From Gammaproteobacteria bacterium (lineage in GTDB: Bacteria; Pseudomonadota; Gammaproteobacteria; GCA-001735895): a stretch of 48,887 nt of DNA. The stretch's first letter is position 1. Each line of letters starts with the position of its first letter. The DNA lies in contig JASJCI010000042.1 in NCBI GenBank assembly GCA_030066085.1, positions 1 through 48,887 of the forward strand. The letters are read 5' to 3'. This document shows positions 1 to 48,887 of this stretch, piece after piece. Made by a program: the position numbers and the translations under genes. The notes under the pieces are model-generated. The model saw only the letters and a program-made list of their open reading frames with translations. It was not told the origin of the DNA and did no database searches.

Positions 1-839
1 GCCAGCGGGTTGCCGCCGAAGGTGGTGCCGTGCATGCCGGGTTCGACCCGGATGTCGGCGCCGAGCAGGGTCGCGCCGATCGGCATGCCGCCGCCCATGG
101 CCTTGGCGACGCACATGATGTCGGGCTGTAAATCGAAATGCTCGCAGGCGAAAAAGCGGCCGGTGCGGCAAAAACCGGTTTGAATTTCGTCGATGATCAG
201 CAGCGCGCCGCGCCGGTCGCAAAGCTCGCGCGCGGCGGCGACAAAATCCGCCTGCGCCGGGTTGACCCCGCCTTCGCCCTGCACCAGTTCGAACATGACC
301 GCGGCGGTATCGTCGTCGACCGCGGCCTCGAGTTTTTCGATCTTGTTGAACGGCACGTAGGTAAAACCCGGAATCAGCGGCTGGAATTTCTCGCGGTACT
401 TCGGCGTATAAGTCGCGCTGACCGCGCCCATGGTGCGGCCGTGAAAACCGCGCATCGCGGTGACGAAGTTGCTGCGGCCGCTGGCGAGCCGGCTGAACTT
501 GAGCGCGGCCTCGACCGCCTCGGCGCCCGAGTTGCAGAGATAGGCGCGCGTCAGGCTCGCGGGTGCGATCTCGACCAGTTTTTGCAGCAGCTCGGAGCGG
601 CGATCGTTGTACATGATGTTGGGGCAGGTGATCAGCACTTCCGCCTGGCGCTGGATTGCCTCGACCAGTTGCGGGTGCGAATGGCCCAGCGATGCCACGC
701 CGATGCCGCCGACGCAGTCGATGTACTCGGTGCCGTCGTCGGCAAACAGCAGGGCGCCCCTGCCGCGTACCGCGACCAGGTCGCGCTTGGCGTTGAGCAC
801 GACGCCGTATTCGTGTTCCAGTGCCTGGTAATCTGTCAT
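1..839 (-). CDS. lysJ: LysJ/ArgD-type aminotransferase (partial, C-terminus outside window)
   Basis: A class III PLP-dependent aminotransferase of the ArgD/LysJ group. In a LysW pathway it transaminates the carrier-bound semialdehyde to the terminal amine (LysW-lysine or LysW-ornithine). Reading from the ATG at 839 gives [14 protein letters not shown], then a cofactor-pocket [24 protein letters not shown], and the [15 protein letters not shown] segment carrying the PLP-contacting Asp. The reading frame runs off the window at base 1, close to where the PLP-lysine is expected, so about 279 codons are visible. It overlaps the preceding kinase gene by ATGA, which places it as the distal visible gene of the carrier operon. 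Whether it serves lysine, ornithine or both cannot be read from the sequence. Confidence 0.9.
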
Positions 840-1627
840 TGGATATGCGTCCCCGAACCGTTCAGTGCGTCGGCCACGGGATGCTCCCCGCGGCCGTCGG
901 CGATGATGATCTTCGTTTTACCGCCCTGGCACAGGCGCGTCAACGCCAGCAGCTTGCGCTTGATCCGGCCCTCGACCGCGGCCTCGCGCGTGGCCAGTTC
1001 GGCGGCGCTCATCTGCGTAACCAGCGAGCCCTCGTCGTCCGGATCGTCGAGGAAGCCGGGCGCTTCGATCAACTGCAGCACCGTGTCGATATCGAGCTCG
1101 GCGGCGAGCTGTGCGACGATATCGTCGTTCTCCGAGTTGATCGCATATCCTTTTTCGTCGACGATCGGAATCGTCAGTACCGGGCAGTAGCCGTTGTCGA
1201 GCAGCAGTTGCAGCAGTGACGCGTTAATCGAACGCGGTTTACCCGACAGGTCGCGCTTGATCAGCGTCTTGCCGTTTTCGCGTACACGAATGCCCTTGTT
1301 GCGCTCGCCCTGCACCAGCCGCCCGTCGAGGCCGGTGAGCCCGATCGCGTTGATATCGCGGCGCTGGCACAGTTCGACGATCTGCTTGTTACGCAGGCCG
1401 GAGTAACTCATCAGGATCACGTCGATCGCGTCCTGGTCGGAGAACACGCTGCTGTAGCCCGACACCGAGGTCAGCACGGTTTTCTCCATGCCGAGGCGCT
1501 CCGCGAGCTGGTCACGCAGCACGTTGGCGCCGTGCACGACGATAAACGGTTGCGCCTGTTCGGCGAGGTCGGCGATCACGGCCGGCAGGTTGATCTGCTC
1601 GCCGCCGCCAATCTTGATCAGCATCAT
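836..1627 (-). CDS. lysZ: LysZ: [LysW]-aminoadipate/glutamate kinase
   Basis: An amino-acid kinase family protein (263 aa) that phosphorylates the side-chain carboxylate of the amino acid held on LysW. It starts MMLIKIGGGEQIN and carries the nucleotide-binding GGG, a VVHGAN loop, GLTGLDGRL, the NSENDDIVA segment and a C-terminal KTKIIIADGR. The block GLTGLDGRL and the short 263-residue length resemble the LysZ branch more than bacterial N-acetylglutamate kinases of about 290-300 aa. The ATG at 1627 is chosen because it gives a four-base ATGA overlap with the upstream amidotransferase gene. It overlaps lysJ in the same way. It is known from the family that LysZ recognises the carrier globule; this protein's exact substrate is inferred. 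Confidence 0.88.
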   Translation of the reverse strand: MMLIKIGGGEQINLPAVIADLAEQAQPFIVVHGANVLRDQLAERLGMEKTVLTSVSGYSSVFSDQDAIDVILMSYSGLRNKQIVELCQRRDINAIGLTGLDGRLVQGERNKGIRVRENGKTLIKRDLSGKPRSINASLLQLLLDNGYCPVLTIPIVDEKGYAINSENDDIVAQLAAELDIDTVLQLIEAPGFLDDPDDEGSLVTQMSAAELATREAAVEGRIKRKLLALTRLCQGGKTKIIIADGRGEHPVADALNGSGTHIQ

Positions 1628-2259
1628 AGTCTTAACGTCGTGTGATTTTCGATGGGTTCCCAGCCGGACGCTGCCGGGAAGGGCTGCGAACAGACCAGCT
1701 GCAGGTCGTCGCCGCGTTTTTGCCACAGCTGGAAGTAGTCCGGGTCCTCGCCGTAGCTGGTCGACAGGATGGATTGCTCGCCGTCGGACAGCACCAGGTT
1801 CATCGCGCGCACGTAGGCGCTGCGCTTGTGGATGATGTCGATCGCCCGGGTGGTCGCCGCCAGCTTGTCGCCACGGTCGAAACGGCGGATGTAGTTGTAG
1901 ATTTTTTCCGCGCCGATACGACCTTCCGAGCGGATGCGTACCCCGCGCAGCTCACCGTTGAAAATGAACATCGAATCACCGTCGGAAAACGGCATGTTGT
2001 TCTCGACCACGATGCCTTCGTCGCGAAAGGCGCTGCGCGCATGGACCAGCAGCAGCGAGGTTCGGCCCGTCGGTCGGTTGTCGTCCTCCCAGATCGGACG
2101 GATGTCATGGTATTGGCGCCAGCCGCCGTTGTCGCGCCAGGCGCAGCCCCAGCCGTGGCCCTGGTACTCGCGGCTGTCACGGGAGATCGCGGCGAAGGGT
2201 TCGAGCAGTTCGCCGATCTCGAACTCGCTGTCGCTGCGCGCGTAGAGAATCCGGCACAC
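1624..2259 (-). CDS. stand-alone class II glutamine amidotransferase (YafJ-like) inside the LysW operon
   Basis: An N-terminal-nucleophile glutaminase-fold protein of 211 aa with no attached synthetase domain. The start is GTG at 2259 and the second residue is the expected nucleophile Cys (MCRILYA). Class II landmarks follow in order: HGWG near residue 35, VHARSAF near 73, NNMPF, FNGELRG near 100, and NLVLSDGEQS then VCSQPF in the C-terminal half. These resemble E. coli YafJ and EgtC-like proteins, which act on gamma-glutamyl amides. It lies seven bases after lysY and overlaps lysZ by ATGA, so it is co-translated with carrier genes. This is not a standard member of described LysW operons. A role in acting on the C-terminal Gln of this operon's LysW is inference; an unrelated glutaminase or gamma-glutamyl hydrolase is possible. 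Confidence 0.85.
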   Translation of the reverse strand: MCRILYARSDSEFEIGELLEPFAAISRDSREYQGHGWGCAWRDNGGWRQYHDIRPIWEDDNRPTGRTSLLLVHARSAFRDEGIVVENNMPFSDGDSMFIFNGELRGVRIRSEGRIGAEKIYNYIRRFDRGDKLAATTRAIDIIHKRSAYVRAMNLVLSDGEQSILSTSYGEDPDYFQLWQKRGDDLQLVCSQPFPAASGWEPIENHTTLRL

Positions 2260-2266
2260 GGCGATA

Positions 2267-3289
2267 TCAGGGGTGCAGGCCGGGGAACTGCAGGCCGGTG
2301 GTCTCGTCGAAACCGCGCGCGAGGTTGAAGGCCTGCACGGCCTGGCCGGCGGCGCCTTTCATCAGGTTGTCGAGCGCGCTGATCACGACCAGGCGGTTCG
2401 ACAGCGGATCGCGTTCGAAGCCGATGTCGCAGTAATTACTGCCGGCGAGTATTTTCGGTTCCGGGTAGCGATGGATGCCGGTACGTTCCTTGACGATGCG
2501 AATGAAGGGTTCGTCGCCATAGGCGCCGCGGTAGAGTTTCCAGATGTCCTTTTCCTCGAGATCCTCCTTGAGGAAAACGTGGCAGGTGGCGAGGATGCCG
2601 CGCACCATTTCGATCGAGGTCGCGGAAAAGTGAATGTTGTTCGCGCCCAGTTCCTGTTCGATTTCGCCGAGGTGGCGATGTGCGGTCGGCTTGTAGGAGC
2701 GGACCGCGCCGCTGCGTTCGGGGTGATGGCTGCCCTCGCTGACCGCGTTGCCACCCTGGCTCGAGCCGGCCTTGACCTCGACCACCGCGGATTCCACCAC
2801 GCCCGCGGCGTACAGCGGGTATAGCGCGAGTATCGTCGCGGTGGCGTTGCAGCCCGCACCCGAGATGCGCTTTGCGCCGCGCATTTGTTCGCGGTGCAGT
2901 TCCGGGATGCCGTAGACGAAATCGGCAAGTCGTTCCGGGCAGGCGTGGTCCTTGCCGTACCAGCGCTGGTAGTGATCGTTGTCGTCGAGCCGGAAATCGG
3001 CCGACAGATCGATCAGGGTGTCCGCCAGCGACTCGAACTCGTCCAGGCGGGTCATCATCTGGCCGTGCGGCAGGCCGAGAAACAGCACGTCGCAGGCTTC
3101 GAGTTCGGCCGCGGGTACAAATTTCAGTTTGCAGATCTTGCGCAGGTTCGGATGTACGCTCGAGACCAGTTTGCCGGCGTGGCGTTCCGACGTGACCTGC
3201 TGCAGTTCGACCTCGGGATGAAACAGCAGCAGGCGCAGCAGGTCGCCGCCGGTGTAACCCGAGGCACCGACGATGGAAACCTTCAGCAT
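2267..3289 (-). CDS. lysY: LysY/ArgC-type acyl-phosphate reductase
   Basis: An NADPH-dependent reductase (340 aa) that turns the carrier-bound acyl phosphate made by LysZ into the semialdehyde. The N-terminal Rossmann motif is [14 protein letters not shown] (residues 8-21). The catalytic Cys is C147 in SGAGCNATA, which differs from the NPGCYPTA seen in many acetylated-pathway ArgC proteins and fits the carrier branch. FLGLPHG and the [18 protein letters not shown] segment follow. The ATG at 3289 overlaps the end of lysX by seven bases. Assignment to the LysW branch rests on the operon; an N-acetylglutamyl-phosphate reductase reading is less likely because lysW and lysX sit directly upstream. 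Confidence 0.9.
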
Positions 3290-4122
3290 GCGCGTGCCCG
3301 CTTGATCACGTAGTCGACCACCACGGCGGGGATATCGATCCCGGTGGTATCGATGCTGTTGCGAAATTCCATCGTGTAGTTGACTTCGTTGACCAGCAGG
3401 CCATCGTCACTCTCGAACAGGTCGACCGCGACAATACCGCCACCGACGGCCGCGGCCGCCGCCAGCGAAATCTCGGCGACCTCGTTGCTGACTTCGCATT
3501 TGCTTGCGACCGCGCCGCGCGCGGTATTCGTGATCCAGTGGTCGGAAGTGCGGTAGATAGCCGCGATACAGTCGTCGCCGACGACGAAGCTGCGAATGTC
3601 GCGGCCCTTTTTCTCGACGTACTGCTGGATATAGAAAATCGAGTGGTGGTAACTGCCGAGCACGGTCTTGTGTTCGAGCACGGTCTCGGCCGCGTCGCGA
3701 TCGTTGATTTTCGACAGCAGCCGACCCCAGGAGCCGACCGCGGGTTTGAGCACCACCGGGTAACCGAGTTCCTCGATCGCGTCCAGCGCCGATTCCTCGG
3801 TAAACGCGACCCGGCAGGCGGGTTGCGCGATGCCGTGATCCTTGAGCGCGGCGGTGGTCAGCAGCTTGTCGCCGCAGATTTGTGCGACCTGGTGCGAATT
3901 GATGCAGGGCACGCCGGCGGATTCGAACAGGCGCAGCGCGTGCAGCGCACGCGAGTGGTTGATCGAGCGTTCCACCAGCACGTCGATTGCGGGCGCGCGG
4001 TCGAAATCCATGATCAGCTTGCGATCGTCGATCATCACCGGCTCGACACCGGCCGCGTGGAAGGCTTCCAGCAGCAGTTTTTCTTCCTTGCGGATCAGCG
4101 AGTGCAGCAGGCCGATTTTCAC
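3283..4122 (-). CDS. lysX: LysX: LysW-amino acid ligase (ATP-grasp)
   Basis: An ATP-grasp ligase of 279 aa that joins the alpha-amino group of aminoadipate or glutamate to the gamma-carboxyl of the C-terminal Glu of LysW, using ATP. It begins at GTG 4122, which overlaps the lysW stop by GTGA; the frame stays open further upstream but that would run into lysW. Visible motifs are [14 protein letters not shown] (nucleotide-binding region), [20 protein letters not shown], and the terminal [14 protein letters not shown] metal and substrate loop followed by [10 protein letters not shown]. These match LysX/ArgX/RimK-type ligases. Its acceptor here has Gln rather than Glu at the C-terminus, so either the carrier is first deamidated or the ligase chemistry differs. 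Confidence 0.92.
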
Positions 4123-4283
4123 TGCCCCCAGTCCTCCTCGGCGGAAGGTGCCTCGGCCAGTTCGACCGGGTCCTTGGACACCAGTTCGAGTTCGGCGCCG
4201 CAGTCGTCGCAAACGATGATTTCACCCGCAATCGCGTCGTCGGCCAGTTCGATTTCGGCCGCGCAGATCGGACATTCACCCAT
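4119..4283 (-). CDS. lysW: LysW amino-group carrier protein with C-terminal Gln
   Basis: A 54-residue acidic carrier protein, too short for many gene finders. It has a Zn-binding CPIC (C4, C7) and CDDC (C25, C28) pair, an acidic middle, and the C-terminal signature EDWGQ. The family's tail is EDWGE, where the gamma-carboxyl of the last Glu (position 54 in Thermus) is bonded to the substrate amino group. Here codon 54 is CAG (Gln), then TGA. The length is exactly that of the Thermus protein. The ATG at 4283 is the first gene of the operon and its stop overlaps lysX by GTGA. A sequencing error changing GAG to CAG cannot be excluded, but the glutaminase-type gene two genes downstream makes a genuine Gln tail plausible. 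Confidence 0.93.
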
Positions 4284-4440
4284 GATGTACCCCGTGTGTC
4301 AGATGCTGAAAAGGCGGGCTATTTTATGCGCAAGCCCGGGGTCTGTACAGCAGCCTGGCGGGGGTGGAATGCAGGTATCGACACGGTGCCGAATTCGTGG
4401 CAGGCGGTCAGCGCTAACTGGACCCGGTTGCAGTGCCCGG

Positions 4441-4710
4441 TCAGTCTGCGGTCTGGCCGACCTGGTCGTCGCCGTAGTTTTTGTGGGTGCCGTCGCAGTA
4501 GGGCTGGTTGGCGCTTTGCTTGCACTGGCACAGGAAATAATCCTTGCTCTCGTCACACTCGAAAGCCTTCGGCACGAACTCGCTGCCCTGGTGCGAACCG
4601 TCGCAAAACGGCTGTTTCTTGCTCAGTCCGCACATGCAGAAAAAATACTTCTTGCCCTGTTCGAGAGAGACCCGGGTCGGCTTGTTGTCGGCGATGGTCG
4701 GTTTGCTCAT
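4441..4710 (-). CDS. CDGSH-type iron-sulfur protein with two CDGSH motifs
   Basis: An 89-aa soluble protein with two copies of the CDGSH [2Fe-2S] binding motif: FFCMCGLSKKQPFCDGSH in the first half and FLCQCKQSANQPYCDGTH in the second. Each provides three Cys and one His for a mitoNEET-type cluster. Bacterial tandem-CDGSH proteins are small redox or cluster-handling proteins of unclear role. It starts at ATG 4710 with an AGG-containing leader. It reads towards lysW but is separated by 157 bases, so it may or may not share a transcript with the carrier operon. Confidence 0.88.
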   Translation of the reverse strand: MSKPTIADNKPTRVSLEQGKKYFFCMCGLSKKQPFCDGSHQGSEFVPKAFECDESKDYFLCQCKQSANQPYCDGTHKNYGDDQVGQTAD

Positions 4711-4830
4711 GAGCCTGTTCTCGGCTGTTTAGAAAACGACAACCTAACACGCCTGCTGCGGGATAATTCCCCTCAAATAACGCGGATTTATGCCGCTAGC
4801 CCGCGTTCGGGGCTGTCGGCGCAATCTGCG

Positions 4831-4854
4831 CGTTATTGCTGTACATCAATAACG
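4831..4854. promoter_or_regulatory. near-perfect 24-bp dyad upstream of the TRAP operon (candidate operator)
   Basis: The arms CGTTATTG (4831-4838) and CAATAACG (4847-4854) are exact inverse complements. The eight bases between contain the palindrome TGTACA, so 11 of 12 base pairs are symmetric about 4842.5. It lies 106 bases before the TAXI receptor start and 120 bases beyond the CDGSH gene start on the other strand. No T-tract follows, so a terminator is unlikely. A repressor or activator site is inferred; the regulator is unknown. Confidence 0.5.
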
Positions 4855-4960
4855 AGCCGAAAAAAGTCTTTTAGTCTTGCTGGATTGGCCCGGCGATTTT
4901 ACTGCAGCGCCAGACGCGCTGGTCGGCGGGCCTGCTCAAGAAAAATCAGGAGGGCTTTAC

Positions 4961-5932
4961 ATGACTGTAACAAGAAGAAGTTTACTGTTGGCCGGTTCGG
5001 CGCTGCTGGCGGCCAGCATGCTCACGCCAATCACTGCCTCTGCCAAGGAGAGGGTGGTATTCAGCGGCGGTCCCGCCGGCGGTACTTTCCAGGTGGTTGC
5101 CAACGCGGTACAGGTTTACGATCCGATCAAGCAATCCAAGAATATGCGGGTGCGGGCGCAGTCGTCCGCCGGTTCGGTGGAAAACCTGCGCAAGGTGAAT
5201 TCCGGCAAGGCGCAGATGGGCGTGGTTTATTCCGGCCACGTGTTTCTCGGCCGCAATGGCCAGATGAAAAACGATACCCGTAAGTACGAAGACGTCATGG
5301 CGGTTGCCTGGCTCTACGGCGCGCCCGCGCAGCTGGTAGTGCGCAAGGGCTCGGGTATCAAGAGCACCAAGGACCTCGTCGGCAAGAAAGTCGGGGTTGG
5401 TAACGCCGGATCGGGCGCTTTCGCCAACTGTGAACTGTTTTTTACGCACATGGGCGTGTGGGACAAGATCGAGCGCAACGCGATGGGTTACAACGATGCG
5501 GCCCAGGCTTTCGGCAACAACCAGCTCGATGCCTTCTGGCTGTTCACCGCCTTCCCCAGTGGCGCGGTCATCATGGCGGCGCAGACCAACGATATCGAGC
5601 TGATCGACCTGGGCAAGGATGCGCAGGACAGCGGCTTTTTCGACAAGTATCCGTATTTCGGGCAACTGTCGGTGCCGCCGGGTACCTACAAGGGCGTCGA
5701 TTACGAGACCCCGTCCTTCCAGGACTCCGCCCTGTGGGTGGCGAACTCCAAGGTCTCTGAAGATACAGTGTACGAAATGCTGTCGGCGATCTACAGCGAC
5801 GAGGGACTGGCGCATATGAAAGCCCAGAAGAAAACCTTCAAGAACATGAGTCTCGATACCGGTACCCAGGGGGTCGTCACGCCCTGGCACCCCGGCGCGG
5901 TCAAGTTCTGGAAAGAAAAGGGCATGATGTAA
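4961..5932 (+). CDS. TAXI-family TRAP transporter solute receptor
   Basis: A periplasmic binding protein of 323 aa for a TRAP transporter of the TAXI subfamily. The ATG at 4961 is preceded by a strong AGGAGG seven bases upstream. The N-terminus MTVTRRSLLLAGSALL is a Tat-like signal with a twin arginine, cleaved after an Ala-rich stretch ending near ASAKE. The mature part has GGPAGGTFQVVANAVQ and SSAGSVENLRKVNSGKAQMGVVYSG patterns typical of TAXI receptors. The ligand is not predictable; glutamate/glutamine-like and other carboxylates are known for the family. The fused permease follows after 102 bases. Confidence 0.92.
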   Translation: MTVTRRSLLLAGSALLAASMLTPITASAKERVVFSGGPAGGTFQVVANAVQVYDPIKQSKNMRVRAQSSAGSVENLRKVNSGKAQMGVVYSGHVFLGRNGQMKNDTRKYEDVMAVAWLYGAPAQLVVRKGSGIKSTKDLVGKKVGVGNAGSGAFANCELFFTHMGVWDKIERNAMGYNDAAQAFGNNQLDAFWLFTAFPSGAVIMAAQTNDIELIDLGKDAQDSGFFDKYPYFGQLSVPPGTYKGVDYETPSFQDSALWVANSKVSEDTVYEMLSAIYSDEGLAHMKAQKKTFKNMSLDTGTQGVVTPWHPGAVKFWKEKGMM

Positions 5933-6034
5933 TGTCTGACCGGGGGGCGGAGCCTGTTGCGCCCCCCGACTCCGCGACCGCGGGAAGATAACCCGGGCCG
6001 GAATCCAACCAACAAAACGATTGGGGGCGGGGGC

Positions 6035-7774
6035 ATGCTGTTTGAAAATCTGAACAAGGTCGAGCGCATGGTATTCGATGCGCTCGGCATCGGGCTGGTG
6101 CTGTTTTACTCCTATTCGGCCGTGCTGGAGCCGGCCGCCACCCAGTACCACCGGGGTGTATACGTGGTCATTACCTACGTCCTGGTGCTCATGCTGTACC
6201 GAACCCCCGGCCTGGCGGGTCGGATCTGGGATTATTTCCTGATGGCGATCTCGGTGGGGGCGCTGGGCTACTGGATCCTGAACTTCGAGGCGATCAACTA
6301 TCGCGCCGGCGCGGAAACCGAGCTCGACCAGTGGATCGCCGTGGTCGGGGTGCTGGTCGGTATCGAGATCGCGCGGCGGGTGGTCGGCATGGCCTTCGTG
6401 ATCATCGGCAGCATCATGCTGCTGTACGGCGTGTTCGGCGACAGTGAATTGATCCCCGAGGTGCTGCAGCACGCGGGCGATACCTTCCCCTACCTGTGCA
6501 CCAGCATTTTTTACAAGAGCGACGGGGTGTTCGGCATCATGGCCAACGTACTGGCCACGTACATTATCCTGTTCGTGATTTTCGGCGCCTTTCTCGAAAA
6601 GAGCGGCGCGCAACGGTTCTTTATCGATTTTCCACTGGCCGCCGTCGGTCACAAGGTCGGCGGACCCGGCAAGGTGTCGGTCATCGCCAGCGGCCTGTTC
6701 GGATCGATTTCCGGCTCCGCGATCGCCAACACGGTGTCGACCGGCGCGTTTACCATCCCGATGATGAAAAAGGCCGGCTTTCGCAAGCATGTCGCCGGCG
6801 GCATCGAGCCCGCTGCCTCCATCGGCGGCATGTTCATGCCGCCGATCATGGGCGCCGGCGGTTTCATCATGGCGGAGATGACCGGGCTGCCGTATTCGCA
6901 GATCATGCTGGTGGCGATTTTCCCGGCCCTGATGTACTTCTTCAGCGTGTTCATGATGGTCCACTACGAGGCCAAGAAGTACAACATCGTCGGTGAGAAA
7001 TCCGAGCGCAGCGCGAAAGATATCCTGCGCAAGGAATGGTTTTACGTATTGCCGCTGGTCGTTATCACGATCCTGATGCTGATGGGTTATTCACCGGGTT
7101 ACTCGGCCATCCTCGGCATCGTGACCTGTATCGCGGTCAGCTGGGTGCGCAAGGACACGCGTATCGAAGTCAGGCGTTTTGCCGAGGCGTCGCGCGCCGG
7201 CGCGGAGGCCAGTCTCAAGATCGGCGCCACGGTCGGTGTCATCGGCATCATCATCGGCGTGTTGACCTACAGCGGCCTGATCCTGACCTTCGCCGACATC
7301 GTGATCGAACTGGCCGAGGGCCGCCTGTGGCTGACCATCCTGTTCATTGCGCTGGCCTCGCTGATCCTCGGTATGGGTGTGCCGGTGACCGCGGCCTACC
7401 TGATTACCGCCGTGGTCGCGGTGCCGGCGCTGACCCATCTCGGGGTCAACGAACTGGCGGCCCACATGATCGTCTACTGGCTGTCGCAGGATTCCAACAT
7501 CACGCCGCCGGTCTGCATCGCCGCGTTCGCCGGGGCCACGATCGCCAAGGCCAATATGTGGGCAACCGCCTGGATCGCGTTCAAGTTCGCCAAGTTCCTG
7601 TACCTGGCGCCGTTCATATTCGGCTACGTGCCGGCATTTTCGCTGGACGGTACGGCGACGGATATCGCGATCACCTTCGTGCTCGTGTTTTTCGGAACCT
7701 GGGCCTACAGCTGGTTCCTGAGTGGAATCTGGATGAAGCGCAAGCCCGAGGCCGCGATGGAGGAGCAAAACTGA
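6035..7774 (+). CDS. TRAP transporter fused permease (DctQM type)
   Basis: An inner-membrane protein of 579 aa combining the small four-helix and large twelve-helix TRAP permease subunits, the usual arrangement in TAXI systems. The chosen start MLFENLNKVERMVFDALG at 6035 follows a GGGGGCGGGGG purine run; an upstream in-frame extension is Pro/Arg-rich and not membrane-like. The N-terminal helices span roughly residues 20-150. The DctM part shows GLFGSISGSAIANTVSTGAFTIP, EPAASIGGMFMPPIMGAGGF and GMGVPVTAAYL, the conserved TRAP-M loops. It uses an ion gradient to move the solute delivered by the upstream receptor. It ends in a TGATG overlap with a UspA gene. Confidence 0.93.
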   Translation: MLFENLNKVERMVFDALGIGLVLFYSYSAVLEPAATQYHRGVYVVITYVLVLMLYRTPGLAGRIWDYFLMAISVGALGYWILNFEAINYRAGAETELDQWIAVVGVLVGIEIARRVVGMAFVIIGSIMLLYGVFGDSELIPEVLQHAGDTFPYLCTSIFYKSDGVFGIMANVLATYIILFVIFGAFLEKSGAQRFFIDFPLAAVGHKVGGPGKVSVIASGLFGSISGSAIANTVSTGAFTIPMMKKAGFRKHVAGGIEPAASIGGMFMPPIMGAGGFIMAEMTGLPYSQIMLVAIFPALMYFFSVFMMVHYEAKKYNIVGEKSERSAKDILRKEWFYVLPLVVITILMLMGYSPGYSAILGIVTCIAVSWVRKDTRIEVRRFAEASRAGAEASLKIGATVGVIGIIIGVLTYSGLILTFADIVIELAEGRLWLTILFIALASLILGMGVPVTAAYLITAVVAVPALTHLGVNELAAHMIVYWLSQDSNITPPVCIAAFAGATIAKANMWATAWIAFKFAKFLYLAPFIFGYVPAFSLDGTATDIAITFVLVFFGTWAYSWFLSGIWMKRKPEAAMEEQN

Positions 7775-8304
7775 TGCCGGAGAAGAACGCGCTACCCCCG
7801 ATCGAGTATCGCCGGATACTGTACGTGACCGATTTGTCGGAATCCGGGCGCCAGGCGTTTCCGCATGCGGTTGCCATCGCGTTGCGCAACGATGCCCACC
7901 TGACCGTGTTTCACGTGGTCGATAATCGTGACCTGCAGAGTCTCGAGGGATACATGAGTGACGAGCTGTGGGCGGAGCTGACGAGCAGGAACCTCGACGA
8001 TGCCCGCGATATCCTGCTGCATCGCCGCCGTGATGAGCTTGCGATCAGCAACGTGGAAGCGTTTTGCAAGGAGTGCCTGGTAGACCAGCCCGATCAACCC
8101 CTGCTGAGTTACGAAATCAAGGTCGAAACGGGCGAACGACTGGAAAGTATCCTGGCCGAGGCGCACGATGGTGCCTACGATTTGCTGATCGTCAGCAAAC
8201 ACGGTAACCGGGTATCGGTAAAAGACGCGGTCATGGGCGATACGACCCGGCGTATCCTGCGGCGCTGTCGTATACCCGTGCTGGTGATACCGCTCGAAGA
8301 GTAG
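7774..8304 (+). CDS. UspA-domain protein linked to the TRAP transporter (TeaD-like)
   Basis: A single universal-stress-protein domain of 176 aa, starting in the TGATG overlap with the permease stop. It has the N-terminal ILYVTDLSE strand and nucleotide-pocket Asp, and the C-terminal VSKHGNRVSV..DTTRRILRRCRIPVLVIP, close to the G-2x-G-9x-G ATP motif in spirit. UspA proteins encoded directly after TRAP permeases (TeaD of Halomonas) modulate transporter activity by binding ATP; a similar role is inferred here from translational coupling. Confidence 0.88.
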   Translation: MPEKNALPPIEYRRILYVTDLSESGRQAFPHAVAIALRNDAHLTVFHVVDNRDLQSLEGYMSDELWAELTSRNLDDARDILLHRRRDELAISNVEAFCKECLVDQPDQPLLSYEIKVETGERLESILAEAHDGAYDLLIVSKHGNRVSVKDAVMGDTTRRILRRCRIPVLVIPLEE

Positions 8305-8399
8305 CGCAGGCGCCGCCGCGTTGCGGCTCGCGGGCGCGAGCTGTTGTGCTGCGCGCCGATAACCAGCATGATGATCCCCGTTGTCACCCGGAATTGCTC

Positions 8400-9146
8400 G
8401 TGTCCGCCCCTGCCACGCTGGTCATTCAGTCGCATCGCAAGCCGCTGCCGCATCCCTGGCTGCACGGCTGTCTCGATTCGGTCTTACGCTGGGCGCAAGC
8501 GAGGGGATTCGACTATCGTTTCGTGGACGACGAACTGTTCGCGCCGCTGGCCGCGGACCTGCTCGAGCGGCTGGCCGTACAGCGGGTAATAGCCACCGAT
8601 CTCGCCCGCCTGTACTGGCTGCAGCAAGGTCTCGACAGGGGCTACGAACGCGTTGTCTGGTGCGATGCCGATTTTCTCGTTTTTCGCCCGGACGAGTTCG
8701 AGCTGCCTGCTGCGGACTGCGCGGTTGGATGTGAAACCTGGATACAGCGCGATGCGCGCGGTCGTCCGCGGGTTTATCCCAAGGTGCACAATGCCTTCCT
8801 GATGTTTCGGCGTGACAACCACCTGCTCGATTTTTACCGCGTGACCGCCGAGCGGCTGGTGCACCTGAACCGGGGCAGCATGCCGCCGCAGTATATCGGG
8901 CCGAAACTGTTGACCGCGTTGCACAATATTGCCCGCCTGCCGGTGCTGCAAAGTGCGGGCATGCTGAGTCCGGCCGTGCTGCAGGACCTTGCCGACGGCG
9001 GCGGTGATGCGCTCGACCTGTTTCGCCGCCGAGCACCGGCGCCCGTGTATGCCGCCAATCTCTGCGCTTCGCTGTGCGCCGCCGAGCATGGCGACGATGC
9101 TGTCGTCAGCCGGGCAATCGAGCAGCTGCTCGAGTCGGGAATCTGA
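8400..9146 (+). CDS. putative glycosyltransferase with DxD motif
   Basis: A protein of 248 aa resembling small cytosolic nucleotide-sugar transferases. The segment YERVVWCDADFLVF holds a DAD motif at residues 89-91, the usual divalent-metal and sugar-nucleotide site, preceded by ARLYWLQQGLDRGY, a pattern seen in GT32-like and mannosyltransferase-like enzymes. The GTG at 8400 (MSAPATLVIQSHRKP) is preferred because the fold begins there; another GTG at 8346 would add 18 residues with no domain. No signal peptide is seen. Two PhyH oxygenase genes follow within 72 bases on the same strand. Acceptor and sugar cannot be predicted. Confidence 0.68.
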   Translation: MSAPATLVIQSHRKPLPHPWLHGCLDSVLRWAQARGFDYRFVDDELFAPLAADLLERLAVQRVIATDLARLYWLQQGLDRGYERVVWCDADFLVFRPDEFELPAADCAVGCETWIQRDARGRPRVYPKVHNAFLMFRRDNHLLDFYRVTAERLVHLNRGSMPPQYIGPKLLTALHNIARLPVLQSAGMLSPAVLQDLADGGGDALDLFRRRAPAPVYAANLCASLCAAEHGDDAVVSRAIEQLLESGI

Positions 9147-9217
9147 GTCGCGCCGGCGATTCTGGTTCGAGTCGCCGTGATGGGCTAAGATCGAATCCGG
9201 GAACGGGCGGAACGCTT

Positions 9218-10048
9218 ATGGGCAAGTTACTGACGCGGACGCAGGTCGAGCAATTCCGGCAAACGGGATTCCTGTCACCGATCGACGTGATGTCGGTCGA
9301 CGAGGCCGACGCCTGTGCCCGACGACTCGAGGCGCTGGAGGAGGCTTACCCCGGGCATCTCAACCCGGAGAACCGCAACAATCCCCATCTCGCTTTCCGG
9401 CTGTTCGACGAGCTGGCGCATCATCCGCGCGTGCTCGACGCGGTCGAGGACCTGATCGGTGCCGACTTCTCGCTGTGGGGCAGCGTACTGTTCGCGAAGG
9501 AACCCGCCAGTCCCCACTACGTCAGCTGGCACCAGGATGCAACCTATGCCGGGGTCGAGCCGCACGATTACGTAACACCGTGGATCGCGTTGACGCCGAG
9601 CAATCGCGAATCGGGCTGCATGAGCATGATCCCGGGCAGCCACCTCGATTCGATTCGCGCACACCGGGATACGTTCGCCGAGGACAATATCCTGACCCGC
9701 GGCCAGGCGATTAGCGACGTCGATGTCGACTCGGCGGTCGACCTGGTGCTGCAGCCCGGCCAGATGTCGATCCATCATTGCCGGGTGATCCACGGCTCGC
9801 AACCCAACCGCAGTGGCGCCCGGCGCATCGGTTTCGCGCTGCAGGGATACGCACCCGCCGGCAGCTGCCAGGTCCTGGGCGAAAATCTCTGGCTGCCGGT
9901 ACGGGGTAAGCCGCGCCACCCGCGAATGACCCGCCTGTCGCGTCCGCGCGCCGACCTGGACGCAGCGGCGATCGACCAGCGCCGGCGCGCCAATCAAAAC
10001 TGGGCGGACATTCTCTACCGGGATGCCCGCATGCAGCGTGCCTACTGA
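9218..10048 (+). CDS. PhyH-family Fe(II)/2-oxoglutarate dioxygenase (first of two)
   Basis: A cytosolic non-heme iron oxygenase of 276 aa. The iron-binding triad is visible: H105 and D107 in SWHQDATYAG and the distal H192 in RVIHGSQPNRSG, followed by Arg residues that would hold 2-oxoglutarate. WIALTPSNRESGCMSMIPGSHLDS is the conserved PhyH core. The ATG at 9218 is the first that gives the family's usual N-terminus, TRTQVEQFRQTGFLSP. It precedes a second PhyH gene by 13 bases, and a glycosyltransferase gene lies 71 bases upstream. Substrate is unknown; family members hydroxylate acyl chains, amino acids and secondary metabolites. Confidence 0.87.
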   Translation: MGKLLTRTQVEQFRQTGFLSPIDVMSVDEADACARRLEALEEAYPGHLNPENRNNPHLAFRLFDELAHHPRVLDAVEDLIGADFSLWGSVLFAKEPASPHYVSWHQDATYAGVEPHDYVTPWIALTPSNRESGCMSMIPGSHLDSIRAHRDTFAEDNILTRGQAISDVDVDSAVDLVLQPGQMSIHHCRVIHGSQPNRSGARRIGFALQGYAPAGSCQVLGENLWLPVRGKPRHPRMTRLSRPRADLDAAAIDQRRRANQNWADILYRDARMQRAY

Positions 10049-10061
10049 GGATTGGAAACCG

Positions 10062-10928
10062 ATGGTATTGAACGAGCAGCAGCTCGATGAATTCGAACAG
10101 CGCGGGGTGATCCTGCTCGAGCGTGCCCTCGACGAGGCCGAACTATCGCCACTGCGCGCGCAGCTGCAGGACTGGGTAGACGAGTCGCGCCAGCACGATG
10201 GTCCTTTCGGTGCCATGCTGGACGGCCGTCCACGCTTCGACGTCGAGCCGGGTCATTCGGCCGCTCGACCGGCACTGCGCCGGGTCGCCTCGCCGGAGGA
10301 GGTTTCACCGGTGTTTCGTGACCTGCTATACCGTGGCCCGCTGCTGGACGCGGCTGCCGACCTGCTCGGTGGCGACGTACGTTTCCATCACGCCAAGCTA
10401 AACTGCAAGTTGCCCGGCAGCGGTACGCGGGTCGCGTGGCACCAGGACTTTCCCTTCGATCCGCTGAGCAACGATGACAGCATTACCGTCATGCTTTACC
10501 TGGATGACGTCGATGGCGATCTCGGACCGCCACGGGTGGTGCCCGGTTCGCACCGCGGGCCGCTGTATTCACTGCGCCAGAACGGGATTTTTACCGGTGC
10601 GGTAGACGCCGCGGTAGCGGCCGACTGCGAGCGCGCCGCGCTGGAATGTGTCGGCCCGGCCGGCACGCTGTGCCTGATGCACACCCGCTGCCTGCACGCG
10701 TCGTCGGCAAACCGCGCACAGCGTGCGCGTACGCTCTTCATTGCCAGCCTGTACGCGGCCGACGCGGTACCGTTGGCGCCGGTTGCGGTGCCGAGCCGTT
10801 TGCACGGCCAGCTGCTGCGCGGGCGGGACCGTGGCCGCGTGCGCGCGGTCCCGCTGCAGGTGGAAATGCCGGAAGTGCCCGAAGGCGCCTCGTTTTTTGC
10901 CCAGCAGGCCAAACAGGGTAACGCGTAA
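10062..10928 (+). CDS. PhyH-family Fe(II)/2-oxoglutarate dioxygenase (second of two)
   Basis: A second PhyH oxygenase of 288 aa directly after the first. Iron ligands are H127 and D129 in VAWHQDFPFDP and H212 in TRCLHASSANR, with nearby Arg for 2-oxoglutarate. VMLYLDDVDGDLGPPRVVPGSH gives the central strand. The start at 10062 (MVLNEQQLDEFEQRG) matches the N-terminal helix of the first enzyme. Overall identity to its neighbour is low by eye, so the two probably act on different substrates or successive steps rather than being a recent duplication. It is convergent with the UspA gene, eight bases away. Confidence 0.86.
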   Translation: MVLNEQQLDEFEQRGVILLERALDEAELSPLRAQLQDWVDESRQHDGPFGAMLDGRPRFDVEPGHSAARPALRRVASPEEVSPVFRDLLYRGPLLDAAADLLGGDVRFHHAKLNCKLPGSGTRVAWHQDFPFDPLSNDDSITVMLYLDDVDGDLGPPRVVPGSHRGPLYSLRQNGIFTGAVDAAVAADCERAALECVGPAGTLCLMHTRCLHASSANRAQRARTLFIASLYAADAVPLAPVAVPSRLHGQLLRGRDRGRVRAVPLQVEMPEVPEGASFFAQQAKQGNA

Positions 10929-10936
10929 TACCCTTG

Positions 10937-11776
10937 CTAGTGCGCGAGAAACAGCGGCAGCGTCGTGCGCTTGAGCAATTCACGCGTTACCCCGCCCAGG
11001 ATGATCTCGCGCAGGCGGGCATGACCGTAGGCGCCCATCACGATCAGGTCGGCGTTCATGTCCGCGGCCTGGCCCAGGATCGCGTCGGCCGGATTCATAT
11101 CGGTATCGCTGATGCCGCTGGAAACGCTGTCCACGCCATGCGCTTCGAGCGTGCGCGCGAGTTCCTCGGCATGCGGATGACCACGCGCGATCAGACCCTC
11201 GCCCCGGTCGGGTTCGGACGACAATACGACGACGGTTTCGGCGGTTTGCAGCAACGGCAGGGCCTCGCGCATCGCGCGCGCCGATTCGCGACTGGCGTTC
11301 CAGGTCAGCAGGATGCGCTGTCCCGGCGCGGCCAGTTTGCCGCCGTGCGGTACCACCAGGCAAGGACAGGCGCCTTCGAACAGCAAGGCATCCGCGAGGC
11401 CGTAGCTGGTGTTGTCCGGATCGTCGGGATCGTCCTGGCCGAGCAGCAGCAGGTCGGCATACTTGCTGTGCTCGCGCAGAATCGGGACGACCTGGCCCTC
11501 GACGACGTGGGCTTCCATGTCCACGCCGGCGTCTGCCGCCAGCCGGCGGTAGTCGACCAGGGCTTCCTCGGCGCGCGCAATCGCCTTTTCGGTTACCTCG
11601 GTAATCAGGTCGACGCTGATCTGTGCCTCGACGTAAGAGGGCACGACGTAATCGGGCACGATGAAAAGACCGTCGATACTCGCCTGCGACCGACGTGCCA
11701 TTGCAAAAGCGGTCTCGAGCCGATTGCGACAACCCTTGCTGTGATCGAGGTGTAACAGTAAACGCTTGATTTCCAT
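10937..11776 (-). CDS. tandem-domain universal stress protein
   Basis: Two UspA domains in one chain of 279 aa. The first runs from MEIKRLLLHLDHS to CPCLVVPHGG (about residues 1-145). The second starts at ILLTWNASRESARAMREA and ends with VMGAYGHARLREIILGGVTRELL, carrying the ATP-type G-2x-G-9x-G motif; the first domain lacks it. The ATG at 11776 has a GGGAG leader eight bases ahead. An FNR box lies 57-70 bases upstream, so induction under low oxygen is likely, as known for Usp genes in Anr/FNR regulons of pseudomonads. Confidence 0.9.
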   Translation of the reverse strand: MEIKRLLLHLDHSKGCRNRLETAFAMARRSQASIDGLFIVPDYVVPSYVEAQISVDLITEVTEKAIARAEEALVDYRRLAADAGVDMEAHVVEGQVVPILREHSKYADLLLLGQDDPDDPDNTSYGLADALLFEGACPCLVVPHGGKLAAPGQRILLTWNASRESARAMREALPLLQTAETVVVLSSEPDRGEGLIARGHPHAEELARTLEAHGVDSVSSGISDTDMNPADAILGQAADMNADLIVMGAYGHARLREIILGGVTRELLKRTTLPLFLAH

Positions 11777-11804
11777 GGTTTTACTCCCACAGGTATGTGT
11801 ATTT

Positions 11805-11846
11805 ATCATGCGCGAAGCCATGCGCCGGGGTATTGATTTGGGTCAA
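11805..11846 (-). promoter_or_regulatory. FNR-box promoter of the tandem UspA gene
   Basis: TTGATTTGGGTCAA at 11833-11846 matches the FNR consensus TTGAT-N4-ATCAA at 9 of 10 positions. On the minus strand a weak -10 (CATGAT, 11810-11805) lies exactly 22 bases beyond the box, the class II spacing that puts FNR at -41.5. Confidence 0.65.
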
Positions 11847-12114
11847 ACCGCCCGACGGTACAGCGGGTAACCTGCGAGTCTGATCGATTTGCGGCGCCAG
11901 GCGCTACCATGCCACGCCAGCGGGGTAAATCGTTAACCGCCGGGGGTTGCGCATGCCGCAAGCGAGATTTCGACCAACGTCATGACAGCGGCCAGGCCGA
12001 CGGCCGAACTAGAGCGATACCTGAACCTGGGCCTGCTCACGCTGCACGGCCCGGGAAACATCCCGGTGCGCTGATCTTGGCCTGTGACAACGGCCGCGGG
12101 GAAGGCAAACAATA
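11847..12114. other. intergenic stretch without a supported gene
   Basis: The 379-base gap between the UspA start and the Hsp20 stop holds the FNR promoter at one end and the Hsp20 terminator hairpin at the other. The middle has a 68-codon open frame on the plus strand (11909-12115) with an Arg/Gly-rich, non-globular composition and no ribosome site, so it is not called. Confidence 0.5.
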
Positions 12115-12136
12115 GCGGCCGGTCGAAACCGGCCGC
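12115..12136 (-). terminator. terminator hairpin after hsp20
   Basis: Perfect eight-base stem GCGGCCGG / CCGGCCGC with a six-base loop, 20 bases after the hsp20 stop. On the minus strand it is followed by TATTGTTTG, a modest U-rich run. Confidence 0.6.
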
Positions 12137-12155
12137 GTAAACCGGGTGAGTTGCC

Positions 12156-12605
12156 TCAGTCGATCTTGATGTCGATGGACCTGGGCTTGACGTCTTCGGC
12201 TTTCGGGATCGTCAGTGTCAGCACGCCATCGCGGTAAGATGCGTCGATCGCATCGGCGCGTACCGCTTCGGGCAGGGTGAAACTGCGCGCGAAGGTGCCG
12301 TGAAAGCGCTCGGTGCGGTGTTGCTTGCTGCCTTCTTCGCCGGTGGTCTTCTCACTACGTTTCTCACCGCGGATACTGAGCACACCGTTTTCGAGCTTGA
12401 CCTCGATGTCGTCGCGCGCGACCCCCGGCAGATCCGCCTTGATCTGGTACCTGTCGTCCGCTTCCTCGATATCGACCGATGGCGCCCAGTCGGCAAAACT
12501 GAGGTCTGTATTCAAATGCTTGGCCATGCTTCCGCCCGCGCTCTTGTTATAGCGATCGAGCAGGTTTTCGAATTCCTGAAAAGGGTTCCAGGTTTGCATT
12601 TTCAT
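12156..12605 (-). CDS. hsp20: Hsp20/alpha-crystallin small heat-shock protein
   Basis: An ATP-independent holdase of 149 aa. The alpha-crystallin domain runs from PSVDIEEADDRYQIKADLPG (about residue 45) to the C-terminal beta-strand, with GVLSIRGEKR and the family's A-x-x-x-x-G-V-L pattern in ASYRDGVLTLTIPK. A C-terminal KPRSIDIKID supplies the I-x-I oligomer tail. The ATG at 12605 is preceded by GGAGATTATCGA. An FNR box lies upstream, so this chaperone appears to belong to the low-oxygen regulon rather than to a purely heat-shock one. Confidence 0.93.
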   Translation of the reverse strand: MKMQTWNPFQEFENLLDRYNKSAGGSMAKHLNTDLSFADWAPSVDIEEADDRYQIKADLPGVARDDIEVKLENGVLSIRGEKRSEKTTGEEGSKQHRTERFHGTFARSFTLPEAVRADAIDASYRDGVLTLTIPKAEDVKPRSIDIKID

Positions 12606-12640
12606 TCGATAATCTCCTCTTCTGAACAGTTTACGAGGAT

Positions 12641-12681
12641 ATTGTAACGAAGGCGGGTTACAGCCTTTTGACGGGGGTCAA
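12641..12681 (-). promoter_or_regulatory. FNR-box promoter of hsp20
   Basis: TTGACGGGGGTCAA (12668-12681) is a symmetric FNR/Anr-type box with 8 of 10 consensus bases. On the minus strand TACAAT (12646-12641) is a good -10, 21 bases past the box, one base short of ideal class II spacing. The hsp20 ATG follows about 36 bases on. Confidence 0.68.
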
Positions 12682-12704
12682 AACCCCTGTCTGCCGGAGG
12701 GTTT

Positions 12705-13346
12705 TTAGCCGCCCTGTTCCATGACCCAGCGGATTGCGCGCTGGGTCAGTTCGTGGGCGGAATCGAGCGCAAGCTTTTTCTTGATGTGCGCCTGGTGGGT
12801 TTCGATCGTCTTGACGCTGAGTTTGAGATGTTCGGCGATGCGGCTGGCCGAGTGTCCGCGCCCGATCAACTCGAAAACCTGCAGCTCTCGATTCGACAGG
12901 CTATCGATATCGCGGCGCTCGTTGCTGACGTCGGCCATGCCGTTGTGCATGCGATCGGTCATCCTGGGGCTGAGGTAAACCTTGCCGCCGAGTACCTGCC
13001 GAATCGCCTGGATGATGCGGTCCTGGGCTTCCTGCTTGTTGATATAGCCGCGTGCACCCGCGGCGAGAACGCGCTCGGCGTAGAGAGTTTCGTCGTGCAT
13101 CGACGCCACCAGCATGAGCAGGTCCTGGTCGCGCGCACGCAGTCGCTCGATAAGGTCCAGTCCGCTACCGCCGGCCAGCGACAGGTCGATAATCGCGAGG
13201 TCCGGCCGAGACTGTTCGACCTGGTTCAGCGCCTCGGCAACGTCACCGGCTTCACCGCAGACCTCGAGATCCGGGCAATCGCCGATCAATTGCGCAAATC
13301 CCGCGCGGACCAGTGGATGATCGTCGACGATCAGTATGCGAGCCAT
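12705..13346 (-). CDS. NarL/FixJ-type response regulator
   Basis: A 213-aa regulator with an N-terminal receiver (phospho-acceptor D54 in LAIIDLSL, acidic D8/D9, switch S82 and K104) and a C-terminal LuxR-type helix-turn-helix (LSNRELQVFELIGRGHS to LSVKTIETHQAHIKKKL). Receiver and DNA-binding parts are joined by a short linker near residue 135. The gene follows its sensor kinase after eight bases, so the two form a two-component pair. Given the FixL-like heme PAS in the partner, it probably responds to oxygen or NO. Its target genes are not evident, though the surrounding respiration genes are candidates. Confidence 0.92.
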   Translation of the reverse strand: MARILIVDDHPLVRAGFAQLIGDCPDLEVCGEAGDVAEALNQVEQSRPDLAIIDLSLAGGSGLDLIERLRARDQDLLMLVASMHDETLYAERVLAAGARGYINKQEAQDRIIQAIRQVLGGKVYLSPRMTDRMHNGMADVSNERRDIDSLSNRELQVFELIGRGHSASRIAEHLKLSVKTIETHQAHIKKKLALDSAHELTQRAIRWVMEQGG

Positions 13347-13354
13347 GCGTGCAA

Positions 13355-14938
13355 TTACCCGTTATCGACCGGAAAGCGGCACTGTACGCGCGTGCCGTCC
13401 TCGGGCGAGGAATCGATGTCGAGCTCGGCGTCGATCATGCCGCAGCGCTGACGCATGATGCGCAGGCCGAGCCCGCCGTTATCAGCCGCCTGCGGCAGGA
13501 TACCGATACCGTTGTCGCTGATCGTCAGGTAGCCACGGCGATCGGCCAGTCCGAGCTCGACCTCGATGCGGTCGGCGTCGGCATGTTTGAGCGCGTTGTT
13601 GATGGCTTCCTGCGCCATGCGGTAGAGGTGCATCGCGGTGAAACTGTCGGAAATCTCTATGCGGTCGTGGATCCTCAGGCGGACCGAGATGTTGCTGTGG
13701 CCGCGCACGCCGGTAACCAGGTTTTGCAGCGCGCTGGCAAACCCCTCGGTTTCGATGTCGACCGGCATCAGACCGCGCGACAGCGCGCGCACCTGGGCGA
13801 TGGCTTCCTGCAGGCCGGCCGCCAGCTTGCCGGCAAGCTCGTGTTCGGGCTTGCTGGCCTTGTTCAGCAGGCTGGTGGCGAGCATGCCGAGGCCGGTCAG
13901 TTGCTGGCCGAGCCCGTCGTGCAGCTCCTGGCCTATGCGGCGCTGCTCGCGCACTGGCACTTCGAGTATTTCGCGTTGCAGCTGCTGCTGCTCGCTGAGA
14001 TCGAGGATGACGCCGGCGAACAGGCGCACATGGTCGACGTCGATATCACCGATCGACAGGTAGATCGGAAAGCGGCTGCCGTCCTTGCGCATCGCGATCA
14101 ACTGGCGCCCGGTGCCGACGATGTGCGGGATACCGGATTGCAGGTAGCGCTGCATGTAGCCGTCGTGTTCGCGGGCGCGATCGGGCGGCATGAGACAATT
14201 GACTTTCTGCCCCAGCAGTTCGTCCTTGCGGTAGCCGAACAGTTTTTCCGCGGCCGGGTTGGCAAACTGGATTTCGCCCCCCTTGTTGGCCAGGATGATA
14301 CCCTCGAGGGAAGTCTCGGCCAGGGTGAGGAAGGTGGCCGCCTGCTGATCGATGGCGGCCAGGATCGGGCGTGAAACGCGGAAGAACAGCTGGCTCGCGG
14401 TGAAAATCACGAGTACCGCGGCGATCAGCGCCAGCACGGCGGCGCGCAGGAACGGCGCCTGTATCTCGGCCATGTCCACCTTTGCCACCAGGCCGAGCTC
14501 GAGTATCGCTACCGGCTCGTAGGCGGCCAGCACCTCGGCACCGCGATAATCGAGTCCGACCATGATGCCGGAGCGACCCTCGAGCGCACGCTGCATGGGT
14601 TCGGCCCAGTCGCCGTGGTAGGGAATCGAGGTCAGCCCGGCGGAATCGTCGTGGTCGCGCCGGATCAGGAACACGATCTGGTCGTCGACCCGCTGTGCCA
14701 GCGCAAACTCGCCACTGTCACCGAAACCCGTGAATTCGGAGTGTGCCGCGGCCACCACGTCCAGCGCGGCGTCGAAATCGATCGCGCCGGTCTTGCGGCT
14801 GTCGAGCTGTACGATGGCCTCGATCAGGCGTGCCTGGCTGCCGGCGAGTTCGGTAAGCCGCAGGCGATGCTGATCGATGGCGGCAGTGTACAGGCTGAAG
14901 ATCGACAACGCGGTGACGATTAGCGTGGCGGCCGCCAT
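13355..14938 (-). CDS. sensor histidine kinase with FixL-type heme PAS and NarX-type kinase core
   Basis: A membrane sensor of at least 527 aa. Order: first membrane helix (residues 3-19), periplasmic region to about 164, second helix (165-186), PAS domain (about 200-315), HisKA_3 phospho-acceptor H340 in GQELHDGLGQQL, and HATPase with NNALKHA and SDNGIGI. The PAS segment has H258, R264, H272 and R278 with exactly the +6, +14, +20 spacing of His200, Arg206, His214 and Arg220 of Bradyrhizobium FixL, the heme ligand and heme-pocket residues. This supports heme-based oxygen sensing. ATG 14938 has no ribosome site. A strong AAAGGAG precedes an ATG at 14993 that is one frame off; dropping one base after it would restore a natural N-terminus, so a frameshift or sequence error is likely. 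Confidence 0.85.
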   Translation of the reverse strand: MAAATLIVTALSIFSLYTAAIDQHRLRLTELAGSQARLIEAIVQLDSRKTGAIDFDAALDVVAAAHSEFTGFGDSGEFALAQRVDDQIVFLIRRDHDDSAGLTSIPYHGDWAEPMQRALEGRSGIMVGLDYRGAEVLAAYEPVAILELGLVAKVDMAEIQAPFLRAAVLALIAAVLVIFTASQLFFRVSRPILAAIDQQAATFLTLAETSLEGIILANKGGEIQFANPAAEKLFGYRKDELLGQKVNCLMPPDRAREHDGYMQRYLQSGIPHIVGTGRQLIAMRKDGSRFPIYLSIGDIDVDHVRLFAGVILDLSEQQQLQREILEVPVREQRRIGQELHDGLGQQLTGLGMLATSLLNKASKPEHELAGKLAAGLQEAIAQVRALSRGLMPVDIETEGFASALQNLVTGVRGHSNISVRLRIHDRIEISDSFTAMHLYRMAQEAINNALKHADADRIEVELGLADRRGYLTISDNGIGILPQAADNGGLGLRIMRQRCGMIDAELDIDSSPEDGTRVQCRFPVDNG

Positions 14939-15122
14939 GATCAGGTAGAGCAGGCGAAACGAGTGTGACCGGGGTACCGGGCTGATGGTACATGACTCCT
15001 TTTTCGGCTATGGTATCCGGAAAATCACGGGATTCCCAATCAGGAAAACCCCGATGGTAGTCGGGTTGAATTTGCGCCAAGATGCGTAGCATAAGATTAC
15101 CGGATCCGAGGAGGCTAGTCGG

Positions 15123-15866
15123 ATGAGCAAGGAACATATCAGTATCGCGCCCAATTACTGCCACGTCTGCGATACGCGCGGCGGTTGCCTGGGAACCCAG
15201 CTGCTCGACAGCCCCGAGGCGCGTCAGCAGCTGGTACAGGCGAAGAAGATCAACCGCAAGGGTGATCATATCTTCCGCGAGGGTGAAGATGCCGATGCGT
15301 TTTTCGTCGTCCGCAGCGGTTCGGTCAAGAGCTACCTGGTAACCGAGGAAGGCGACGAGCAGGTCCTCGGCTTTTACCTGCCGGGTGACGTATTCGGCAT
15401 GGACACCGACGACAGCGAAGCCCGCATGTCATCGGCGATTGCGCTCGAAACCACGTCACTGTGTCGCTTCCCGCACAGTTATCTCACCGAAACCACGGAC
15501 GGTAACAAGCTGCTCAAACTCAGCGCCGAACAGATGCAGCGCGATCACAGCCTGGTACTGATGCTGGCGCGCAAGGATGCCGACGGGCGAATCGCGACCT
15601 TCCTCGACGATCTTGCGCATCGGTACCAGTCGCGCGGGTACTCCGGATCATCCTTCCTGTTGTCGATGTCGCGCCAGGACATCGGCTGTTACCTCGGTCT
15701 CGCGGTCGAAACCGTCAGCCGCACGCTGACGCGCTTCCAGGATTCGGGCATCCTGCAGGTCAACCGGCGCGAAGTCGAGATCAGGGACCACGATACCCTG
15801 AGCGAACTCGCGGGCAATCATCCCGAGAAAGCCAACAAGGAAGCGGGCGGGCTGGAATCGGCCTGA
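15123..15866 (+). CDS. fnr: FNR oxygen-responsive transcription regulator
   Basis: A CRP/FNR-family regulator of 247 aa. Three N-terminal cysteines (C13, C16, C22) and C114 reproduce the C-x2-C-x5-C plus distal Cys arrangement that binds the oxygen-labile [4Fe-4S] cluster of FNR. The cyclic-nucleotide-like fold covers residues 35-150, and the recognition helix has E196-T-V-S199-R200, the E-xx-SR that reads TTGAT half-sites. Five such boxes occur in this window, all near this gene. It starts at ATG 15123 behind GGAGG and is divergent from the heme-PAS kinase. Its 3' end overlaps the convergent SafE gene by 49 bases. Confidence 0.94.
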   Translation: MSKEHISIAPNYCHVCDTRGGCLGTQLLDSPEARQQLVQAKKINRKGDHIFREGEDADAFFVVRSGSVKSYLVTEEGDEQVLGFYLPGDVFGMDTDDSEARMSSAIALETTSLCRFPHSYLTETTDGNKLLKLSAEQMQRDHSLVLMLARKDADGRIATFLDDLAHRYQSRGYSGSSFLLSMSRQDIGCYLGLAVETVSRTLTRFQDSGILQVNRREVEIRDHDTLSELAGNHPEKANKEAGGLESA

Positions 15867-16564
15867 GCGTGATGCGCGTGGCCGTGTCCGCCGGCCAGTC
15901 CCGACCAGGCGCTGTAAACCCCGAACAGGATCATCAGAACACCCGCCGTGGTGCGAATTACCGGCGCCTGGAAGCCCTGTTTCAGACGGCCGAAGAGATT
16001 CCCGGCCAGCAGCATCGACGGCAGTGTGCCGAGACCGAATCCCAGCATCAGCAGCGCGCCCTCGAGGGCGCTGCCGGCAGTCAGCGACCAGGCTACCGCG
16101 GTATATACCAGGCCGCAGGGTAGCCAGCCCCACAAAACACCCAGCAACAGTGCCTGCAGCGGGCTCATTATCGGGAACAGTTTCTGGCCGATGGGCTGGA
16201 TATGTTGCCACAAGCGCGCACCGGCGCGCTCGAGATAACCCAGGCCGCGCCACCAGTTCGCCAGGTAAAGACCCAGCGCGATCATGAACGCGGCCGCGAA
16301 CAGGCGTCCGGCCAGGGGATCCAGCCCAAGCCTGACCAGCGTCGCCCCGAGGGTACCGGCCACCAGGCCGACACAGACGTAACTGCCGATACGACCGAGG
16401 TTATAGCTGAGCTGGTAGACGAACAGGTTGCGCGGGCGGGCGCTGATGTCGGCGCCGACACCCATGTTGAGCGCGGCGACGATACCGCCGCACATGCCGA
16501 TACAATGGCTGGACCCCAGCAGCCCGACCAGCATCGCGGCGGCGAAGGTCAGTTCGGCGGGCAT
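15818..16564 (-). CDS. SafE/UreH-type membrane protein of the cbb3 cluster
   Basis: A polytopic membrane protein of 248 aa, sulfite exporter TauE/SafE or UreH-like domain. It has about six helices, the N-terminal GSSHCIGMCGG and the internal GWLPCGLVYTA, a paired Cys pattern shared with DsbD-like and metal-linked transporters. Proteins of this group are regularly encoded beside ccoGHIS and may handle copper or thiols for oxidase assembly, but the substrate is not established. A His-rich tail (GGHGHAHHAQ) near residue 230 could bind metal. It follows ccoH after three bases. Confidence 0.82.
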   Translation of the reverse strand: MPAELTFAAAMLVGLLGSSHCIGMCGGIVAALNMGVGADISARPRNLFVYQLSYNLGRIGSYVCVGLVAGTLGATLVRLGLDPLAGRLFAAAFMIALGLYLANWWRGLGYLERAGARLWQHIQPIGQKLFPIMSPLQALLLGVLWGWLPCGLVYTAVAWSLTAGSALEGALLMLGFGLGTLPSMLLAGNLFGRLKQGFQAPVIRTTAGVLMILFGVYSAWSGLAGGHGHAHHAQADSSPPASLLAFSG

Positions 16565-16567
16565 GGA

Positions 16568-17074
16568 TCAGCCGTCCTCGTAGTTCGGCGTCAGGCGGGT
16601 CCTGTCCTGGTCGGGATAGCGCAGGGAACCGGTCAGGCGCCAGTCCTCGGTCTGCAGGTAAAGATTCCAGCGGCCTTCACCCTCGAGATCGAGCCTGCCT
16701 TCCAGCAGCCGGTTTTCGACCCGGGTCAGGACCAGGGACTGGTCGCGCCCCGGAATCGTGCTGTGTACCAGCGCGAGCTCGATGTTGCCGCCGGGAATGA
16801 CGCTAACCTCGGGATCGAAACGTACGCGCAGTTCACCGTTGGCATCGATTTCGAGAGCCGCGGCGAGGCCCAGTTCGTGCGCCAGCCGGTCGCGTTCGAG
16901 GACGCGGTTGATCTGCTTGCCGTGCTTGTAATAGTCGTCGACCACCAGGCCATCGTAAGTCGTGATCGCCAGTGTCAGCAGGATCATACCTACGATCACG
17001 GCCACGGCCGGGATACCGATCATGAGCCAGACCAGCGGCTCCTGCTTCCAGCTTCGCTTTGCGGACTCGGCCAT
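16568..17074 (-). CDS. ccoH: CcoH/FixH cbb3 oxidase assembly protein
   Basis: A 168-aa single-helix inner-membrane protein. The helix is WLMIGIPAVAVIVGMILLTLAITT (quoted in part: VAVIVGMILLTLAI, residues 24-40), followed by YDGLVVDDYYKHGKQINR, the diagnostic FixH motif, and a periplasmic beta domain. FixH stabilises early cbb3 subcomplexes. It starts in a TGATG overlap with the ccoG stop, which fixes the start. Confidence 0.9.
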   Translation of the reverse strand: MAESAKRSWKQEPLVWLMIGIPAVAVIVGMILLTLAITTYDGLVVDDYYKHGKQINRVLERDRLAHELGLAAALEIDANGELRVRFDPEVSVIPGGNIELALVHSTIPGRDQSLVLTRVENRLLEGRLDLEGEGRWNLYLQTEDWRLTGSLRYPDQDRTRLTPNYEDG

Positions 17075-18468
17075 CACAGCCTTCCCGGCCCGACGAAGCG
17101 GGCTTCCTCGACCACGCTGAGGTGGTTGGCGTCGAGCGCCTGCAGGTAAAACCGGACTTCGACACTGCGGTCTTCGAGGTTGAGCTCGTCGGCCTGGATG
17201 CGGGCCACGAGCTCGGCGACGCTGCCAGCTGCGACCCGAATATCGGGTTCGTCGAGCTGGAGGCGCAGGCCGTCGATACCCTCGGCGCGCAGTTCGTAGC
17301 GGTGCGACTGATCGTCCATGTTGAGGATTTTCAGGGTATACACGTTTTCGATCAAGCCGTCGCGGGTTTCGCGATACAGCGAGTTGCGGTCGCGGATCAC
17401 GTCGAGATCGAGCGGTATTCGCTGCGCGAGGTTGGTCAGCAGCAGTCCGCAAAGGGTCAGCAGGATGGTCGCGTAGACCAGGATTCGCGGCCGCACGATA
17501 TGCTGTTTCTTGCCCTCGGCCGAGTTTTCGGTCGTATAGCGCACCAGCCCGCGGGGATAATTCATCTTGTCCATGATTTCGTCGCAGGCATCGATGCAGG
17601 CGGAGCAGGCGATACACTCGTACTGCAGGCCATCGCGAATATCGATACCGGTCGGACAGACCTGCACGCAGACGTTACAGTCGATGCAGTCGCCGAGGCC
17701 AACCGATTGCGGCTCGACTCCGCGACGGCGCGATCCGCGCGGTTCGCCACGCTCCGGGTGATAGGCGACGATCAGCGTGTCGGCGTCGAACATGGCGCTC
17801 TGGAAACGCGCGTAGGGGCACATGTACTTGCAGACCTGCTCGCGCATGAAGCCCGCGTTACCGTAGGTCGCGAAGCCGTAGAACAGGATCCAGAAGGTTT
17901 CCCAGGGCCCCAGGCTCAGCGTAACGAGGTTGTTGCCGAGCTCGCGGATCGGGGTGAAATAGGCTACGAAGGTGAAACCGGTCCACAGCGAGAATGCAAT
18001 CCATACCGTGTGTTTCAGCAGCTTGGTGCGAAACTTGGCGCCGCTCATCGGCGCCTTGTCGAGCTTCATGCGGCTGCCGCGTTTACCCTCGATCTTGCGT
18101 TCCATCCACAGGTAGGCTTCGGTCCAGACCGTCTGCGGGCAGGCGTAGCCGCACCAGACGCGTCCGATCAGCGCGGTGAAGAAAAACAGCGACAGGCCGG
18201 CGAGGATCAGCAGCGCCGCGAGATAGATGAAATCCTGCGGCCACAGGGTCAGGCCGAACAGGTAGAACTTGCGTGCCGGCAGGTCGAACAGGATGGCCTG
18301 GCGCCCGTCCCACTGCACCAGCGGCATGATGTAGTAGATACCGAGCAGGACCACCACCGACAGCATGCGCAGGCGGGTAAAGCGACCGCCGATCTCGCGC
18401 GGGTAAATTTTCTTGTGCGCCTCGTAAAGGCTCTGCAGAGGAACTTCTGCCTGTTGCGCCACCGTCAT
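17074..18468 (-). CDS. ccoG: CcoG/FixG cbb3 maturation ferredoxin-like protein
   Basis: A membrane protein of 464 aa with several helices and polyferredoxin motifs: WCGYACPQTVW, REQVCKYMCPYARFQ, and the paired 4Fe-4S sets CIDCNVCVQVCPTGID and CIACSACIDACDE. A C-terminal Ig-like periplasmic domain follows from about residue 350. Family work links CcoG to reduction of Cu(II) for cbb3 assembly. It sits between a small unknown membrane gene and ccoH. Confidence 0.94.
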   Translation of the reverse strand: MTVAQQAEVPLQSLYEAHKKIYPREIGGRFTRLRMLSVVVLLGIYYIMPLVQWDGRQAILFDLPARKFYLFGLTLWPQDFIYLAALLILAGLSLFFFTALIGRVWCGYACPQTVWTEAYLWMERKIEGKRGSRMKLDKAPMSGAKFRTKLLKHTVWIAFSLWTGFTFVAYFTPIRELGNNLVTLSLGPWETFWILFYGFATYGNAGFMREQVCKYMCPYARFQSAMFDADTLIVAYHPERGEPRGSRRRGVEPQSVGLGDCIDCNVCVQVCPTGIDIRDGLQYECIACSACIDACDEIMDKMNYPRGLVRYTTENSAEGKKQHIVRPRILVYATILLTLCGLLLTNLAQRIPLDLDVIRDRNSLYRETRDGLIENVYTLKILNMDDQSHRYELRAEGIDGLRLQLDEPDIRVAAGSVAELVARIQADELNLEDRSVEVRFYLQALDANHLSVVEEARFVGPGRL

Positions 18469-18483
18469 GACTCCTGTCTGCGC

Positions 18484-18753
18484 TTACGGATTGTGTCTGG
18501 CCGTCAGTCGACAGTTCGAAATTGCAAAATAAAGTGTGCCCCAACTCGACAGGATGCACAGCAGCCAGAACAGGAGAAAACCGATGCTGTAGGCCGCCAG
18601 CGGGCTGATGTCGATATCGAGGTTGTAGGGGATAAGATCACGGGGATCGAAGGCCGAGAAGAAGACTCCGCTGGCGACGATGGCCATCGCGAACGATGGC
18701 CACAATACCGAGATGAACTGCTGCGTCAGCGAAATGCTCTTCATCTCCTCCAT
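18484..18753 (-). CDS. small two-helix membrane protein between ccoP and ccoG
   Basis: An 89-aa protein that I do not recognise. It begins MEEMKSISLTQQFISVLW and has two hydrophobic segments, about residues 15-31 (PSFAMAIVASGVFFSAF) and 52-75, joined by the loop DPRDLIPYNLDIDISP. The start at 18753 follows ccoP by six bases, and it ends 15 bases before ccoG, so it belongs to the oxidase operon. Its place suggests a role in oxidase assembly or stability. It is not CcoQ, which is present separately. Confidence 0.72.
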   Translation of the reverse strand: MEEMKSISLTQQFISVLWPSFAMAIVASGVFFSAFDPRDLIPYNLDIDISPLAAYSIGFLLFWLLCILSSWGTLYFAISNCRLTARHNP

Positions 18754-18759
18754 GCGAGG

Positions 18760-19668
18760 CTACTCGGCCCCTTGCGAGATGTCGTAGATGTAGGCAGTCA
18801 AGAGGTGCACCTTGGCTTCGCCGAGAAATTCGCCGAAGGCCGGCATCTGGCCGTTGCGTCCCTTGATCAGCGACTCGGAGATCTTCGAAATCGAGCCGCC
18901 GTAGAGCCAGACATCGTCGGTCAGGTTGGGTGCACCGAGCGCGGTGTTACCCTTGCCATTGATACCGTGACAGGCGACGCAGAACATCTGGTACTTGGCC
19001 TCGCCCTTGTCCGCCAGTTCGTCGATCGTCGCGCGGTTGGACAGGCGCAGCAGGTACTGGGTCATCTCGTTGATGCCGGCTTCGCCGCCGAGCGCGGCTT
19101 CCCAGGCCGGCATGACCGCGTTGCGGCCATACAGCAGGGTCGCCTTGATGCTGTCCGGATCGCCGCCCCACTGCCAGTCGGCGTCGCGCAGGTTAGGAAA
19201 GCCGCGCGCGCCGCGTGCATCCGATCCGTGGCAGGTCGCACAGTAGTTCAGGTACAGCCGCTCGCCGATCTTGAGCGCCTGTTCGTCGTTGATCAGGTCG
19301 AGTATTGCGGTCTGCTGGTAACGCTCGAACAGCGGTCCGACCTCGGCCTCGACGCGCGCCACCTCGGCTTCGTACTGGCCCTTCGAGGTCCAGTTCAAAA
19401 ATCCGCTGAAATGCCCGAGGCCGGGATAGAGCAGCAGGTAAAATCCGCCGAAAGCCAGCGTCACGTAGAACAGGCCGAGCCACCAGCGCGGCAGCGGGTT
19501 GTTCAGTTCGGTCAGGTCGCCGTCCCAGACATGGCCGGTGGTCTCCACTTCGTCTTTTTTCTGGAAGCCGGCGGTCATCCAGCGGATCAGCCAGACACAG
19601 GCGAGAATACTGAGAACCGTGGCGATCGCGATGTACCAGTGCCAGAAATCGCTGTTGAAGTCTGCCAT
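18760..19668 (-). CDS. ccoP: cbb3 cytochrome c oxidase subunit III (diheme)
   Basis: A 302-aa membrane-anchored diheme cytochrome c that passes electrons to CcoO and CcoN. Two membrane helices (about 9-31 and 62-84, containing PRWWLGLFYVTLAFGGFYLL) precede two c-type domains with CATCH and CVACH heme motifs and distal Met in AVMPAW and GQMPAFGE. The two-helix form is the common CcoP architecture in proteobacteria. The ATG at 19668 follows ccoQ by four bases. Confidence 0.96.
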   Translation of the reverse strand: MADFNSDFWHWYIAIATVLSILACVWLIRWMTAGFQKKDEVETTGHVWDGDLTELNNPLPRWWLGLFYVTLAFGGFYLLLYPGLGHFSGFLNWTSKGQYEAEVARVEAEVGPLFERYQQTAILDLINDEQALKIGERLYLNYCATCHGSDARGARGFPNLRDADWQWGGDPDSIKATLLYGRNAVMPAWEAALGGEAGINEMTQYLLRLSNRATIDELADKGEAKYQMFCVACHGINGKGNTALGAPNLTDDVWLYGGSISKISESLIKGRNGQMPAFGEFLGEAKVHLLTAYIYDISQGAE

Positions 19669-19672
19669 GAAA

Positions 19673-19843
19673 TTACTCCGATGAAGGTTTGTTCTTGTTG
19701 CCATCGACTTCGTCGGTGAACGGCAGGTTTGCCGCCTCGTCGAAGTCCGCCTTGCGCTTGCTGCTGTAGGCCCAGACCACGATACCCAGGAAGACAACCA
19801 GGATAACGATGCTCCAGATGGATTGAATCAGGGTGAAATCCAT
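19673..19843 (-). CDS. ccoQ: CcoQ small cbb3 oxidase subunit
   Basis: A 56-residue protein that short-gene filters would miss. It begins MDFTLIQSIWSIVILVV and has one helix (about residues 6-25), then AYSSKRKADFDEAANLPF, the hallmark CcoQ/FixQ motif with basic and acidic ends. CcoQ stabilises the oxidase. It lies six bases after ccoO and four before ccoP. Confidence 0.93.
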   Translation of the reverse strand: MDFTLIQSIWSIVILVVFLGIVVWAYSSKRKADFDEAANLPFTDEVDGNKNKPSSE

Positions 19844-19849
19844 GCCCGC

Positions 19850-20461
19850 TTACCTGGTCTTGATCGCGGTGCCGAGGCCCTGCAGGTACGCGATGATCGC
19901 GTCCATCTCGGTCTTGCCCTCGAGTTCCTGGGGCGCGGCCTCGATCTGGGCGTCGGTGTAGGGCACGCCGAGCGTGCGCAGGGTTTCCATCTTGGCCTGG
20001 ATATCGCTGCCGTCGAGTTCGGTGGTCTCGAGCCAGGGGTAACCGGGCATGATCGACTCGGGTACGACGTCGCGCGGGTTGATCAGGTGCACCCGCTGCC
20101 ATTCGTCGCTGTAGCGCCCGCCGACCCGATGCAGATCGGGGCCGGTGCGCTTGGAGCCCCACTGGAAGGGTCGGTCGTAGACGTATTCGCCGGCGACCGA
20201 GTAGTGGCCGTAACGTTCGGTTTCGGCGCGGAAGGGACGAATCATCTGCGAGTGGCAGACGTAGCAGCCTTCGCGTACGTAGATGTCGCGTCCCTCGAGG
20301 CGCAGCGGTGAATAGGGTTCGACCCCGGTGACCGGCTCGGTCAGCGACTGCTGGAAGAACAAGGGTACGATCTGAACCAGGCCGCCGATCGAGATCGTGA
20401 TGACGATCAGAATCATCATCAGGCCGATATTTCTTTCTACTTTATCGTGAGCTGTTGCCAT
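19850..20461 (-). CDS. ccoO: cbb3 cytochrome c oxidase subunit II (monoheme)
   Basis: A 203-aa membrane-anchored cytochrome c. One N-terminal helix (residues 12-36) is followed by the heme motif CYVCH in [17 protein letters not shown] and the distal Met region in SIMPGYPWL. It carries electrons from CcoP to the CcoN heme centre. It sits 16 bases downstream of ccoN. Confidence 0.96.
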
Positions 20462-20477
20462 GATCTTGCCTCGTTAC

Positions 20478-21899
20478 TCAGTGGGCGCTTGCGGGGGTGG
20501 GAATTTCGACTTCCACCGGCTTGGCGTCAGCGATACTGCGCCACAGGTTGTAGGCCATCACGACCGCGCCGAGCAGGAAGAAGGCGCCGCCGAGCGTGCG
20601 CACGATGTAGTAGGGGTGCAGCGCCTGCACGCTCTCGACGAAACTGTAGGTCAGCGTGCCGTCGGTATTGACCGCGCGCCACATCAGGCCCTGCATGATG
20701 CCGGCCACCCACATCGACGAGATATACAGCACGATGCCGATAGTCGAGGTCCAGAAGTGCACCTCGACCAGGCGCAGGCTGTAGAGCTCGCGGCCGAACA
20801 GGCGCGGGATCAGGTAGTACATCGCGCCCATCGACACCAGTGCAACCCAGCCGAGCGCGCCGGAGTGCACGTGGCCGATGGTCCAGTCGGTGTAGTGCGA
20901 CAGCGCGTTGACCGTCTTGATCGACATCATCGGGCCCTCGAAAGTCGACATGCCGTAGAACGAAATCGATACGATCAGCAGGCGCAGGACCGGGTCGGTG
21001 CGCAGCTTGTGCCAGGCGCCGGACAGGGTCATGATGCCGTTGATCATGCCGCCCCAGGATGGCGCCAGCAGGATCAGCGACATGATCATGCCGAGCGACT
21101 GCGCCCAGTCGGGCAGCGCGGTGTAGTGCAGATGGTGCGGTCCGGCCCAGATGTAGGTGAACACCAGTGCCCAGAAATGCACCACCGACAGGCGATAGGA
21201 ATAAACCGGGCGCCCGGCCTGCTTGGGCACGAAGTAGTACATGATGCCGAGGAAACCGGCGGTCAGGAAGAAGCCGACCGCGTTATGCCCGTACCACCAC
21301 TGCACCATCGCGTCCTGGACACCGGCGTAAGCCGAGTAGGATTTCCAGAAGCTGACCGGCAGGGCCATGCTGTTGAAGATGTGCAGTACCGCCACCGTGA
21401 TGATGAACGCGCCAAAGAACCAGTTGGCAACATAGATGTGCGGGATCTTGCGCTTGAGAATGGTGCCGAAGAACACCAGCGCGTAGGCTACCCACACCAG
21501 CGTGATCAGGATGTCGATCGGCCATTCGAGTTCGGCGTATTCCTTGCTGGTAGTGATACCGAGCGGCAGCGTGATCGCGGCCGCCAGGATGACCAGCTGC
21601 CAGCCCCAGAAGGTAAACGCGGCCAGTGCCGGGAACGCAAGTTTGGCGTGGCAGGTATGCTGCACCACGTAGTACGAGCAGGCGAACAGCGCGCAGCCGC
21701 CGAAGGCGAAGATAACCGCGTTGGTATGCAGCGGGCGCAGGCGGCTGAAGGTCAGCCAGGGCAGGTCGAAGTTCAGCGCGGGCCAGGCCAGCTGGGCGGC
21801 GATCACCACACCGACCAGCATACCGACGAGACCCCAGACGATCGTCATGATCGCGAACTGGCGCACCACCTTGTAATTGTAGGTTTCAGAGTTGTTCAT
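20478..21899 (-). CDS. ccoN: cbb3 cytochrome c oxidase catalytic subunit I
   Basis: The heme-copper oxidase catalytic subunit, 473 aa with about twelve helices. Visible landmarks include [15 protein letters not shown] (low-spin heme His), [16 protein letters not shown] (Cu-B His and cross-linked Tyr region), [14 protein letters not shown] (the two adjacent Cu-B His) and [12 protein letters not shown] (heme b3 ligand). It reduces oxygen with high affinity and pumps protons. A hairpin lies between the upstream Yip1 gene and this start, with no T-tract, so both genes may share the FNR promoter at 22618. Confidence 0.97.
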
Positions 21900-21917
21900 C
21901 TATTTTTACCTCGATGG

Positions 21918-21935
21918 CTGCCGGGAGCCCGGCAG
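21918..21935 (-). other. hairpin between the Yip1 gene and ccoN
   Basis: The 18 bases form CTGCCGG / CCGGCAG with a four-base loop, 19 bases before the ccoN start. No T-run follows, so it is more likely an mRNA processing or stability hairpin than a terminator. Confidence 0.4.
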
Positions 21936-21955
21936 GTCAATCGTTAAGCCGAAAA

Positions 21956-22558
21956 TCAGTAGGTGAATACCGGTTGCAGACCCATGCCCCACAGCAGTGC
22001 GGTCATCGCCAGCAGTGACACCAGCGCCACCAGTCCGACCGCGAGCACCGCGGATGCGTACAGGAATCCGCGCTCGGTGGGAATTTCCATCAGGGTCGGC
22101 AGGCCCGAATACAACAGATAAACCGTGTAGGCCAGCGCCGGCAGGCCGATCAGCATGTTCAGCCACAGCACCGGGTAGACCTGCATGACGCCGATCAGGA
22201 ATAGCGGCGTGGCGGTGTAGGCCGCCAGCGCGATCGACAGCGGCAGCGGCTTTTCCAGGTCGTAGGCCTTGCCGAGCAGGTGGATCATCCAGCCGATGGT
22301 GTAGACGCCGATCAACAGTGCGAGGTAGTAGATCACGGCGATAGATATCGCGGAATCACCGGTAATCTTGATCGGGTCGCCGACACCGATCCGCCAGCCG
22401 ACCTGGGTGGTGCCGATATAGCCCGAAACTGCCGGAATCGCGGCGAGAATCAATACGTGGCCTATCGGTATGGAACCGGTAGATTTGTAGTGATCGCGAA
22501 TCTTTTCCCATTCGCGGGCGGGATCGGTAAACAGACCGATGGTGTGCTGTATGAACAT
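21956..22558 (-). CDS. Yip1-domain membrane protein heading the cbb3 operon
   Basis: A 200-aa integral membrane protein with about five helices. N-terminal PAREWEKIRDH followed by helices is the typical start of bacterial Yip1-family (YIP1 domain) proteins, whose function in bacteria is unknown. It is the first gene behind a perfect FNR box and -10, with a predicted leader of about 26 bases, and ccoN follows 56 bases on. This suggests co-induction with the oxidase; a direct role in oxidase biogenesis is only inferred. Confidence 0.82.
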   Translation of the reverse strand: MFIQHTIGLFTDPAREWEKIRDHYKSTGSIPIGHVLILAAIPAVSGYIGTTQVGWRIGVGDPIKITGDSAISIAVIYYLALLIGVYTIGWMIHLLGKAYDLEKPLPLSIALAAYTATPLFLIGVMQVYPVLWLNMLIGLPALAYTVYLLYSGLPTLMEIPTERGFLYASAVLAVGLVALVSLLAMTALLWGMGLQPVFTY

Positions 22559-22590
22559 GGCCCCTACAATTTTTCGGATTATTGCCGCGG

Positions 22591-22631
22591 ATTATTAATG
22601 AACTGGGTTTCCCGATATTGATGCAGATCAA
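22591..22631 (-). promoter_or_regulatory. FNR-box promoter of the Yip1-ccoNOQP operon
   Basis: TTGATGCAGATCAA (22618-22631) is a perfect FNR consensus site. On the minus strand AATAAT (22596-22591) is a 5-of-6 -10 located 21 bases past the box, close to class II spacing. The box also lies 82-95 bases before ccoI on the plus strand, but no convincing -10 at the right spacing was seen in that direction. Confidence 0.8.
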
Positions 22632-22712
22632 CTATGAGGGGTATACGATAGGCACCATGCCAACTCCCGGGTTGGATGACGTTTTGCGAACTTGTTAGAG
22701 AAAAGCCTGACC

Positions 22713-25187
22713 ATGACCCTGCCCGGCGCCAGCGCCGATATCGAACCCCCGCGCGGCGTCGCGCCGGCGGCGAGTTGTTACCACTGCGGACTGCCGGTTC
22801 CGGACGGACTCGAGCTCGCAGTCGAGATCGACGGTGCCGAGCGCTCCATGTGCTGCGCCGGCTGCCAGGCGGTGGCGCAGGTTATCGTTGCCGCCGGGCA
22901 CGAAAACTACTACCGCGTGCGCACCGAAACGGCGCCGACCGGCGACCAGCTGCTGCCCGATTTCCTGCGTGAAACCGAAGTTTACGATCGCGCGGAGATC
23001 CAGCGCGAGTTCGTGCGCACGCTGGATACCGACCTGCGCGAGGCCAGCCTGATACTCGAGGGCATTACCTGCGCCGCCTGCGTCTGGCTCAACGAACAGT
23101 ACCTCGCCGCTTTGCCCGGCATCATCGACGTGCGCGTCAACTACGCCACCCAGCGTGCCTGGATCCGCTGGGACGACAGTCGCGTGAAGCTCTCCGAAAT
23201 CCTGCAGGCGGTGCGGCGCATCGGCTACCGCGCGCTGCCGTTCAACCCGGCGCAGCAGCAGGAGTCGCAGCAGCGCGAGCGCCGCCTGCAGCAGCGCCGG
23301 CTGGCGGTGGCGGGCCTGTTCGGCATGCAGGTCATGATGCTGTCGATCAGCCTCTATGCCGGCGCCTGGTCGGGTATGGAAGCCGGCTTCGAGCAGCTGT
23401 TCCGCTGGCTCAATCTCGGCCTGACCCTGCCGGTACTGCTGTACTCCGGCCTGCCGTTTTTCACCGCTGCCTGGCGTGACCTGAAGCGCGCGCAGGCGAG
23501 CATGGACCTGCCGGTGTCGCTCGGCATCGGCGGCGCGTTTCTTGCCAGTGCCTGGGCCACGCTGGCCGGCCACGGCGAGGTTTACTTCGACTCGGTGGTC
23601 ATGTTCGTGTTTTTCCTGTCGGCGAGCCGCTACTTCGAAACCCTGGCGCGCCATCGCTGCGCGGCTTCGGTCGAGCAGCTGGTGCAATCGATACCGCTTA
23701 CCGCAACCCGTATCGATGATGCGGGTGCCGAGGAATCGGTACCGGCGACACTGCTGGGCGTCGGCGATCGGTTGCTGATCAGGCCGGGCGAAACCGTGCC
23801 GGCCGATGGCGAGATCGAGGCCGGTTTCTCCGCCTTCGACGAATCGCTGCTGAACGGTGAAAGCACGCCGATCGAAAAATCCGCCGGCGACGCGGTGCTG
23901 GGCGGCAGCGTCAACCTGACCCAGCCGCTGGAGCTGCGCGTCACCGCGGTTGGCGCGGACACGGTCATGGCCGGCATCCAGCGCATGATCGAACGCGCGC
24001 AGTCCGATCGCCCGCCGCTGGCGCGGCTCGCCGACCGGGTCGCGTCACGCTTCATCTTCGGTGTACTGGCGGTGGTCGGCGCGGTGGCGTTTTACTGGTG
24101 GCAGCAGGATCCGGAGCGCTGGTTCGAAACCGCGCTGGCAGTGTTGATCGTAACCTGTCCATGCGCGCTGTCGCTGGCAACCCCGACCGCGATCAGCGCC
24201 ACGCTCGGACGCATGATGGAGCGCGGCCTGCTGGTGAGCCGGGCATCGGCGCTGGAAAAGCTGATCAGGGTCAGCCATGTCGTGTTCGACAAGACCGGTA
24301 CGCTGACGCTGGGGCGTCCGCAGCTGGAGGAGATCCTGCCGGCCGAAGGCGTCAGCCGCGAGCAGGCCCTGACGCTCGCGGCCGCGCTCGAGATTCGCTC
24401 GGAGCATCCGCTGGCGCATGCCCTGTTGCAGGTCGCCGGTGACGGCAACCGGCTCAGCGCGGAGCAGGTCGAGAACGTGCCGGGTGGAGGCCTGCGCGGT
24501 CGCATCGACGGTCGCGACTGCTATATCGGCAGTGCCGACTTCGTCGTCGCCGAAACCGGTTTCGAGCTGCCGGCTGCCTGGCAGGCGCGCCTGCGCGACG
24601 GTGGCGCAACCGCCGTGATCCTGGCGCAGGCCGATGAAATGCTTGCGCTGTTCTGTTTTCGCGATCGCCTGCGCGACGACGCTGCAGCGCTCGTCGAGCG
24701 CCTGCGTGCCTCGGGCCGGCAGGTGATCCTGATGACCGGCGATCGTGCCGCGGCCGCGGCCGAGGTTGCCGCTGCCTGCGGCATCGAGGACGCTCGCGCC
24801 GGCATGTCGCCAGCGGACAAGATGGACGCGGTGCAGGCGCTGCAGGCAGAGGGCGCGCGCGTATTGATGGTTGGTGACGGTATCAATGACGCCCCGGTAC
24901 TGTCGGCGGCGGACGTATCGATAGCGATGGGCGGCGCCAGTGCGCTGGCCAAGGTCAACGCCGATATCGTGCTGCTCGGCAACCGGCTGGAGGCGGTGGC
25001 GGAAGCGCTGGCTCGTGCCGCGCGTAACCAGCGCGTGGTGCGCCAGAACCTCGCCTGGGCATTAGGATACAATATCTCTGCGATTCCAGCCGCGGCAGCC
25101 GGCCTGGTCGCGCCTTGGGCAGCCGCGATCGGCATGTCGCTGAGCTCGCTGCTGGTCGTATTGAACGCAACGAGGCTTACCCGTTAA
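22713..25187 (+). CDS. ccoI: CcoI/FixI copper-exporting P1B-type ATPase
   Basis: An 824-aa copper P-type ATPase that delivers copper for cbb3 maturation. An N-terminal Cys-rich region (CYHCGLPVP and CCAGCQAV) is typical of CcoI. A heavy-metal-associated domain with GITCAACVW follows, then the membrane CPCALSLATP motif, the DKTGTLT phosphorylation site, SEHPLAHAL (HP locus) and VGDGINDAPVLSAADV. The ATG at 22713 is chosen over an in-frame TTG at 22692; both are possible. It overlaps ccoS by TAATG. Confidence 0.94.
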   Translation: MTLPGASADIEPPRGVAPAASCYHCGLPVPDGLELAVEIDGAERSMCCAGCQAVAQVIVAAGHENYYRVRTETAPTGDQLLPDFLRETEVYDRAEIQREFVRTLDTDLREASLILEGITCAACVWLNEQYLAALPGIIDVRVNYATQRAWIRWDDSRVKLSEILQAVRRIGYRALPFNPAQQQESQQRERRLQQRRLAVAGLFGMQVMMLSISLYAGAWSGMEAGFEQLFRWLNLGLTLPVLLYSGLPFFTAAWRDLKRAQASMDLPVSLGIGGAFLASAWATLAGHGEVYFDSVVMFVFFLSASRYFETLARHRCAASVEQLVQSIPLTATRIDDAGAEESVPATLLGVGDRLLIRPGETVPADGEIEAGFSAFDESLLNGESTPIEKSAGDAVLGGSVNLTQPLELRVTAVGADTVMAGIQRMIERAQSDRPPLARLADRVASRFIFGVLAVVGAVAFYWWQQDPERWFETALAVLIVTCPCALSLATPTAISATLGRMMERGLLVSRASALEKLIRVSHVVFDKTGTLTLGRPQLEEILPAEGVSREQALTLAAALEIRSEHPLAHALLQVAGDGNRLSAEQVENVPGGGLRGRIDGRDCYIGSADFVVAETGFELPAAWQARLRDGGATAVILAQADEMLALFCFRDRLRDDAAALVERLRASGRQVILMTGDRAAAAAEVAAACGIEDARAGMSPADKMDAVQALQAEGARVLMVGDGINDAPVLSAADVSIAMGGASALAKVNADIVLLGNRLEAVAEALARAARNQRVVRQNLAWALGYNISAIPAAAAGLVAPWAAAIGMSLSSLLVVLNATRLTR

Positions 25188-25372
25188 TGGAAGTGCTTTA
25201 CCTGCTGATCCCGATTTCCCTGCTTATTCTCGGTGGTATTCTGTGGCTGTTGTTCTGGGCCGTGCGCAGCGGTCAGTTCGACGACATGGAGGGTCCGGCG
25301 CACCGGATCCTGATGGACGAGGACAAGGTTGTCGACGAGCAAAAAAATAGCCGGCGGGGAGGCACCGGCTAG
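25187..25372 (+). CDS. ccoS: CcoS cbb3 oxidase maturation protein
   Basis: A 61-aa single-helix protein, start in the TAATG overlap with ccoI. It has MEVLYLLIPISLLILGG as helix and the CcoS signature WAVRSGQFDDMEGPAHRIL. CcoS is needed for cofactor insertion into CcoN. Its last codons overlap, on the opposite strand, a terminator hairpin that serves hemN or the candidate small RNA. Confidence 0.93.
   Translation: MEVLYLLIPISLLILGGILWLLFWAVRSGQFDDMEGPAHRILMDEDKVVDEQKNSRRGGTG
25341..25371 (-). terminator. intrinsic terminator for minus-strand transcripts (sRNA and/or hemN)
   Basis: On the minus strand a seven-base perfect stem TAGCCGG / CCGGCTA with a ten-base C-rich loop is directly followed by seven T. 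This is a strong rho-independent terminator and lies inside the 3' end of ccoS on the other strand. Confidence 0.85.
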
Positions 25373-25404
25373 AACACTCTTTGTGAACTATAGAGTAGGA
25401 GTCG
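25341..25404 (-). ncRNA. candidate FNR-activated small RNA (~64 nt)
   Basis: A class II FNR promoter (box 25439-25452, -10 TATAGT at 25416-25411) predicts a start near 25404 on the minus strand, and a strong terminator ends transcription at about 25341. No reading frame fits in between. The predicted RNA has CUCCU near its 5' end and CCUCCCC in the terminator loop, both complementary to Shine-Dalgarno sequences, as in loop-exposed seeds of some regulatory RNAs. It would be distinct from hemN, whose coding end lies at 25480. No homology is claimed; the alternative is that the hairpin is simply the hemN terminator. Confidence 0.55.
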
Positions 25405-25410
25405 AAGAGA

Positions 25411-25452
25411 ACTATACGAATAACCCTGCTCCGAGTAATTGATTCAGGTCAA
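25411..25452 (-). promoter_or_regulatory. FNR-box promoter between convergent ccoS and hemN
   Basis: Read on the minus strand, TTGACCTGAATCAA (25452-25439) matches the FNR consensus at 9 of 10 positions and TATAGT (25416-25411) matches a sigma-70 -10 at 5 of 6. The 22 bases between them are exactly the class II spacing. Both flanking genes end here, so the site cannot be a promoter for either of them. Confidence 0.7.
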
Positions 25453-25479
25453 TTACTGCGCCTAATTTCGAATCCTTGC

Positions 25480-26871
25480 TTACATGCTCCCCGAGAATAG
25501 CCCGGCGATCCGATCCGTTTGCTGGTAGCGGTCGAAAATCATGCAGATGTTGCGCACCAGCAGGCGACCGTTCTCCAGTACCCGTATCTGGTCGTGACTG
25601 ACCTCCACCAGGCCGTCGTTCTGCATGCCGCCGAGACGTTCCAGTTCGTCCGCGAAGTGCTGGTCGAAGTCGATGTCCCAGCGTTTTTCGATGCCGTGCA
25701 GGTCAAGCTCGAAATGACATACCAGGTCCTGGATGATCTCGCGCCGCAACAGGTCGTCGTCTTCACTCTGGAAACCGCGCGCCACCGGTAGCTGGTCACG
25801 TGCGAGATCGTCGTGGTAAGCGTCGAGACTGGTCGTGTTCTGGCTGAAGTTGTCGCCGACGTGGCTGATGGCCGAGACACCGAAGCCGATCGAGTCGCAG
25901 CGTGCATGGGCCGCGTAACCCTGGAAGCTGCGGTGCAGGTTGCCGTTGCGCTGGGCTACCGCAAGCTCGTCGCCCGGCTTGGCGAAATGATCCATGCCGA
26001 TGTATTCGTAGCCGGCGACGCCCAGGCGGTCGAGCGCCAGCCGCAGGATGTTGAGTTTTTCGCCGGAATCCGGCAGGTCCTCGGCCACGATGCGGCATTG
26101 CGACGGGTAACGGTGCGGCAGGTGGGTATAGCTGTATAGCGCGATCCGGTCCGGGTCCAGGCTGATCACGAGGTCCAGCGTGTGCCCGAAACTCTCCGCC
26201 GTCTGCTGCGGCAGGCCATAGATCAGGTCGATGTTGATCGAGCGAAAACCATGCCCGCGGGCCTCGTCCATGACCTCCGCCGTTTGCTCCAGGCTCTGGA
26301 TCCGGTTGATCGCTTGTTGCACGGTCGGATCGAAGTCCTGCACGCCGAGGCTGACGCGGTTGAAACCGAGATTGCGCAGCTGCGAGATACCGCCCTTCTC
26401 GACCACGCGCGGGTCGAGTTCGATCGAATACTCGCCGCCGTCATCGGCGCGCAAGCGAAAATGATGCCTGATTTTTTGCATCAGCTGCAGCGCCTGCGCA
26501 TGCGACAGAAAGCCCGGCGTGCCACCGCCCCAGTGCAGCTGGCGCACCTCGCGATCGCCGTCGAACAGCCGCGACTGGATCTCGATTTCACGGTACATGT
26601 CGCGCAGGTAGGGTTCGGCTTTTTCCTTGCGCCGGGTAACGATCTTGCTGCAGGCGCAGTAGTAGCACAGCGAGCTGCAAAAAGGGATATGAAAGTAGAG
26701 CGACAGCGGCTTTGGAATCAGTTCCTCGTTACTCTGCCGGGCCCACTCGCGAAATTCGCGTTCGCCGATGCGATCGTGAAACTCGGTCGTCGGTGGGTAC
26801 GAGGTGTAGCGCGGACCGGGGCTATCATAGCGATTGATCAATTCTTCCTTAAATACGGGTGGTCTGAGCAT
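25480..26871 (-). CDS. hemN: oxygen-independent coproporphyrinogen III oxidase
   Basis: A radical-SAM enzyme of 463 aa converting coproporphyrinogen III to protoporphyrinogen IX without oxygen. The cluster motif is C65-x3-C69-x2-C72 in HIPFCSSLCYYCAC, with the neighbouring Cys74 also typical of HemN. GGGTPGFLS and the HemN C-terminal domain follow; length matches E. coli HemN. The N-terminal RYDSPGPRYTSYPP is a HemN hallmark that separates it from HemW. It supplies heme for the neighbouring oxidase when oxygen is low and has an FNR box upstream. Confidence 0.95.
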   Translation of the reverse strand: MLRPPVFKEELINRYDSPGPRYTSYPPTTEFHDRIGEREFREWARQSNEELIPKPLSLYFHIPFCSSLCYYCACSKIVTRRKEKAEPYLRDMYREIEIQSRLFDGDREVRQLHWGGGTPGFLSHAQALQLMQKIRHHFRLRADDGGEYSIELDPRVVEKGGISQLRNLGFNRVSLGVQDFDPTVQQAINRIQSLEQTAEVMDEARGHGFRSINIDLIYGLPQQTAESFGHTLDLVISLDPDRIALYSYTHLPHRYPSQCRIVAEDLPDSGEKLNILRLALDRLGVAGYEYIGMDHFAKPGDELAVAQRNGNLHRSFQGYAAHARCDSIGFGVSAISHVGDNFSQNTTSLDAYHDDLARDQLPVARGFQSEDDDLLRREIIQDLVCHFELDLHGIEKRWDIDFDQHFADELERLGGMQNDGLVEVSHDQIRVLENGRLLVRNICMIFDRYQQTDRIAGLFSGSM

Positions 26872-26902
26872 GGGCGTCAGCGCGCTTTTTTGATTTCGCG
26901 AT

Positions 26903-26944
26903 AGCCTACTCCCCCGCGTTGCGAGCTATGTTGACCTGTATCAA
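26903..26944 (-). promoter_or_regulatory. FNR box upstream of hemN
   Basis: On the minus strand the 14 bases at 26944-26931 read TTGATACAGGTCAA, 9 of 10 FNR consensus. The sequence at class II distance (TAGGCT, 26908-26903) is a poor -10, so spacing support is weak. The box lies 60-73 bases before the hemN start and contains the stop codon of the preceding Rieske gene. Confidence 0.62.
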
Positions 26945-28125
26945 TTTTGGGATATTGATCCGTCGATCGCCGCCGTCAGCAAACCCGCGAAGTACTGCTG
27001 CACCGGGTCCCAGTAGGGTGACAGCACACCGCCGTCGAATCCCTCGGAATAGCGCCCGGCCTGCATGCGTTCGATGACGCCGATGTCCTCGTGGTTGAGG
27101 TCGTTCCAGTTCTTGACCACGTGTCGACGCGCGTCGGCATAGGCCGGCGCGTCGACCCCGTCACCGACAAAATAAAGGGCGATGGTTTCGCGGCAGTGTC
27201 CGACATCCCGCGGCCAGGCGACGAAAACGTCGACCTGGTCGGGAAAAATTTCGAACGCGAAGTTCGGAAACAGTACGAACCAGTCGCCCCGGTTCTGCTT
27301 GTTCGCGGGCAGGTCCGGGAACCAGGGCAGCTGGCCGCCGCGCGCGGGGTCCGGTGCGCCGAACTCGTAGCCGCACAGCAGCACGTTGGCATCGTAGGTG
27401 GGCGGATCGCGTTCGCCCATGCCGACAAAGTCGTTGAGCCAGGGGTGGCAGGAAAACACGTGGTAGGGTTCGATGAAATTCTCGATCGCCAGCTTCCAGT
27501 TGGCGCGAAGGTCGAACTCCAGCCTGTCGGCGAAACCGATCGCCGACAGGTCGTAGCCGTCGAGCCGGGTCGTGATCGGTGCGATTGCGTCGGCAAATGG
27601 TTTTGCGCTGGCGGAGATATTGACGAACACCCAGTCGTGCCAGGTCTCGCAGGCGACCGCGCGCAGGTCAGCGGGATGACATTCGGCGCGGTTGACGTCA
27701 TGGCGCTCGCCGCCGTGGTAATGCGGCCGCATCAGCAACCTGCCGTCCAGCCCGTAACTCCAGGAATGATTCGGGCAGACGAACTTGCGGTGGCGGCCGG
27801 CCGACTCGACCAGGCGGGCGCCGCGGTGTCGGCAAACGTTGTGAAAAGCGCGGATGCCGTTTTCGCCGCGCACCAGTACCAGCGGCTGGCCGGCGATTTC
27901 GACCGGCAGCATGTCACCAACCTTCGCGAGTTCGTGGGCAAACGCGGCGAAAACCCAGTTGTCACGAAACACCGTCTGCTGTTCCAGCGCGAAAAAATCC
28001 GCATCGGTGTAACACAGGTTCGGCAGACCGGCAGCCTGTTCGACCGGCCGCTCGAGACGGCCGTCCGCCATCTGTCGCAAAAACTCGGAGCGGACCTGTT
28101 GCAGTGCTGCGCCGGACGAACTCAT
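26941..28125 (-). CDS. Rieske-type ring-hydroxylating/betaine monooxygenase alpha subunit
   Basis: A two-domain oxygenase of 394 aa. The Rieske [2Fe-2S] centre has C98-x-H100 and C117-x2-H120 in VCRHRGARL and VCPNHSW. The catalytic domain has NFIEPYHVFSCHPWL with the two mononuclear-iron His. The family includes choline, carnitine, glycine-betaine and stachydrine demethylases as well as aromatic oxygenases. A divergently transcribed Old-Yellow-Enzyme/FAD protein like dimethylglycine demethylase and a choline-sulfatase nearby favour a methylated-amine substrate, but this is inference. No reductase partner is encoded next to it. The stop codon lies inside the hemN FNR box. Confidence 0.86.
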   Translation of the reverse strand: MSSSGAALQQVRSEFLRQMADGRLERPVEQAAGLPNLCYTDADFFALEQQTVFRDNWVFAAFAHELAKVGDMLPVEIAGQPLVLVRGENGIRAFHNVCRHRGARLVESAGRHRKFVCPNHSWSYGLDGRLLMRPHYHGGERHDVNRAECHPADLRAVACETWHDWVFVNISASAKPFADAIAPITTRLDGYDLSAIGFADRLEFDLRANWKLAIENFIEPYHVFSCHPWLNDFVGMGERDPPTYDANVLLCGYEFGAPDPARGGQLPWFPDLPANKQNRGDWFVLFPNFAFEIFPDQVDVFVAWPRDVGHCRETIALYFVGDGVDAPAYADARRHVVKNWNDLNHEDIGVIERMQAGRYSEGFDGGVLSPYWDPVQQYFAGLLTAAIDGSISQN

Positions 28126-28150
28126 ACCATGAAAATTCTGCTACATTATT

Positions 28151-28192
28151 TTGCGTACGTGAAAATTTAATGCTATTTTTTCATTTTCGCAA
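28151..28192. promoter_or_regulatory. long interrupted dyad in the divergent Rieske/OYE promoter region
   Basis: Symmetric about 28171.5: TTGCG (28151-28155) pairs with CGCAA (28188-28192), and TGAAAA (28160-28165) pairs with TTTTCA (28178-28183), all 11 bases matching. It lies in an 84-base AT-rich gap between the two divergent starts. It is a plausible operator for the XRE-cupin regulator encoded downstream of the OYE gene. Confidence 0.5.
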
Positions 28193-28209
28193 GCATTAGA
28201 TACCAGCCC

Positions 28210-30156
28210 ATGTTTGACACGCTGTTGTCGCCACTGCAACTCGGGCCGACCCGGGTACGCAACCGCATCTTCAATCCACCGCATGGCACAACTCTCGGCC
28301 GTCACGGCCAGGTCACCGACGACCTGGTTGCCTATCATCGCACGCGTGCGCGCGGCGGTGTCGGCCTGATCGTGCTCGAAGGCATGACGCTGCACCCGAG
28401 CTACGGTTTCGCGGAATCGTTTCTCTACGCCGGTGACGACCGCATCGTCGACGGACTTGGACGACTCGGCGAGGCCTGTCGAACCGAGGGTACCCCGGTA
28501 TTAGGCCAGTTGTTTCACGCCGGCCGCGGCGTGCGCCTGTCGCACGATGGCTCGCGGCCGTTGAGCTACTCGGCCTCGGATATTCCCGACCAGCGTTACC
28601 GGGTGGTGCCGGTGCCGATGCCGGTCGACATGGTGCAGGAGATGATCGAAAGCTACGTCGCGGCCGCGGGCCGACTGGCCGACGCGGAGCTCGACGGTAT
28701 CGAGATACTCGCCAGTATGGGTTACCTGATTGCGCAGTTTCTGAACCCGCATACCAACCGCCGCGAAGACGACTACGGTGGTAGTCTCGACAACCGCATG
28801 CGCCTGCTGCGCGAAATCGTCGAGGGATGCCGCCAGCGCATCGGCACGCAGCGCACCCTCGGACTGCGTATCACGCTGGACGAGAAGACCGAGGCGGGCC
28901 TGCCGGCCGAGGACATGATCGAGGTCTGTCGGCGGCTGCAATCCCTGGTGGACTATTTCAGCGTGATCTCGGGTTCTTCGGCGGCGCCCGATGGCTGGAT
29001 TCACGTGTTTCCGCCGATGTCGGTGCCACCGGGTTTCGTCGCCGATGACGCCGCACGCCTGCGCGCCGAGGTCGACAAGCCGGTGCTGGTCGCCGGCCGA
29101 ATCAACCAGCCGCAGCTCGCCGCCGAGATTGTCGAGCAGGGTAAGGCCGATATGATCGGGCTCGCGCGCGCCCTGATTGCCGACCCGGAATTCGTCAACA
29201 AGATGGCCGCGGGGCGCATCGACGATATCCGCGCCTGCGTCGGCTGCAACCAGGCCTGCGTCGGTCATCGACTCGCGCACTTCCCGGTCTCCTGCATCCA
29301 GAATCCCTACAGCGGTCGCGAACAGCGTTTGCCGCCGGCAGCACCGGCGCGGCGCAGCCGGCGGGTAGTCGTTATCGGTGGCGGGCCGGCCGGCATGCGC
29401 GCCGCGGTTACCGCCGCGACGCGCGGCCACGCGGTGACGCTGCTGGAGCAATCCGCGCGCCTCGGCGGCCAGGTGAATCTCGCCGAGGCCCTGCCGGGGC
29501 GAGCTGAATTCGGCGGCGTTACCAGCAACCTCCGGCGCGAGCTCGAAGCCAGCACGGTCGACGTTCGTCTCGCAACCCCGGCCGACGCCGCGCTGCTGCG
29601 TGAACTGGCGCCCGACAGCGTGGTTGTTGCAACCGGGGCGACCACGCGGCTGCCCGAAGTCGAAGTTGATGGCACGCATATGGTCGACGCCTGGACGGTG
29701 ATTCGGGGTGAAGCCCGGGTCGGTAAAAACGTGGTTATTGCCGACTGGTCCTGTGACTGGAACGGGCTCGGGGTTGCCGAACGGCTGGCGCGCGACGGTC
29801 ACCATGTGCGCCTGTTGTCGGGCGGCAGCGTCGCCGGCGAATCGATCCAGGCAATCGTGCGCGATCACTGGATCGGCGTACTGCACGGCCTTGGAGTCGA
29901 GATGACGCCCTACGCACATTTCTTCGGCGCAATGGACGGCAGCGCTTTCTTTCAGCACATGAGCAGCGGCGAAGCCATCGTTTGCGACGCGGTCGATACG
30001 GTGGTCACCTGTTACGCGGCCCAGGTCCGTCGCGACTGTGATCCGCTGCTGGCAGGGCTGGATTGTGAAGTGATCCGGGTGGGAGACGCACTCGCGCCGC
30101 GTACCGTCGAGGAAGCCGTGCTTGACGGCCTGCGCGCGGGGCTCGCGATCGAATGA
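28210..30156 (+). CDS. NADH:flavin oxidoreductase/FAD fusion (trimethylamine dehydrogenase and DgcA family)
   Basis: A 648-aa enzyme with an N-terminal FMN TIM barrel (about 1-340; NRIFNPPHGT, GQLFHAGRG, NRREDDYGGSLDNR, GLARALIADPEF), a 4Fe-4S motif CVGCNQACVGHR with a further Cys in VSCIQNP, and a C-terminal dinucleotide-binding part starting RRVVVIGGGPAGMRAA near residue 390. This architecture occurs in 2,4-dienoyl-CoA reductase, trimethylamine dehydrogenase and dimethylglycine or proline-betaine demethylases. A methylamine-type substrate is inferred from context. The stop overlaps the next gene by ATGA. Confidence 0.87.
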   Translation: MFDTLLSPLQLGPTRVRNRIFNPPHGTTLGRHGQVTDDLVAYHRTRARGGVGLIVLEGMTLHPSYGFAESFLYAGDDRIVDGLGRLGEACRTEGTPVLGQLFHAGRGVRLSHDGSRPLSYSASDIPDQRYRVVPVPMPVDMVQEMIESYVAAAGRLADAELDGIEILASMGYLIAQFLNPHTNRREDDYGGSLDNRMRLLREIVEGCRQRIGTQRTLGLRITLDEKTEAGLPAEDMIEVCRRLQSLVDYFSVISGSSAAPDGWIHVFPPMSVPPGFVADDAARLRAEVDKPVLVAGRINQPQLAAEIVEQGKADMIGLARALIADPEFVNKMAAGRIDDIRACVGCNQACVGHRLAHFPVSCIQNPYSGREQRLPPAAPARRSRRVVVIGGGPAGMRAAVTAATRGHAVTLLEQSARLGGQVNLAEALPGRAEFGGVTSNLRRELEASTVDVRLATPADAALLRELAPDSVVVATGATTRLPEVEVDGTHMVDAWTVIRGEARVGKNVVIADWSCDWNGLGVAERLARDGHHVRLLSGGSVAGESIQAIVRDHWIGVLHGLGVEMTPYAHFFGAMDGSAFFQHMSSGEAIVCDAVDTVVTCYAAQVRRDCDPLLAGLDCEVIRVGDALAPRTVEEAVLDGLRAGLAIE

Positions 30157-30770
30157 TTGACCCGGCGCGCAGGCAAACAGCGGACGTCCTCGATCTCGGC
30201 AACGAAATTCGCCAGTTGCGCAAGGTGCGCGGCATGACGCTGCAGCAGCTGGCCCTCGCGACCGGCCGATCGGTCGGTTTCCTGAGCCAGGTCGAACGCA
30301 ACCTGACACGGCCATCGGTCACCGCGCTGCAGGATATCTCCGCCGCGCTCGGGGTTCATATCGGCTGGTTTTTCCCGGATGAAAACGTCGGCGAAGCAGA
30401 GGAGCGTGACATCGTTGTACGCGCGGCCGGCCGGCGCCGGCTGACCTATTCCGAACTGTCCGGAACGGAATACCTCGGCCTGCACGATCACTTGCTGTCG
30501 GCCAACCTGAACGGCAACCTGGCGCTCGGCATATCGCGCTACGAACCGGGTGCATCCACCGGCGACGACTGCTACCGCCACGAGGGCGAGGAGGCCGGAT
30601 TGCTGCTGGCCGGTGAACTCGAACTGACCGTCGACGAACGGGTCTATCGGCTGGTGGCGGGTGACAGCTTTTCCTTCGACAGCCGGCGACGCCATCGTTA
30701 TGTCAACCCGTCGACGAGCGAGGATGCGGTCGTGGTCTGGGCCAATACACCGATCACGCTGCGCATGTAG
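30153..30770 (+). CDS. XRE-family regulator with C-terminal cupin domain
   Basis: A 205-aa repressor-type protein. Residues 15-75 hold the Cro/CI helix-turn-helix (IRQLRKVRGMTLQQLALATG, then SVGFLSQVERNLTRPS). A cupin barrel covers about 105-200 with HEGEEAGLLLAGELEL and SFSFDSRRRHRYVNP. PuuR-like proteins of this form sense amines or small metabolites through the cupin. The ATGA overlap with the OYE gene suggests it regulates its own operon, possibly through the dyad at 28151-28192. Confidence 0.9.
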   Translation: MIDPARRQTADVLDLGNEIRQLRKVRGMTLQQLALATGRSVGFLSQVERNLTRPSVTALQDISAALGVHIGWFFPDENVGEAEERDIVVRAAGRRRLTYSELSGTEYLGLHDHLLSANLNGNLALGISRYEPGASTGDDCYRHEGEEAGLLLAGELELTVDERVYRLVAGDSFSFDSRRRHRYVNPSTSEDAVVVWANTPITLRM

Positions 30771-30897
30771 CGCGGGTTGGCCTCGAAGATTCAGTCAGAG
30801 CAGGCCCGGATCGATCCCGCCATCGCGGTCCCGGCTCGCGAGGGAGAGGGCCGGGTGAAGGGGGAACCGCCGCGTCCCTGCAGCGGGTCCGGAGGAA

Positions 30898-31128
30898 TCA
30901 GGCCGCGCGCATCATTCGGTGGCGGTTTTCGCGGTCGAGCAGGGCCGCGACCTGGGCGCGCAGGGTTTCGCGGTCGGCGCCGAGCACGTCTTCGATTTCG
31001 ATGCCGTTGGTTTCCATCCAGTCGGCCAGCGCTGCCGGCGGCAGGAAGCTCGGCGAATCCTGCAGGCTGTCGATGGTGCGGGCTACCAGCGTGGTAGCGG
31101 CGAGGGTCTGATAGCAGTGCATGTCCAT
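30898..31128 (-). CDS. small hypothetical protein
   Basis: A 76-aa frame that I do not recognise. It begins MDMHCYQTLAATTLVAR and ends in DRENRHRMMRAA, with a helical middle (PPAALADWMETNGIEIEDVL). A GGAG leader lies five bases before ATG 31128, and codon use looks genuine. No membrane helix or signal is seen. It stands alone between the XRE-cupin gene and a repeat-containing gap. Confidence 0.5.
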   Translation of the reverse strand: MDMHCYQTLAATTLVARTIDSLQDSPSFLPPAALADWMETNGIEIEDVLGADRETLRAQVAALLDRENRHRMMRAA

Positions 31129-31374
31129 TTACTCCGTGTCTCGTAACGATGCCTGGTGGACAGGTCGATGTGGGCGCTATCCTGACCAGATCTGTAGTCG
31201 GGCGCAAATTTAGCCGCTGAAAGTCACGGTTTGATTTCAATTGGTGCACATTTTTTGCGGCTTTGCTGCCTGTTGGTGCGTCGACCGGGGTATCCCTCCG
31301 CTCGTTAGCGTTGCGCCCGGTGCTCGTCATCTCCCGCACCAGGGCACTGTTGTCTGGCAGCTACTCTAATGCTC
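31129..31374. other. intergenic stretch before the palindromic repeat
   Basis: These 246 bases, together with the repeat that follows, make a 398-base gap without a gene between the small hypothetical gene and the amidase. Apart from the leader of the small gene I see no convincing promoter, RNA or reading frame. Confidence 0.4.
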
Positions 31375-31469
31375 GTCACCCCGCGGCTTGACCGCGGGGT
31401 CCAGTGATTACCTCCTGCATTTCTGGATACCGCGGTTTCAGGCCCCCTGGGTCCAAGCCGCGGTATGAC
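31375..31469. repeat. palindromic intergenic repeat (copy 1)
   Basis: The 30 bases at 31375-31404 (starting GTCACCCCGCGGCTTGACCG) are the exact reverse complement of 48815-48844. The opposite arm of the palindrome, 31423-31469, is recognisable (CTGGATACCGCGG ... AAGCCGCGGTATGAC) but carries about 17 extra bases in its centre. It looks like an eroded copy of the element at the window end, a REP- or MITE-like dispersed repeat. Confidence 0.7.
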
Positions 31470-31526
31470 CGATTAGTTTTGCGCCTGATTTGAAGTCCCG
31501 AAACACAGGCCAGATGTGACGGATGT

Positions 31527-32891
31527 TTATGCGCGGCTCGTGCGCAGCACGGTTTCGACGCTTGCCGCAACCCGGTAGAGGTGTTCGTCGTCGCCATGCC
31601 TGGACGCCAGCATCAGCCCGACCGGTGCGTCGCCACCGGTATGGCAGGGCAGGCTGATGGCGCAGCCGTCGAATATGTTGACCGTCGCGGTGTTGCGCAG
31701 GCAGCGCAGGTTGAGCGCACGCGCGTGTTCATCGTCAGCCATATCGGCGATCGGGGGCGGGATGCAGGCCACGGTCGGGTACAGCAGTGCGTCGCAATCC
31801 AGCGCGGCAAAGTCGCGCAGGAATTCGGCAACAATTTCGTTACGCTCGCGGTAGCGGGCCTGCTGCATATCCTCGCTCACGTCTGCCCCGGTGCGCATGC
31901 GTTGCGCGACAAAAGGGTCATACTCGTCGCCATGTGCCTGCAGCAGCTCCCGGTGATGCTGGTAAACCTCGTAGAGCACCAGCGACTTTTCGCGGAAAAA
32001 CCTGTCGCAGCGAGACAGTATCGGTAACGCCACCGTTTCGACGCGGATACCGGCTGCGCGCAGGCACGCGATCGTGCGTTCGAAGTCGCGCGCCACCTCG
32101 GTGTCGAGATCCTGCATGACGCAGTCCTGCGGCACGGCGAGCCGGATGCCGGCGATGTCCTGTGCCTGCAGGGGCGGTAACTCGTCGTGCACGCCGAGCG
32201 TGCCGCGCATCAGCTGGTCGAGAATGAAACAGGAATCGACGTCGACCGCGAGCGGCCCCGGTGCGTCGAGTGTCGGCGACAGCGGATAGACACCGCTGAG
32301 CGACAGCCGCCCGTGGCTCGGCTTGACGCCGACCACGCCGTTGAAAGCGGCCGGAATACGACAGGACCCCGCGGTATCGGAGCCCAGCGCGGCGGCCACG
32401 ATGCCGGCACCGATGGCAACCCCGCTGCCCGACGACGAGCCGCCGGGCAGGCGGCCGGTGGCCCGATCCCAGACCGACAGCGGCGTGCCGTAGTGGCTAT
32501 TGGTGCCGATCCCGGAAAAGGCGAATTCGCTCATGTTCGTGCGCCCCAGGAACAGCAGTCCCGCTGCGCGTAGGGGCGCGGCCACGGCGGCATCGCTGGC
32601 TTCTGGTTCGGCCACGTGGCGGCGCACCACCGAACCCGCGAGAGTGTTTTCGTTGCGCAGGTTGAACAGGTCCTTGAGCGCTATCGGGATACCGGCCAGC
32701 GGCGGCTGCTGTTGCCGGCGCCGGCGACCGCGATCGATAGCATAGGCCAGGTTTACCAGGCCCGGGTTGATCCTGACGAATACGGACTTGTTGTCCCGAA
32801 CCTTGCCGAGTGCATCCTCGACCAGGCGGGACGCCGTAAGCTCGCCGCTCGCGAGCGCGGTCGACAGCTCGCGCAGTCCCGGCAGCATCAT
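31527..32891 (-). CDS. amidase-signature family hydrolase
   Basis: A 454-aa amidase with the Ser-cisSer-Lys triad: K73 in PIALKDLFN, the GGSSSGSG loop at 150-157, and nucleophile S176 in GSDTAGSCRIP. The family hydrolyses diverse amides (allophanate, glutaminyl-tRNA, aryl and urea-like amides). Its ATG overlaps the choline-sulfatase stop by ATGA, so the two are co-translated. That suggests a nitrogen-scavenging role on an amide or amine-derived substrate, but the specific substrate is unknown. Confidence 0.88.
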   Translation of the reverse strand: MMLPGLRELSTALASGELTASRLVEDALGKVRDNKSVFVRINPGLVNLAYAIDRGRRRRQQQPPLAGIPIALKDLFNLRNENTLAGSVVRRHVAEPEASDAAVAAPLRAAGLLFLGRTNMSEFAFSGIGTNSHYGTPLSVWDRATGRLPGGSSSGSGVAIGAGIVAAALGSDTAGSCRIPAAFNGVVGVKPSHGRLSLSGVYPLSPTLDAPGPLAVDVDSCFILDQLMRGTLGVHDELPPLQAQDIAGIRLAVPQDCVMQDLDTEVARDFERTIACLRAAGIRVETVALPILSRCDRFFREKSLVLYEVYQHHRELLQAHGDEYDPFVAQRMRTGADVSEDMQQARYRERNEIVAEFLRDFAALDCDALLYPTVACIPPPIADMADDEHARALNLRCLRNTATVNIFDGCAISLPCHTGGDAPVGLMLASRHGDDEHLYRVAASVETVLRTSRA

Positions 32892-34411
32892 GATTCCGGC
32901 ACCCGCAGGCCGAGCGTGCCGCCGTAAGCCCAGTCGTTGTAGATTCGATCGGCGCGCAGGCAGTGGCGTTCGAGTTCGTCATCGGGGCTGAATTCCCAGG
33001 CTCCGGCGAGGCTGTCGCCGTAGACCTGGCGCAGGAACAGCCGGCGTTTCTGGCTCAGCAGGATCTGCTCGTTGAGCGCCGCGGCATCCCAGTTGGCCTC
33101 TATCAGCGCCCGCATTTCGGCCGCCTGCTCGGCACGGGCCGGGTCGTCGACCAGGTTAATGCGCTCGTCGGGGTCCGCGGCCAGGTCGTACAGCTGGTCC
33201 GGGTCCGCCGCGCTGTAGATATACTTGAGTGCCCCGCGCCTGACCATGAGCAACGGGGTACAGGCGCTCTCGGCGAGATTCTCGGCAAACACCGCGCGCT
33301 CGCTGCCGCCGCCGCCGTCGGCCAAAGGCAGCAGGCTGCTCCCGGGCAGGGGTTCGACCGCCGATTCGAGCCCGGCATCACCGGCGATATCGAGCAGTGT
33401 CGGCAACAGGTCGACCAGCGAGACGTTAGCCGTGACCCGCCGCGGCGCGAGTGCCGGGTGATGCAGGATCAGCGGGATGCGGCAGGCGTCCTCGTAAAAG
33501 GTTTTCTTGTACCACAGGCCGTGCTCGCCGAGCATATCGCCATGATCGGTGGTAACTATCACGACCGTGTTTTGCGCCAGGCCGGTCTGGCGCAGTACCG
33601 CCAGCAGTTCGCCCAGGATATCGTCGAAATAGCTGACCGAACCGAAATAGGCATGGCGTGCGATGCGCACCTGCTCGTCGCTCGGCGGGCGACCGGTCAA
33701 TCCATAGGCTTCGATCAGGCGGCGCGAATAGGGATCCATGTCGGCCTGGCTCTTCGCCACCCGCGGCAGCGGGATATCGTCGTGGCGGTAACGGCGCCAG
33801 TGTTGCTCGCGGCACTGGTAGGGATCGTGCGGGTGAGTGAAGGACGCAAACAGCAGGAACGGCCGCGCATCGGCGGCGCGCGCAAGGTCGTAGAGCTTGC
33901 GTTTCGCGCGGTGACAGACTTCCTCGTCGTACTCGATCTGCGCGTTACGCTCGCATACGCCGGCGTCGGTGAAGGTGATCACGTCGTTGCCGAACTTCGT
34001 GCGCGCCTCGGTCCAGTCGCCGGTCCAGCCGAAGTCGCCGGGATAGATGTCGGTGGTCAGGCGCTGTTCGAAACCGTGCAGTTGATCGGCGCCGACGAAA
34101 TGCATCTTGCCGACTAGGCAGGTCTGGTAGTCCAGCGCGCGCAGGTAATGCGCGAAGGTCGGTATCGAGGATGGAAACTCGGCACCGTTGTCGTAGGCAG
34201 CGATGGTCGACGCCAGTTGCCCGGCCATCATCGAAAAACGCGACGGCGCACACAGCGGGAAATTGCAGTAGGCATTGTCGAATACGACACCGCGATCGGC
34301 GAGTTCGTCGAGCCGCGGCGTCGATGCAACGCTGCTGCCGTAGGCACCGATGGCCAGGTTTGCAAGCTGGTCGGCCTGAACGACCAGGATGTTGGGGCGG
34401 TTGTCCGCCAT
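32888..34411 (-). CDS. betC: choline-sulfatase
   Basis: A type I sulfatase of 507 aa that hydrolyses choline-O-sulfate to choline and sulfate. The formylglycine precursor is C54 in LCAPSR, the same position as in rhizobial BetC. NILVVQADQ gives the metal Asp, KMHFVGADQLHGFEQRLTTD and TTDHGDMLGEHGLW are BetC-like blocks, and the C-terminal region near LLSQKRRLFLRQV corresponds to the BetC-specific tail. It starts at ATG 34411 after GGAGGAG. No signal peptide, so it is cytoplasmic and needs imported substrate. Choline released could feed the neighbouring methylamine-oxidation genes. Confidence 0.86.
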   Translation of the reverse strand: MADNRPNILVVQADQLANLAIGAYGSSVASTPRLDELADRGVVFDNAYCNFPLCAPSRFSMMAGQLASTIAAYDNGAEFPSSIPTFAHYLRALDYQTCLVGKMHFVGADQLHGFEQRLTTDIYPGDFGWTGDWTEARTKFGNDVITFTDAGVCERNAQIEYDEEVCHRAKRKLYDLARAADARPFLLFASFTHPHDPYQCREQHWRRYRHDDIPLPRVAKSQADMDPYSRRLIEAYGLTGRPPSDEQVRIARHAYFGSVSYFDDILGELLAVLRQTGLAQNTVVIVTTDHGDMLGEHGLWYKKTFYEDACRIPLILHHPALAPRRVTANVSLVDLLPTLLDIAGDAGLESAVEPLPGSSLLPLADGGGGSERAVFAENLAESACTPLLMVRRGALKYIYSAADPDQLYDLAADPDERINLVDDPARAEQAAEMRALIEANWDAAALNEQILLSQKRRLFLRQVYGDSLAGAWEFSPDDELERHCLRADRIYNDWAYGGTLGLRVPES

Positions 34412-34615
34412 GTCGTCTCCTCCGGGGCTTTGTTGCCGTCGACGCCGGTGCCGGGCGGGCTGGCGCCAGGCGCGGGATGCCGGCAACAGGTTCGCGATCC
34501 GCGCGCTTACGTCGAGGTCGCCGGCTAGTGTAACCAATACCGATCCTGCAGGCGACGGCCACCGGCTTTGCCGACCCGGCCGCGGGTTCCCCCGGGAGTG
34601 CGATTTCGCCGCGCG

Positions 34616-36451
34616 TCAGCGGCGCGGCAGGTCCATGGTCGGATTTTCGTCGAAAAAGCCGTCCGGCATCCAGTGGAAATCGGCGTAAACCACCGGCTGT
34701 ACCGGCCAGTCCTCGGGCCGCGGCCAGTGATGGTAGTTGAGCGTGTACCAGACGACGATGTCCTGCCCGTCGATGTCGCGGTCGGCCTCGGTCCAGCGCG
34801 GCAGGCCGTCGCCACCGGGATGCTGATTCGGAAACCAGCCGGCCGGATAGCGTTCGTCGCCGGCGTAGCGCGTGACCCAGAAGTGCTTGTACATGAAGCC
34901 CGCGCGCTGCCCGACCGGCGAGTCGGGATGCTGGAACGGAAACGCGTTGCCACCCGGCAGCAGCTTGTATGCCACCGGCGCACCGTAGCGATTTTTACTG
35001 GCGGGATTCAACACGCGCCAGTAGCGGGCGCCGCGGGCGTCGATTTCACGCTGCGCTTCGAGCTCGGTTTTGAAACGCGTTTCCTCGGTCAGGATTGCAT
35101 TGCCGTGCGGGTTGTCGGCATCCATCGGCGGCGCGCGGAAATTGACTTCGCTGGCCGTGTTGCCGTCGCCGTCGATCGCCATGTCGAAGCGGAAGCTGAA
35201 CACGTGCTGGTGCACGTGCGACTCGATGCCGTTGCCGATAACGTTGCCGTAGGGGCTGGCCGCTTCACCCTCGAGCGCGGACGGGAACGGGATGCCGGTC
35301 GCCTTGACCTCGACGCCGATGTTGCCGTCCTGGTAGAAGTACCAGAAAAAGCCGTAGACATAGTTGCCGATGGTGGCGATCGTGGATATCACCAGTCGAC
35401 GCGAGCGGGTAACGCTGGTCTGGCCGCTGGCTGGCACCGAGTATTTCCACTGGATCCCGAAATCCTCTTCATGCATGCAGACCGCGTTGTCGATCCTGCG
35501 CGGTTCGCCCTGCCAGTCGTGCGTCCACAGGTCGAAATAATGAATGTAACCGAGGCAGTCGCAGCCGAGCCGCAACGAATCCAGTGCCGCGCCGATGCCG
35601 ATCTCGCCGGTATCGAACGCGTTGCGCCGAAAATGGACGCCGCGCGGATCTCCGTAGGGCACGATCATCTCGGCCATGCAGGCGCGTTTCATGAGCGGTC
35701 GCAGGCGGCCGCCGTCGCGGTAGCCGATATCGTGCAGCACCAGTCCCTCGCGTTGCGAAAAACCGATCTGCATTTCCCAGTTGTGCCACCTGACGTGGTA
35801 ACCGTCGACCTCGAAGCTCGGCCCGTCGCCCTGGGTGATCGCAATTTCGCGCATATCCTCGCGTGTCTCCGCGCGCCGAATGGGTCCGGGGTCCGGCGGC
35901 AGCGGCACCGCGCCGAAATCCTCGACGCGGATGATTTCGCGGGTCGCCAGGTCGAATACCGGGTGCAGGTTCGCGATCGGCCGCGCGTAAGGGTTGTCGC
36001 CGGCGTTGTTCATCAGCCAGCAAAAACCGTAGGACAGGCGCCGCTGGTTTTCCTCGTCGCGGCCGAAGTGCCCGGCCGACCAGGCTTCGATCAACACGCG
36101 CGACGGGTCGTCGATGCCGCGCGCGCGCAGTTTCTCGATCATCTCCGGGTGCTCGCGAGCGAGCTCGCAGGCGAAGGCCGATTCCTCGGCGAGGATGCGC
36201 GGCTGCACCCCGGGCAGGTGCTGCCAGTCGTGCAGCGATTCGTCGCTGAAGCGCGCGATGCCGCTGAACGTGCGATTGCTCGACGGCTCGTAGCAGCATA
36301 CGTAAGCCGCGCGTTCGCCGTCGAAGCGGCCGGATTCGTCGAGACAGATGGTTTCGAACCAGGCCGAATCGTCGAGCCCCGCAGCGCGGCGCACGACCGC
36401 CGCGGCGCGTCGATACTCGTTATCGTCGAGCGGTAGTTTGAGTGGATTCAA
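34616..36451 (-). CDS. copper-containing primary amine oxidase
   Basis: A 611-aa copper amine oxidase, which converts primary amines to aldehydes with ammonia and H2O2. The catalytic base is D280 in RNAFDTGE, the topaquinone precursor is Y364 in TIGNYVYG, and copper His are H414 and H416 in HVHQHVF and a third near residue 575 in NYHHWPR. The residue after the topaquinone Tyr is normally Asp or Glu (NYD/E) and is Val365 here, an unusual change. No signal peptide is visible. betC follows after 204 bases, the EthD gene precedes it by 149. Substrate unknown. Confidence 0.9.
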   Translation of the reverse strand: MNPLKLPLDDNEYRRAAAVVRRAAGLDDSAWFETICLDESGRFDGERAAYVCCYEPSSNRTFSGIARFSDESLHDWQHLPGVQPRILAEESAFACELAREHPEMIEKLRARGIDDPSRVLIEAWSAGHFGRDEENQRRLSYGFCWLMNNAGDNPYARPIANLHPVFDLATREIIRVEDFGAVPLPPDPGPIRRAETREDMREIAITQGDGPSFEVDGYHVRWHNWEMQIGFSQREGLVLHDIGYRDGGRLRPLMKRACMAEMIVPYGDPRGVHFRRNAFDTGEIGIGAALDSLRLGCDCLGYIHYFDLWTHDWQGEPRRIDNAVCMHEEDFGIQWKYSVPASGQTSVTRSRRLVISTIATIGNYVYGFFWYFYQDGNIGVEVKATGIPFPSALEGEAASPYGNVIGNGIESHVHQHVFSFRFDMAIDGDGNTASEVNFRAPPMDADNPHGNAILTEETRFKTELEAQREIDARGARYWRVLNPASKNRYGAPVAYKLLPGGNAFPFQHPDSPVGQRAGFMYKHFWVTRYAGDERYPAGWFPNQHPGGDGLPRWTEADRDIDGQDIVVWYTLNYHHWPRPEDWPVQPVVYADFHWMPDGFFDENPTMDLPRR

Positions 36452-36600
36452 GGGGCAGCTCCTCGGGTACTCGCCGGTCGCCCATTATAGGGAAAATTAC
36501 GTCCGCCAACGTCTTGCAGGCCGGGCCTTCTGGCGTCGCGGTCGAAGGCCGCGTCGAAACGCGATCTCGCGAGCGGTTCATCCTGCATCCCGGCCGCCAG

Positions 36601-36963
36601 CTAGAATGCGTGTTCCTCGACGATGAAGGCCGCGGACCTGGCGTGATCGATGAAGCTGTTCTCGTCTTCCAGCAGCGCGGTGCTCAGTTGCTGGCCCTCG
36701 GGCGAGCTCATTGCTTCCATCATGTCCGCTTCCGACTCGAACCAGACTTCGGCGACGCCGTCGAATTCCGGTTGCATCCCGCGCGATTCGCGCAGGCCGT
36801 CGTTGAGCGGCGAGTCGAGCGTGTGGCACTGCAGGTATTTCCTGGCCCGCATGGCGGCCGCGTTGTGCATAAAAAACGGGCCGTGCTGGTTCTTCCAGTA
36901 ATCCAGGAACTGTTCGCGGGTCAGGCTCGGGTGGCGGGTGATGCACATGATAAATTTGATCAT
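36601..36963 (-). CDS. EthD-domain protein
   Basis: A 120-aa dimeric ferredoxin-like alpha/beta-barrel protein of the EthD family. MIKFIMCITRHPSLTREQFLDYW is the family start (quoted in part: ITRHPSLTREQFLDYW) and HGPFF and EVWFESEADMMEA follow. The ATG at 36963 is preferred to an upstream in-frame start because the fold begins here. EthD proteins accompany many degradative operons with an unclear role. It may be the first gene of the amine oxidase-betC-amidase set. Confidence 0.85.
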   Translation of the reverse strand: MIKFIMCITRHPSLTREQFLDYWKNQHGPFFMHNAAAMRARKYLQCHTLDSPLNDGLRESRGMQPEFDGVAEVWFESEADMMEAMSSPEGQQLSTALLEDENSFIDHARSAAFIVEEHAF

Positions 36964-37083
36964 CTCGGATATTTCCTGCTCTGGGTCGGGCCAGTGTAAC
37001 CGCAAGTGTCGCGCGCGTCCTACTCCAGGGGGATTCGCGGGTTAGCCGACGAGACCGAATCGACACCTGCGACGATGCGCGGG

Positions 37084-37809
37084 CTATTCCCGGGTCGGCG
37101 CCCGCCGCGCAACCAGTGCGCTGATCGCCCGCGCCGCGCGTCGACCCCATTCCCGGTAAACCCCGGGCCCGGGATGGAAACCGTCGCTGGCCATCTGGCT
37201 CAGGTCCTCGGTGAAGCGCAGGTCCAGGAAGCTGGCATCTTCCCGCAGCGCCAGGTCGGCCGCGAGTGCGCGGTCGAAAGCGGTAGCTCGCGCGCCGAGA
37301 TACCAGCGCAGCGGCTGCGGCAGCGCCGGGAAGCCGTGCATCGGCGGCAGTCCGCAGATTAGCGCGTGATACACGCCATGGCGCTCGCGCAATCGCCGGC
37401 GCAGCTCGGCCTGCTGCTCGAGCCAGGCCCCGGTCGCGATGCCCGAGGTGACGTCGTTGACGCCGAGCGAGGTGATCGCCACGTCGAACGGGCCGTCGGC
37501 GAGCTTGTCCAGGTTTCGCAGCGTCGACGCGGTGGTAGCGCCGGTACGCGCGAACAGCGTCCAGGCCACGGTGAACTCGGCGCCGAGCGCCGCTACCAGG
37601 CGGCCCGAGAGCGCCTCGTCCTGGTGGGCCGCGCCGACGCCGGCCGCGGCCGAGTCGCCGAGCACGAGCAAGCGGAGCAGGGGGCCGCTGCCGCTGGAAC
37701 CGGCACGGGGACCGGGCGGTTCGGGCAGACGCGGCACGCTGCGCCGCACCGCCTTGCCCTGCAGGTAGAGCAGCGGGCCGAGGGCGAGGGTGGCCATTTG
37801 ATATCCCAT
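37084..37809 (-). CDS. SGNH/GDSL hydrolase
   Basis: A 241-aa esterase-type hydrolase. Block I is LLVLGDSAAAGVG with the nucleophile Ser near residue 53, block III is SLGVNDV, and the Asp-His pair is in MASDGFHPGPG. An N-terminal hydrophobic segment (MGYQMATLALGPLLYL) may anchor it to the membrane or serve as a signal. Related proteins are lipases, thioesterases or carbohydrate esterases. No close functional context is seen. Confidence 0.85.
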   Translation of the reverse strand: MGYQMATLALGPLLYLQGKAVRRSVPRLPEPPGPRAGSSGSGPLLRLLVLGDSAAAGVGAAHQDEALSGRLVAALGAEFTVAWTLFARTGATTASTLRNLDKLADGPFDVAITSLGVNDVTSGIATGAWLEQQAELRRRLRERHGVYHALICGLPPMHGFPALPQPLRWYLGARATAFDRALAADLALREDASFLDLRFTEDLSQMASDGFHPGPGVYREWGRRAARAISALVARRAPTRE

Positions 37810-37944
37810 GTTTGCCTTGTTGTTCCCGTTTCGCCTGGGGCCGTCTACTTTTCGGCGTCTATAAACTTACGACCACGCGGTGTTTTGGATCAGGTCCGAT
37901 GCCCGGCGCCGTGTTGGCTGCCTGGGACCGGGTTCAGGAGCCGA

Positions 37945-38751
37945 CTACGCGAGATCATCGGGTTCTCCGAGCGCCATCGTCATCGGATCCGGGTAGACGA
38001 ACGTGTAGTCCAGCACGCGTTTGACCCTGTCGTTACTGACAACCTTGTACTCTCCCGTGCCGGGCGCGGCGCAGGGTGGATCGTCGCGCTCCAGCAGCCG
38101 GGCGGCGCGGGTGTAAAAATCCCGTTTACGCGGATGTTCGTCGGCGCAGCAGTTGAACACCTCGCCCCAGGCTGCGCGCTCGACGATGCGACTGATTACT
38201 CCCACGCAGTCGTCGCGATGGACCAGGTTGACCGGTGCGTCGGGGTTGGGTATCGGCTTGCCGGGGCCGAAGAAACGGCCAGGATGACGGCTGTAGCCGA
38301 CCAGGCCGGCGAGCCTGACGATCGTGGTATCGAAACCAGCGGCGCCGCGCAACAGGTTTTCGATAGCGAGCAGGGGGCTCCGGTCCGATTCTGCACCCTC
38401 GTCCTCGGTCACCATCGCGTTACGGTTCTCGTACACGGAGGTCGAACTCGTGTACAGCACCCGTGCTACCGGCGAGGCCGCGATTGCCTCGACCAGGCTG
38501 GCAAAAGCATCGACGTTTTTCGACGGGATGTCGACGATCAGGATTTTCGAGCGCAGGAATTCGGGTGCCAGATCCAGGCTGCCGTCGATATCGACGACGA
38601 AGGCTTCGCTGCCGGCCGCGCGCAGCTGGTCGAGGCGCCCGGGTGAACGCGTCGAGGCCCTGACCCGGTATCCCTGTCCGGCGAAGTGAGCGACCAGCGG
38701 CAGCCCGAGCCAGCCGCTGCCGAGAATGCTGATCGAATCCACCGGAACCAT
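37945..38751 (-). CDS. NAD(P)-dependent epimerase/dehydratase-like protein (YeeZ type)
   Basis: A 268-aa Rossmann protein of the extended SDR superfamily. SISILGSGWLGLPLVAHF gives the nucleotide-binding G-x-G-x-x-G near the N-terminus, RVLYTSSTSVYEN is the active-site strand, and VHRDDCVGVI is an epimerase-type block; the Lys of the classical YxxxK is not obvious. ATG 38751 is used; GTG 38757 adds two residues. It lies 13 bases after the DUF2059 gene. Substrate unknown. Confidence 0.78.
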   Translation of the reverse strand: MVPVDSISILGSGWLGLPLVAHFAGQGYRVRASTRSPGRLDQLRAAGSEAFVVDIDGSLDLAPEFLRSKILIVDIPSKNVDAFASLVEAIAASPVARVLYTSSTSVYENRNAMVTEDEGAESDRSPLLAIENLLRGAAGFDTTIVRLAGLVGYSRHPGRFFGPGKPIPNPDAPVNLVHRDDCVGVISRIVERAAWGEVFNCCADEHPRKRDFYTRAARLLERDDPPCAAPGTGEYKVVSNDRVKRVLDYTFVYPDPMTMALGEPDDLA

Positions 38752-38764
38752 CTGCACGAAGTTG

Positions 38765-39292
38765 CTACTGGGCCGGCTCCGCGGTCCCGCTGTCGCCTGC
38801 CTCTTGCTGGCTCGCGCGCAGAATGGTCGTAATCCGCTGGCGCAGGATATCCCGCAGCTCGCGGCTGTGACGCAGCACCAGGTCCCTGAAACCGGATTCG
38901 AAACCCTGTTCGAAACGCTCGAATTTTTGCCAGGCCGGGCTGCTCAGCAGGGTGGTCAGGGTCTCGAGTTCGGCCGCGGTGAAATTATCGTCGATCATTT
39001 GGTACAGGTCGGCCTGGATGCGCGCCTCGAGGTCGAACTCGTCGTTGACAATCTTAGAGGCTTCGACGCGGATTTCGTCGAGCGTCGGCTGCGTGATTTC
39101 GAGATCGCTGTTTTCGAGTTCGGTGATCACCGATTCGATGGTCTGGGCATTCAGTGCACTGCGCTGCAGATCCACGTCGAAGGTCGCCAGGAACTGGTCG
39201 ATCGCCAGGCGTTTTTGCGCCGGAATCTCGTTCGCGCCGAGCGCGAATACAGGCACGAGCAAGGCGGCGAGGGAGAGAATGAACTTGATCAT
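38765..39292 (-). CDS. secreted DUF2059-like protein
   Basis: A 175-aa exported protein. MIKFILSLAALLVPVFALG is a clear signal peptide, and the rest is helical with LIDDNF-like DLYQMIDDNFTAAELETL and the DUF2059-type stretch near SPAWQKFERFEQGF. The function of the family is unknown. ATG 39292 is chosen for the signal peptide; the open frame extends further upstream without coding character. Confidence 0.72.
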   Translation of the reverse strand: MIKFILSLAALLVPVFALGANEIPAQKRLAIDQFLATFDVDLQRSALNAQTIESVITELENSDLEITQPTLDEIRVEASKIVNDEFDLEARIQADLYQMIDDNFTAAELETLTTLLSSPAWQKFERFEQGFESGFRDLVLRHSRELRDILRQRITTILRASQQEAGDSGTAEPAQ

Positions 39293-39499
39293 GCGGGTGT
39301 CTCGTCGGAGGTTGGTCGGCTGGCGGCAGTATCGGAACAGGGCGGCAGTATACTGAATTCGATCGAAATACAGGCGAATTACTGGCTCGAACACAGAGCC
39401 CGGGTTACAAAACCAGTCTTTCAGCGCGTCGTCTTCGACCCTGAACGGTGTAGACACACTCCCATCCTGTTTGTCGCGTGTTCCATCAGCAGGTCCACT

Positions 39500-39886
39500 T
39501 CATGCCAAATCGGCCCCGCGTTCGGCCAGCAGGCTGCGCAGCAGCGAACGGTGGCAGCGTGCTTCGTTTTCGCAGTAACAACCGATCGAGAAACTGGCCT
39601 GGTGCGAGAGCGCCGCGAGCAGGTCGAGATCCCGCCTGGGACCGGCTGCCTTCATTTCGGCCAGGAACCGGCGCGCGAAGCTGCGCCATTGCCGCTCATC
39701 GGCGACCGGAAAATACTGCTGCAACAGTGCCTCGCTGGGGGCGAGGTTGGGGAACCACAGGTCGTAAATGTTTTTCGCCGCATAGTCCGCTTTGCGCACA
39801 CCGCGTGGCGGCCGCCTGACGGTGCCGATACGCAGTCCCTCCCCGGGATGTCGCTCACTTCCCAGCCTGACGATTCGAATGGCCAT
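39500..39886 (-). CDS. DUF488-family protein
   Basis: A 128-aa cytosolic protein. It begins MAIRIVRLGSERHPGEGLR and contains DLWFPNLAPSE and the diagnostic C-terminal GCYCENEARCHRSLL with conserved Cys and His. DUF488 proteins are widespread and of unknown biochemical role. A 207-base gap with no recognised feature separates it from the DUF2059 gene. Confidence 0.85.
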   Translation of the reverse strand: MAIRIVRLGSERHPGEGLRIGTVRRPPRGVRKADYAAKNIYDLWFPNLAPSEALLQQYFPVADERQWRSFARRFLAEMKAAGPRRDLDLLAALSHQASFSIGCYCENEARCHRSLLRSLLAERGADLA

Positions 39887-40009
39887 AGGCTAAAACACTG
39901 ATACCCGTTCGCAACCTGGATGACAGTATACCGACACGGATCGATCAGCTGACTGGTTGCCGGTCCGAGTTTCTTGTACTGTCCCTGGAATTCCCGCAGA
40001 TCCGAAGTT

Positions 40010-40363
40010 TCAATTCCTTTGATCGGGCTGTTTGAAAGCCTTCATCGTATGTTCCCGAACCTGTTGTTGCCGCAAGGCTTCCAGGTCTTTCTTGCGCTTG
40101 CTCGACATGCTGCTGGTATATACGAACAGGCCGCCGGCGACGATGGTCACGCCGTAGCGAACGAGCGGTGGAATGTCGAAGACCCAGACGGTGATCAGTA
40201 TCACCAGGATCAGCATGATGAACATGCCGAAAATCCGTTCGTCGAGGTGATTGATGCTCCAGTCGTGTTGACGTTCGAATCCTTTCGCGTGGTCAAGCTC
40301 GTTTTGTGCAGCCTTGTTATGACTGGTGGCGATTCCTGCTTCAGCGTTCGAATCATCATCCAT
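40010..40363 (-). CDS. hypothetical two-helix membrane protein
   Basis: A 117-aa protein with an acidic N-terminal tail (MDDDSNAEAGIATSHNK), two adjacent hydrophobic helices (about residues 46-62 and 69-85: FGMFIMLILVILITVWVF and VRYGVTIVAGGLFVYTSS) and a basic, Gln-rich cytoplasmic end. ATG 40363 has a GGAGGGG leader; an upstream in-frame codon is less likely. I do not recognise a family. Confidence 0.65.
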   Translation of the reverse strand: MDDDSNAEAGIATSHNKAAQNELDHAKGFERQHDWSINHLDERIFGMFIMLILVILITVWVFDIPPLVRYGVTIVAGGLFVYTSSMSSKRKKDLEALRQQQVREHTMKAFKQPDQRN

Positions 40364-40711
40364 CGCGATGCCCCTCCAGCTGTAGAGAAGCGCCATTTTA
40401 TGCGCGTATGCAGCAAAAAAACCAGTGCGAATTCGGGTGACGACATACCCTTTTAATCGGGGACGGTATAACTGGTCGATACAAACAGGCGGCGGGCAGC
40501 TGGCACTGATCAGGTTTACTGTTCGCTTAAATCCCGTGGAGGGAGGGCAAATTCGACCGAGATGCTTCAGGCAATCCGCAGCTTAACCGAATTTTAACCG
40601 GGCGCTAAACTGACAAAAACCATCGTCCTGTAGGGTTCATGGCGGTTCGAATACCGGTCGCTGTAGCGCGGCGGGTTGTCGGATTCACTTTCAATCTAAC
40701 AGGATGGAACA
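40364..40711. other. intergenic region upstream of the YHS gene
   Basis: This 348-base gap holds the leader of the minus-strand membrane protein at one end and tandem TTAACCG repeats at 40583-40600 near the other. No other reading frame, RNA or hairpin is convincing. Confidence 0.5.
40583..40600 (+). promoter_or_regulatory. tandem TTAACCG repeats (candidate OmpR-family operator)
   Basis: TTAACCG occurs at 40583-40589 and 40594-40600, an 11-base period typical of tandem OmpR/PhoB-family half-sites. A weaker third unit (CTAAACT, 40605-40611) keeps the same phase. It lies 112 bases before the YHS gene and upstream of an OmpR-type regulator, so autoregulation or YHS control is possible. Confidence 0.45.
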
Positions 40712-41182
40712 ATGAACAAACTCAGCAAGCTTGCGGCAGGCTCTCTCTTTGCTGCTTTGATCCTGCCGGCCACCAGTGCGCTGGCGGTCGACGAACATTT
40801 TATCGATTCAAAAGCTGTTGTCGGCGGCTACGACGTGGTCGCTTATCACACGGTCGGCAAACCCACCAAGGGTTCCGCCAACTATTCGGCAAGCTACCAG
40901 GGTGCGACCTGGCACTTTGCCTCGAGGGACAACCTGGATCTCTTCAAGGCAGAGCCGGCCAAATATGCGCCTGCGTATGGCGGCTGGTGCTCCGCTGGTG
41001 CCAGTAAGGGCAAGAAGGTTCCGACCAAACCCGACCTGTGGGCCATTGTCGATGGCCAGCTCTATCTGAACAGCAGCCCCGCCGCGCATAACAAGTTGTT
41101 TCTGGCGGATACCGAAGGCGTCATTCGCAAAGGTGAAGCGAACTGGAAGCGGATTTTCGCCACGCCTCGCGGCGAACTGTAG
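40712..41182 (+). CDS. secreted YHS-domain protein
   Basis: A 156-aa exported protein. MNKLSKLAAGSLFAALILP is a signal peptide with cleavage likely after ALA near residue 25. The mature part has GGYDVVAYHTVGKPTKGSA and TWHFASRDNLDLFKAEPAKYAPAYGGWCSAG, characteristic of periplasmic YHS proteins, a domain suspected to bind metal. It precedes an OmpR-type two-component pair by 149 bases on the same strand. A GC hairpin at 41210-41225 just after the stop may be a weak terminator. Confidence 0.88.
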   Translation: MNKLSKLAAGSLFAALILPATSALAVDEHFIDSKAVVGGYDVVAYHTVGKPTKGSANYSASYQGATWHFASRDNLDLFKAEPAKYAPAYGGWCSAGASKGKKVPTKPDLWAIVDGQLYLNSSPAAHNKLFLADTEGVIRKGEANWKRIFATPRGEL

Positions 41183-41331
41183 GTCCTTTGGTCAAGCCCG
41201 TAAATTGGACCGGGCACAGGCCCGGGTGTTAACGGTGGTTTGAACTTTAAGGCGAGCAGGCGCTCTATTGTTATCCACAGTTTCCGGAGCGCCTGCGAGC
41301 CATTGATTTTCGAGTTCGTCGGGTTGCGCCA

Positions 41332-42090
41332 ATGAAAAGGCAAACGAGGCTTCGAACCATCGAATCGCATGCCACCGTGCTCGTGGTCGAGGACGACGAG
41401 AATATCCTTCAATTGCTCAGCGCTTACCTGGAGAGCGCCGGGTATACGGTCATCATCGCCGCGGACGGCGCCGATGGCATGCGCAAGGCATTGCACGAGC
41501 GTTTCGATATTGGCGTGCTCGATGTCATGTTGCCGAACAAATCCGGCATCGAAATCGCCTCCGCATTGCGCCGCTCCGATCGTGAGATGCCGATACTTTT
41601 TCTCACCGCGCTGGGCAATGAAACCGACGTTCTGAACGGTTTCGAGGCGGGTGCCGATGATTACATGGTGAAGCCCTTTTCGCCGCGCGAACTCCTGGTT
41701 CGAATTGCAGCCATACTGAAACGATTTCGCACGCAGGGCAGTCACAGTGATTCGATCGTCCACTGCGGGCCCATCGAGCTGGACGATTCGCAGGCGATCT
41801 GCCGGGTCCACGGTCGGCCCGTCGAGCTCACGCCCCATGAATACAAGATATTGCGACAGTTGATGCAACGGCCAAGCCGGATTTACGAGCGCCAGGCGCT
41901 CATCGCTTCGATTTACGGTAACCAGCACGCCGTGAGTCCCAAAGCCATCGATGTGCATGTGCATCACCTGCGAACCAAGCTGGGCAGCGAGGCCGGGGAC
42001 ATGATCCAGACCGTGCGAGGTTTTGGCTACAGGCTACTCACTGATATCGAACACACCCGGGCTCGACATGCTACCGCAACGCCTGCGTAA
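41332..42090 (+). CDS. OmpR/PhoB-family response regulator
   Basis: A 252-aa regulator with receiver (E20/D21/D22 acidic pocket, phospho-acceptor D64 in GVLDVMLP, T92 region LFLTALG, K114 in VKPF) and a winged-helix output (PVELTPHEYKILRQLMQ and SPKAIDVHVHHLRTKLG). A Ser/His-rich N-terminal extension precedes the receiver. The kinase gene starts 23 bases before its stop, so they are translationally coupled. The YHS protein and tandem repeats upstream are candidate targets. Confidence 0.93.
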   Translation: MKRQTRLRTIESHATVLVVEDDENILQLLSAYLESAGYTVIIAADGADGMRKALHERFDIGVLDVMLPNKSGIEIASALRRSDREMPILFLTALGNETDVLNGFEAGADDYMVKPFSPRELLVRIAAILKRFRTQGSHSDSIVHCGPIELDDSQAICRVHGRPVELTPHEYKILRQLMQRPSRIYERQALIASIYGNQHAVSPKAIDVHVHHLRTKLGSEAGDMIQTVRGFGYRLLTDIEHTRARHATATPA

Positions 42091-43186
42091 CTGGCCCTGG
42101 CTGACGCTGCAGATCATTGCCGCCAACGTGGTCATTATTCTCGCCGTGGCCTCGGCCTGGTATTTCGCTTTCATGACCCAAAGCAGCGTGTATTCCGACC
42201 GACTGATGTCGACGTTCAATATCGAGCCAGGCAGCCTGCATGCCATGTATGTCGATGATGTCGAGCGGCAACTCTGGATGAGCGTGAGCCTGGGCCTGGT
42301 CTTTGCCGTCGTGGCTTCGGTTGGCCTCGCTTTCCTGATCGTCAAACCCATCCGGTCCCTGGCGAAAGCCACCGAGGAGCTTCGCCATGGCGACTATAGC
42401 GTCCGCTCCAGCGTCGAGTCCGGGGAGGTGGGGCGCCTGGCGGGTACCTTCAACTCGCTGGCAGTAACCCTGGAAAGCGAAGAACGCAGACGAAGCCAGT
42501 TTTTGGCCGACCTGGGTCATGAGCTGCGCACCCCGATCACCAGTCTGCAGGGTTATACCGAAGGCCTCGAAGACGGTGTTTTCCAAGCCAACCGAAAATA
42601 CTTCGCGCTCATCGAGGGCGAACTGAATCATTTGTGCGCGTTGACGACCACGATTCAAACCATGCAGCTCAACGCCTTCGGCCACATTGATGAGAACCAG
42701 GCAAGCGAACTCTCGGTAGCCGCCCATCTCGAAAGTGCGAAAGAACGCTGGAGTGCCAGGTTGCAACAAAGGCGGTTGAGTCTAAAACTTTCCACACCGG
42801 GGAACCTTGGCACGGAGAAACTGGCAATCTCGACGCGATCGTCAAGGCAAATTCTGGACAATTTGCTGTCCAACATGTATCGATACGCCAGGCCTGGTAC
42901 CCGGTGCCTGATCGAGGTATCGCGCGCAGCACAAGCCCAACAGGTCGCACTGGGATTCAGTAACGAAACGCTCGATGTGACCGAGGACTGCCTGCCGTAT
43001 CTGTTCGATCGATTTTACCGGGTGTCCAGGAGTCGTACGCGAACCCAGCAGGAAAACTCGACGGGCCTGGGTTTATCCATCGTGAGGCAGCTGTGTCTTT
43101 TACACAAGGGCAATGCAACCGCAGACCTCGACGGGTCCCGGTTAGTCATATCGGTCTACTTACCGCTCCTTGCCGTCGCGAGATAG
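42068..43186 (+). CDS. BaeS-like sensor histidine kinase
   Basis: A 372-aa membrane kinase. Two helices (about residues 13-35 and 74-97) flank a short periplasmic loop of about 40 aa, then HAMP, the phospho-acceptor in DLGHELRTPITSLQGY, an N-box written DNLLSNMYRYARPG, and the G-box STGLGLSIVRQL. It partners the preceding OmpR-type regulator. Start at ATG 42068 is inside the regulator gene; a TTG at 42023 would add 15 residues. It is the last conventional gene before the cassette array. Confidence 0.9.
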   Translation: MLPQRLRNWPWLTLQIIAANVVIILAVASAWYFAFMTQSSVYSDRLMSTFNIEPGSLHAMYVDDVERQLWMSVSLGLVFAVVASVGLAFLIVKPIRSLAKATEELRHGDYSVRSSVESGEVGRLAGTFNSLAVTLESEERRRSQFLADLGHELRTPITSLQGYTEGLEDGVFQANRKYFALIEGELNHLCALTTTIQTMQLNAFGHIDENQASELSVAAHLESAKERWSARLQQRRLSLKLSTPGNLGTEKLAISTRSSRQILDNLLSNMYRYARPGTRCLIEVSRAAQAQQVALGFSNETLDVTEDCLPYLFDRFYRVSRSRTRTQQENSTGLGLSIVRQLCLLHKGNATADLDGSRLVISVYLPLLAVAR

Positions 43187-43320
43187 AACTGGAAATCGAC
43201 AGGGAGTAAGCCTAATTCATCTATAACAGATGCCGGGCAACTAACTCGAATCAATAATGCTGTGCAAGGGATTCCGCTTCTCCGCACGGCGGATATGCTG
43301 GATATTTGCGCATGACCTCC

Positions 43321-43378
43321 TGATGCCAAGCATTAGCGGCCGGCAGAAGGCCGGTCCGTCTGCATGCGCTTGTTAGGC
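43321..43378 (-). repeat. attC site 1 (after the DUF2283 gene)
   Basis: On the minus strand it starts GCCTAACAAGCGCATGCAG, a textbook attC R''/L'' start, followed by an internal hairpin (CCGGCC TTC TGCCGG). The far core is GGCATCA instead of GTTRRRY, so the last site is degenerate. The TAA stop of the DUF2283 gene lies inside the GCCTAAC core, which is common in cassettes. Confidence 0.72.
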
Positions 43379-43570
43379 TGCGATGCCGGATAGGGTGAGT
43401 TGGCTTACGTCAGTTCGCCGGCTAGCGTGTTCTACGGTGATGGCGACTATATTGCCGGAAGCATCAAGATCGAGAAGAGTATTCTCATCGAGGTCTTTTG
43501 TCTCAACCACGCTGTCTTCTTTAAATTCGATATACAGCGTATCGGTATCTTCAAAGTAGCTCATTTTCAT
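43373..43570 (-). CDS. DUF2283-family protein (cassette-borne)
   Basis: A 65-aa protein. MKMSYFEDTDTLYIEF followed by LDENTLLDLDASGNIVAITVEHAS is the typical DUF2283 fold, which often appears as the downstream partner of a small toxin-like protein. It overlaps its upstream partner by ATGA and ends in the attC core. Function is unknown; an antitoxin role is suggested only by the gene pair layout. Confidence 0.88.
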   Translation of the reverse strand: MKMSYFEDTDTLYIEFKEDSVVETKDLDENTLLDLDASGNIVAITVEHASRRTDVSQLTLSGIAA

Positions 43571-43803
43571 GGTTGATAGCCTCGATCGAAAAATGCGTTA
43601 TGAACCGTTTCTCCGTCTTTAAGGAGGATAACACGTAGGTATTTGTTTTCCATTTCGGTGATTTTGGCCCACCGCCGGATCCGGCCGTCGTCCTGGATAG
43701 ACTCTTTTTCGAAATTATCGATAACAAACTTAATCCATTCGAGTTGTATTATCGCCCGATCGGGCCGGCTTCTGATTGAGTCAAAGTATTTTGTGGTTTT
43801 CAT
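43567..43803 (-). CDS. DUF4258-like partner of DUF2283 (cassette-borne)
   Basis: A 78-aa protein with RPDRAIIQLEWIKFVIDN and DGRIRRWAKITEMENKYLRVIL, then DGETVHNAFFDRGY. The pattern resembles the small proteins regularly encoded just before DUF2283 genes and has similarity to DUF4258. The ATG at 43803 is 16 bases after the cassette start GTTAGGC. A toxin-antitoxin-like pair is possible, not shown. Confidence 0.75.
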   Translation of the reverse strand: MKTTKYFDSIRSRPDRAIIQLEWIKFVIDNFEKESIQDDGRIRRWAKITEMENKYLRVILLKDGETVHNAFFDRGYQP

Positions 43804-43818
43804 CCATGTTACCTTATC

Positions 43819-43851
43819 GCCTAACGGCCCGGCTGCATGCGCCTGTTAGGG
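43819..43851 (-). repeat. attC site 2 (truncated)
   Basis: Both cores are intact (CCCTAAC and GTTAGGC on the minus strand), but only 19 bases lie between them: the second half of the usual hairpin is missing compared with site 3. At 33 bases it is shorter than functional attC sites known to me. Confidence 0.7.
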
Positions 43852-43881
43852 TGCTATCGTAAGATGTGTGACACGCTGAAT

Positions 43882-44136
43882 TTATTCCAGTCTGTCTAAT
43901 TGCTTTTCAGCCTTGTGAATGGCCCTTTCACACCTCGGTATAAATACGTTTCTTATCCAATCTTTATGTGGATGCGCTAATTCTTCATTTCGTATCTTCT
44001 TCCTAAACCATGGCTGGAATCCATGCCAATTTGCATGCGAGCCATTCTCCAGGTACTCATGAGCCTTAATCAGATTTTCTTCAGGACTTTTAATGCGGTC
44101 TTCAACCGCTTTTTTCTTCTTCTGATCGTTCTCCAT
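43882..44136 (-). CDS. hypothetical cassette protein, charged and helical
   Basis: An 84-aa Lys/Glu-rich protein that I do not recognise. It begins MENDQKKKKAVEDRIKSPEEN, has a central WHGFQPWFRKKIRNEE, and a helical tail ending KAEKQLDRLE. No membrane segment is seen. The ATG at 44136 is 15 bases after the cassette core GTTAGGG. Codon use is AT-richer than the chromosome's, consistent with transfer. Confidence 0.65.
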   Translation of the reverse strand: MENDQKKKKAVEDRIKSPEENLIKAHEYLENGSHANWHGFQPWFRKKIRNEELAHPHKDWIRNVFIPRCERAIHKAEKQLDRLE

Positions 44137-44148
44137 GGTTCTAAAGCA

Positions 44149-44223
44149 CCCTAACGTCCAGCATCAGCGGCCTCACAAGGCGCGTAGCGACTTGTGAGCT
44201 CCGGCTGAATGCGCTTGTTAGAG
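44149..44223 (-). repeat. attC site 3 (full length, 75 bp)
   Basis: Minus strand starts CTCTAACAAGCGCATTCAGC and ends CTGGACGTTAGGG. Between the cores are inverted arms (TTCAGCCGGAG with CCGCTGAT, and CTCACAAG with CTTGTGAG) giving the stem-loop typical of attC. Confidence 0.78.
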
Positions 44224-44275
44224 GGTGAGGTCATAAGTTTTTTTAAGCGTGGAATTTTGTTAAAGAGATCTTCGG

Positions 44276-44524
44276 TTATGACTTTAGAATTAGCAATGCT
44301 CCTTCAAGTACAAGGCTAATCAATAGCAGTAGCAAGCATAGTGGCACTACCCATTTTATGAATGGCCGCATGTAGTGAACAATTGGATGTCTTAGTATTT
44401 CTAACCATTTTTTATTTGATTTTTTCGGTATCCAAACCGCGATAGCTAAATTTGTAAAGACATACCAAATCCATACTGATAGGGCGATCCCGGCCATGAA
44501 TACGATTATTGCTAGTAGTTCCAT
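44276..44524 (-). CDS. small membrane protein (cassette-borne)
   Basis: An 82-aa protein with hydrophobic segments at about residues 3-30 and 58-80 (start MELLAIIVFMAGIALSVWIW; C-terminal VPLCLLLLLISLVLEGALL) joined by the basic loop PKKSNKKWLEILRHP. The ATG at 44524 lies six bases after the attC core, so the leader is almost entirely cassette-end sequence. No family recognised. Confidence 0.62.
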   Translation of the reverse strand: MELLAIIVFMAGIALSVWIWYVFTNLAIAVWIPKKSNKKWLEILRHPIVHYMRPFIKWVVPLCLLLLLISLVLEGALLILKS

Positions 44525-44529
44525 TCACC

Positions 44530-44574
44530 CTCTAACAGTGATTTAGACGGAAGCCGTCATTTGCCCTGTTATAC
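44530..44574 (-). repeat. attC site 4 (upstream boundary of the array)
   Basis: Cores GTATAAC and GTTAGAG on the minus strand enclose a short hairpin around GACGGCTTCCGTC, 45 bases in all. It would belong to a cassette lost upstream, or mark the array edge. Confidence 0.6.
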
Positions 44575-44858
44575 AGCGTCCGTATATTTCGATTGTGCCC
44601 GGGCTGGAAAATGCGGCGTAGAATGGCGTTTTCCCGCCCCCCGGAAATCCTGAAATCCCGTTCCGACGCCATTTTTCCTGTTCCTTCATGCGCGGAAACG
44701 TCAACTATTCTAGCGCCTCTTCGCCGGGCATATCTATCGGAGGCGGTGAGTTGCGACTTATAAAGTCATCAGGTTTCCGTATTTGGAATATAAATTTAAG
44801 ATGTGATAGCCTGCCCGCGCCTGATCCAGCAACGGATCCCAAAACCAGAGGTTTTACC

Positions 44859-46049
44859 ATGAACGAGGAAGCCAGCGGCCTTCCCGTGCAGCCGCGTGTT
44901 CGACCCGCGGACGCACGCTTTTCTTCCGGGCCGTGCAAGAAATATCCCGGCTGGAACATCAGCCATCTCAACACCGATTTTCTCGGGCGCAGCCATCGTG
45001 CGAAGCTGCCCAAGCAGCGTCTGAAGGACGCGATTGATATCTCCCACCAGCTGCTCGGCCTGCCGGCCGACTGGAAACTCGGCATCGTGCCGGGTTCCGA
45101 TACCGGCGCCTTCGAAATAGCCATGTGGTCGCTGCTCGGCGCGCGCCCGGTAGATGCGCTGGTGTGGGAGAGTTTCTCCAGCGACTGGGCGAAAGACCTG
45201 CAGGCGCTGGACGTCGGCCCGCTCAGGGTATTCGAAGCGGAGTACGGCGAATTGCCGGACCTGTCGCAGGTCGATTCCGAACACGATCTCGTCATGGTCT
45301 ACAACGGTACCACCAGCGGTGTCTGCCTGCCGGACCTGGACTGGCTCGATGCCGATCGCGCCGGGCTGGTGCTGTGTGATGCCACCTCGGCCGCTTACGC
45401 GATGCCGATGGATTTCGACAGGCTCGATGTCGTGACCTGGTCGTGGCAGAAAGTGCTCGGCTCGGAAGGCGCGCACGGCATGCTGGCGCTGAGTCCGCGC
45501 GCGGTCGAGCGGCTGGAGTCATCGGCGCCGCGTTACCCGCTGCCGAAGTTGTTTCGCCTGACCAAGGGTGATGTGCTGATCGACGGTATCTTCAGCGGCG
45601 CGACGATCAATACGCCGAGCATGCTGGCGCTGGAAGACCTGCACGCCGCGCTGGCCTGGGCCGAGTCGATCGGCGGTCGCGAAGCGCTGTGGCAGCGCAC
45701 GCGCGACAACTTCGCCGCGATCGACAGCTGGGTGCAGCAAAGCGACTGGATCGACTGGTTAGCGCGCGATCCGGCGACGCGTTCGCCGACCTCGATGTGC
45801 TTGCAGATCGTCGATCCAAAGTTCACCGCGCTGCCGGCCGAGGAGCGCCAGGCGGCGATCAAGCAGATGACCGCGGCGCTCGAAGCAGAGGGCGTGGCTT
45901 ACGATATCGGCAACTACCGTAACGCACCGCCCGGGTTTCGCCTGTGGGGCGGCGCCACGGTCGAGGCCAGCGATCTCGAAGCACTCACCCCCTGGCTCGA
46001 CTGGGCCTTTGCCAACTACATCCAGACACTCGAAGGAGAAGGGTCATGA
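44859..46049 (+). CDS. serC: phosphoserine aminotransferase
   Basis: A 396-aa PLP enzyme converting 3-phosphohydroxypyruvate to phosphoserine. FSSGPCKKYPGW at the N-terminus, GIVPGSDTGAFEIAMW, YNGTTSGVCLPDLDW and the PLP-lysine region TWSWQKVLGSEGAHG are SerC features of the alpha-proteobacterial/archaeal type rather than the E. coli one. ATG 44859 has an AGAGG leader; an earlier in-frame codon at 44688 has no support. It overlaps serA by ATGA. Confidence 0.92.
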   Translation: MNEEASGLPVQPRVRPADARFSSGPCKKYPGWNISHLNTDFLGRSHRAKLPKQRLKDAIDISHQLLGLPADWKLGIVPGSDTGAFEIAMWSLLGARPVDALVWESFSSDWAKDLQALDVGPLRVFEAEYGELPDLSQVDSEHDLVMVYNGTTSGVCLPDLDWLDADRAGLVLCDATSAAYAMPMDFDRLDVVTWSWQKVLGSEGAHGMLALSPRAVERLESSAPRYPLPKLFRLTKGDVLIDGIFSGATINTPSMLALEDLHAALAWAESIGGREALWQRTRDNFAAIDSWVQQSDWIDWLARDPATRSPTSMCLQIVDPKFTALPAEERQAAIKQMTAALEAEGVAYDIGNYRNAPPGFRLWGGATVEASDLEALTPWLDWAFANYIQTLEGEGS

Positions 46050-47638
46050 CCAAGCCCCGCGTACTGATTTCCGATTCCATGTCCAGCCAGGCCGTTGCCG
46101 TGTTCGAACAGCGCGGCGTGGAAGTAGTTCAGTCGAGCAAGCTCAGCGCTGACGAGCTCGCCGATACCATCGGCGATTTCGACGGGCTCGCGATCCGCTC
46201 GGCGTCCAGGGTCACCGCTGAACTGCTGGAGCGCGCCGCACGGCTCAAGGTGGTCGGGCGCGCCGGCATCGGTGTCGACAATGTCGACGTGCCGGCCTGT
46301 ACCCGGCGCGGCGTGGTGGTCATGAATACGCCTCTCGGCAACGCGATCACCACCGCCGAACACGCGATGACGATGATGCTGTCGCTCGCGCGCCAGATTC
46401 CGCAGGCCAATAATTCGACCCAGGACGGCAAGTGGGAAAAATCGCGCTTCATGGGCATCGAGCTGACCGGCAAGCTGCTTGGCCTGATCGGAGCCGGCAA
46501 CATCGGCTCGATCGTCGCCGCCAAGGCCATCGGTTACGGCCTGCACGTGCAGGCCTACGATCCTTTCCTGACCGAGGAGCGGGCTGACAAGCTCGGTATC
46601 AGGAAGGTTGACCTGGACACCCTGCTGTCGACCTCCGACATTATTTCGCTGCACGTGCCGAAAACCCCGGAAACCAGCAACATCATCAGTGCCGACGCAC
46701 TCAACAAGATGAAGGCCGGCAGCATGCTGATCAACTGCGCGCGCGGTGGCCTGGTCGACGAAGCCGCGCTGCGCGTGGCGCTCGAAAGCGGTCACCTGCG
46801 CGGCGCCGCGCTCGACGTATACGAGGTCGAACCCGCGCGCGACAACCCGCTGTTCGGGCTCGACAACGTGATCTGCACACCACACCTGGGTGCGTCGACG
46901 GTCGAGGCGCAGGAAAAGGTCGCGGTGCAGATCGCCGAGCAGATCAGCGATTATCTTTTGACCGGCGCGGTCAACAACGCGATTAACGCGCCCAGCCTGA
47001 GCGCCGAGGAAGCGCAAAAACTGAAACCCTATCTCGCGCTCGCGCAGCGCCTCGGTTCGTTTGTTGGCCAGCTGACCCACGATCCGATCAAGTCGCTCTC
47101 CGTGACCTACGGTGGCGAGGCGAATGAACTCAACGTGTCGCCGCTGACCGTGCAGGTCGTGCAATCCGTGCTGGAACACCATAGCTCCTACGTCAACTCG
47201 GTCAATGCGCGCGAAGTGGCACGCGATCGCAACATCGATGTCATCGAGGCCCACAACGAGGGTCGCGACGAGTATCCGTGCCGAATAACCGTCGCGGTCG
47301 AAACCGAGGCGCACAAGCGCAGTATCTGCGGCACGCTGATCCAGAACCAGCCGCGCGTAATCGACGTCAAGGGTATTCCGATGGAATCGAAGATCGGCGC
47401 GCACATGCTCTACATCACCAACAACGACAAGCCGGGCGTAATCGGCCATATCGGTACCTCCTGTGCCGAGCGCGGTATCAACATCGCCAACATGCATCTC
47501 GGCCGCGCCAGCCAGGCAGGCGACGCGATCGTGCTGCTCGAGATCGACGAAGCGCTTGCAACCGGTGATCTCGAACACCTGCGTTCGTTGCCGAACATCA
47601 ACGACGCGCAGTACCTGCACTTCCCGGCGGCTTCGTGA
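46046..47638 (+). CDS. serA: D-3-phosphoglycerate dehydrogenase with ASB and ACT domains
   Basis: A 530-aa long-form SerA catalysing the first step of serine synthesis. The NAD-binding GLIGAGNIGSIVAAKA is near residue 150, catalytic Arg, Glu and His lie in NCARGGLVDE and CTPHLGAST, an ASB (allosteric substrate-binding) region occupies about 320-450, and a C-terminal ACT domain has ITNNDKPGVIGHIGTSCAE, the site of serine feedback. Length matches the Mycobacterium-type 530-residue enzymes. It sits between serC and serB with ATGA and GTGA overlaps. Confidence 0.95.
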   Translation: MTKPRVLISDSMSSQAVAVFEQRGVEVVQSSKLSADELADTIGDFDGLAIRSASRVTAELLERAARLKVVGRAGIGVDNVDVPACTRRGVVVMNTPLGNAITTAEHAMTMMLSLARQIPQANNSTQDGKWEKSRFMGIELTGKLLGLIGAGNIGSIVAAKAIGYGLHVQAYDPFLTEERADKLGIRKVDLDTLLSTSDIISLHVPKTPETSNIISADALNKMKAGSMLINCARGGLVDEAALRVALESGHLRGAALDVYEVEPARDNPLFGLDNVICTPHLGASTVEAQEKVAVQIAEQISDYLLTGAVNNAINAPSLSAEEAQKLKPYLALAQRLGSFVGQLTHDPIKSLSVTYGGEANELNVSPLTVQVVQSVLEHHSSYVNSVNAREVARDRNIDVIEAHNEGRDEYPCRITVAVETEAHKRSICGTLIQNQPRVIDVKGIPMESKIGAHMLYITNNDKPGVIGHIGTSCAERGINIANMHLGRASQAGDAIVLLEIDEALATGDLEHLRSLPNINDAQYLHFPAAS

Positions 47639-48546
47639 GCGAGGCCGTTAAAACGCCGGACTGGCTCGCCCGCGCGGCGGAGGCAACCGAATTTGTTGCC
47701 ACCGTCTGCGTGGCCGACGATCTCGACGGCGCGCTGCGCCGGGTGGCCGACCGGCTGGGCGATCCCGCGCCACCCGAGCGGCTTGCGGCGCGGACCGCCG
47801 ACCTGCCTTTTTGGGCAACGCCCGCACAGGCCTGGTCGACCTGGCAGCAGCTGCGGCAGGACAACCCTGGCTTCGACGTCTGCATCCAGCCGGTCGGCCT
47901 GCCGGGCAAGCGCCTGTTGATCTGTGACATGGACATGACCATCGTCGCGGCCGAGACCCTCGACGAGGTGGCCGCCGAGCTGGGCCTCGGCGAGCGCATC
48001 GCCGCGATTACGGCGCGCGCGATGCACGGTGAAATCGATTTCGACCAAGCCCTGCGCGAGCGTATCGCGATGCTCGCCGGGCACGACGAGCAGGTGTTTT
48101 ACGATCTCGCCGAGCGCCTGCCGTTCAACCCCGGCGCGCGCGAGCTGATCGCCGCGGCCAACGCGGCCGACGTGCATACCGTGTTGATCAGCGGCGGGTT
48201 CGTACAGGTGGCGGAACGCGCCGCGCGCGAGCTCGGCTTCGACGAGGTTGTCTGCAATCGGCTCGAGATCGAAAACGGCAGGCTGACGGGCCGTGTGCCC
48301 GACCCGATCGTCAACGCCGACCGCAAACGCCAGACCCTGATCGACCGGGCCGCAACGCTCGGCATCGGGCTGGATCAGTGCTGCGCGATCGGCGACGGCG
48401 CCAACGATCGACCGATGCTCGAGGCTGCCGGTCTCGGTATCGCTTATCGCGGCAAACCCGTGCTGCGCGCCGCGACCGACTGCCACCTCGATCATGCCGA
48501 TCTCGACTGCGCTTTTTACCTGATGCGCGCGCACACCCTCACCTGA
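47635..48546 (+). CDS. serB: phosphoserine phosphatase
   Basis: A 303-aa HAD phosphatase giving L-serine. Motif I is D98-M-D100-M-T, motif II lies in VLISGGFVQVAE and motif III in AIGDGANDRPMLEAAG. An N-terminal extension of about 90 aa replaces the ACT domain of longer SerB proteins and has no motif I recognise. It starts at GTG 47635 in a GTGA overlap with serA, completing a serCAB operon. Confidence 0.94.
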   Translation: MSEAVKTPDWLARAAEATEFVATVCVADDLDGALRRVADRLGDPAPPERLAARTADLPFWATPAQAWSTWQQLRQDNPGFDVCIQPVGLPGKRLLICDMDMTIVAAETLDEVAAELGLGERIAAITARAMHGEIDFDQALRERIAMLAGHDEQVFYDLAERLPFNPGARELIAAANAADVHTVLISGGFVQVAERAARELGFDEVVCNRLEIENGRLTGRVPDPIVNADRKRQTLIDRAATLGIGLDQCCAIGDGANDRPMLEAAGLGIAYRGKPVLRAATDCHLDHADLDCAFYLMRAHTLT

Positions 48547-48614
48547 CGTCGTAATTCCCACGCCAACACGTATTACGAAGACCGCAGATCGTGATCCCGC
48601 TTCGGCGGACCGCC

Positions 48615-48662
48615 GCGTAAGCGGGGATCTCGTGCCAAAGATCGGGAGATCCCCGCTTGCGC
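48615..48662. repeat. 17-bp inverted repeat after serB
   Basis: GCGTAAGCGGGGATCTC (48615-48631) and GAGATCCCCGCTTGCGC (48646-48662) pair with one mismatch around a 14-base loop, 69 bases after serB. No T-run follows. It could stop transcription weakly or be a REP-like element. Confidence 0.6.
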
Positions 48663-48768
48663 GCACTACTGTCCGGGATATTTTAAACGCCTGATCAAAA
48701 ACACTTTCAAAAACGATGTTTTGCTACGCTAAAGCCGCACTCCGACTTAATTCTCTAGCTCTTAAGTT

Positions 48769-48844
48769 GTCATCCCGCGGCTTGACCGCGGGATCCAGAA
48801 AACTTTGCTCATCACTGGACCCCGCGGTCAAGCCGCGGGGTGAC
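48769..48844. repeat. palindromic intergenic repeat (copy 2)
   Basis: Two 30-base arms, 48769-48798 and 48815-48844, are inverse complements with two mismatches and enclose 16 bases. Each arm is itself built from CCGCGG and CCGCGGG palindromes. The second arm is identical (reverse complement) to 31375-31404. The 341 bases after serB hold this and the preceding inverted repeat and no gene. Confidence 0.75.
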
Positions 48845-48887
48845 AGGTGTTAACAGTGCTGTAAAAAATTATTCCGGACAGCAGTGC

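Follow-up and report, generated by a model that had tools for sequence, protein, structure and literature searches.

The gene at positions 1624..2259 on the minus strand of the window, by which we mean the whole stretch of 48,887 nucleotides analysed here (contig JASJCI010000042.1, from a gammaproteobacterium), is one member of an unnamed family of N-terminal nucleophile (Ntn) hydrolases with the EgtC fold; the family is a constant component of one LysW operon type and tracks the absence of the release enzyme LysK. We consider it likely, though well short of certain, that this stand-alone class II hydrolase, for which we use the shorthand GAT, hydrolyses the gamma-amide at the C-terminal residue of the carrier LysW in place of LysK and deamidates Gln54 where that residue is encoded. 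As such, GAT is a probable new release-and-maturation enzyme in a variant of the LysW pathway. Among open-licence papers, we found none that combines LysW with the term 'glutamine amidotransferase' and none on such an enzyme.

We infer two catalytic activities, release and deamidation. In the proposed scheme, LysX would attach its substrate, through the amino group, to the gamma-carboxyl of Glu54 of LysW, and LysZ, LysY and LysJ would convert the LysW-bound molecule. GAT would then cut the gamma-glutamyl amide via a thioester on Cys2, yielding the free product and the carrier, a step that would equal that of LysK in Thermus-type pathways. On carriers that end in Gln54, GAT would hydrolyse the side-chain amide in the same manner and so produce the Glu54 that LysX needs.

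The window contains a LysW-type operon in the order LysW-LysX-LysY-GAT-LysZ-LysJ, with all genes on the minus strand. The amino-group carrier LysW (4119..4283), a zinc ribbon protein of 54 amino acids, scores 66.3 bits against TIGR01206 (cut-off 53.2). It is followed by the carrier-loading ATP-grasp ligase LysX with its GSWGR motif (3283..4122), the LysY/ArgC-type reductase (2267..3289), GAT, the [LysW]-aminoadipate kinase LysZ (836..1627) and the LysJ/ArgD-type aminotransferase (3..839), which is cut at the contig end. The initial annotation had described GAT as an enzyme with Cys2 and no synthetase domain, located between lysY and lysZ, coupled to the latter by ATGA and accompanied by a carrier ending in Gln. 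All of this holds: the protein comprises 211 amino acids in one Ntn fold with an invariant Cys2, begins with GTG-Cys-Arg (V/M-C-R), and the open reading frame coordinates confirm its position and the overlap of its TGA stop with the ATG of lysZ. LysW terminates in EEDWGQ, departing from the C-terminal Glu of EDWGE, and the CAG codon of its last residue, Gln54, lies at 4122..4124. The last base of this codon and the TGA stop form a GTGA overlap between lysW and lysX, which does not force Gln, since GAG (Glu) would make the same overlap.

Within the genus of the window (31 genomes, G000-G030), GAT occurs in 21 genomes including the window's own, and the 20 other copies share 67-76% identity over the matched part and have no internal stops, so that a chance open reading frame can be dismissed. 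LysW was found in 20 of the 31 genomes and together with GAT in 19; the three mismatches, two with GAT only and one with LysW only, are all broken off at contig ends. A scan of 84,980 species genomes with a profile of the genus copies yielded 101 relatives, the best 80 of which were kept as the first locus set, while searched viral contigs contained no relative. Overall, LysW operons that include a family member come from eight phyla or more, with hosts among the Gammaproteobacteria, Acidobacteria, Gemmatimonadota, Bacteroidetes/Ignavibacteria, Calditrichota and KSB1 as well as a Phycisphaerales, a Desulfobacterales, a 'Deltaproteobacteria' and a Spirochaetia bacterium. The gene order of the window is also the commonest among the relatives. 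At 68 measured GAT-LysZ junctions the two genes lie within 200 bases of each other in 67 cases and further apart in one; 23 overlap by 4 bases, seven by 7 or 10 bases, 36 range from a 3-base overlap to a 60-base gap, and one has a gap of 61-200 bases. Four genomes, two of them KSB1, have a split cluster in which LysW, a homocitrate-synthase-like gene and LysX are separated from GAT-LysZ-LysJ, which indicates that GAT keeps with the late genes. GAT thus has a fixed place in LysW operons, and it very likely acts on the C-terminal residue of the carrier, in line with the initial proposal that it could process the carrier tail. LysW was searched for in 20 GAT genomes and detected in 13. In six of the others the GAT contig begins within the operon or directly ahead of LysX. 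The seventh is a Desulfobacterales chromosome (L120) with GAT-LysZ-LysJ in which LysW was not detected, an observation that runs against a role on LysW.

The relation of GAT to LysK was analysed in genomes chosen for LysW. LysW was sampled in Bacteroidota (198 genomes), Acidobacteriota (179), Gemmatimonadota (121) and Gammaproteobacteria (274), and 98 regions were fetched. Of these, 48 were dropped as having no EDWG-type tail and no LysX (PF21344 also matches zinc ribbons with acid-rich tails), leaving 50 true LysW genes, one per genome, and these 50 genomes were then searched whole. Kept outside the sample were eight genomes with known GAT (G000, G003, G082, G085, G088, G090, G094 and G095), one further match of 47.1 bits (G463), five second copies (in G362, G366, G371, G407 and G467), six low matches over the cut-off (G316, G416, G475, G532, G555 and G556) and all matches below it. 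With LysK counted only above its family cut-off, GAT without LysK was found in 33 of the 50 genomes, LysK without GAT in 15 and both together in none. The 33 include one genome (G364) that was counted on a divergent, partly masked copy. All eight left-out genomes have GAT and none has LysK over the cut-off; with them included, the sample comprises 41 GAT genomes, 15 LysK genomes, two with neither and none with both, and Gln tails occur in 10 of the 41. Two LysW genomes of the 50 have neither enzyme, which counts against GAT as the replacement of LysK.

A second set of 49 genomes, which had been picked for GAT and shares two genomes with the sample, likewise contained no LysK over the cut-off (best match 97.1 bits versus 163.1), whereas 4 of 14 control genomes exceeded it (Thermus, Deinobacterium, Haloferax and Sulfolobus are named). 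At E 1e-8, no LysK-like gene was detected in the best 80 of the 101 GAT loci, and a smaller search for LysK gave a 32-bit match in L120. All 49 genomes do have weaker matches to the LysK family, which are other M20-like proteins, and one of these could act as LysK. On the only Deinococcus plasmid that was read, GAT is absent and the operon LysW-LysX-LysY-LysZ-LysJ ends with a gene annotated as [LysW]-lysine hydrolase (LysK). An acidobacteriotal operon (L307) has a divergent GAT copy after LysJ, in the place of LysK; as part of that gene is masked, L307 was used only for the count.

The LysK genomes of the sample are 14 Acidobacteriota and one Gemmatimonadota, and seven of them form one tight clade. 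A quick tree of LysX was built from 104 rows: the window, 4 of the 18 genus loci of the first set, and every remaining locus whose LysX match covers 180 residues or more. Where a locus was truncated, the label GAT was taken from the whole-genome search. On this tree a single transition separates GAT from LysK. The exclusion therefore represents one deep split between two operon types, maintained across many phyla and seen many times, and no series of independent swaps. Since GAT and LysK are mutually exclusive, product release, which the initial annotation had mentioned only in passing, is the best-supported role of GAT.

The product of the window operon may be lysine, ornithine or something else. 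The route probably runs from aminoadipate to lysine, as judged from the EFRNS signature region of the window LysX, which is like that of T. thermophilus LysX. Of the 31 genomes of the window genus, 29 have LysA and 30 have ArgB above the respective cut-off, whether or not they contain a LysW operon, so that the operon looks accessory there; LysA falls under the cut-off in one genome that has the operon (G010) and in one that does not (G021). A loss of one canonical lysine or arginine pathway, which was expected in this genus, was not seen. Among the best 80 of 101 loci, those from Gammaproteobacteria yielded no homocitrate synthase in the vicinity of the operon. In Bacteroidota, Calditrichota and some Acidobacteriota, a homocitrate-synthase-like gene lies within the operon (that of L126 reaches 330.9, short of the cut-off of 413.55, and is hence only 'like'). 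The genome paper of Caldithrix abyssi describes, in the excerpt considered here, LysWXZYJ and Hcs in one locus without naming LysK there, and states that the specificities of the other genes need further analysis (PMC5317091).

This accessory character, with LysA and ArgB found regardless and more than one product conceivable, leaves some room for the idea that GAT proofreads misloaded carrier or serves a special product while another protein performs the release. GAT may have a different function, with a distant M20 protein releasing the product. We nevertheless regard another target as unlikely: the same arrangement together with a homocitrate-synthase-like gene in Bacteroidota and others points to the ordinary aminoadipate route, and no LysK-like gene was detected in the best 80 of the GAT loci at the threshold given above.

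The tails of the carriers bear on the second proposed activity. All 115 DWGx tails that could be read end in Glu (83) or Gln (32) and in nothing else, and no locus that has LysX together with an intact, full-length LysW shows another tail type (the LysW of L116 is frameshifted). In the window genus EEDWGQ was found in 20 of 20 cases, namely 19 loci and the window. The 50-genome sample contains eight Gln-tailed carriers, all of them in GAT genomes (8 of 33 GAT genomes versus 0 of 15 LysK genomes; two-sided Fisher test, p = 0.044, kinship ignored). GAT is thus present beside these EDWGQ carriers, and the absence beside most of them that the initial annotation had listed as contrary evidence was not observed. 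The tails of the first set, the best 80 of 101, are unfit for testing Gln without GAT because these loci were found through GAT itself. On the LysX tree the tail changes between Glu and Gln 12 times, every time within the GAT part; the LysK part makes up 25.6% of the tree length, which gives a probability of 0.029 for none of 12 changes falling there if equal rates are assumed on this quick tree.

LysX-type ligation requires a gamma-carboxylate, and a Gln-tailed carrier must therefore first be deamidated. GAT, as a putative gamma-amide hydrolase at the last residue of LysW, is the obvious candidate for this step. According to the excerpted text of PMC10433800, the carriers of T. thermophilus, S. 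acidocaldarius, T. kodakarensis and N. gari end in EDWGE, which the GSWGR motif of LysX recognises, and an E54A exchange in a haloarchaeal carrier leads to arginine auxotrophy. In our data GSWGR is kept in 104 of 104 LysX rows, including 21 of 21 rows with a Gln tail that were checked. As all eight Gln tails of the sample are in GAT genomes and every tail is either Glu or Gln, GAT probably also deamidates Gln54, by analogy with the treatment of Pup by Dop.

Conversion of Gln54 to Glu54 as the purpose of GAT, as the initial annotation had it, is too narrow, since most carriers beside GAT end in Glu: the tail could be read at 92 GAT loci, of which 63 have EDWGE and 29 EDWGQ, a count in which at least four genomes, all Glu-tailed, appear twice (L085/L353, L088/L352, L114/L326 and L123/L328). 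The annotation itself had named an equal occurrence of GAT beside EDWGE carriers as evidence against this purpose. Deamidation as the sole role was rejected on the same grounds. A dedicated deamidase of a pro-carrier, acting before loading while an unlinked M20 peptidase releases the product, would agree with the confinement of the sample's Gln tails to GAT genomes and with the need of the conserved LysX for a free gamma-carboxylate. Such an enzyme would have nothing to do at the 63 Glu-tailed loci, yet its active-site residues are invariant; it would leave the absence of LysK unexplained, and in the four split-cluster genomes GAT adjoins LysZ-LysJ while LysW is elsewhere with LysX. We therefore hold a pure deamidase to be improbable and retain the combined reading, in which GAT would release the product and also mature Gln-tailed carriers.

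The fold of GAT was assessed with an AF2 model of the window protein built on a 45-sequence alignment (mean pLDDT 90.2, pTM 0.89). By this model, GAT is predicted to have an alpha-beta-beta-alpha Ntn fold. Comparison with Foldseek and VIA-align identified EgtC as the top PDB match (Z 25.1, rmsd 1.9, 198 residues aligned, 20% identity), followed by GlmS (Z 21.3) and PurF (Z 20.5). The window protein scores 44.9 bits against the EgtC family TIGR03442, far below the cut-off of 218.65, four other GAT members score 39.7-50.3 bits, and the score against Pfam GATase_6 is 17.1 bits (cut-off 27). At E 0.01, GATase_6 matches 34 and GATase_4 32 of 45 GAT members. A match to the LysK-type M20 family (TIGR01902) was found in neither Pfam nor NCBIfam.

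The class II motifs proposed initially are present in part. Cys2 (codon 2254..2256, minus strand), the N-terminal nucleophile, is conserved in 81 of 81 untrimmed rows and in 110 of 110 rows of an alignment trimmed at the Cys motif, and Arg75, Asn101 and Gly102 show no variation across the same 110 rows. The usual His-Asn-Gly is replaced by Phe100-Asn101-Gly102 (1954..1962, minus strand), with Phe in all 110 rows. Where GlmS, PurF, YafJ and EgtC have the Asp of their D-[ST]-[EA] motif, GAT has Gly116 (1912..1914, minus strand) in 109 of the 109 rows that have a residue there, an assignment carried by the multiple alignment and by a profile alignment to YafJ, while the profile alignment to EgtC is shifted at this point and those to GlmS and PurF alone gave no support. 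In GlmS and PurF, Asn-Gly forms the oxyanion hole, and Asp123 of GlmS and Asp127 of PurF bind the free alpha-amine of glutamine. Arg75 of GAT we take to be the arginine that holds the substrate carboxylate, as in these two enzymes. Judged from the sequence, loss of this Asp together with retention of the carboxylate Arg suits a peptide-bound C-terminal residue with a free alpha-carboxylate, such as the last residue of LysW.

These exchanges also bear on a glutaminase that would use free glutamine to provide the pathway with ammonia or with glutamate for LysJ or LysX. The class II glutaminase fold and the use of glutamate by the operon are compatible with it, but Gly in the substrate-amine column and Phe-Asn-Gly in place of His-Asn-Gly throughout the family speak against such an activity. 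We know of no step in the LysW pathway that requires ammonia, and the exclusion of LysK would again go unexplained; a free glutaminase is therefore scarcely probable. A direct exchange of the Gln54 amide for the amino group of the substrate, also considered initially, would load the carrier without ATP with the encoded Gln as its activated form, and Ntn thioester enzymes can pass an acyl group to amines, but it is very improbable given that LysX with GSWGR is kept in all Gln-tail rows checked and that most carriers lack Gln.

Compared with known systems, hydrolysis of the carrier's C-terminal gamma-amide by GAT would be a variation on the Thermus-type LysW/aminoadipate pathway, with which the window shares LysW, LysX with GSWGR, LysY, LysZ and LysJ in one operon. 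In the GAT type the release enzyme appears to be replaced, the tail may be Gln, and the hosts include, among others, a gammaproteobacterium. The reaction proposed for GAT, the cutting of the gamma-glutamyl bond between carrier and product, would be that of LysK ([LysW]-lysine hydrolase, TIGR01902), an M20 metallopeptidase of unrelated fold and chemistry that follows LysJ in LysK-type operons. If this is true, the product-release step would be filled for the LysW pathways of many phyla that have LysWXYZJ and no LysK, and a thiol Ntn hydrolase would have taken the place of a metallopeptidase.

YafJ and comparable stand-alone amidotransferases of class II (GATase_4 and GATase_6 type) match GAT weakly in sequence, and the Asp of YafJ is Gly in GAT. 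EgtC (TIGR03442; PDB 4zfj, 4zfk and 4zfl) is closer: it is likewise an Ntn hydrolase that stands alone, is about as long as GAT and has Cys2, one PDB variant being named C2A. It differs from GAT in its location in an ergothioneine cluster, in the presence of the Asp and in most of its sequence (about 20% identity). The substrate of EgtC is a small molecule bearing a free alpha-amine, so that a peptide-bound substrate would go beyond this precedent. EgtC is described, in the excerpted text of PMC9103826, as a gamma-glutamyl hercynylcysteine sulfoxide amidohydrolase that hydrolytically removes the gamma-glutamyl group.

The closest parallel in logic, though not in fold, is Dop: GAT as proposed would likewise be a single enzyme that cuts at the gamma-carboxyl of the C-terminal residue in two equivalent reactions. 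Dop has a glutamine-synthetase-like fold and GAT an Ntn fold, and Pup tags proteins whereas LysW carries an amino acid. Hosts with a Glu-tailed Pup still keep Dop, for cleavage. As outlined in the excerpt of PMC8223512, Pup is attached via the gamma-carboxylate of its C-terminal Glu, and mycobacteria and others encode Gln at this position. According to the same excerpt, Dop, a relative of PafA and of glutamine-synthetase-type ligases, deamidates Gln-tailed Pup and cleaves the bond between Pup and its target, two chemically equivalent cuts at the same gamma-amide (PMC8223512). If GAT made Glu and Gln tails interchangeable in this way, Gln tails would be expected to arise repeatedly and only in GAT lineages. 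It may be speculated, at slightly less than an even chance, that LysW and GAT form a second, independently evolved Dop-like system, in which one Ntn hydrolase matures the Gln-tailed carrier and unloads the finished amino acid. The principle known from Pup and Dop, an amidase that acts in the same way on a C-terminal Gln and on a gamma-linked cargo, would then have evolved twice.

The LysW operon looks accessory in the genus of the window, because almost every one of its 31 genomes (G000-G030) retains LysA and ArgB, whether the operon is present or absent. In the window, divergently transcribed genes on the forward strand (4955-8304) encode an NMT1-like (TAXI-type) solute-binding protein, a universal stress protein and a large membrane protein that by its appearance looks like a putative fused TRAP permease. 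Furthermore, a gene for a two-CDGSH iron-sulfur protein (PF09360; 4441-4710, reverse strand) lies 157 bases upstream of lysW on the same strand. Relatives of this gene were present at 13 of the 20 fetched loci of the genus, and at one locus (L052) the relative is located approximately 0.6 kb upstream of lysW. Among the best 80 of 101 loci with relatives of the class II hydrolase (GAT), a two-CDGSH relative was detected at 11, all of which belong to the genus and none of which lie outside it.

Some LysW clusters are split. In four genomes (loci L090, L092, L101 and L112 with L366, L367, L368 and L372), one site carries LysW, a homocitrate-synthase-like gene and LysX, and GAT, LysZ and LysJ are encoded at another. 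A Desulfobacterales genome (CP070746.1; L120) contains GAT-LysZ-LysJ, and LysW was not found across its 7.0 Mb. On a Thermomicrobium roseum plasmid (L355, 5688-6864), lysX is preceded by a small hypothetical gene, and no annotated lysY, lysZ, lysJ or lysK was present in the 12.8 kb covered. In an acidobacterial genome (G364; L307), a divergent copy of the hydrolase, with a partly masked sequence, follows LysJ and occupies the slot of LysK.

Lastly, 48 of the 98 regions sampled around matches to the LysW family (PF21344; L256-L353) encode a zinc ribbon that scores above the family cut-off and has an acid-rich tail, and LysX is absent from these 48 regions. Examples were found in Acidobacteriota (L272, L281, L302) and Gemmatimonadota (L339). 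These acid-tailed zinc ribbons possibly constitute a separate family that is liable to be caught by LysW annotation.
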